Assembly: GCA_024278565.1 (NCBI GenBank)
Contig: JAJRSY010000333.1
Span: 1 to 39,113 of the forward strand
DNA from: Bacteroidota bacterium
GTDB taxonomy: Bacteria > Bacteroidota > Bacteroidia > Flavobacteriales > Flavobacteriaceae
DNA length: 39,113 bases
Reading direction: 5' to 3'
The notes under the pieces were generated by a model, which did no database searches, had not been told where the DNA came from, and saw only the letters and a list, made by a program, of their open reading frames with translations. This document shows, piece after piece, positions 1 through 39,113 of the stretch (the stretch's first letter is position 1; the number at the start of each line of letters is the position of its first letter). The position numbers were made by a program, and so were the translations under genes.

Positions 1-156
1 ATACGGGCAGTCTATTTTTTCGGCGGGCAAGGCAAAATTTATCGGCATAGCCATAGCTATGGCTATAAATTTTAACGCCGATCGGCGGAAAAAGAGCAAG
101 CCTGCCTGCCGGCGAGGCAGGCGGAAATTTCGGGTTTTAAAATGGCAGGAGTATAT
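1..156. repeat. Right part of a MITE-like palindromic element (copy 1, left side cut by the window edge)
   Basis: Bases 1-33 match 3417-3449 with one mismatch; 'ataaattttaacgYcgatcggcggaaaaagagcaagcctgcctgccggcgaggcaggcggaaatttcg' shared with copy 2; ends with a variant of the same terminal repeat (gggttttaaaatggcaggagtatat). Confidence 0.8.
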
Positions 157-235
157 TATAGCATTGTCCCATTCTATCCTTCTATCAGTCAATAACCTCG
201 GGGCAGGCCCACGAGGCATGAAAAAGGAAAATACC

Positions 236-256
236 CCCGCCTGCCGGACGGGCAGG
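236..256. repeat. Short GC-rich palindromic element cccgcctgccggacgggcagg
   Basis: 21-nt sequence identical to 1598-1618 inside the SWIM gene. Confidence 0.8.
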
Positions 257-410
257 TTTTGCATTTCGATGCAAGCATCGGGGAATTAAACCCACCGGTG
301 GGATTAAATATGTGACCAGAATATTGGCGACGACACAATCGGACTATCAAAAATTAAGACTATGACAAAAAAGGAGGTCTTCATTGTAAAGATGAAAAAA
401 AACTAAACTA

Positions 411-440
411 CCCTGCACTGAAAGATGCAGGGGTTTCTTT
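411..440 (+). terminator. Hairpin, possible terminator
   Basis: CCCTGCA - ctgaaaga - TGCAGGG followed by gtttcttt. Confidence 0.35.
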
Positions 441-612
441 GACAATATGGCTACCATTCAACAATTGGTAGTAATATCTAATCTTGAAAGCATCAATGCT
501 ATGCTTATTCATTAAGGTTTAGAACAAAAGAATAGACTAATACAATTAAACAAAATGGCAATTACACAAATGAAATCATTGGTAGAAAATATTACCATAA
601 AGAAATTAGACA

Positions 613-1443
613 ATGAGTAATAAAGACACAGCACTGAAAATATTTCAGGAACAAACTGTTCGTACCCATTGGGATGAAGAGCAAGAAAAATGGGTCTTTT
701 CCATTATTGATGTAATAGCAATTTTGGCAGATAACACTCGTTCGAGAAAATACTGGAGTGACCTAAAAAAGAAATTTAAAGATGAGGGAAGTGAACTGTC
801 CGAAAATATCGGACAGTTAAAAATGCTTGCTCAAGACGGTAAAATGCGACTAACAGATGTAGCAGATACCGAACAGTTATTTAGACTAATACAATCCATA
901 CCATCTCCTAAAGCAGAACCATTTAAACAATGGCTGGCAAAAATTGGAACAGAACGAATAGATGAAATTGAAGACCCCGAGTTAGCTTTTGACAGAGCAA
1001 TGGAAACGTATCTTAAAAAAGGTTATTCCAAAGAATGGATAAACCAACGCCTAAAAAGTATTGAAGTCCGCAAAGAATTAACTGACGAATGGGATACCAA
1101 AGGCGTAAAAAAAGGATTAGAATATGCCATCCTCACCAATGAACTAACCAAAGCTTGGGCAGGATTGGAAGTGAAAGATTACAAAAAACTCAAAGGACTT
1201 AAAAAGGAAAACCTCAGAGATAATATGAGCAATCTGGAATTGGTACTTAATATGTTGGCGGAAGCATCTACCACCGAAATATCCAAGCAAAAGAAACCGA
1301 AAAATTTTACTGAAAACAAAAAAGTAGCCAAAAAAGGTGGAGATGTGGCAAAAGCAGCTCGACTTAAATTGGAAAGTACTACGGGTAAAAAAGTGGTGAC
1401 AAAGCTCAATGCTAAATCAATAGCTAAAAAACTTAAGAAATAA
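613..1443 (+). CDS. Bro-N / DinD-like (phage antirepressor-type) protein
   Basis: 276-aa ORF; N-terminal 'WVFSIIDVIAILADNTRSRKYWSDLKKK' and 'LFRLIQSIPSPKAEPFKQWLAKIGTERIDEIEDPELAFDRAM' are typical of Bro-N family proteins. Confidence 0.8.
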   Translation: MSNKDTALKIFQEQTVRTHWDEEQEKWVFSIIDVIAILADNTRSRKYWSDLKKKFKDEGSELSENIGQLKMLAQDGKMRLTDVADTEQLFRLIQSIPSPKAEPFKQWLAKIGTERIDEIEDPELAFDRAMETYLKKGYSKEWINQRLKSIEVRKELTDEWDTKGVKKGLEYAILTNELTKAWAGLEVKDYKKLKGLKKENLRDNMSNLELVLNMLAEASTTEISKQKKPKNFTENKKVAKKGGDVAKAARLKLESTTGKKVVTKLNAKSIAKKLKK

Positions 1444-1480
1444 AATCTGTGGACATCAGCGTAATCTGCGAGAAAAAATT

Positions 1481-3184
1481 ATGAGAATACCATTAAACGA
1501 ATTTGAGCAACTTATTGATGAGAAGATTTTAAAAAGAGGACTTTCTTATTTTAAAGGAAGTGCAATAACTGATTTTTCAGAAATATCTAATGGAGAACCC
1601 GCCTGCCGGACGGGCAGGTATGAAGCTATTGTTTCGGGTACGGAAGAGTACACCGTTCAATTAGAGGTTAGTGACAATACCATTACCGAACATAATTGCG
1701 ATTGTCCTTATGATATGGGACCTGTTTGTAAACACGTAGTTGCAGTAATTTTTCATTTACAGCAAGATGAATTAGAATTAAATCAACCGAGTATTTCTAA
1801 ACCAAGAAAGAAAAAAACTAAATCCGTTTCTCAACAAGTAAAAGAATTACTAAAAGAAATTTCACACAAAGAGCTAATTGATTTTGTGCAAGAAAACAGC
1901 AAAAAGGACAAAAAATTTAGAAACTACTTTTTAGCATCCTTTGGGCATTTAAGTCAAAACCAATCAAAAGAATTTTATCAAAAACAAATCCATTCCATTT
2001 TACAATCTGCCGCAGGAAGAGACGGTTGGATTGGTTGGTCAGATATGAAATACGTAGTAAACACCACAGAACCGTTTTTAGAAAATGCTGAAAAATATTT
2101 AGCCAATAATAATTTCGAAAATGTATTTTTTATAAGTACAGCTTTATTGGAAGAAATGACAGAAGCGTTTCAATATGGAGACGATAGTAACGGTGATTTG
2201 GGTTATTTTGTAGAGTCGGCAATGGAATTACTTTCAAAAGTAGCACAAGAAAAACTTCCTAAAGCCTTAAAGGAAGAAATATTTGAATATTGTATTTATA
2301 CCTTTAATCAAAAATTATTTGACGGTTGGGATTGGCATTTAGGAATGCTTCATATTGCCTCTGAATTAGTCGAACAAGAAAGTGATGTAGATATAATACT
2401 TAGTTGTCTGGATACCATTAACGGAGAATATGAAAGAAAACGAGCTCAATCTTTTAAATTGGACTTATTAAGAAAGTTTAAAACTTTAAAAGAAGTTGAG
2501 AGATATATCAACAAACACATTTCAAACTCATCAATAAGAACAACAGAGATAGAAAAGGCATTTGAAAGTAAAAACTTTGAAAGAGTAGTAAAACTCTCAA
2601 AAGACGGAATTAAATGTGATGAAAAAGACAAACCAGGCTTAGTAAAAGTTTGGTACAATTGGTTGCTAAAAGTTTCTCAATCAGAAAAAGACACTTCTAA
2701 AATTATTAAGTATTCTCGATTTTTATTTATTGACAATTTTCATCCTGAACAGGATTATTATCAAATCCTAAAAGATAACATTGAGGATAAAAATTGGCAT
2801 CCATTTTTAGAAGAAATAATAAAAGAAATCACTCCTAAACAGAGATGGACATACACTGAATTAATTCGAAAAATATATATTAAAGAAGAATGGTGGGATA
2901 GGTTATTTATTATGCTTAAACAAAATATATCTATGGAGAGCATTCAACAAAATGAGCAATATTTATCAAAAGACTATTCTTCTGAATTGATTGAATTGTA
3001 CAGCGAAAGAATTATAAATTACGTTGAAAAATATATAGGAAGAAATCACTACCAAACAGCTTGCAGGTATTTACGTAGAATGAAAAAGTTGGGTGGGAAA
3101 GAAAAAGTAAATGAGTTAATAGAATTATTCAGAAAACAATATCCACAACGTAAGGCACTAATGGATGAATTAAACCGAGTGTAA
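1481..3184 (+). CDS. SWIM zinc finger domain protein
   Basis: CxCx(n)CxH motif 'CDCPYDMGPVCKHVVAVIF' near the N-terminus; long helical C-terminal region. Confidence 0.85.
   Translation: MRIPLNEFEQLIDEKILKRGLSYFKGSAITDFSEISNGEPACRTGRYEAIVSGTEEYTVQLEVSDNTITEHNCDCPYDMGPVCKHVVAVIFHLQQDELELNQPSISKPRKKKTKSVSQQVKELLKEISHKELIDFVQENSKKDKKFRNYFLASFGHLSQNQSKEFYQKQIHSILQSAAGRDGWIGWSDMKYVVNTTEPFLENAEKYLANNNFENVFFISTALLEEMTEAFQYGDDSNGDLGYFVESAMELLSKVAQEKLPKALKEEIFEYCIYTFNQKLFDGWDWHLGMLHIASELVEQESDVDIILSCLDTINGEYERKRAQSFKLDLLRKFKTLKEVERYINKHISNSSIRTTEIEKAFESKNFERVVKLSKDGIKCDEKDKPGLVKVWYNWLLKVSQSEKDTSKIIKYSRFLFIDNFHPEQDYYQILKDNIEDKNWHPFLEEIIKEITPKQRWTYTELIRKIYIKEEWWDRLFIMLKQNISMESIQQNEQYLSKDYSSELIELYSERIINYVEKYIGRNHYQTACRYLRRMKKLGGKEKVNELIELFRKQYPQRKALMDELNRV
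1598..1618. repeat. Palindromic element inserted in frame in the SWIM gene (encodes PACRTGR)
   Basis: cccgcctgccggacgggcagg, identical to 236-256; begins exactly on codon 40 and is 7 codons long. Confidence 0.85.
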
Positions 3185-3208
3185 ATGCCAACACTAAAAG
3201 TCATACAT

Positions 3209-3274
3209 CCCGAAAGCTTTCGGGGGCCAAGTCGCTCAAAAACCAACCGCACGAGCCAATCCCGAGCCTTCGGG
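3209..3274. repeat. Two adjacent palindromes downstream of the SWIM gene
   Basis: CCCGAAAGCTTTCGGG (3209-3224) is a perfect 16-bp palindrome; CCCGAGCCTTCGGG (3261-3274). Confidence 0.6.
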
Positions 3275-3385
3275 AGTAAAAGAGTATGCCTTTACCAACG
3301 CTATCAGCAGAACGGAAAATAAAGCCCAGCCAGCTAAAAAAACCTATACGTAATGTGGGGTTCATCGCAAATTGAGAGATTATGG

Positions 3386-3607
3386 ATATACTCCTTCCAT
3401 TTTAAAATTCGGGAGAATACGGGCAGTCTATTTTTTCGGCGAGCAAGGCACGACATAGCGGGAGCTATGGGCGAGGTGGAGTGGTGGCAAAAGCATCCAC
3501 CTTAGGCGGACGGCGATAAATTTTAACGTCGATCGGCGGAAAAAGAGCAAGCCTGCCTGCCGGCGAGGCAGGCGGAAATTTCGAATTTTAAAATGGAAGG
3601 AGTATAT
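3386..3607. mobile_element. MITE-like element (copy 2) with 25-bp perfect terminal inverted repeats
   Basis: 3386-3410 (atatactccttccattttaaaattc) is the exact reverse complement of 3583-3607; no ORF inside; second copy at window start. Confidence 0.7.
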
Positions 3608-3728
3608 AAAGAAATTTAGTGGTAAATTGAAAGTGTGGAGCTTTAAAATACTGCACTACGCATAGCTGGGTCGTTAAGTCATCCACATCTACTGGGCAAA
3701 TTACAGGGTAGCTTGCCGGGCATGGTTT

Positions 3729-3906
3729 AAAAAGGAATTTTTTAGTAAAATATGTATTGTGGCAGAAGAAGTTGATGAACCGGAATATTGGCTGGAAGTA
3801 ATAAAAGATGCAGATTTATCAAAAGAAAGTATAGAATTGGGAAGGCTTCTAGTGAAAGCACTTGAAATAACCAAGATAGTGTCAAAAGCAAAAAAAAAAA
3901 TCAACC
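3729..3906 (+). pseudogene. Truncated four-helix-bundle (23S rRNA IVS-type/S23) protein remnant
   Basis: In-frame 'KKEFFSKICIVAEEVDEPEYWLEVIKDADLSKESIELGRLLVKALEITK' resembles the C-terminal half of the family ('..EADETxYWLELL..'); no N-terminal half upstream. Confidence 0.55.
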
Positions 3907-4006
3907 TACGTTCAAAGATGAAAAACAGAAAAATATCAAAAAAAGCAATGTATTTAACCAGCCCCATTCAATCATTATATCATTCAATAATTGTCACGTA
4001 TAAAAA

Positions 4007-5266
4007 ATGAACAACATAAAACTCATAGGACCATTCAAACAAATCATTCCCATGACCGGACTATCGCTTAAAGGCCCGATAACCGATGATCAACTGACTG
4101 TATGGGAAGATGCGGGAATCTTAGTTGAAAACGGATATATCCATTCCATCGGAAAATACATTGATGTATTTCCAAAAGCTGAAGAGTTGAAGGCAGAAAT
4201 CATCAAACTTGAAGGCAACCACACCTGTCTACCCGGATTTATCGATTCACATACCCATATTTGTTTCGGTGGCACACGCGCCAATGATTATGCCCTGCGC
4301 AATGCAGGAAAAAGCTATTTGGAAATTGCCAAGACCGGTGGCGGAATTTGGGATACCGTTACCCAAACCCGTAAAGCTTCGCAAGAAGAGTTGGTCAAGG
4401 GAATCGTAAAACGGGCAAAACAACACCTTAAGAACGGGGTGACGACCATAGAGGTAAAAAGTGGTTATGGCCTCTCGATCGCTGAAGAACTTAAAATGTT
4501 GCGCGCCATTAAAGATGCAAATGCTTCCATTTCGGCAGATTTGGTTCCCACCTGCCTGGCGGCGCACATGCTGCCAAAAGATTACCCAGGGTCTGCCAGT
4601 GAATATCTAGAAGAAATAAGTTCTGAGCTTTTTCCAATATTGAAAGAACAAAGGCTGACCAATAGGATCGATGCCTTTATCGAAGAAAGTGCTTTTTCAA
4701 AAAATGAGATTGCTCCCTATTTTCAAGAAGCAAAAGGAATGGGATTCGACATTACGGTACATGCCGATCAATTTTCAACAAGTGGCAGTAAGATTGCTGT
4801 TGAATTCGGAGCAATAAGCGCCGATCATTTAGAGGCCAGCACACAAAAAGAAATAACACTATTGGCAAAAAGCAATGTCATCGCGACCGCCCTACCAGGT
4901 GCATCTTTGGGGCTGGGCTGTAACTTCACCCCAGCAAGAAAAATATTGGATGCAGGTGGTGCCTTGGCCATTGCCAGCGACCACAACCCCGGTTCTGCAC
5001 CGATGGGCGATCTTTTGACACAGGCCGCCATTCTTGGAACTTTTGAAAAATTGACCAACGCCGAAGTCTTGGCGGGAATAACCTTTAGGGCAGCAGCAGC
5101 TTTAAACCTTTCTGACAGGGGACAATTGGCAAAAGGCTTTTTGGCAGACCTCAGCATTTTTCACACCCATGATCACAAAGAAATTTTATACAACCAAGGA
5201 GCGTTCAAACCCTGTGTGATATGGAAAAACGGAGGGGTGGTATTTGACAAACATAAAGCCCCCTAG
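4007..5266 (+). CDS. hutI: Imidazolonepropionase
   Basis: Amidohydrolase motif 'PGFIDSHTHICFGG', 'EVKSGYGL', 'HADQFS', 'ALASDHNPGSAP'-like; adjacent to hutU/hutG. Confidence 0.95.
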   Translation: MNNIKLIGPFKQIIPMTGLSLKGPITDDQLTVWEDAGILVENGYIHSIGKYIDVFPKAEELKAEIIKLEGNHTCLPGFIDSHTHICFGGTRANDYALRNAGKSYLEIAKTGGGIWDTVTQTRKASQEELVKGIVKRAKQHLKNGVTTIEVKSGYGLSIAEELKMLRAIKDANASISADLVPTCLAAHMLPKDYPGSASEYLEEISSELFPILKEQRLTNRIDAFIEESAFSKNEIAPYFQEAKGMGFDITVHADQFSTSGSKIAVEFGAISADHLEASTQKEITLLAKSNVIATALPGASLGLGCNFTPARKILDAGGALAIASDHNPGSAPMGDLLTQAAILGTFEKLTNAEVLAGITFRAAAALNLSDRGQLAKGFLADLSIFHTHDHKEILYNQGAFKPCVIWKNGGVVFDKHKAP

Positions 5267-5329
5267 CCCCAAAGGGGGAATGTTTCATTTGTAAAACAAG
5301 TTTAGTATAAAAAATAAATTTTGATTTGT

Positions 5330-7375
5330 ATGACAGCATCAAATTTTAAATCGCAAATAGTACAAGGTATTCCCACAGAGCTGCCTCCGAAAAGGGCATA
5401 TTCCCTGAAACTTAGCCACGCTCCCAAAAGAAAGGATATTCTTTCCTTGAAAGAAAAAAAATTGGCCATCCGCAATGCACTGCGGTACTTTCCCAAAAAA
5501 TGGCATACTGAACTTGCCTCGGAATTCGCTACCGAGCTAAAGTCGTACGGCAGAATCTATATGTACCGTTTCAAGCCCGATTACAAAATATATGCCAGGC
5601 CCGTAAATGAATATCCTGCCAAAACGGTACAGGCCGCCAGCATCATGCTGATGATACAGAACAATCTGGATCCCGCCGTGGCCCAGCACCCTGAAGAATT
5701 GATTACCTATGGTGGCAATGGCGCCGTGTTCCAAAACTGGGCACAGTATCTATTGACCATGCAATATTTGGCGAACATGAACGATGAACAGACGCTGCAT
5801 ATTTATTCGGGCCATCCGATGGGACTGTTTCCCTCTTCCCAAGAAGCACCAAGGGCCGTGGTCACCAATGGCATGATGCTGCCCAATTACTCCAAACCCG
5901 ACGATTGGGAAAAATACAATGCCCTGGGAGTTACCCAATACGGCCAAATGACCGCCGGCTCGTATATGTACATAGGACCACAGGGCATTGTTCACGGCAC
6001 CACCATCACGGTTATGAACGCTTTTAGAAAGGTGCTGAAAAAAGGTGAAAAACCCTCAGGAAAAATATTCTTGACCTCAGGCTTGGGCGGTATGAGCGGG
6101 GCACAACCAAAAGCCGGTACTATTGCGGGCTGTATCACCATTTGTGCAGAAGTGAACGCCAAAGCGGCAACAAAAAGATATGCGCAGGGTTGGGTAGATA
6201 TTTTGGTCGATAACTTAGATGATCTCGTAACCCGTACTAAAGAAGCACAGCAAAAAGAGCAGGTAGTTTCCATCGCTTATATCGGTAATATCGTTACGGT
6301 TTGGGAACGGTTTTATGACGAAAACATTTTCATACACCTCGGTTCTGACCAAACTTCGTTGCACAACCCGTGGGCAGGGGGCTATTACCCGGTAGGAACA
6401 AGTTTTGAGGAATCGAACGAACTCATGGGCAACGACCCCGAAGCGTTCAAGGAAAAAGCACAGGAGTCGATACGAAGGCAAGTGGCGGCAATAAACAAAC
6501 ACACCAAAAAAGGCACTTATTTCTTTGATTATGGCAATGCCTTCTTACTGGAAGCATCACGGGCAGGGGCTAAAATCTATAAGGATGCCAATGGGGAATT
6601 CACAAACTCCACATCCCACAAAAATGAAGACTGGGCCTACCCTTCTTATGTACAGGATATTTTAGGTCCCATGTGCTTTGACTACGGTTTTGGCCCTTTT
6701 CGCTGGGTCTGCACTTCAGGAAAATCCAAAGACCTGCAAAAGACCGATACTATTGCATTAAAGGTCATGGAAGAAATAAAAACGAAAGCCCCCAAAGAGA
6801 TCCAACAACAAATGCAGGATAATATCACTTGGATCCGTGAAGCCGAAAACAATAAGCTAGTGGTCGGTTCACAAGCACGCATATTGTATGCCGATGCCGA
6901 GGGAAGGGCTAAAATTGCGGAAGCCTTTAACCAAGCTGTAGCAGCAGGTGAAATCTCCGCTCCCATTGTCTTGGGCAGGGACCATCATGATGTCAGCGGT
7001 ACCGACTCCCCTTATCGCGAAACCAGTAATATCTACGACGGCAGCAAGTTTACGGCCGATATGGCCATCCATAATGTCATCGGCGATAGCTTTAGAGGAG
7101 CCACTTGGGTATCGATACACAATGGTGGGGGCGTAGGGTGGGGCGAGGTCGTCAACGGTGGGTTCGGCATGGTACTGGACGGCTCCGAAAATGCTTCGAA
7201 ACGGCTGAAAAATATGTTGTTCTATGATGTCAACAATGGTATTTCAAGAAGAAGTTGGTCACGGAACAAGGAAGCGATTTTCGCCATAAAAAGAGAAATG
7301 GAAAGAACACCCGAACTGAAGGTCACTTTACCAAATTTAGTGGAAAATGAATTATTGGATGGCTTGTTTGATTAG
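5330..7375 (+). CDS. hutU: Urocanate hydratase
   Basis: 'ELITYGGNGAVFQNWAQYLLTMQYL', 'VTNGMMLPNY', 'TSGLGGMSGAQPKA', 'GRDHHDVSGTDSPYRETS'. ATG at 5330 preferred over TTG 5321. Confidence 0.95.
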   Translation: MTASNFKSQIVQGIPTELPPKRAYSLKLSHAPKRKDILSLKEKKLAIRNALRYFPKKWHTELASEFATELKSYGRIYMYRFKPDYKIYARPVNEYPAKTVQAASIMLMIQNNLDPAVAQHPEELITYGGNGAVFQNWAQYLLTMQYLANMNDEQTLHIYSGHPMGLFPSSQEAPRAVVTNGMMLPNYSKPDDWEKYNALGVTQYGQMTAGSYMYIGPQGIVHGTTITVMNAFRKVLKKGEKPSGKIFLTSGLGGMSGAQPKAGTIAGCITICAEVNAKAATKRYAQGWVDILVDNLDDLVTRTKEAQQKEQVVSIAYIGNIVTVWERFYDENIFIHLGSDQTSLHNPWAGGYYPVGTSFEESNELMGNDPEAFKEKAQESIRRQVAAINKHTKKGTYFFDYGNAFLLEASRAGAKIYKDANGEFTNSTSHKNEDWAYPSYVQDILGPMCFDYGFGPFRWVCTSGKSKDLQKTDTIALKVMEEIKTKAPKEIQQQMQDNITWIREAENNKLVVGSQARILYADAEGRAKIAEAFNQAVAAGEISAPIVLGRDHHDVSGTDSPYRETSNIYDGSKFTADMAIHNVIGDSFRGATWVSIHNGGGVGWGEVVNGGFGMVLDGSENASKRLKNMLFYDVNNGISRRSWSRNKEAIFAIKREMERTPELKVTLPNLVENELLDGLFD

Positions 7376-7445
7376 CTTTTATAAGATTGTCTAGAATTTG
7401 GTTAAAGCCTTAGCTGCTCATTCTATTGCCATCCTCCAGATAAAC

Positions 7446-7490
7446 CTGCCTGTCCGGCAGGCAGGCCTGCCCGTCTGGCAGGCGGGTCTG
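7446..7490. repeat. Double GC-rich palindromic element between hutU and hutG
   Basis: cctgcctgtccggcaggcagg followed by cctgcccgtctggcaggcggg. Confidence 0.75.
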
Positions 7491-7528
7491 GAGGCAATTC
7501 AGATTTTGAATTACCAAGGCTTTAGTCT

Positions 7529-8527
7529 GTGAACAATAAAATAAGCAAGAACATCAGTATAGATTTTATGAAAAAACACACTTCTACAGACCCAAGCATT
7601 TGGAACGGACGAAATTCGCAAAACCAACTCTATCTGCATGAAAAGATAAAATGCATTGATCTTGAAAAGGAGCAGATATCCTCTAAATCTAAAAAGACCC
7701 TAGCGATTTTAGGGTATGACTGTGATGAAGGTGTAAAAAGGAACCAAGGAAGAAAAGGAGCAATCGAAGGATCTAAGGCCATTCGGAAACAGCTGGGCAA
7801 AATGCCCAATCACCTAGAAGAGAGTGTACATTTGATCGATGTTGGATCTGTTCAATGCCTTGATGCGGATATGGAGGCCTCACAAACAACCCTATCGAAA
7901 AAAGTCTCCCTTTTATTGGATAAGGATGTATTCCCCATTGTTTTGGGAGGTGGTCATGATGTGGCCTACGGACATTTCAGTGGTGTAAAAAATCATTTGG
8001 AAGAAAACAAAACAGTGGGCATCATTAATTTTGATGCACATTTCGACCTTCGCCCCAACAATAACGGAAATAATTCAGGAACTCCTTTTTACCAAATCGC
8101 ACAAGATTGCCAAGCAGCTGGTAGCCAATTCAATTATCTATGTCTGGGTATTCGAAAAGATGCAAATGACCGTACCTTGTTTACTACGGCCAAAGACCTT
8201 AATGTAACATATATTGAGAATAAAAACTTCAATATGCACCATTTGGGAAACATTCATGAAACCTTAAATAAATTCTTGGAAAAAATAGACCGTGTGTATT
8301 TGACAATAGATCTAGATGGGTTTTCATCGGCCTATGCCCCTGGTGTAAGTGCCCCATCGCCCATGGGTTTTGAACCGGATGTGGTTCTGGAATGTATTAA
8401 ACCCATTCTAGATTCAAAAAAACTGATAAGTATGGATGTGGCAGAAATGAACCCCACCTATGATATTGATGATCGAACCGCTAAATTGGCAGCATCTTTA
8501 GTCCATTTTGTAATGCATAAGGTTTAA
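7529..8527 (+). CDS. hutG: Formimidoylglutamase (arginase/agmatinase family)
   Basis: 'VLGGGHDVAYG', 'INFDAHFDLRP', 'TIDLDGFSSAYAPGVSAPSP' metal-binding motifs. Confidence 0.9.
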   Translation: MNNKISKNISIDFMKKHTSTDPSIWNGRNSQNQLYLHEKIKCIDLEKEQISSKSKKTLAILGYDCDEGVKRNQGRKGAIEGSKAIRKQLGKMPNHLEESVHLIDVGSVQCLDADMEASQTTLSKKVSLLLDKDVFPIVLGGGHDVAYGHFSGVKNHLEENKTVGIINFDAHFDLRPNNNGNNSGTPFYQIAQDCQAAGSQFNYLCLGIRKDANDRTLFTTAKDLNVTYIENKNFNMHHLGNIHETLNKFLEKIDRVYLTIDLDGFSSAYAPGVSAPSPMGFEPDVVLECIKPILDSKKLISMDVAEMNPTYDIDDRTAKLAASLVHFVMHKV

Positions 8528-8783
8528 GGGGTCTAAATTCTCCATGGTTTCATATCAATAACAATTAGGGTCTTCGTTTACCATCGTTCCCAATACGAAA
8601 TACCCTTATGAATTTATTACAAAATTATTCGATAATGTTTTAGTCTTTTCAGAAAATCAACAAATCATCTGGCAGTTAATCTATAAAGTTTGCCTTTAGT
8701 CGTTATCATTGACCAATCATCGATTAAAATTCATGAAGTACTTACGACCCCTTACTTTGTAATCATTGACCAAAACATTAAGT

Positions 8784-8942
8784 ATGAAAACAACTAACTG
8801 CCCAGTAAAATCCGAAAAAGCGAAGAAGGCGAGAAAAGAATGGCAACTACTACAGGAGCAAGTCGCCAATGACAAAAAAACCACACTAGATCTTCGGGAA
8901 GATAAAAAAGAAGTGATAAGCCACTTAAAAGTCACCGCCTGA
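8784..8942 (+). CDS. Small charged hypothetical protein (52 aa)
   Basis: ATG-started ORF MKTTNCPVKSEKAKKARKEWQLLQEQVANDKKTTLDLREDKKEVISHLKVTA; not in the supplied track. Confidence 0.4.
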   Translation: MKTTNCPVKSEKAKKARKEWQLLQEQVANDKKTTLDLREDKKEVISHLKVTA

Positions 8943-9180
8943 GGCTGCTTTCATATATCAAAAAGTAATGTCCATAAAAAAAGCCTCCCAACAAGGAAAG
9001 CCTTTCATTGGCCCAAACCTAGTTCATAGGCTTCTGGGTCACAACACAACGATACAAAGATAACAAAGGTTTTTGACTTAATCGAAGTTACTCTTTGTTT
9101 TATGTGAAATTAAGAATCCATTCAGGATATAGTGTGGCAAACCTAAAAACCATAGCGCAACCTGCTTGTAGCACAAATCA

Positions 9181-10077
9181 TTATTTTGAAAATAACGTTT
9201 CCCCTTTATGATTTTTTGAAGAACGCTCCATACCCAACTCCGGAATCACCAATAAGGGTATTTGCGTATGAAAAGCTATACGGTTTATCACGGGTTCACG
9301 TGTTATTTTTTCCACATAACTATGCTTATAATTAAGCATAGCAAGCAAATAAACATCGAATTCATCAGTAAAAACCTCCAAGGTATTTGAAATTGAATTC
9401 AATTCGGTAACTGTGTGCAACTCATGTGCTGCATTTTTTAAGTACTTACGTAACATTCCCAAATTAAACTGTTGAAGCTCGGTCAAATCTTTGGTCTTAT
9501 ACTGCACATGCACAATATGAATAGTAGCACCAAAGGTCTTCGATAAATTGATGATGGGCTGTAATTCGGATGGGGAATAGAACCGGTTCAAATCTGTAGC
9601 AAATGCAATTTCAGAAGGAACTGTAAATTGAAAGTACTGAGGTATAGCCAAAACAGGGCAGTTTTTGACAGATTTGATAATCTGAACGGTATTACTTCCC
9701 ATGAAAATTTCTTCCAAACCGGAAGCTCCCTTAGTACCCGTAACAATTAAATCAATACCCTCGCATTCAACCACCCTCTTAATCTCATTAACTAATAAAC
9801 TGAACGAAGAAATAGTCTCAAAACTATGATTTTTATAAGAATAGGTGTCTTTAATACGCTTTAAGACTTCTATCAAACCTTTTTCAGAACTATTCTTTTC
9901 GGAATTAACCTGATTGCTGTTTACATTAGAAGCCATAAACCGACTATTGGCAATAGCTGGGGTATAGGTATTGAGCAAAAAAAATATACAAGCCTCGTTC
10001 TTGAATAACTCAATACTATATTTGGCGGCGTTCCAAGAATTTTCTGAAAAGTCAATGGGTATCAATACTCTTTTCAC
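9181..10077 (-). CDS. Universal stress protein (tandem UspA domains)
   Basis: 'MKRVLIPIDFSENSWNAAKYSIEL', 'DLIVTGTKGASGLEEIFMGSNTVQIIKSVKNCPVLAIP'. Confidence 0.92.
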   Translation of the reverse strand: MKRVLIPIDFSENSWNAAKYSIELFKNEACIFFLLNTYTPAIANSRFMASNVNSNQVNSEKNSSEKGLIEVLKRIKDTYSYKNHSFETISSFSLLVNEIKRVVECEGIDLIVTGTKGASGLEEIFMGSNTVQIIKSVKNCPVLAIPQYFQFTVPSEIAFATDLNRFYSPSELQPIINLSKTFGATIHIVHVQYKTKDLTELQQFNLGMLRKYLKNAAHELHTVTELNSISNTLEVFTDEFDVYLLAMLNYKHSYVEKITREPVINRIAFHTQIPLLVIPELGMERSSKNHKGETLFSK

Positions 10078-10132
10078 AAGATAAATTTTCTTTCTATCTC
10101 GTAAAACTAATAAACTATAAAAACAAAAACTA

Positions 10133-10144
10133 TGACATTTGTCA
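10133..10144 (-). promoter_or_regulatory. Crp/Fnr-type site upstream of usp
   Basis: TGACATTTGTCA (TGA-N6-TCA); on the minus strand TAGTTTTA (10109-10102), a -7-like box, starts 35 bp from the site start. Confidence 0.7.
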
Positions 10145-10285
10145 GGATATATAACACAAAATTATTTGTTCTATAACCCGTGCAACAGAAAATAGCACTA
10201 AAAAGAGAGGGCTATTCTAATATTTGGTAATGTTTTCACAAAAGAAACGGCACTAAAAACAAGCCCTTGTCTCAGATAATGCCCG

Positions 10286-10999
10286 CTACAATCTTTCTAC
10301 TAGCCCTTGAAGTTCCTTTTTGGCAATAATACCGATTTTTTTGCCAGAAGTTTTCAACCATCCCTTTTTCTTGAAATCTGATATAATTCGTATACAAGAT
10401 TCGGTAGCGGTACCCACTACATTGGCAATATCTTCACGAGACAGGGTGAGTAGTAGAAAGCCCTCTTTATCCTCCCCGAAATTATTTTTCAAGTACAAAA
10501 ATGCTTCGGCAACCCGCTGTTTCACCGTTTTTTGAGACATATTTACGATGACATCATCTGACTCTCTAAGGTCATGGGCCATATGGCGCAAAAGCTCAAT
10601 GGCAAAAGCAGGGTTTGTGTTCAATGTTTGTATAATATTCTCTTTCGGAATAAAACAGACCTCCATATCATTTACGGCAACCGCACTTAAATTGGTGGAT
10701 TCTTCTGAAATAACAGAACGTTGGCCCAAAACTTGGCCCTTGGTGACCAGTTTTACAATTTGATCCTTACCATTGGCACTTAACTTAGAAAGCTTGGAGA
10801 TACCCTTACGAACGCAGAAAACCCCATCAAGTTTCTCTCCTTCTTCGAACAGTACCTTACCCTTTTTGATGAACTTGGTGGTTTTGGAATCTGAAACTTC
10901 TTTCAATTCTTCTTTGTTCATAGCGCGCAGCGCATTGAACTGACGAATGATGCAATTTTCACATTTACTTTCCATGACCATGGTATTAATACCCAACAT
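10286..10999 (-). CDS. Crp/Fnr family transcriptional regulator
   Basis: cNMP-like beta-roll plus C-terminal wHTH ('LSREDIANVVGTATESCIRIISDFKKKGWL'); N-terminal CENC. True start may be 10981 or 10975. Confidence 0.92.
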   Translation of the reverse strand: MLGINTMVMESKCENCIIRQFNALRAMNKEELKEVSDSKTTKFIKKGKVLFEEGEKLDGVFCVRKGISKLSKLSANGKDQIVKLVTKGQVLGQRSVISEESTNLSAVAVNDMEVCFIPKENIIQTLNTNPAFAIELLRHMAHDLRESDDVIVNMSQKTVKQRVAEAFLYLKNNFGEDKEGFLLLTLSREDIANVVGTATESCIRIISDFKKKGWLKTSGKKIGIIAKKELQGLVERL

Positions 11000-11036
11000 C
11001 GCAAAGTTAACTATATATTATTTAATTTGAAAAGCC

Positions 11037-11048
11037 TGATTTATATCA
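11037..11048 (+). promoter_or_regulatory. Crp/Fnr-type site between crp/fnr and ccoI
   Basis: TGATTTATATCA; CAACTTTG (-7-like) at 11072, 35 bp from the site start. Confidence 0.7.
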
Positions 11049-11103
11049 TATTTTTAACACACGTTGATAATCAACTTTGTATTGGGCAATAATCAAATGT
11101 TTT

Positions 11104-13500
11104 ATGAATACGAATGAATGTTACCATTGTGGTGATGATTGTGGTACTTCGCCAATTTATCACGATGAAAAGCACTTTTGTTGCAACGGCTGCAAAACGG
11201 TCTACGAAATTTTCTCAAACAATGGTTTGTTGTATTATTATGACCTACAATCCAATGCTGGGGCGACCCCAAAAACAGTTGAAGGCAAATATGATTTTCT
11301 TGACTCCACCGCTATTGTTGAAAAGCTGACAGAATTCAATGATGGCAATCTTCAGGTCGTCAATCTTTACATTCCGCACATACATTGCAGCTCTTGTATT
11401 TGGGTCTTGGAAAACCTAAATAAGCTCAATCCCTCAATAAGTAGCTCATTAGTTGACTTTCCGAAGAAAACAGTTCGCATTTTGTACAAGCCAGAATCGG
11501 TTTCATTGAAAAACCTGATCACCTTGTTGGCAAGAATAGGCTATGAGCCCTACATTTCCTTAGATGATTTTGACAATAAAAAAAAGCCGGTAAACCGTAG
11601 TCTTATCTATAAATTAGGAGTTGCGGGCTTTGCCTTTGGCAATGTAATGTTCCTTTCCTTTCCTGAGTATTTTGACCTTCCTGGCATCAAAACAGGAGCA
11701 AGTGACTATTGGCTAGAACAATACAAAGAGCTTTTTCGATGGCTCATGTTCGCTTTTTCAGTACCCGTAGTCTATTATTCAGGGCAAGACTACTTGATTT
11801 CGGCGTACAAAGGACTTCGTTCTAGAATTTTGAATATAGATGTACCCATCGCCATTGGTATTTTGGTGCTTTTCATTCGCAGTACTTTGGAAATAATTTT
11901 CGATTGGGGGTCTGGTTTTTTTGATAGTTTGACGGGCTTGGTGTTTTTTCTGCTTCTCGGTAAATTTTTTCAACAGAAAACCTATTCCTTTCTATCTTTT
12001 GAGCGAGATTACAAATCATATTTTCCAATAGCCGTTACCCGAATAAGCCCCAACGGAAAAGAAGAGGTCGCCCAGGTGTACGATATAAAGCAAGGTGATC
12101 GTCTTCTTATACGAAACCAAGAGTTGATTCCTGTAGACGGCATACTTATCAATGGCAACGCCCGTATAGATTATAGTTTTGTCACGGGCGAATCTGAACC
12201 CGTTTACAAAGTGTCTGGCGATAAGATTTTTGCAGGGGGCAAGCAGCTCACCGGGGCCATTGAGATGGATGCCCTAAAGTCAGTTTCCCAAAGCTACCTA
12301 ACGCAATTGTGGGGCAATACCGTTTTTCAGAACAACCCCTCGGATACGTTCCAGACCCTGACCGATAGTATTGGAAAAAGGTTTACGGTCTCAGTGCTGG
12401 CCATTGCGTTTGTAGCGACCGTTTTTTGGCTGTTTTACGATAGTGCCAAAGCCCTGAATGTATTTACGGCAGTACTTATCATTGCCTGCCCTTGTGCTAT
12501 TGCTTTGGCCTCACCGTTTACCTTAGGTAATATGTTGCGTATTTTTGGCCGCCGGAAATTCTATCTTAAAGACACCCGGGCCATCGAGCGATTGGCGCAA
12601 GTCGATACCGCCATTTTTGATAAGACCGGCACTATCACAACGGTCCAAAAAAGTGCGGCAAGCTATGAAGGTATGCCCTTGACCCCGGCAGAAGAATCTC
12701 TTCTAAAGAATACCCTGCGCGCCTCTAACCATCCATTGAGCAGAACATTGTACGATATGCTCTCTGAGCAGAACATCATCACCTTAGATGAGTATGAAGA
12801 GCATCTGGGCAAAGGGATAAAAGGCAGCAAAGACAACAGTCATATTAAAATAGGCTCTGCAGATTTTGTAGAGAACCACCAAGGCTCAAAGACCTTGAAC
12901 ACCTCGGTACATATTAGCAGCAACGATGCCTACAAAGGAAAATATGTGTTTCACAACCAATACAGGGAAGGTGTTTTTGAACTTTTCAAAACAATGTCAG
13001 AAACGCTGGGTCTAGCAATTTTATCTGGCGATAACGAAGGTGAAAAATCTAGATTGGAAAAATTATTGCCGAAGCTAACACCCCTCTTTTTCAACCAAAC
13101 ACCAGAAAACAAACTAGAATTCATCAAATCATTACAAGACCAGGGCAAAAAAGTGCTTATGGTCGGTGACGGTCTCAATGATGCAGGTGCCTTGGCCCAA
13201 AGCGATGTCGGCATTGCCATATCAGAAAACGTCAATGTCTTTTCACCCGCCTGTGATGGTATAATGGATGCCTCTAAATTTCAACAACTGTATCAGTATA
13301 TAGTGGCATCAAAAAAAGCGATGAAGATCATTAAAATGAGCTTTATTCTATCTCTATTATATAATGTAGTGGGGCTCTATTTTGCTGTAACAGGACAACT
13401 TCAACCCGTAATTGCGGCAATACTAATGCCATTGAGCTCGATCAGTGTTGTCGTTTTCGCTACCCTTATGACGAATTTGTTGGGAAGGAAATTACAGTAA
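11104..13500 (+). CDS. ccoI: Heavy-metal P-type ATPase of cbb3 assembly (CcoI/FixI type)
   Basis: Cys-rich N-terminus 'CYHCGDDC..HFCCNGCKTVYEIF', 'HIHCSSCIWVLE', 'CPCA', 'DKTGT', 'GDGLNDAGAL'; immediately upstream of cco genes. Confidence 0.93.
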   Translation: MNTNECYHCGDDCGTSPIYHDEKHFCCNGCKTVYEIFSNNGLLYYYDLQSNAGATPKTVEGKYDFLDSTAIVEKLTEFNDGNLQVVNLYIPHIHCSSCIWVLENLNKLNPSISSSLVDFPKKTVRILYKPESVSLKNLITLLARIGYEPYISLDDFDNKKKPVNRSLIYKLGVAGFAFGNVMFLSFPEYFDLPGIKTGASDYWLEQYKELFRWLMFAFSVPVVYYSGQDYLISAYKGLRSRILNIDVPIAIGILVLFIRSTLEIIFDWGSGFFDSLTGLVFFLLLGKFFQQKTYSFLSFERDYKSYFPIAVTRISPNGKEEVAQVYDIKQGDRLLIRNQELIPVDGILINGNARIDYSFVTGESEPVYKVSGDKIFAGGKQLTGAIEMDALKSVSQSYLTQLWGNTVFQNNPSDTFQTLTDSIGKRFTVSVLAIAFVATVFWLFYDSAKALNVFTAVLIIACPCAIALASPFTLGNMLRIFGRRKFYLKDTRAIERLAQVDTAIFDKTGTITTVQKSAASYEGMPLTPAEESLLKNTLRASNHPLSRTLYDMLSEQNIITLDEYEEHLGKGIKGSKDNSHIKIGSADFVENHQGSKTLNTSVHISSNDAYKGKYVFHNQYREGVFELFKTMSETLGLAILSGDNEGEKSRLEKLLPKLTPLFFNQTPENKLEFIKSLQDQGKKVLMVGDGLNDAGALAQSDVGIAISENVNVFSPACDGIMDASKFQQLYQYIVASKKAMKIIKMSFILSLLYNVVGLYFAVTGQLQPVIAAILMPLSSISVVVFATLMTNLLGRKLQ

Positions 13501-13540
13501 AATACAACACTGCCAAGATGCAACCAAAAAACACAAGTAC

Positions 13541-13956
13541 ATACTAAAGCAAATCGGACAAAATTCATTATTGGCAATTTCAATAGGGGTGGTTTACCTA
13601 TGGTTCGGTTTTTAAAAATTCTTTCCCGGTATGAGTCCAGCTGAAAGTTTGGCGAAAGATACCATTGATTACCTCATGCTTTATTTCATCCCTCCAAATG
13701 TATCCATTGTTTTACTGGCTATTTTAGAGGTGACCATTGGTATTTTTCTACTGTTGAACATTTTTAGGAACAAAATAATACTATTGGCATTGGCGCACAT
13801 GAGATGTACATTCGCTCCTCTGTTCTTAAATTTAACGAAACTTCATTCACCAACAGCCCTTTTGCACTCACATTGCTTGGACAGTACATCATAAAAAACA
13901 TCATTATCGTAAGTGCTTTATTATCGCTTTTAAAAAGAAAAACAATATCTTCGTAA
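13541..13956 (+). pseudogene. DoxX-like membrane protein, decayed
   Basis: Reads 'GQNSLLAISIGVVYLWFGF*KFFPGMSPAESLAKDTIDYLMLYFIPPNVSIVLLAILEVTIGIFLLLNI...CTFAPLFLN' then, after a frameshift, 'FNETSFTNSPFALTLLGQYIIKNIIIVSALLSLLKRKTISS'; stop TAA at 13613-13615. Confidence 0.75.
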
Positions 13957-13968
13957 AAGGGCAAAACC

Positions 13969-13980
13969 TGATAAAAGTCA
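13969..13980 (+). promoter_or_regulatory. Crp/Fnr-type site upstream of ccoS-ccoNO
   Basis: TGATAAAAGTCA with perfect -7 box TAGTTTTG at 14004-14011, 35 bp from the site start. Confidence 0.8.
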
Positions 13981-14035
13981 TTTTTTGCAGAATAATGGCA
14001 AAGTAGTTTTGCACATCAATTTCAGGAGCGGGGCA

Positions 14036-14242
14036 ATGAATGTAATATATATGTTACTGGCAATCAGTATTATAGTTGCGATTATTTTTTTTACGGCGTT
14101 CATCGTTTCTGTAAAAAATGGTCAATATGATGATGCGTATACCCCATCGGTACGAATGCTGTTCGAAGATGAACTGGTCAAAGATGATTCAAGCAAAAAA
14201 GAGAATAAACAAAACCAACTGAATAAAAGTCAAAAAGTATAA
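14036..14242 (+). CDS. ccoS: cbb3-type oxidase assembly protein CcoS
   Basis: Short single-TM protein 'MNVIYMLLAISIIVAIIFFTAFIVSVKNGQYDDAYTPSVRMLFED' next to ccoN. Confidence 0.85.
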   Translation: MNVIYMLLAISIIVAIIFFTAFIVSVKNGQYDDAYTPSVRMLFEDELVKDDSSKKENKQNQLNKSQKV

Positions 14243-14244
14243 TT

Positions 14245-16446
14245 ATGGAAGTACAGCAGTTTTATTACGATAACAAAATCGTAAAGAAATTTATCTACGC
14301 AACCCTGTTTTGGGGAGTTGTGGGAATGTCGGTGGGACTTTTACTGGCCTTCATGTTTCTTTTCCCTAATGTGACAGATGGTATTTCATGGCTGAGTTTT
14401 GGTCGTTTACGGCCCTTGCACACCAATGCGGTAATCTTCGCCTTTGTGGGCAACGCCATTTTTGCCGGGGTATATTACTCTACCCAGCGATTGCTCAAAG
14501 CACGAATGTTCAGTGATGCGTTGAGCAAGTTCAATTTCTGGGGCTGGCAGGCCATTATTGTTGCTGCGGCCATTACCCTGCCTTTAGGGTACACCTCCTC
14601 AAAAGAATATGCAGAACTCGAGTGGCCAATAGATATTGCCATTGCACTGGTTTGGGTAGCCTTTGGTGTTAACCTTATCGGTACCATGATAAAAAGAAGG
14701 CAACGGCATTTGTACGTTGCCATTTGGTTTTATGTAGCGACATTCGTTACCGTTGCCGTACTACATATTTTCAATAGTTTGGCACTGCCCGTAAGCGCAT
14801 TGAAAAGTTACTCTGTTTATGCAGGGGTGCAAGATGCCCTTGTACAATGGTGGTACGGCCACAATGCAGTAGCATTCTTTCTCACTACCCCTTTCTTGGG
14901 ACTGATGTACTATTTTGTGCCCAAAGCGGCAAATAGACCTATCTACTCCTACCGGTTGTCAATCGTTCACTTTTGGTCTTTGATATTCATATATATATGG
15001 GCTGGGCCACACCATTTATTATATTCCTCACTACCTGAATGGGTTCAAAACATAGGTATAGCATTCTCTATAATGTTAATTGCCCCTTCATGGGGTGGTA
15101 TGATCAATGGTTTATTGACCTTAAGAGGTGCTTGGGACAAGGTGCGAACAGATCCAACCTTAAAATTTATGGTGGTGGCCATTACCGGGTATGGTATGGC
15201 AACTTTTGAAGGACCCATGCTTTCACTTAAAAACGTGAACGCCATTGCCCACTTCAGTGACTGGATCATAGCCCACGTTCATGTAGGTGCCTTGGCATGG
15301 AACGGCTTCCTTACTTTTGGCATGATCTATTGGCTGGTTCCAAAAATGTTCAAAACCCGGTTAGCATCGTTAAGGATGGCCAATTTCCACTTCTGGATAG
15401 GCACCTTGGGCATCATACTGTACACCTTGCCCATGTACGTAGCGGGCTTTACCCAAGCCTTGATGTGGAAAGACTTTAACCCAGACGGCACCTTGGTCTA
15501 CGGTAATTTTCTGGAAACCGTAAATGAAATAATGCCTATGTACTGGATGCGTGCCATAGGTGGCAGCCTCTACATCGTTGGGGCATGTGTGATGATATAC
15601 AATGTGGTACTGACCATAAAATCAGGAAGCAAAGTAGAGGATGAATTGGCAGAAGCCCCAGCTTTGAGCCGGGTTTCGAAAAAGAGAACGGCCGGGGAGA
15701 CCTATCACACATGGTTAGAGCGCAAACCAGTACAATTGACCCTCTTGGCAACTGTCACGATTTTAATCGGCGGCATCATACAGATCGTGCCCACTATAAT
15801 GGTAAAATCCAACATCCCCACCATTGTCAGTGTAAAACCCTACACACCTTTGGAATTGGAGGGCAGGGATCTCTACATACGCGAGGGTTGTGTGGGCTGC
15901 CATTCACAAATGATACGGCCTTTCAGAAGTGAGGTAGAGCGTTATGGCGAATATTCCAAAGCAGGTGAATTCGTCTACGACCACCCATTTTTATGGGGAA
16001 GCAAACGCACTGGGCCCGATCTGCACAGAATCGGCGGAAAATACTCCGATAACTGGCACCTAAACCATATGTACGACCCCCAGAGCACCTCATCAGGCTC
16101 TATTATGCCCGCCTATCAGTGGTTGGTTAAAGATGAGCACGACCGCAGCGACATACAAGATAAAATGAAGGTTATGGCAACCTTGGGCGTAACCTACTCA
16201 GAAGAAGATATTGCCAATGCCAAAGCATCAATGGACGAACAGGCATTGAAAATTGAGAAAAACCTTTATTCGGATCCTGATTTCGCCAAGGGCTATGAAA
16301 CTGACAAAAAATACGCTGCCGATAATGGAGAAGAATTTGTGGAAATGCGAGATAGGGAGATTGTAGCCATGATCGCTTACCTACAGCGTTTAGGCACCGA
16401 TATTAAAGCGAAAGGAACTGAAGAGCAACTATCAGAAAACAAATAA
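14245..16446 (+). CDS. ccoNO: cbb3-type cytochrome c oxidase, fused subunits I and II (CcoN-CcoO)
   Basis: CcoN 12-TM part ('VHVGALAWNGFLTFG') followed by CcoO part with heme motif 'CVGCHSQMIRPFRSEVERYGEYSKAGEF'. Confidence 0.95.
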   Translation: MEVQQFYYDNKIVKKFIYATLFWGVVGMSVGLLLAFMFLFPNVTDGISWLSFGRLRPLHTNAVIFAFVGNAIFAGVYYSTQRLLKARMFSDALSKFNFWGWQAIIVAAAITLPLGYTSSKEYAELEWPIDIAIALVWVAFGVNLIGTMIKRRQRHLYVAIWFYVATFVTVAVLHIFNSLALPVSALKSYSVYAGVQDALVQWWYGHNAVAFFLTTPFLGLMYYFVPKAANRPIYSYRLSIVHFWSLIFIYIWAGPHHLLYSSLPEWVQNIGIAFSIMLIAPSWGGMINGLLTLRGAWDKVRTDPTLKFMVVAITGYGMATFEGPMLSLKNVNAIAHFSDWIIAHVHVGALAWNGFLTFGMIYWLVPKMFKTRLASLRMANFHFWIGTLGIILYTLPMYVAGFTQALMWKDFNPDGTLVYGNFLETVNEIMPMYWMRAIGGSLYIVGACVMIYNVVLTIKSGSKVEDELAEAPALSRVSKKRTAGETYHTWLERKPVQLTLLATVTILIGGIIQIVPTIMVKSNIPTIVSVKPYTPLELEGRDLYIREGCVGCHSQMIRPFRSEVERYGEYSKAGEFVYDHPFLWGSKRTGPDLHRIGGKYSDNWHLNHMYDPQSTSSGSIMPAYQWLVKDEHDRSDIQDKMKVMATLGVTYSEEDIANAKASMDEQALKIEKNLYSDPDFAKGYETDKKYAADNGEEFVEMRDREIVAMIAYLQRLGTDIKAKGTEEQLSENK

Positions 16447-16449
16447 GCT

Positions 16450-16620
16450 ATGTTGAAATTTATAAAAGGACATATGGAGAGTATTGATGGCATTGCCATC
16501 TACCCGATGATATCACTGCTGATTTTCTTTGTCTTTTTTGTTGTTCTGTTTTTGTGGGTGTTCACCGCCTCTAAAGAGCATATCAAAAAAGTAAGCAAAA
16601 TACCTTTGGAAGAAGATTAA
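16450..16620 (+). CDS. ccoQ: cbb3 oxidase subunit CcoQ/FixQ-like
   Basis: 56-aa ORF MLKFIKGHMESIDGIAIYPMISLLIFFVFFVVLFLWVFTASKEHIKKVSKIPLEED; absent from supplied track. Confidence 0.8.
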   Translation: MLKFIKGHMESIDGIAIYPMISLLIFFVFFVVLFLWVFTASKEHIKKVSKIPLEED

Positions 16621-16716
16621 GTACAACCTAATTCATTTGTACTGAAATATTTCGCTAAAGATACAAGCATACTAATATTAACGCAACATAAGCACTAAAC
16701 CTAAAAAATAACCACA

Positions 16717-17700
16717 ATGAAAAATATGTCACCTTGGTGGATCAGAATCCCCGTAGTTTTCTTCCTCATCTTCGGGTTGATGGAATACTTTGTAGACTCT
16801 GGAGACAAACTGGCAATTATAGAATACCCCATTGCCCAACTCTTCTTGCTAATGGTACTGTTGATATTGATCGCCATTGAATTGGTACTAAGCTCTATTG
16901 AAAATATAATGTTCCAAACGCTTTCAGAGGAAGCCAAGGAACGTTATTTCATCTCAAATTTAAAACAATGGGAATGGACCTGGGGCAAAAAAACCTACCA
17001 AAGAATGTTAGGGTCAAAACCTATTGAAAAAGAAGCGGAAATCATTCTCGACCACAATTATGACGGCATTCGTGAATTGGATAACGAACTGCCACCATGG
17101 TGGGTATATATGTTCTACGCAACTATTATCTTTGGGGTTGTTTACGTCATTCGTTTTGAAGTGTACAACGATTACGACCAGATTTCTGAATACGAGCAAG
17201 AGGTAGCTGAAGCTAAGATCGCAATTGAAGAATACAAAAAAACCGCAAAAGGCCTGATCGATGCAGAAAACATTGAATTGTTGACCGATGCCTCTGACCT
17301 AAGTGCAGGTAAGGCCGTTTACGAAGCCAATTGCATAGCCTGCCACATGGCAGATGGTGGAGGAGGAATAGGCCCCAACCTTACCGATCAAAATTGGATT
17401 TTGGGCGGTGGCATCAAAAATGTGTTCAATTCAATTTCTGAAGGTGGGCGTGACGGCAAAGGTATGGTAGCTTGGAAACAGATACTTAAACCAGAAGAAA
17501 TGGCACAGGTCTCAAGTTATATATTAACTGAAATAGTCGGAAAAACCGCAGCCAGCCCCAAAACCGCTGAAGGAGATATTTGGGTAGACGAAAATGCCCC
17601 CCCAGCCCCTGAAGGGAGTGTATCACCTGATGAAGAAAAATCGAGAGAAGACATTGCTCCCGAACAAGAGACCGACTCAACCAATACAGTAGTCGACTAA
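16717..17700 (+). CDS. ccoP: cbb3 oxidase subunit III CcoP (single heme c)
   Basis: TM N-terminus 'LPPWWVYMFYATIIFGVVY' and one CxxCH 'CIACHMADGGGGIGPNL'. Confidence 0.93.
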   Translation: MKNMSPWWIRIPVVFFLIFGLMEYFVDSGDKLAIIEYPIAQLFLLMVLLILIAIELVLSSIENIMFQTLSEEAKERYFISNLKQWEWTWGKKTYQRMLGSKPIEKEAEIILDHNYDGIRELDNELPPWWVYMFYATIIFGVVYVIRFEVYNDYDQISEYEQEVAEAKIAIEEYKKTAKGLIDAENIELLTDASDLSAGKAVYEANCIACHMADGGGGIGPNLTDQNWILGGGIKNVFNSISEGGRDGKGMVAWKQILKPEEMAQVSSYILTEIVGKTAASPKTAEGDIWVDENAPPAPEGSVSPDEEKSREDIAPEQETDSTNTVVD

Positions 17701-17772
17701 ACCCTTCTTTTCGCTCACAGAGCGGTACCAATAATAATTCACCATCTTAACCAAAAAGAAGGTAGAGCGACA

Positions 17773-19191
17773 ATGTCAGAAGACAACGAAAATTTCAGGG
17801 ACTCAATAGGCACCATTGATAAAGATGGTAAACGTGCATGGGTATTTCCTAAAAAGCCAAGTGGCAAGTTCTGGAAATACAGAACATACGTAAGCTACTT
17901 CTTATTGGCGTTTCTTATACTATCGCCCTTTATAAAGATCAATGGCAACCAGTTCATGATGTTCAATGTTCTAGAAAGGCGGTTCAATGTATTCGGATTC
18001 CCGTTTTGGCCACAAGACTTCCACCTTTTCGTTGTCATTATGATCATCGGGGTCATTTTCATCGCCCTTTTTACCGTTGCTTTTGGCCGTATTTTTTGTG
18101 GATGGATGTGTCCGCAGACCATATTTTTGGAAATGGTCTTTCGCAGGATAGAATTTTGGATCGATGGCGATCGTGGTGCCCAAAAAAAATTGGACAGGCA
18201 AAAATGGGATGCAAAAAAAATACGGAAACGAATCTTAAAATGGACCGTTTTTCTAATCATTTCCTTTTTTATCGCCAATGTTTTTCTGGCCTATTTAATC
18301 GGTAGTGACAGGCTGTATCAATATATAACCAACGGGCCATTGCAACATATAAGCACTATGGTTTCCCTAATGATTTTCACTGGGATATTCTATTTTATAT
18401 TTGTTTGGTTTCGTGAGCAAGTCTGTATCATCGCTTGCCCCTACGGTAGAATGCAAGGGGTATTGTTAGACAATAAATCGATTATTGTGGCTTACGACCA
18501 TAAACGCGGTGAGTCGGAAAACGGAAGAAAGAAATTTAGAAAAAATGAAGATAGGGCCGCTTTGGGGCACGGTGATTGCATTGATTGTTTTCAATGCGTA
18601 CATGTCTGCCCAACAAACATTGACATTCGCAATGGCACACAATTAGAGTGTATAAACTGCACCGCCTGTATCGACGAATGCGATGCCATAATGGAGAAAA
18701 TAAACCTTCCCAAAGGGTTGATCCGCTATGCAAGTGAAGATGAGATCACCAATAAAGAAAAATTCCGGTTCACCCCACGTCTAAAGGGCTATACCGCCAT
18801 ACTGGTTATTTTAACAGGCATATTGGTAGGTATGCTCTTTTTACGAAACGATCTCGAAGCCAATATTCTGCGTTTACCAGGTCAATTGTACGAGCACAAA
18901 GAAGGAAATATCATCAGCAACGTGTATACCTATAAACTGGTCAACAAGACCTCTAAAGACATTTCAGATGTTAGTTTTAAACTATTGTCACATAAAGGAA
19001 CCATAAAATTGTTGCGACTAAAAGGCTTCACGGTTTCCGCACAAGAAATGGCAGAGGGAACCCTGTTTATAGAAATCGATAATTCGGCATTGAACGGCGA
19101 TAAGGATAATCTTAAAATAGGCATATATAGTGGCGATGAGAAGATCGAGTCGACAACGGCAAGGTTTTTGGCACCAAGAAGTTATAAATAA
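17773..19191 (+). CDS. ccoG: Cytochrome c oxidase accessory protein CcoG
   Basis: 'GRIFCGWMCPQTIFLEMVFRRIEFWIDGD', 'CIACPYGRMQG', 4Fe-4S 'CIDCFQCVHVCP', 'CINCTACIDECD'. Confidence 0.95.
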   Translation: MSEDNENFRDSIGTIDKDGKRAWVFPKKPSGKFWKYRTYVSYFLLAFLILSPFIKINGNQFMMFNVLERRFNVFGFPFWPQDFHLFVVIMIIGVIFIALFTVAFGRIFCGWMCPQTIFLEMVFRRIEFWIDGDRGAQKKLDRQKWDAKKIRKRILKWTVFLIISFFIANVFLAYLIGSDRLYQYITNGPLQHISTMVSLMIFTGIFYFIFVWFREQVCIIACPYGRMQGVLLDNKSIIVAYDHKRGESENGRKKFRKNEDRAALGHGDCIDCFQCVHVCPTNIDIRNGTQLECINCTACIDECDAIMEKINLPKGLIRYASEDEITNKEKFRFTPRLKGYTAILVILTGILVGMLFLRNDLEANILRLPGQLYEHKEGNIISNVYTYKLVNKTSKDISDVSFKLLSHKGTIKLLRLKGFTVSAQEMAEGTLFIEIDNSALNGDKDNLKIGIYSGDEKIESTTARFLAPRSYK

Positions 19192-19272
19192 CTAGTGTAT
19201 TCTATGATTAAAGATTATTGACTAAACTAAATAGGTTCTTTTCTTCAAGGGAATGAGGAATAAAAAAATGTT

Positions 19273-19719
19273 ATGAAAGTAAACTGGGGAACGGGAATCA
19301 TATTGGCATTCATAGCCTTTATAAGTTTCATCTTGTATTTTGTAGTGCGCATGAACATGGACGATAGTGCCAACCACGATTTGGTGACAGAAGAGTATTA
19401 CAAGGTCGAGGTTGGCTATCAGAAAGAAATCGATGCGGAAAACAACGCCAAAGAAGATTCGTTTAACCTGCAACTGAAAAAAACACCCGAAGGCTTGCGT
19501 ATTTCCTTTCCCGAAGGATTGGAATATCAAAACATAAAAGGAACTGTGTCCCTTTACAGACCATCTAATAAGCACTTGGATCTTGCCTTGCCCATAAGTC
19601 TATCCAATTCACATTTGCTCATACCTGACAAACGTTTATTAGATGGTCGTTGGGACATTAAAATTTGGTGGAAATACCAAGAAAAAAAGTATTTGCACAA
19701 AGAAAGCATCACGTATTAA
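19273..19719 (+). CDS. ccoH: FixH/CcoH family protein
   Basis: 148 aa, N-terminal TM, 'DLVTEEYYKVEVGYQKEIDAENNA'; between ccoG and TauE-like gene. Confidence 0.88.
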   Translation: MKVNWGTGIILAFIAFISFILYFVVRMNMDDSANHDLVTEEYYKVEVGYQKEIDAENNAKEDSFNLQLKKTPEGLRISFPEGLEYQNIKGTVSLYRPSNKHLDLALPISLSNSHLLIPDKRLLDGRWDIKIWWKYQEKKYLHKESITY

Positions 19720-19721
19720 AA

Positions 19722-20429
19722 ATGTTGTTATCCGCTATCTTATTAGGGTTAATGGGCAGTCTGCACTGCGTTGGTATGTGCGGGCCAATTGCCTTTATGC
19801 TTCCGGTTGATCAGACCAATAACTTCAAAAAGGCTTCTCAGATCTTGATATATCATTTTGGAAGATTGATGGCATATGGTACCATTGGCCTTGTTTTTGG
19901 CCTTTTGGGCAAGGGACTGTTCATTTTTGGCTTGCAACAAAAACTCTCGATCATTATAGGCATATTGATGATAGTTGTTGTGCTGATTCCATCTAAAATT
20001 CTCAACCGCTACAATTTTTCAAAACCTGTTTATAAGGTCATTTCAAAAGTAAAAAACAAATTGGGCAAAGAACTAAAAAAGAAAACATCCGACACATTTT
20101 TGACCATCGGTTTTTTAAATGGTTTTCTACCTTGTGGTCTGGTCTATATGGCTCTTTTTGGTGCCATTGCCATGGGAAATGCTTGGCAAGGCTCGCTTTA
20201 CATGCTGTTGTTTGGGCTGGGCACCGTACCTTTAATGACCACCGCCATTTACTTTAGTGGAATCTTAAAAGGTTCGGTAAAACAACGTATTCAAAAGATG
20301 GTGCCCGTTTTTGTAATCGTCATTGGGGCACTTTTCATTCTTCGTGGTATGGGCTTGGGAATTCCGTATGTATCTCCAAGACCAGTTACAGAAGTGGTAT
20401 CTTCACAAATTGAATGCCCTCAGCCTTGA
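19722..20429 (+). CDS. Sulfite exporter TauE/SafE family (cbb3-associated)
   Basis: 'LLGLMGSLHCVGMCGPIAFMLP', 'GFLNGFLPCGLVYMAL'. Confidence 0.88.
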   Translation: MLLSAILLGLMGSLHCVGMCGPIAFMLPVDQTNNFKKASQILIYHFGRLMAYGTIGLVFGLLGKGLFIFGLQQKLSIIIGILMIVVVLIPSKILNRYNFSKPVYKVISKVKNKLGKELKKKTSDTFLTIGFLNGFLPCGLVYMALFGAIAMGNAWQGSLYMLLFGLGTVPLMTTAIYFSGILKGSVKQRIQKMVPVFVIVIGALFILRGMGLGIPYVSPRPVTEVVSSQIECPQP

Positions 20430-20491
20430 TTTTTTTTTGACCCTATGTTGTTTGTAACGGGTAAAGGTAAAAAGGCTTAATGAATTTGCCA

Positions 20492-20803
20492 TGCCTACGG
20501 CAGGCAGGTAAACCGGTAAGACCTCTTGAGTGATAACGCAGGAAATAGAATTAATTAAATTGCCCACTATATTCGACATAGAACCTTTTTTTAATAAATA
20601 TATCACTGTTGTCCTATTAAAACCTGCCGGTAGGCAGGTTTGTGTAAATACCTTAAGGCTATAAATAATGACGGATCGGGTGTTTTATAGAAAGATACAC
20701 CCTGCCAAATGCAGGCAAGATCCGGCAGGCGGGTCAGTTGGTTAAAATCAAGTCTTGTGTCTAACAGCAGAGCGGTCTTTTATCTTTTACCTGCCTGCCG
20801 GTC
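20492..20803. repeat. Cluster of four GC-rich palindromic elements in the intergenic region
   Basis: tgcctacggcaggca (20492), AACCTGCCGGTAGGCAGGTT (20621-20640, perfect), cctgccaaatgcaggcaagatccggcaggcggg (20701-20733), cctgcctgccgg (20790). Confidence 0.75.
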
Positions 20804-20837
20804 GATATTATAAACATATCACTAATTTTATTTATCT

Positions 20838-22112
20838 ATGAAAATTGTTTCAGCAGCAGAAGCTGCTTCTTTGGTACACTCGGGAAACAGGGTTTTCCTT
20901 CAAGGAGCGGCAATGACACCCAACACCTTAATTGATGCCCTTTGTGAACGATATAAAGAGCTGAAAGATATAGAGATCATATCAATACATACCGAAGGGG
21001 AGGCAAAATACGCACGAGAGCCTTATAGTGAAAGTTTTAAAACGAACAGTTGCTTTGTTGGCAGTAACGTACGTGACCTTGTAAATACCGCACAAAGAGG
21101 GTACATCCCCATTTTTTTGAGCGAGATCCATTTACTGTTCCGAAAAAACATCTTACCGTTGGATGTGGCCATGGTTCAGGTATCTCCCCCTGACAAGCAC
21201 GGCTTTTGTTCCCTTGGGGTATCTGTTGATGTTGCCCTGCCCGCCATTCAGACCGCAAAAAAGGTAATCGCACAAATAAACCCAAAAGTGTCCAGGACCC
21301 ACGGCGATGGAATCATTCATATAAAAAACATCGACTGTGCCATTGAGGTAGACAGCCCTATACACGTACATAAGGTAACCGAAATTTCAAAAATCGAACA
21401 GCAAATAGGAAAAAATGTAGCCAATCTCATCGAAGATGGAGCTACTCTGCAAATGGGTATTGGAAACATTCCCAATGCGGTATTGAGTAATCTTTTTGAC
21501 CACAAAAGATTGGGCGTACATACAGAAATGTTTTCCGATGGCATTCTACCGCTCATAGAAAAAGGAGTCGTTACCGGCGAGGACAAGGAAATAAAAACAG
21601 GGAAAATCGTGACCTGTTTCGCCGTCGGCTCTCAAAAACTATATGATTTTGTTGACGACAATCCTTTGGTTCACTTTAAAGAAGCCGGCTACACCAATGA
21701 TACGGCCATCATACGGCAAAACCCAAAAGTAACCGCTCTAAATAGCGCAATAGAGATAGATCTTTCGGGTCAAGTCTGTGCTGATACCATAGGCTTTCGT
21801 CAATATTCAGGTGTGGGCGGACAAATGGATTTTATTCGCGGTGCCTCATTATCAGATGGAGGAAAGCCTATCTTTGCCATGCCATCTGTTACAGCAAAGG
21901 GAATCTCAAAGATAACGGCACATTTAAAACAAGGCGCAGGGGTGACCACTACGAGGGCACACGTACATTATGTCGCTACTGAACATGGTGTGGTAAACCT
22001 TTTTGGCAAAAATTTAAAGGAACGTGCCAGCGCCTTGATTTCGATTGCGCATCCCGACCACAGGGAAATATTGGAAAAGGAATCCTATGAACGGTTCAAA
22101 AGTGTCAAGTAA
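20838..22112 (+). CDS. Acetyl-CoA hydrolase/transferase family (4-hydroxybutyrate CoA-transferase-like)
   Basis: 'LQMGIGNIPNAVLSNL', 'LGVHTEMFSDGILPLIEKGVV', 'GVGGQMDFIRGA', 'EHGVVNLFGKNLKERASALISIAHPDHRE'. Confidence 0.9.
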   Translation: MKIVSAAEAASLVHSGNRVFLQGAAMTPNTLIDALCERYKELKDIEIISIHTEGEAKYAREPYSESFKTNSCFVGSNVRDLVNTAQRGYIPIFLSEIHLLFRKNILPLDVAMVQVSPPDKHGFCSLGVSVDVALPAIQTAKKVIAQINPKVSRTHGDGIIHIKNIDCAIEVDSPIHVHKVTEISKIEQQIGKNVANLIEDGATLQMGIGNIPNAVLSNLFDHKRLGVHTEMFSDGILPLIEKGVVTGEDKEIKTGKIVTCFAVGSQKLYDFVDDNPLVHFKEAGYTNDTAIIRQNPKVTALNSAIEIDLSGQVCADTIGFRQYSGVGGQMDFIRGASLSDGGKPIFAMPSVTAKGISKITAHLKQGAGVTTTRAHVHYVATEHGVVNLFGKNLKERASALISIAHPDHREILEKESYERFKSVK

Positions 22113-22122
22113 AATACGAAAA

Positions 22123-22767
22123 ATGCAGTTAGAGCACTATATAGACCATACACTGTTAAAACCAACGGCAACGGTTTCAGATATTATAAAACTGTGCGAC
22201 ATAGCTAAAGAATATAATTTTTTTGCTGTTTGTGTAAATAGTTGTTATACCCGTCTGGCCAAAAAGGAGCTGGAGCGTTCAAAAGTAAAATTGGTAGTTG
22301 TTGTAGGTTTTCCCCTTGGTGCCATGTCTATGGAAGCTAAAATTTTTGAAGCTTTGGAGGCTATCGAAAATGGGGCCGATGAAATAGATATGGTCATCAA
22401 TATCGGCTGGTTGAAATCAGGGGAATATTCCCTAGTAAGGAACGAGATCTCGCAAATAAAAAAGACTATCGGTGATAAAATACTCAAGGTCATCATAGAA
22501 ACCTGTTATTTGACGGTCAAGGAAAAACAAAAGGCCTGCCAATTGGCCGTTGGGGCCAAGGCGGATTTTGTAAAGACCTCTACGGGTTTTGGGCCTGGTG
22601 GAGCCACTTTTGAAGATGTTGAACTAATGAAGAACAGTGTGGGCGACAAAGCGAAGATAAAGGCATCAGGAGGCATTAAGGATAGAGAAACCGCATTGCG
22701 TTATATCAAACTAGGGGCATCGCGCTTGGGTACATCATCTGGCATATCGATCATAGCGGAAATTTAA
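22123..22767 (+). CDS. deoC: Deoxyribose-phosphate aldolase
   Basis: 'IDHTLLKPTAT', 'GFPLGAMSMEAKIFE', 'ADFVKTSTGFGPGGATFEDVELM', 'KASGGIKD'. Confidence 0.94.
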   Translation: MQLEHYIDHTLLKPTATVSDIIKLCDIAKEYNFFAVCVNSCYTRLAKKELERSKVKLVVVVGFPLGAMSMEAKIFEALEAIENGADEIDMVINIGWLKSGEYSLVRNEISQIKKTIGDKILKVIIETCYLTVKEKQKACQLAVGAKADFVKTSTGFGPGGATFEDVELMKNSVGDKAKIKASGGIKDRETALRYIKLGASRLGTSSGISIIAEI

Positions 22768-22789
22768 AAGACATTAAACCAAAAACATT

Positions 22790-23491
22790 ATGAGCAATCA
22801 TATCGAAGCGAACAAAAACGAGATTGCCGAAACCGTATTGCTTCCCGGTGACCCGTTGCGTGCCAAATGGATCGCTGAAACCTTCTTGAAAGATGCCATT
22901 TGCTATAACAAAGTACGTGGCATGCTGGGCTATACGGGCACTTACAACGGCAAACGCATTTCGGTACAAGGCAGTGGAATGGGGATTCCCTCGTCTCTGA
23001 TCTACTATCATGAACTTATAAAGGATTATGGCGTAAAGAACCTCATCAGGGTTGGCACGGCGGGTTCTTACCAAAGTGAGGTGAAAATCAGGGATATCGT
23101 TCTGTCCATGGCGGCATCCACTACATCTAGCATGAACAGATTCAGGTTCCAAAATGCAGATTATGCCCCTACAGCTGATTTCGAGCTATTTATGAAAGCC
23201 GCCCAATATGCCAAAGAAAAAGGCATCCCCATAAAGGCCGGAAATATACTTTCACTAGATGAGTTCTACAATGAAGACCACGTATCTTACAAGAAATGGG
23301 CCGATTATGGTGTACTCTGTGTAGAAATGGAAACAGCCGGACTTTATACCATTGCCGCACAGTACAAGGTAAGGGCACTTGCGATTTTAACAATTTCCGA
23401 TTCTTTGGTGACCAATGAACGGTCATCAGTGGAAGAGCGGGAAACCTCATTCGAAGAAATGGTGGAGATCGCTTTGAATATTTCACAATAA
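22790..23491 (+). CDS. deoD: Purine-nucleoside phosphorylase (DeoD type)
   Basis: '[18 protein letters not shown]', '[19 protein letters not shown]', '[29 protein letters not shown]'. Confidence 0.94.
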
Positions 23492-23498
23492 ACAAATT

Positions 23499-23891
23499 AT
23501 GATGAAGAAAGAAGATATAAAAAACAGAGCTGATGTCAAACTTTTGGTAGATACCTTTTACGCTAAAATAAGGACGCACGAAGTCTTAGCACCTATATTC
23601 AATGGTATTATCACTGATTGGGAAAGCCATTTGATATTGTTGACCGACTTTTGGGAGACCCAACTTTTATTAAAAAGAAAGTACCACGGAAACCCTGTTG
23701 CCGCACATCAAGAAGTAGATGCCAAAATGGACTATTCAATCACTTCGGAACACTTTGGGCTTTGGTTAAACGATTGGTTTGCTACGATCGATGAGCTTTT
23801 TGAGGGCGATACCGCGTGGATCGCCAAGAACAGGGCACAAAAAATGTCTACCATGTTGTTTATGAAAATGTATGGGCATCGGTCGACCTGA
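23499..23891 (+). CDS. Group III truncated haemoglobin
   Basis: 'VKLLVDTFYAKIRTHEVLAPIFNGII..WESHLILLTDFWETQLL..YHGNPVAAHQEV...FGLWLNDWFATIDELFEG'. Confidence 0.88.
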   Translation: MMKKEDIKNRADVKLLVDTFYAKIRTHEVLAPIFNGIITDWESHLILLTDFWETQLLLKRKYHGNPVAAHQEVDAKMDYSITSEHFGLWLNDWFATIDELFEGDTAWIAKNRAQKMSTMLFMKMYGHRST

Positions 23892-23892
23892 T

Positions 23893-23922
23893 GCCTTTAC
23901 TCAAAGGCTACGGCTTTTTTTT
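23893..23922 (+). terminator. Possible terminator between convergent globin and nrfD genes
   Basis: GCCTTT-actc-AAAGGC followed shortly by an 8-9 T run. Confidence 0.45.
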
Positions 23923-25134
23923 GTTATATCGAAGCTTCCCCGTCTCGATCCCGATCGCGGTTTTGGCCAACATGGTAAACACAAAAGCACCCAAGGCCCA
24001 TATACCCATTGTCACCCCTATCTCTATTCCCGTGGGTGTATACTCGGCTATTTTACCATAAGGGCCGGGAATAAACCCAGGTACGATAAGACCAAATCCT
24101 TTCTCGATCCAAATAGCAACGAATAAAATAAAACACGCAAAGAACAGTACTTTAAAATTATTTCTGAGTTTATGGAACGTAAGAATTACCGTAGCCAATA
24201 CATTTAAAGAAATGGCCGTCCATATCCAAGGCAATAAAGCTGTTTTCCCGTCCAATCCGAAGAATAGATAATATGCGCTTTCGCTATGGTGCGTTGGTGC
24301 GTAAAACTCCTTGAACAATTCTGAAATCAACATGATCAAATTTATCTGGGCGGCAACAGTGACTACCAGTGCTATTTTTTTTATGGTTTTATCTTTAATT
24401 ACAAATTCGGTATAGGTCCTTATAACGGCCAATACCAAAATAATCAATGCGGGGCCGGCCGCGAAAGCCGATGCCAAAAAGCGCGGTCCCAAGAGTGCAT
24501 TGTTCCAAAACGGACGTGCTTGTAGGCCTTGGTACAAAAAAGCGGTCACCAAATGAATTCCAACAGCCCAAAATACTGAGATCAATGCCCCTGGAATATA
24601 TACTTTTGGGTTCGGCTCTTTACCTTGATAACGCATAAAAAGAATATAAAACGGAATACTTATATTAATGAACAAATAACCGTTCAATGCAATAACATCC
24701 CAAGCCAACATAGAGTTTGGAAAGTTAAATACACCTATTCCCGGTATCATGTGCCATAAAACAGAAGGTCCTCCCATATCCGCAACTACAAAAGCCAAGC
24801 ACATAATCAATGCAGCTACGGCCAAACCTTCGCCAATGAGCACGGCTTGCTTAAAATCAATATCCTTTAGCACATAAGTAGGCATTACCAACATTACGGC
24901 AGCAGCGGCAACGCCCACCAAAAAGGTGAAATTGGAAATATACAGTCCCCAACTTACCCTGTCGGTCATTCCCGTAACGCTCAGCCCATGTTCTAATTGA
25001 ACTGAATAGCAGTACATGCCCACTAACATGACCAATGTTAAAAAAGCCATCCAGATATGGTATTTTTTTGAACCATGGGTTATGGTCTCCAAACTGTCCT
25101 TTACCAAACTACGCAAAACCCTAAGTCGTCTCAT
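23908..25134 (-). CDS. nrfD: NrfD/PsrC-family polysulfide-reductase-type integral membrane subunit
   Basis: Multi-TM quinone-interacting family: 'SWGLYISNFTFLVGVAAAAVMLV', 'WDVIALNGYLFINISIPFY'; next to 4Fe-4S subunit. Confidence 0.88.
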   Translation of the reverse strand: MRRLRVLRSLVKDSLETITHGSKKYHIWMAFLTLVMLVGMYCYSVQLEHGLSVTGMTDRVSWGLYISNFTFLVGVAAAAVMLVMPTYVLKDIDFKQAVLIGEGLAVAALIMCLAFVVADMGGPSVLWHMIPGIGVFNFPNSMLAWDVIALNGYLFINISIPFYILFMRYQGKEPNPKVYIPGALISVFWAVGIHLVTAFLYQGLQARPFWNNALLGPRFLASAFAAGPALIILVLAVIRTYTEFVIKDKTIKKIALVVTVAAQINLIMLISELFKEFYAPTHHSESAYYLFFGLDGKTALLPWIWTAISLNVLATVILTFHKLRNNFKVLFFACFILFVAIWIEKGFGLIVPGFIPGPYGKIAEYTPTGIEIGVTMGIWALGAFVFTMLAKTAIGIETGKLRYNKKKP

Positions 25135-25250
25135 TTTATATGTTGTTATTAACGTGGCGACAATAGACCAATAGACGCTGAACATTAAACCGGCAGGCGT
25201 TAGACCTTTAACCTTTTAACCATTAACCTTTCTTCTTTCTTCATGGTAGT

Positions 25251-26372
25251 TTAGTCCATAAAATACCAGAACTTAGGCTCTGTTCCCAAGTCTTCTTTGA
25301 GCCTAAAAACCTTTTTGTTTTCCAAAACCCAGCGAATGGTACTATCGGGATCTAACAGATTTCCGAAAATACGCGCTCCTGTAGGGCAAGCGTCCACACA
25401 GGCAGGATTTTTGCCCACACGTGACCGTTGTACGCAAAAGGTGCATTTTTCCACGACCCCTTTTTTACGCAACCTATTTCCTAAATAATGTTGGTTTTTG
25501 TTCACTTCCTTCTCTGGCACCTCGGGTGTGCTCCAGTTAAAACGACGGCCATCATAAGGGCAAGCAGCCATACAGTACCTACAGCCTACGCACCAATCAT
25601 AATCTACCACCACCAGGCCATCATCTTCCCGCCATGTTGCCTGTACAGGGCATACCTCTACACAAGGGGGGTTGTCACAGTGAAAACATTGGGTGCCCAT
25701 ATAAAAATGCCCTTCTGCCGGAACCTCATGATAATAATTGTCATCAGCTTCATTGAAGTTGAAACCCTTGCCATCTTTCATTTCGTGAATACGTATATAC
25801 TCCATTTGTGAATTTCTGTCCAGGTTGTTCTCTTCGACACAGGCAGTGACACAGTCCATATACCCTTGGCATTTAGAGATGTTGAACGCATAGCCAAAAA
25901 GAACATCTTCTTCTGCATTTTTTGAAGACATACTAATGTTCTTGCCTGTACGCAATTGGTAGGAGCGAACCAATCTACCCACAGTCGATTCCTTTTCGTC
26001 ACGGGTCATTAATTTATAGTTGCCCTTGAATTGTTCTTCCCAATCAATTTGGGCTTTTTCTTTGGTCTCATCCCCTGCGATCACACTGCAAGATGTACTT
26101 ACGGCGCCAGCACCAATGAGCAAACTTGCGGTTAATTTTTTAAAGGCGGTCCTACGGTCCATCTGTACATCGAAAACCTGTTCAAAACCATCTTTTGTTC
26201 GCTCTTCGGCAATGGTGGCATCTACAGCGGCATCAAAATCCGCATCTCTAAGATGGTCGTTGCCAGAAGAGTTGCACCCTTCGGATGTCTTACCGCACTC
26301 ACAAGTGCCCGGTTCTTGTTTTTTCTTGTTACTAAGGTTTAGAGAAAACCATTTTTTATTGTTATTGTCCAC
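25251..26372 (-). CDS. Four-cluster 4Fe-4S ferredoxin-type protein (DsrO/NrfC-like)
   Basis: 'CQGYMDCVTACVEENN', 'CFHCDNPPCVEVCP', 'CVGCRYCMAACPYDGRRFNW', 'CTFCVQRSRVGKNPACVDACPTGA'. Confidence 0.9.
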   Translation of the reverse strand: MDNNNKKWFSLNLSNKKKQEPGTCECGKTSEGCNSSGNDHLRDADFDAAVDATIAEERTKDGFEQVFDVQMDRRTAFKKLTASLLIGAGAVSTSCSVIAGDETKEKAQIDWEEQFKGNYKLMTRDEKESTVGRLVRSYQLRTGKNISMSSKNAEEDVLFGYAFNISKCQGYMDCVTACVEENNLDRNSQMEYIRIHEMKDGKGFNFNEADDNYYHEVPAEGHFYMGTQCFHCDNPPCVEVCPVQATWREDDGLVVVDYDWCVGCRYCMAACPYDGRRFNWSTPEVPEKEVNKNQHYLGNRLRKKGVVEKCTFCVQRSRVGKNPACVDACPTGARIFGNLLDPDSTIRWVLENKKVFRLKEDLGTEPKFWYFMD

Positions 26373-26378
26373 ATCTGG

Positions 26379-27002
26379 TTATTTACGTTCTTTAACTTTT
26401 TGGGTATTATACCGTGCCGGCCATTTAGATTTAAAATGTGGTTTATGCGGATTATGGCAATTGACACAGGTCATTGATGCCCGTGGCGGTGCCCAACCGG
26501 CGATCTTCTTGCCATGTGCGCCCCCTTTCCAATCTTCAAATTGCCTAGTATGGCATTGTGCACATAATCGATGACTGGCATTAAAATTTATTTTGGTCCC
26601 TGTTATACTTTTTAAATCATCCATATTTGCACCATCGTGACAAGTTGCACAGTTCATCGTATTCGTATCGGCATGTTCTGTGGCAATCTGCCAATGTGCT
26701 TTTTTTACACTACTTTGCATTTGGTGCAAAGGTTTTGAATGGCATTCTGAGCAGGTATATGATTTTATCTGGCTTTTACGTTCCGGTATCAAGAAGGTAT
26801 GTTCGTTTTCTGTAACTTCAATTGTTTTAATGTCGCCTATATATTTTTCGGATGAAATTGAGGTGCCATGGAAATTTTTGCCCTCAGCTTCGATTTTATC
26901 GGTTATACTATGGTATTCACCTTCTTTATGTTTGCAAGAAAACACCAACAGTACTAAAAAGAAAGCGCAAATAAAATTGATCGCTATATGGTGTCTATTC
27001 AT
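26379..27002 (-). CDS. Tetraheme cytochrome c lipoprotein (cytochrome c3-like)
   Basis: Lipobox-like 'FLVLLVFSC'; four CxxCH: CSECH, CATCH, CAQCH, CVNCH. Confidence 0.85.
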   Translation of the reverse strand: MNRHHIAINFICAFFLVLLVFSCKHKEGEYHSITDKIEAEGKNFHGTSISSEKYIGDIKTIEVTENEHTFLIPERKSQIKSYTCSECHSKPLHQMQSSVKKAHWQIATEHADTNTMNCATCHDGANMDDLKSITGTKINFNASHRLCAQCHTRQFEDWKGGAHGKKIAGWAPPRASMTCVNCHNPHKPHFKSKWPARYNTQKVKERK

Positions 27003-27684
27003 TTTTGTTTCTTTCAAAAATTCCTATATCCATAATTTCTTTGTTGTTCGGCACATGACATTGTCTACAATTGATACGCTCTGGGTGTGACACTCTGATT
27101 TCTTTGGGGGCACTTGGACCGGCATGGCATGACATACAGTTTTCCCTCATCTGTATTTCGTGTGGAATAATAGGGGGGCTTCCGTTCAAGGCATTATTGG
27201 TTCCGGTCAAGGGCATGGGTATTTTTTCGAAATGTGATTCTTTAAACAATGTTTGCGTATGTTGTGGCACATGGCATTGGCGACAATTGATCATTTCAGG
27301 GTGCGGTGCTACAGGGGCATAGGCATTCCATTTATCTACAAAACCACCATTTTGATGACATTTTAAACAACTGTTGCCCCCCATATTCCGTTCCCCTGCC
27401 ACTGGATGCGGAATATATGGTGGTGCACCATGAAATGCCCTATTGTCATAATAGGTGCTCAAGGAGCGTTGATGGTTTATATCCATAGGTACGTTTGCAT
27501 ATTCCAATACAAACCCTGAACGTTGAAAAACCCCGATTTCCGAAGGGATAACAGGAAGTTCTTTCTCTTTCTGTATAGGAATATAGGCTTCCTCCAAGCC
27601 TGTTTGATAGCTGTAGTTCCAAACCACAATGAACACTATGAACAATACTATGAACAATGATATGACAACCAATCGTTTTCCCAT
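26995..27684 (-). CDS. napB: NapB-like cytochrome c with duplicated diheme module
   Basis: Four CxxCH in two modules: 'GAPPYIPHPV..CLKCH..PHPEMINCRQCHVP' and 'GSPPIIPHEI..CMSCH..SHPERINCRQCHVP'; adjacent to napA. Confidence 0.82.
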   Translation of the reverse strand: MGKRLVVISLFIVLFIVFIVVWNYSYQTGLEEAYIPIQKEKELPVIPSEIGVFQRSGFVLEYANVPMDINHQRSLSTYYDNRAFHGAPPYIPHPVAGERNMGGNSCLKCHQNGGFVDKWNAYAPVAPHPEMINCRQCHVPQHTQTLFKESHFEKIPMPLTGTNNALNGSPPIIPHEIQMRENCMSCHAGPSAPKEIRVSHPERINCRQCHVPNNKEIMDIGIFERNKNE

Positions 27685-27687
27685 AAA

Positions 27688-30012
27688 CTATACTTTTTCG
27701 ACTTTAACGGCACATTTTTTATAGTCCGGTTCTTTAGAAATAGGGCAAAATGAATCTAAAGTAATTTCATTGATCAGCATATTCTCATCAAAAAAAGGCA
27801 CAAATACCTGCATGGGCGCAGGTATCCCCCTTTGATTTACAGAAGCTGGCAGTATAATCTCACCACGTCTGGTGGTCAGCTTTACCTTGTCTCCTGTTTG
27901 TATGTGCATTCTTTTTGCATCTTCTGGGTTTACCTCTACGTATGCATGGGGCATCGCTTTATGTAATACGGGAATTCTACGTGTCATAGAACCTGTATGC
28001 CAATGTTCTACCACACGGCCGGTACATAACCAATATGGGTACTCTGTATCTGGCGATTCGGCGGCAGGTTCATACGGGCGCTGCCATATAATGGCTCTGC
28101 CATCTGATTTTCCGTAAAAATGAAAGTCTTTTCCATTAGTACAGGCAGGGTCGTATTTAGCATTGAACCGCCATTTGGTGGATTTTCCGTCAACATAGGG
28201 CCACAGCACCCCCGGTTGCGACTTTAATACCTCTAGGGGAGCCATGTTGTGTTTTTTGCCAACATGGTGTTTTCTATATTCATTGTATATTTCCTCAATG
28301 TGGGTTTCCTCTTTATAATGGAACTGTTTTTCGTAGCCCATACGCTTGGCGACTTCGATCAATTGCCAAGTATCACTCATGGCTTCTCCTGGCGGATTGA
28401 CCATTTGTTCAAAATACTGGGTCCTACGCTCAGAATTACCGTACATTCCTTCACGTTCGATCCACATGGCCGATGGCAATATAACATCGGCTATATCGGT
28501 TGTTGGTGTCGGGTATATATCAGAAACCACTATAAACCGTCCTTCTTTTTTTGCACCATCCCTATAGCGTTTTAACTTTGGCATCGTTACCATTGGGTTC
28601 GTCACCTGGATCCACATAAAGCGAATATCGCCCCTGTCCAAGGCCCTGAACATTTCCACCGTATGGTATGTGGGCTTTGGGTCGATATTTTCAACAGGAA
28701 CATTCCATATCTTAGCAGCAAACTCACGGTCTTTTTTGTTCATTACCACACCATGGGGCAGTTTGTGCGTCAATGTACCCACTTCCCTTACGGTACCACA
28801 AGCTGATGGTTGCCCTGTTAAAGAAAACGGACTGTTGCCCGGTGCAGAGATCTTACCTGTCAGTAAGTGAATATTGTATATTAAATTGTTCATCCACGTT
28901 CCCCTAGTGTGCTGATTTGGCCCCATGCACCAAAATGACATCACTTTTTTATTGGGATCGCCATAATAAGCTGCCATATACTTAATGTCCTTTACAGAAA
29001 CGCCCGATATCTTTTCTACTTTTTCTGGTGTATAATCTTCTAAAAAATCTTTATAGGCATTAAAATCTATCTTTTCCGGTTTGTCTTTGAATTTGTAATT
29101 ATCTTTTAGCCCATAGCCCATATTGGTGAGGCCTTTGCTGAAGTTACAATGCCTTTCTACAAATGACCTATTGACCCAGCCATTTTTAATGATCTCATAA
29201 CAAATGGCATTGGCAACTGCCAGGTCTGTTTGGGGAAGAAATAAAATAGACTTATCCGCAGCCATACTGGTCCTAGTAGTCCTGGTAGCGAAATCTATGA
29301 TTTTCACACCTCGTTTCAAACGCTGATCCAACAATCTTGAAAATAGAACAGGGTGCATTTCAGCCATATTGTTTCCCCATAATACAAACACATCGGCATA
29401 ATCTATATCTTCATAGCAGCCCATAGGCTCATCCAGTCCAAATGACGTTAAAAAACCCGTAACTGCGGTAGCCATGCACAAACGCGCATTCGCTTCCACA
29501 TTATTGGTGCCGATGCACCCTTTGAAAAATTTTGAGGCCACATAGCCATCAGGAATCGTCCATTGCCCTGAGCCATAAATAGAAACTGCGTCCTTACCAT
29601 GATCTTTAATGGTTTCCTTCATTTTAGAAGCGATCAGATCCAAAGCTTCTTTCATTGAGGTTTCAACATATTGACCGTTTTTCTTTACCAATGGCTTGGT
29701 CAACCTGTCTTTACCGTACATGGCTATTACGGAATGGTATCCTTTTACACAACATAACCCTTTGTTGACACTGGATTTCGGATCGCCTTTTACCGCAACG
29801 GCCTTTCCGTTTTCCACACCTATTAAAACACCGCAGCCTACACCGCAAAATCTACAAGGAGCTTTTTTCCAATCAAGATCGGCATTTTTTGGCAGGCCCT
29901 CTTCTTGCTCTTCTGCAAATAATATTCCCGGAAACATAGTCGCTGCAGCCGTCATGGCCGACAACATTGCCATTTTTTTAATAAAACTTCGTCTATTGGC
30001 AAGAGAGGTATA
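27688..30012 (-). CDS. napA: Periplasmic nitrate reductase catalytic subunit (Mo-bisMGD, 4Fe-4S)
   Basis: Tat signal 'RRSFIKKM', 'CRFCGVGCGVLIGVENGKAVAVKGDPKSSVNKGLCCVKGYH', 'NVEANARLCMATAVTGFLTSFGLDEPMGCYEDID', 'MGPNQHTRGTW'. Confidence 0.94.
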   Translation of the reverse strand, partial: YTSLANRRSFIKKMAMLSAMTAAATMFPGILFAEEQEEGLPKNADLDWKKAPCRFCGVGCGVLIGVENGKAVAVKGDPKSSVNKGLCCVKGYHSVIAMYGKDRLTKPLVKKNGQYVETSMKEALDLIASKMKETIKDHGKDAVSIYGSGQWTIPDGYVASKFFKGCIGTNNVEANARLCMATAVTGFLTSFGLDEPMGCYEDIDYADVFVLWGNNMAEMHPVLFSRLLDQRLKRGVKIIDFATRTTRTSMAADKSILFLPQTDLAVANAICYEIIKNGWVNRSFVERHCNFSKGLTNMGYGLKDNYKFKDKPEKIDFNAYKDFLEDYTPEKVEKISGVSVKDIKYMAAYYGDPNKKVMSFWCMGPNQHTRGTWMNNLIYNIHLLTGKISAPGNSPFSLTGQPSACGTVREVGTLTHKLPHGVVMNKKDREFAAKIWNVPVENIDPKPTYHTVEMFRALDRGDIRFMWIQVTNPMVTMPKLKRYRDGAKKEGRFIVVSDIYPTPTTDIADVILPSAMWIEREGMYGNSERRTQYFEQMVNPPGEAMSDTWQLIEVAKRMGYEKQFHYKEETHIEEIYNEYRKHHVGKKHNMAPLEVLKSQPGVLWPYVDGKSTKWRFNAKYDPACTNGKDFHFYGKSDGRAIIWQRPYEPAAESPDTEYPYWLCTGRVVEHWHTGSMTRRIPVLHKAMPHAYVEVNPEDAKRMHIQTGDKVKLTTRRGEIILPASVNQRGIPAPMQVFVPFFDENMLINEITLDSFCPISKEPDYKKCAVKVEKV

Positions 30013-30019
30013 CATAATA

Positions 30020-30259
30020 TCAATCGTTTTGTGGTGCATTGAATCCAGAGACCATGGCCAAAAATTTCAGGCTTTCCAAGGTATCTAATTTTTTTTTGAG
30101 TATTTCTTCTTCTATCTGATCTTCGGTATCGGTAACAACAATTACGACATCTTTGTTCTCAGCGGGCATTACCTCACATTGACCAATGGTGGATAGTGCA
30201 TTGACCAGTTCTGCTTTTTTGCCCTTATGGGAATGGGCCAAATAACTTTTAATCGGCAT
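30020..30259 (-). CDS. napD: NapD-like chaperone
   Basis: 79-aa ORF ahead of napA; 'MPIKSYLAHSHKGKKAELVNALSTIGQCEVMPAENKDVVIVVTDT' pattern fits NapD. Confidence 0.7.
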   Translation of the reverse strand: MPIKSYLAHSHKGKKAELVNALSTIGQCEVMPAENKDVVIVVTDTEDQIEEEILKKKLDTLESLKFLAMVSGFNAPQND

Positions 30260-30278
30260 ATTTATGTAAATTAAGGGA

Positions 30279-30329
30279 TTTTTTACTCGAACTGGTTTAA
30301 AAAAAGCTTAAACCAGTTCGAGTAAAAAA
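30279..30329. promoter_or_regulatory. 22-bp perfect inverted repeat (7-nt loop) just upstream of napD
   Basis: ttttttactcgaactggtttaa (30279-30300) - aaaaagc - ttaaaccagttcgagtaaaaaa (30308-30329). Confidence 0.8.
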
Positions 30330-30455
30330 AAGCAACTAATCAATGTATTTAATTATATTGATAATAAGTGTATTTCGATATTTAAAATTTTGTCAAATTT
30401 CTCACTCTATTTCTTAAACAAGAAAAAGAGTTTAATATGTTGACAAACAATTACT

Positions 30456-30701
30456 GTAACTAATCAGTCTAGTTAAACATCTAATAATCAATATTTTGTG
30501 TGTCATTGAAAAATCGCACCTGATTCAAAAAAAGCTGTATTCCGATCTCAAAAAGCCATAAGTGATTGAATATCAGCAAAATTAAAATTTTGTTAAAGTT
30601 TTCGGACTAAAATCAAAATTTCAAAAAACGCCAGCTCAATGCTTTGAAAACAAGACCCTTATGGCATTTTATTAGCTAGAAAGGGCATACTGATTAGTTA
30701 C
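30456..30701. repeat. Possible small element bounded by 13-bp inverted repeats
   Basis: gtaactaatcagt (30456-30468) and actgattagttac (30689-30701) are exact reverse complements, with inner GCCATAAG/CTTATGGC pair. Confidence 0.4.
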
Positions 30702-30803
30702 CAATTACTTAATTCAAAAAACCTACTGATTACAAAAAAACGGTTTCCAAATCAAAAACGTTCTCTTGGCAAAGGTCGTAGGTTCAAGTTACAAGTGCAA
30801 CAT

Positions 30804-31086
30804 TCAGGGTACTAATTTATGGTTTTCCCCTATAATGGTATCCACTTCCCAATCCTTAAAACACTCTTTGTTGTTGACCACTTGCGGCCGCTCACTTATG
30901 GGTATACGGTCTTTGATGGGCAAATGCCTTCCAATCGGCCGTCTGCGATGTTTTAAACGGCGCCTAAGTTCTTTATAGAAATCACCCCCTGGCACAGGTA
31001 GTTATAATTTTGGACTTGCCAATCTTTGAATATGCCTCTATTTGGTGTCTTTGGTTGTCCGTGAGTTGTTTGTACCTGTAATTCAT
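30804..31086 (-). pseudogene. IS30-family transposase remnant
   Basis: N-terminal 'MNYRYKQLTDNQRHQIEAYSKIGKSKII' then disrupted; later 'GGDFYKELRRRLKHRRRPIGRHLPIKDRIPISERPQVVNNKECFKDWEVDTIIGENHK'. Catalytic C-terminus missing. Confidence 0.85.
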
Positions 31087-31197
31087 CGGCAACAATTTTT
31101 AGAACTTCGAATATCGGAAGCCAGCTCCCGGTATTTGTCCTAAATATTGCACTTACTGATCGAACTTGGCAATCAAGATAATATTATTTGAATAATA

Positions 31198-31209
31198 TGA
31201 CTTTTATCA
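31198..31209 (+). promoter_or_regulatory. Crp/Fnr-type site upstream of moeA
   Basis: TGACTTTTATCA; perfect -7 box TATATTTG at 31234-31241, 36 bp from the site start. Confidence 0.8.
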
Positions 31210-31289
31210 TATTTGGTTCAACCAACAAGGCGTTATATTTGCAAAGATATAACGATTTTTGTAAAATAGACACTTACACTCCTTTTAAT

Positions 31290-32462
31290 ATGATCGACGT
31301 TGAAGATGCCATACAGCAAGTTATTGATCATTCTGGGTTTTTAGGAAAATGTACCGTTCATTTGAATAAAGGGTTTGGCCAGTATTTGGCCGAAGATATT
31401 TTCTCCCCTATAAACATGCCCCCTTTCAGGCAATCGGCAATGGATGGGTACGCCCTTAATCTAAAAGAGGGTGCCATTTATGATCTTATAGGTGAAATAA
31501 AGGCGGGTGATTGCCGTCAACACGAATTAAAAACGGGCGGGGCGGTTCGTGTTTTTACAGGAAGCCCCGTACCCGATTCGGCCAATGCCGTTGTTGTACA
31601 AGAAAAAGTGGTTGTCAACGGCCCTACGATCACCATAGAAACGCCCATTAAGCAGGGCGATAATATCCGTCCACTTGGGGAACAGGTCAAAAAAGGAAAC
31701 CTGGCCCTTAAAAAGGGAACAAAATTAACGCCTGCCGCTATTGGTTATTTGGCCTCTCTTGGTATTGCGCAAACCGAAGTATATAAAAAACCTGCCATTG
31801 CAATAGTGGCCACGGGAAACGAGCTCGTTGGGGCCGGTCAAGACCTACCCTATGGCAAAATATACGAAAGCAATGCAACCATGTTGCTCAGTGCTTTAAA
31901 CAGTATTCATTACAACGATGTTGCATTATATAAGGTGGAAGATGATCTCCAAAGTACCCGTAAGATATTGGACAGGGTGATTACCGAGTACGATGTTGTA
32001 ATAATCACCGGGGGCATTTCTGTAGGCGAATACGATTTTGTTGGGAAAGCACTTCAAGAATTGGCCGTGCAACAAATTTTCCACAAGGTAAGGCAGAAAC
32101 CGGGGAAGCCTCTTTTTTTTGGAAAAAAAGAGGGCACTTCCATTTTTGCACTTCCGGGAAATCCGGCCGCAGCTTTGACTTGTTTTTATGTCTATGTGTA
32201 CCCTGCACTACAAAAAATGTCGGGCGATCCCGATCCCTTTTTATACAAAACAGTAATGAGATCAGCTTCGGCCCATATCAAAAAAGGAGATAGGGCACAG
32301 TTTTTAAAAGCTAGGGCAACCCATGATAAAGCAATCATTCTAGAAGGCCAAAGTTCTGCGATGCTACAGACCTTTGCATTGGCAAACGCCTTGTTGTACG
32401 TACCTATGGAAGGGGGAGATGTTCATATAGGTGATGTTGTGGAAGTACTGCACCTTCCGTAA
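31290..32462 (+). CDS. moeA: Molybdopterin molybdenumtransferase
   Basis: 'MPPFRQSAMDGYAL', 'VFTGSPVPDSANAVVVQE', 'ATGNELV', 'TGGISVGEYDFV', 'KPGKPLFFG', 'LPGNPAA'. Start at 31290 rather than 31188. Confidence 0.95.
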   Translation: MIDVEDAIQQVIDHSGFLGKCTVHLNKGFGQYLAEDIFSPINMPPFRQSAMDGYALNLKEGAIYDLIGEIKAGDCRQHELKTGGAVRVFTGSPVPDSANAVVVQEKVVVNGPTITIETPIKQGDNIRPLGEQVKKGNLALKKGTKLTPAAIGYLASLGIAQTEVYKKPAIAIVATGNELVGAGQDLPYGKIYESNATMLLSALNSIHYNDVALYKVEDDLQSTRKILDRVITEYDVVIITGGISVGEYDFVGKALQELAVQQIFHKVRQKPGKPLFFGKKEGTSIFALPGNPAAALTCFYVYVYPALQKMSGDPDPFLYKTVMRSASAHIKKGDRAQFLKARATHDKAIILEGQSSAMLQTFALANALLYVPMEGGDVHIGDVVEVLHLP

Positions 32463-32472
32463 AGCACAGTGT

Positions 32473-32820
32473 ATGGACTATAAAATAAAAAGTAGGATTT
32501 GGATCGAGGCAGATGGCAAGGTCCTATTGGGAGAGGGAAGGGTAGATCTATTGAAGGCAATAGAAAAAACCGGGTCTTTGTCCAAAGCCGCCAAGGCATT
32601 GAAAATGTCTTATAAAAAAGCTTGGATCCTTATTGATGCCGTAAACAAATCTGCCAAAGAACCTGTGGTCATCTGCAGTGTTGGTGGTATAAATGGTGGA
32701 GGGGCAGAGGTAACGCCCTATGGTAGGTCCCTGATCGGGGCTTTTGACAAGATCAACAAAAATTGCTGGAACTATTTGGATACGCAAGTAATAAAAATTA
32801 ATGAACCCCATAGGAATTGA
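32473..32820 (+). CDS. ModE N-terminal-type winged HTH protein
   Basis: 'GRVDLLKAIEKTGSLSKAAKALKMSYKKAWILIDAVNKSAKEPVVICSVGGINGGGAEVTPYGRSLI'. Confidence 0.85.
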   Translation: MDYKIKSRIWIEADGKVLLGEGRVDLLKAIEKTGSLSKAAKALKMSYKKAWILIDAVNKSAKEPVVICSVGGINGGGAEVTPYGRSLIGAFDKINKNCWNYLDTQVIKINEPHRN

Positions 32821-32879
32821 AGAGATTTCCGTAAATGACCTAGCGGGCATTATGGGCTCTTCCACTAAAAAATGTGAAG

Positions 32880-33113
32880 ATGCAGTTAAAGATTAAATAT
32901 TTTGGTATGCTGGCGGAAGTCGCACAATGCAGGGAGGAAGATCTTCATTGCAATGAAGTTACCGTTTACGGATTGCTCAAGGTATTGTACGGTAAATATC
33001 CAAAGTTAAAAGAAAAGAACTTTCAGATAGCCCAAAATAACGAGCTGCTTTCCCCCAAGGCCAAACTAACAACAGGTGAGATAGCGTTACTGCCCCCTTT
33101 TGCCGGTGGGTAA
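32880..33113 (+). CDS. moaD: Molybdopterin synthase small subunit
   Basis: ~78 aa beta-grasp protein ending in 'LPPFAGG'. Confidence 0.9.
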   Translation: MQLKIKYFGMLAEVAQCREEDLHCNEVTVYGLLKVLYGKYPKLKEKNFQIAQNNELLSPKAKLTTGEIALLPPFAGG

Positions 33114-33276
33114 TACGGTAGAAAAGACAAAATACCGCTACGCTGTAAAAAACTAGACAAAAGACCGATTTGCAACAAATTGATGATCAATTACATGAAA
33201 AAATATGGCAAATGCCCCAACAAATATGGGACCGAACAGATTTTAGATAAACCTTTACCGGACAACAATGTAGAAC

Positions 33277-33720
33277 ATGAAAGAACATAAGCACAAAGAT
33301 GTATTTAAACAAGGTGCCATCACACCCGTATTTATAGGAGATTGCATTGCGAAACACCAATCTAAAACGACCGTGGGCGCCCATAACATATTTTTGGGGC
33401 AGGTTCGTGCAGACAAGATTGACGGTAAAACCGTTTCAACCATAGAATATACGGCCTATGATGATATGGCAAATAAAAAATTCAATGCTATTCGAGAAGC
33501 AGCTTTTACAAAATTCAATTTAACATGTATGCATATTTACCATAGTTTGGGCAAAGTACGTATTGGCGAAATATGCTTGTTCGTCTTTGTGTCCTCACCT
33601 CGGCGAAAAGAAGTGTTTGAAGCCCTGGAATTTGTTGTCGAGGAAATAAAGGCGACCGTACCCGTTTTTGGAAAGGAAATTTTTGAAGACACCTCGCACC
33701 GATGGAAAGTGAATTCTTAA
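33277..33720 (+). CDS. moaE: Molybdopterin synthase catalytic subunit
   Basis: 'GAHNIFLGQVRADKIDGKTVSTIEYTAYDDMANKKF', 'HIYHSLGKVRIGEICLFVFVSSPRRKEVFEAL'. Confidence 0.93.
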   Translation: MKEHKHKDVFKQGAITPVFIGDCIAKHQSKTTVGAHNIFLGQVRADKIDGKTVSTIEYTAYDDMANKKFNAIREAAFTKFNLTCMHIYHSLGKVRIGEICLFVFVSSPRRKEVFEALEFVVEEIKATVPVFGKEIFEDTSHRWKVNS

Positions 33721-33793
33721 AATATATCCGCCGGTTTAATAATAAACCCTCGGTTAAACATAGTTGAACAATTATACGAACCAAAGTACAACA

Positions 33794-34708
33794 ATGATCA
33801 ACATAACACATAAAACAAATACCCTGAGAACCGCAACCGCCCAAGCGATACTAAAGGTGGGCAAACCCGAGACCATAGTTGCGATCCAAAATAATACCGT
33901 TCCTAAAGGTGATGTCTTTGCAATGAGCAAAGCTGCCGGGTTGCTCGGTGTAAAAAAAACCCCGGACATACTGCCGGACTGTCACCCACTACCCATAGAA
34001 TATACAGGTATCGAGTACAAGATCACCAAGTTAGAAATCACGGTCCTCTGTACGGTCAAGACCATTTACAAGACAGGTGTCGAGGTCGAGGCCATGCACG
34101 GGGCAAGTGTGGTGGCCTTGAACATGTACGATATGTTAAAGCCCATAGACAAAGGTATTGAGATCCATCATATTAAATTATTGGAAAAAAAAGGAGGAAA
34201 ATCTGATTTTAAGGATACGTTCCGAAAAGATATTACAGCAGCTGTTGTTGTATGTTCAGATAGCATTTCCGCAGGCCAAAAAGAAGATAGGGCAGGAAAA
34301 AAAATCATTGAAAAGCTTAAAGAGAGTGATGTCGTTATTTCTGAATACTGTATTATTCCCGATGAAACGGAAATCATACGATCCAAGGTAATGGCATACC
34401 AACAAGAGGGCATAGATCTTATAATTTTCACAGGGGGAACAGGCTTATCAAAACGCGATGTCACCACTGAAGCCCTCGAACCACTATTGGACAGAAGAAT
34501 ACCGGGAATCGAAGAGGCCATTCGCAGTTACGGACAAAACAGAACACCGTACTCAATGCTGTCAAGGAGCATTGCCGGAACATTTAAGGGTAGTCTGGTT
34601 TTGGCATTGCCAGGCTCCACCAACGGGGCAAAAGAATCTATGGATGCCATTTTTCCGGCGATATTGCACATTTTTAGAATATTCAAAGGCGCAAGACACG
34701 ACTCATGA
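33794..34708 (+). CDS. moaCB: Fused MoaC-MoaB/MogA protein
   Basis: MoaC part 'AAGLLGVKKTPDILPDCHPLPI..GVEVEAMHGASVVALNMYDM', then MoaB/MogA part 'VVVCSDSISAGQKEDRAGKKI..FTGGTGLSKRDVTTEAL..LPGSTNGAKES'. Confidence 0.93.
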   Translation: MINITHKTNTLRTATAQAILKVGKPETIVAIQNNTVPKGDVFAMSKAAGLLGVKKTPDILPDCHPLPIEYTGIEYKITKLEITVLCTVKTIYKTGVEVEAMHGASVVALNMYDMLKPIDKGIEIHHIKLLEKKGGKSDFKDTFRKDITAAVVVCSDSISAGQKEDRAGKKIIEKLKESDVVISEYCIIPDETEIIRSKVMAYQQEGIDLIIFTGGTGLSKRDVTTEALEPLLDRRIPGIEEAIRSYGQNRTPYSMLSRSIAGTFKGSLVLALPGSTNGAKESMDAIFPAILHIFRIFKGARHDS

Positions 34709-35712
34709 ACAAAGAACAACATCTATTGACCGATACTTTTGGAAGACAACATAACTATCTTCGTATCTCACTTACCGAGCGCTGTAATTTACGCTGCACC
34801 TATTGTATGCCCGAGGAAGGGATTGCACTTTCACCCAAATCGCACATTATGTCGTTCGATGAGGTTTACAGCATCGCAAAAATATTTGTGGACCACGGGG
34901 TCACCAAAATAAGGCTTACCGGTGGTGAGCCTATGGTCCGCAAAGATATTCCCGTGATTTTAAAACAATTGGCATCTTTGCCCGTTGAACTGTCACTTTC
35001 TACCAACGGAATCAATATTGATAGGTTTATCGATACTCTTAAGGCAAACGATATTCACAATATAAACGTGAGCTTAGACTCTTTGGATGCTGAAAAATTT
35101 CATCAAATTACCCGAAGAAATTATTTTGAAAAAGTATATAACAACATTTTGCTCTTGGCAACCAATGGGTTTAAGGTGAAGATAAATACCGTTTTGATAA
35201 AAAATTTCAATGACAATGAAATAGTCGATTTCATCGAGCTTACCAAAAATATTCCCGTCACCATTAGATTTATCGAGTTCATGCCATTTGATGGCAATAA
35301 GTGGGACTTAAAGAGAATGATCTCTTATCAAGAGATCATGAACACCGTTTATAGGGTTTTTTCGCAAAATCGTGTCCATCGCTTGTTGGACGCTCCCAAT
35401 GACACCTCTAAAAATTACAAAATAGAAGGCTATAAGGGCAGCTTTGCCGTTATCAGTTCAGTTACCTCCCCGTTTTGTGGCTCCTGTAACAGATTGCGGT
35501 TAACGGCCAACGGCCAACTCAAAAATTGTCTGTTCTCGGCCTCGGAATCTGATTTGCTCACCGCCCTTCGCAAAGGGGAAAATATAGAACCCGTCATACA
35601 AAAAGCAGTACAGGGCAAACTTGGAATACGGGGTGGAATGGATACTTTAGAGAAATTAAAGACACCTCGCTTGCACACAAAGAACAGAAGTATGACCACC
35701 ATCGGGGGCTGA
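34705..35712 (+). CDS. moaA: GTP 3',8-cyclase (radical SAM)
   Basis: 'LTERCNLRCTYCMPEEGI', 'RLTGGEPMVRKDI', 'CGSCNRLRLTANGQLKNCLFS'. Confidence 0.95.
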   Translation: MNKEQHLLTDTFGRQHNYLRISLTERCNLRCTYCMPEEGIALSPKSHIMSFDEVYSIAKIFVDHGVTKIRLTGGEPMVRKDIPVILKQLASLPVELSLSTNGINIDRFIDTLKANDIHNINVSLDSLDAEKFHQITRRNYFEKVYNNILLLATNGFKVKINTVLIKNFNDNEIVDFIELTKNIPVTIRFIEFMPFDGNKWDLKRMISYQEIMNTVYRVFSQNRVHRLLDAPNDTSKNYKIEGYKGSFAVISSVTSPFCGSCNRLRLTANGQLKNCLFSASESDLLTALRKGENIEPVIQKAVQGKLGIRGGMDTLEKLKTPRLHTKNRSMTTIGG

Positions 35713-35724
35713 ACCTATCTGCCC

Positions 35725-36930
35725 TTACCGCAATGGCCTCAAATTAATTGCCAACATAAACAGTAAGCTCAAAGGAACCGCCATACTGGCAAGGGCCAAT
35801 ATTTCAAAATACCCTTCCAAAAGAGGGGCTTTTTGCCAAGCCATTATTCCTTTATAGAAAATTAAGCCCTCAGTAGCGATAAAACCTAATATGTAGACGA
35901 AATATACCTTTTTGGGTAATTGTAACAACTTGTAATATTCCAAAAACAAAAATAACCCGAGGGTCGTTACACCCAAAAATGTCCAATGCAAATACCCAAT
36001 AACAAAATCGGTTATGGTGGCCGCCAAATTTGAAAAATAAGGAATTGCCGATAGCAATTGAAGCGTCATTTTCATTGCTAAAATAATGGTCGTGGTCAGT
36101 AGTATGCTCTTTTGGAACGGAGAAAAAACATCAGATAGCATTATTCTCGATTTTGAAAATGCCTTAAGAAGAATTACGAAGGCCATAATTTGGAGCACTG
36201 CGCCCATTGCCCCCAAAATAAACAATACTTCGGAAGGCTTTGTCCATAAGGTAGACAAAAAAAAAGTAAGTACGGCCCCTAAGTTCATACTCCAAAAAAA
36301 ATGTTTGAACGACCTCTTGGGGATTTGAACATTGTTTTCTTCCAGCGTATAGAACAATATTCCCAGAAGTGCTAGAATCATCCATCCATTGTATTGAAAA
36401 TGCAGATAAAAATAGATGGCCAGTCGATACCAGACTGACTCTGGCCCAAGGGTGGCCGTGACCCCGCCGAGTACCCACGGCCCCAAACTCGACAAAACCA
36501 TATACCACAAAGCAAACTTTACACACCTATAAGAACAGGTATTCTTATATGATGCAGGAACATTATTAATAAAAAACCAAGTAAACCAATACGATGCAAA
36601 CAAAAACAGGGTGGAAAAAATAATTGAAAAAAGGGCATAGCCCTGAAATGGGAAACTCAATAGCATACCCACCAACGTAAACTGGGTAAACCAAAAAAGA
36701 ATACGGTATTCCTTATCTCGGCCTTGCTTGTTCAAGTATAGCATATAGAGTAATGTGGTCAATGCCATATACACCCAGCCCAATAAGGCAATATGCGAAT
36801 GTGCATGAACGATATACCGATAATCCGCAGGTATTTTCACCGAAATATAGAACCTTAAAACAGTGCCCAATACCGCAGCAAACAAAAAGTAAGCCAACGC
36901 CAGCTTGGCATGGTTTTTTAAATTGAACAT
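35725..36930 (-). CDS. Heme-copper oxidase subunit I-like / NnrS-like multi-TM protein of uncertain function
   Basis: ~12 TM segments; repeated His motifs 'HAHSHIALLGW', 'HFQYNGW', 'HWTFLGV'. Upstream start at 36984 also possible. Confidence 0.55.
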   Translation of the reverse strand: MFNLKNHAKLALAYFLFAAVLGTVLRFYISVKIPADYRYIVHAHSHIALLGWVYMALTTLLYMLYLNKQGRDKEYRILFWFTQFTLVGMLLSFPFQGYALFSIIFSTLFLFASYWFTWFFINNVPASYKNTCSYRCVKFALWYMVLSSLGPWVLGGVTATLGPESVWYRLAIYFYLHFQYNGWMILALLGILFYTLEENNVQIPKRSFKHFFWSMNLGAVLTFFLSTLWTKPSEVLFILGAMGAVLQIMAFVILLKAFSKSRIMLSDVFSPFQKSILLTTTIILAMKMTLQLLSAIPYFSNLAATITDFVIGYLHWTFLGVTTLGLFLFLEYYKLLQLPKKVYFVYILGFIATEGLIFYKGIMAWQKAPLLEGYFEILALASMAVPLSLLFMLAINLRPLR

Positions 36931-36978
36931 CATATAAATGTTTTTTAGAAAGCCAATTGGGTATTTAATGTGATTAAC

Positions 36979-36990
36979 TGACAAATATCA
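36979..36990 (+). promoter_or_regulatory. Crp/Fnr-type site between the divergent orphan genes
   Basis: TGACAAATATCA followed by tattttta as at ccoI; AAAATTTG (-7-like) at 37015, 36 bp from the site start. Confidence 0.7.
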
Positions 36991-37079
36991 TATTTTTAGA
37001 TCTTATTATTTAGGAAAATTTGTCGTTACCGAACATTTTTCACTTATAAAATTGTTGTTTACCTTAAATAAATTGTGTT

Positions 37080-38876
37080 ATGACAAATACCCATTCGTTC
37101 CATATTCCCGTAATGGGAATTGGCTTCACCATTGATTCTCCTTTAAAAGTCTCACAGTTTGGCATCGACTCTGTCATTTCATTGGTAGATGATATTCTCT
37201 TGGAGAAGCTAAGAAAAATGTATTGCGAGAAATTTGAGCAACCTTACACTGAGATCACTAATAAAATGGCAGATTTCAGAGCAAAAAGAATTACTTCCTA
37301 TCTCGATCTTGTTCATGGTATTGCCAAAGAAAAATTTGAAGAACTTAAGAACATCACCATTGAATCTGGTGTTGACATAAAGAAATATTTTTCAATGTTA
37401 CCGGATACGTCTTCGTTAAAGCAAGAATTCAACCACCTTACCAAAGACTATTTCAATGTAGAGGAAATCAAAACTTGGGCAAAAGAAAATTTGACCATGG
37501 GCAGTATCGATGTAAATATCATGACCAAGGTCGATAAGGACAATTACGTGAAAAAAGAAAAGCTTCTCCCCGAGTACAATGATGCGCACGCCGCACTAAG
37601 GGGTTACGCAAACAGTGGCCTTGGGTCGTCGTTAATTCTTTCTGCTGGCATGAACCCTAGGCTCTATAGTTATATGGAGCAGTTCGATGATTTTTACCCT
37701 GATGAAAATGGATCTATAAAAAAGAAGATAGTATTGAAGGTCAGTGATTATAGGTCGGCTTTGATACAAGGAAAATTCTTGGCAAAAAAAGGACTATGGG
37801 TTTCAGAGTACCGCATTGAATCAGGGCTAAATTGTGGCGGACATGCATTTGCCACCGAAGGGTATCTTATGGGTCCGATCCTAAATCAGTTTAAAGAAAA
37901 CAAAGAAGAATTGAAGCAAACGGTACATGAGATCTTATCGAAGGCCTTGGTCAATAAAAACCGTATCGTTCCAAAAACCACATTGCCCTTAAAATTAACG
38001 GCGCAGGGTGGCGTTGGCACAACAGAAGAACACAATTTTCTATTGGATCATTACAAGATGGATTCTGTAGGTTGGGGCACCCCCTTTCTTTTGGTTTCAG
38101 AAGCTACCACAGTTGATGGTGCTACAGTGAAAAGTCTGGTAAAAGCTAAAGAAGATGACCTGTACCTTAGTAATATTTCCCCACTGGGCATTCCTTTTCA
38201 TAGTTTAAAGGGAAATACCAAGGATATGGAAAAATCAAAGCGAATGGCAAAAGGCACCCCTGGAAGCTCTTGTCCGAAAAAGTTCGTGTCACTGAACAAA
38301 GAATTTTTAGATACGGGTCTCTGCACCGCATCAAGACAGTACCAGTATTTGAAAATAAAAGAATTGGATCAGCAAGGGCTCTCTGAAGAGGATTACAATT
38401 ACCACTACAACAAAATAACCGAAAAATCATGTACCTGTGTCGGTTTGGGCACATCTGCCCTACTTGTATATGGGTTGGATACAAAAACCGAAGGTGAAGG
38501 TGTTTCAGTATGCCCAGGGCCCAATTTAGCTTATTTCTCCAAAATACTGGGGTTAAGTGAAATGGTAGATCATATTTACGGTAGAACCAATGTGATAACA
38601 AGAACTGACCGTCCGAATATGTTTGTCAAAGAGCTTCATATTTATCTAGAATACCTTAAAGAACGTATTACCGAAAACATTATCGATACGACAGATAAGC
38701 AACGAAAATATTTATTGTCCTTTGCCAATAATTTGAATGAAGGCATAAGCTATTACCAAGAATTGTTCACTAAACAAAAAGAAGGTTTTATGGCGACCAA
38801 AGACCAAGTTTTCAGTGAATTGAACGAAGGAAAGCAGACTTTAAACAAAATGGTACGGGAAATAGAAATATTATAA
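37080..38876 (+). CDS. Uncharacterised 598-aa protein, possible FMN-type TIM-barrel/nitronate-monooxygenase-like with Cys motifs
   Basis: Long ORF; 'ALIQGKFLAKKGLWVSEYRIESGLNCGGHAFATEG', 'KLTAQGGVGTTEEHNFLLDHYKMDSVGWGTPFLLVSEATTVD', Cys in 'SSCPKKF', 'GLCTAS', 'KSCTCVGLG', 'VCPGP'. Confidence 0.6.
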   Translation: MTNTHSFHIPVMGIGFTIDSPLKVSQFGIDSVISLVDDILLEKLRKMYCEKFEQPYTEITNKMADFRAKRITSYLDLVHGIAKEKFEELKNITIESGVDIKKYFSMLPDTSSLKQEFNHLTKDYFNVEEIKTWAKENLTMGSIDVNIMTKVDKDNYVKKEKLLPEYNDAHAALRGYANSGLGSSLILSAGMNPRLYSYMEQFDDFYPDENGSIKKKIVLKVSDYRSALIQGKFLAKKGLWVSEYRIESGLNCGGHAFATEGYLMGPILNQFKENKEELKQTVHEILSKALVNKNRIVPKTTLPLKLTAQGGVGTTEEHNFLLDHYKMDSVGWGTPFLLVSEATTVDGATVKSLVKAKEDDLYLSNISPLGIPFHSLKGNTKDMEKSKRMAKGTPGSSCPKKFVSLNKEFLDTGLCTASRQYQYLKIKELDQQGLSEEDYNYHYNKITEKSCTCVGLGTSALLVYGLDTKTEGEGVSVCPGPNLAYFSKILGLSEMVDHIYGRTNVITRTDRPNMFVKELHIYLEYLKERITENIIDTTDKQRKYLLSFANNLNEGISYYQELFTKQKEGFMATKDQVFSELNEGKQTLNKMVREIEIL

Positions 38877-38930
38877 TCGGTTTCTCCGGCACTGCTAATT
38901 TACTACTGCCTGTCACATTTGTTAGTGAAA

Positions 38931-38956
38931 CTCTCCCGATGAGTCGGGAGTTAGTT
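38931..38956 (+). terminator. Hairpin terminator candidate
   Basis: aactctcccga-tgag-tcgggagtt stem-loop downstream of the 598-aa ORF. Confidence 0.5.
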
Positions 38957-38977
38957 GAACCTGCCTCGTCCGGGTCA

Positions 38978-39113
38978 CGTCCTGAAATAGGTTGACTAAA
39001 AAACGAATAAAAAGTCAACTTAAAACAGGACAAAATGAAAACAAAAGAAACGCTAAGTGAACAGAGTAAACGTAGAATAGTATCGGAAGTTCTATCGGGA
39101 AAATATACCAAAG
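38978..39113 (+). mobile_element. Left end of an IS3-family-like insertion sequence (truncated by window end)
   Basis: 'gtcctgaaataggttgac' end-like sequence followed by OrfA-like start. Confidence 0.6.
39035..39113 (+). CDS. IS3-like OrfA transposase, N-terminal part only
   Basis: MKTKETLSEQSKRRIVSEVLSGKYTK..., HTH-type OrfA start; runs off the window. Confidence 0.6.
   Translation, partial: MKTKETLSEQSKRRIVSEVLSGKYTK

Follow-up and report, generated by a model that had tools for sequence, protein, structure and literature searches.

A PfaD-like protein family of Bacteroidota with invariant cysteines and a predicted Fnr-type promoter, linked to low-oxygen and nitrogen-oxide genes

Locus and predicted features

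Near its right end, the window (the whole 39,113-nucleotide stretch analysed here) encodes a 598-aa protein on the forward strand, with an ATG start (37080-38876). An earlier note had drawn the left edge of this feature at 36979, which is the first base of a predicted Fnr-type box (TGACAAATATCA), and had placed it beside a molybdopterin/nitrate cluster. That location is borne out by the neighbouring genes, which include MoaA (34705-35712), a MoaC fusion, MoeA, NapA and a cco operon. The features referred to below are as follows.

36979..36990, no strand: Fnr-type operator TGACAAATATCA, fitting the consensus TGAYN4RTCA, 90-101 bp ahead of the start codon and also upstream of a divergent 12-TM gene; conserved in homologues
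37080..38876, forward strand: 598-aa protein of a new family with a predicted PfaD/FabK/NMO-type barrel and a Cys-rich C-terminal region; from the ORF, homologues, fold and Cys conservation
37095..37133, forward strand: SFHIPVMGIGFTI at the N-terminus, residues 6-18; putative counterpart of the FMN-proximal motif I (x-P-M-x-G type) in the NMO/ER superfamily
37818..37850, forward strand: ESGLNCGGHAF, residues 247-257; counterpart of motif III, with H255 as the candidate catalytic residue and C252 invariant, from conservation and hhalign
38001..38021, forward strand: AQGGVGT, residues 308-314; candidate loop for the FMN phosphate (PfaD has AAGGIGT), from the alignment
38070..38108, forward strand: GWGTPFLLVSEAT, residues 331-343; last barrel strand/loop, pairing with GSxNQxxxEAG of PfaD in the alignment
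38271..38513, forward strand: Cys set C398-x16-C415-x35-C451-x-C453-x24-C478, invariant in 120/120 homologues; candidate Fe-S (or other metal) site

Other parts of the window were also annotated. An unusual electron-transfer module for a periplasmic nitrate reductase occupies 23911-30039 on the reverse strand: the gene for a NapA that passes the curated NapA cut-off precedes those for two multihaem cytochromes, for an Fe-S protein resembling DsrO and for a membrane subunit of the DsrP/NrfD type. The MoaC at 33764-34708 (forward strand) is joined in one protein to a MogA/MoaB-like domain (MoCF_biosynth). Genes for a Bro-N domain protein and for a protein with a SWIM zinc finger lie at the contig's left end (613-3184, forward strand), apparently unrelated to the respiratory genes, and the right end carries the start of a transposase-like ORF (MKTKETLSEQSKRRIVSEVLSGKYTK..., 39034-39113, forward strand).

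Distribution and conservation of the family

Searches of Pfam, NCBIfam and PDB sequences returned no family or chain matching the 598-aa protein, either alone or as a profile, in line with the earlier note, which had called it uncharacterised; CFAP77 and apolipoprotein helices came up in these searches as chance matches only. There was likewise no match in a viral fold library or among viral contigs, and no homologue on plasmids. A GTDB-wide scan with peptides of the 598-aa query recovered 44 loci, all from Bacteroidota in the broad sense (Flavobacteriaceae, Prolixibacter, Marinilabiliales, Bacteroidales MAGs and one Ignavibacteria). The gene was detected in 47/150 relatives and in 113 of 297 sampled Bacteroidota genomes (38%), normally as one copy per genome; 112 of these carriers entered the co-occurrence counts below, the one left out being a fragment. 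The protein is probably a cytosolic oxidoreductase of an unnamed family, and this family, found in over a third of the sampled Bacteroidota, is absent from both Pfam and NCBIfam.

The data support both the family itself and the invariance of its cysteines. Among 120 full-length homologues (40-100% identity), 85 positions were conserved in at least 119, and C252 (LNCGGH), C398 (SSCP), C415 (GLC), C451 and C453 (SCTC) and C478 (VCPGP) were invariant in 120/120, down to 40% identity. These are the Cys motifs that the earlier note had picked out as conserved-looking, and all six of their cysteines proved to be so; a further cysteine of the protein, residue 49, is not conserved.

Motifs I (x-P-M-x-G) and III (xEAGGH) of the NMO/ER superfamily have been defined previously (PMC13311796). 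A counterpart of motif III with a catalytic-type His is present in the family: N251-H255 is invariant in 120/120 homologues, and hhalign pairs NCGGH with DSGGH of PfaD (the longer forms being ESGLNCGGH in the family and ADSGGH in PfaD). In the candidate motif I signature, H8-G13 is invariant, with H5, F7, P10, V11 and G13 kept in at least 119/120 homologues; the near-invariant IPVMGIG at this N-terminus was left unaligned by hhalign and falls in a low-confidence stretch of the model.

Fold prediction and profile comparison

An AlphaFold2 model of the protein, built from a 31-sequence alignment (pLDDT 75.7, pTM 0.77), shows strands that alternate with helices, as in a TIM barrel. In a Foldseek comparison of this model with the PDB, the top places went to the PfaD proteins of two Shewanella species and to the PfaD-type enoyl reductases of DfnA and MlnA (E 7e-5 to 1e-3, probability 0.99-1.00), and the matches that followed had E above 0.01. 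For a second model, of a homologue 50% identical to the window protein (pLDDT 70), the six best matches were again these proteins (E 6e-6 to 8e-4). The TIM barrel plus lid of PfaD was matched as topology only (probability 1.00, E down to 6e-6): TM-scores were low (0.25-0.30) and the whole-length superposition was loose, and we therefore take the likeness to PfaD as shared topology and not as close structure. Confidence in both models is intermediate (pLDDT 76 and 70), and lowest in the invariant loops for the putative FMN and cluster. Thus, the barrel resemblance proposed in the earlier note is supported, with the nearest fold being a PfaD-type enoyl reductase and not, as had been suggested there, a nitronate monooxygenase.

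For profile comparison, ten PfaD proteins were gathered from public plasmid records, several of them unannotated, with a composite query that served as a probe only. Aligned by hhalign, the family matched PfaD at P 3e-4, the best of 28 targets, and at P 8e-5 when the N-terminal half was used alone; of 26 control families most gave P above 0.1 and the best 0.019, and a small FabK/NMO set gave a non-significant P of 0.059. The aligned stretch pairs NCGGH...AQGGVGT with DSGGH...AAGGIGT and runs on to the GTPFLL / GSxNQ segment; the two paired elements correspond to motif III, with its catalytic His, and to the glycine-rich loop that comes after it in the NMO/ER superfamily. Significant sequence-level homology to PfaD is confined to the region around GGH...GGVGT (C-terminal half alone, P 0.63), and the global and C-terminal-only hhalign comparisons with PfaD were uninformative.

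The aligned PfaD proteins have one invariant Cys, in WCGP, which by eye resembles the CPGP around C478; the remaining family cysteines found no counterpart among them. Because these PfaD proteins lack the extra cysteines, except perhaps one, the family looks like a new branch of the PfaD/FabK/NMO-type barrel with a probable Fe-S site, as judged from sequences and models. From their invariance we infer that the five extra cysteines of the C-terminal lid region most likely hold an Fe-S cluster, and these five together with C252, beside the putative catalytic His, suggest that such a cluster would lie near the flavin.

A conserved Fnr-type box

The earlier note had also pointed to a promoter site in common with ccoI. 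This site was found as TGATTTATATCA at 11037-11048, between crp/fnr and ccoI, and both it and the box at 36979-36990 run on as ATCATATTTTTA. Upstream regions of homologues (up to 300 bp) contained TGAYN4RTCA in 39 of 64 cases, usually as ATGAYNNNNRTCAT followed by TATTNT, compared with 0.97 expected and a maximum of 4 in 200 first-order Markov shuffles; the 64 regions include related strains, such that the 39 boxes are not 39 independent events. Across 69 dereplicated loci, the box occurred within 250 bp before 24/69 family genes and 38/786 other genes (Fisher p 1e-12). In the same loci it also preceded 5/7 ccoI, 5/9 ccoNO, 2/4 crp and 2/5 hemN genes, and in related loci some nadA genes. Over the window as a whole, enrichment was weak (7 boxes versus 2.3 expected), and the significance of the box therefore comes from its conservation. 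Homologues of Prolixibacter, Bacteroidales and Ignavibacteria were without the box.

The Crp/Fnr regulator encoded at 10286-10999 was closest to Fnr among the models compared, below the cut-off, and has CENC at its N-terminus. The predicted operator is conserved upstream of the family gene and common to known low-oxygen genes, as would be the case for a member of an Fnr regulon, and a low-oxygen regulator probably switches the family gene on alongside genes for low-oxygen respiration and nitrogen-oxide handling.

Further TGAYN4RTCA boxes lie at 10133-10144, upstream of a universal stress protein gene, and at 13969-13980, ahead of ccoNO. The box at 36979-36990 is common to the 598-aa gene and to the divergent gene at 35725-36984 (reverse strand), which encodes a hydrophobic, apparently polytopic membrane protein with a likely start near 36930. 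This protein contains HAHSHIALLGW and had no match in Pfam, NCBIfam or PDB.

Gene neighbourhood and co-occurrence

Recurrent neighbours of the family gene in the dereplicated loci were the cco operon (10), an Rrf2 regulator (9 of 69), nosZ-D-F-Y (8), nadA (8), nadB (6), the NO-repair gene RIC (6), hemN (5) and crp (4). Among the 297 genomes, nosZ lay within 15 kb of the family gene in 16 of the 55 that have both (0.4 expected), and RIC in 18 of 75 (0.5 expected), often adjacent to it; direct adjacency to RIC was seen in about a dozen genomes, with close adjacency concentrated in one family (f37). RIC also co-occurred with the family gene phylum-wide (75/112 carriers vs 33/185 non-carriers, OR 9.3, p 2e-17) and among mostly one-per-genus relatives (OR 4.3); neither these linkage counts nor the co-occurrence counts carry a correction for phylogeny. 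Co-occurrence with FixO alone was weak (OR 1.7, p 0.06), and no link to the family gene emerged for NrdD, used as an indicator of an anaerobic lifestyle (NrdD in 18/297 genomes, with most carriers lacking it).

The family gene goes with low-oxygen and nitrogen-oxide metabolism. It lies beside nosZ clusters, RIC, ccoNOP, hemN and nadA at rates well above chance and is strictly tied to no one of them; its linkage is closest with RIC and nos and looser with cco. Neither RIC nor nosZ was found in the window's genome (85% complete), and 57/112 carriers are without nosZ. Within the window's genus, the family gene is present in G000 (the window's genome), G013 and G014, nosZ in G013, G002, G005 and G011, and close NapA orthologues in G000, G009 and G012. 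Given these nosZ-positive and NapA-positive congeners without the gene, neither nitrate nor N2O reduction depends on it obligatorily, and the idea that it is needed for either respiration was dropped. The tie to low-oxygen and nitrogen-oxide metabolism that the earlier note anticipated is seen in the linkage to nos, cco and RIC, and does not extend to a need for the gene in Nap or Nos function.

Proposed function and alternative explanations

Taken as a whole, the observations are best explained, with a probability that we put a little above even, by an Fnr-controlled oxidoreductase that would combine a PfaD-type FMN barrel with an Fe-S cluster. The earlier reading, a redox protein that resembles an FMN barrel, may bind a metal cluster and has an Fnr-type promoter, is supported to this extent, whereas FMN, the cluster, the regulator that binds, the substrate and the reaction are what we infer. 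The Crp/Fnr protein encoded at 10286-10999 would probably act through the box at 36979-36990, inducing the gene when oxygen is low or nitrogen oxides are being respired. The protein would have an FMN-binding TIM barrel and lid in common with PfaD-type enoyl reductases (FabK/NMO superfamily), with H255 of NCGGH as the histidine that transfers the proton, and the cluster may pass electrons such that O2 is unnecessary. By analogy with FabX or NGO1024 (see below), the reaction that we favour, though with a probability well below even, would be an oxygen-independent dehydrogenation/isomerisation or a reduction of an acyl thioester; since fatty-acid genes were absent from the recurrent neighbours of the family gene, an acyl substrate is proposed by analogy within the superfamily.

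The main rival is a role in nitrogen-oxide metabolism or nitrosative stress, in which a flavo-Fe-S protein working with RIC and nos would detoxify NO or a nitro/nitronate product, or repair NO damage. The co-occurrence with RIC, which persists in the relatives sampled mostly one per genus, the direct RIC adjacency, and the proximity of nosZ and Rrf2 all favour it. However, the window's own genome yielded neither RIC nor nosZ, about half of the carriers lack nosZ, several nosZ-positive or NapA-positive congeners lack the family gene, the closest RIC arrangement is concentrated in f37, and Fnr control in common could by itself explain the linkage, so that we regard this role as rather unlikely. 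The hemN and nadA/nadB neighbours, together with the boxes before some hemN and nadA genes, would instead fit an oxygen-independent step in redox-cofactor or heme/NAD biosynthesis carried out by an FMN/Fe-S barrel (cf. HemN for heme and NadA/NadB for NAD). These neighbours vary by clade, however, and no common pathway gap was identified, which makes such a step less probable still.

Two further alternatives concern the nature of the protein. It could be no FMN enzyme but a metal-binding or regulatory protein derived from a TIM barrel, which would accommodate the low confidence of the key loops in the models and the fact that FMN and Fe-S binding are predictions; but the active-site-like GGH and GGVGT motifs are invariant or nearly so and pair with those of PfaD, and we give this slightly less weight than the cofactor-biosynthesis role. 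An ordinary PfaD, acting as enoyl reductase for a secondary-metabolite or PUFA synthase, would account for fold matches that are PfaD and trans-AT PKS enoyl reductases. It was already weakened by synteny, there being no PKS or PUFA synthase genes among the recurrent neighbours of the family gene, and it sits poorly with the extra invariant cysteines, the lack of TIGR02814 detection and the identity of about 13% in the fold alignment; we consider it very improbable.

Beyond the preferred reading of an Fnr-controlled FMN/Fe-S oxidoreductase, it is conceivable, albeit doubtful, that the family is a new FMN/Fe-S enzyme class in roughly a third of Bacteroidota, which would carry out an important O2-free biosynthetic or detoxification reaction in denitrifying or low-oxygen growth, with a function unrelated to PfaD, FabK or nitronate monooxygenase. 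Regulation and neighbours place the family in low-oxygen and nitrogen-oxide metabolism, and thereby define a testable gap in what is understood of how these bacteria cope once oxygen is exhausted, nitrous oxide reducers included.

Comparison with known systems

PfaD/PksE-type FMN enoyl reductases (TIGR02814; PDB 4z9r, 6lkc, 4cw5 and 4z38) were the top fold match of the family twice. The order of the GGH and GGIGT motifs is common to both, as is a long C-terminal lid region that ends in C-G-P or a CPGP-like motif (an equivalence drawn by eye). They differ in that the family has C398, C415, C451 and C453 in addition, together with Fnr-type control. No sampled genome exceeded the TIGR02814 cut-off; the weak match in the window's genome was to an NMO/FabK-type ORF (at C49) and not to the 598-aa gene, and matches across Bacteroidota were weak and partial, mostly to short NMO/FabK-type proteins. 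FabK and nitronate monooxygenases, of which the window's genome has one (that at C49), resemble the family in their GGH and GG(V/I)G motifs, but at about 315 aa are half its length.

Gonococcal NGO1024 (Npd/UfaA), of the NMO family, is induced in anaerobic, nitrite-respiring growth (PMC3032703; PMC11300592) and, as cited in PMC11300592, has been reported to be essential for anaerobic unsaturated fatty-acid synthesis. It is like the present family in being an NMO-superfamily protein with anaerobic induction, and unlike it in belonging to a different family, a comparison made on grounds other than sequence.

FabX of Helicobacter pylori, of the NMO family, contains FMN and a [4Fe-4S] cluster, the latter in a C-terminal subdomain that replaces the NAD(P)H-binding part; its cluster ligands are C300/C304/C308/C320, and it keeps the catalytic His that is conserved in NMO proteins (PMC8626469). 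The 50 best fold matches listed did not include FabX. The family may resemble it in pairing an FMN barrel with a C-terminal Fe-S subdomain and in the catalytic His, but its C-terminal region is larger and its cysteines are spaced differently (398/415/451/453/478), and we therefore treat FabX as an analogy and not as evidence of membership. If the family does carry both FMN and an Fe-S cluster, it would join FabX as an example of a cluster gained within this barrel superfamily.
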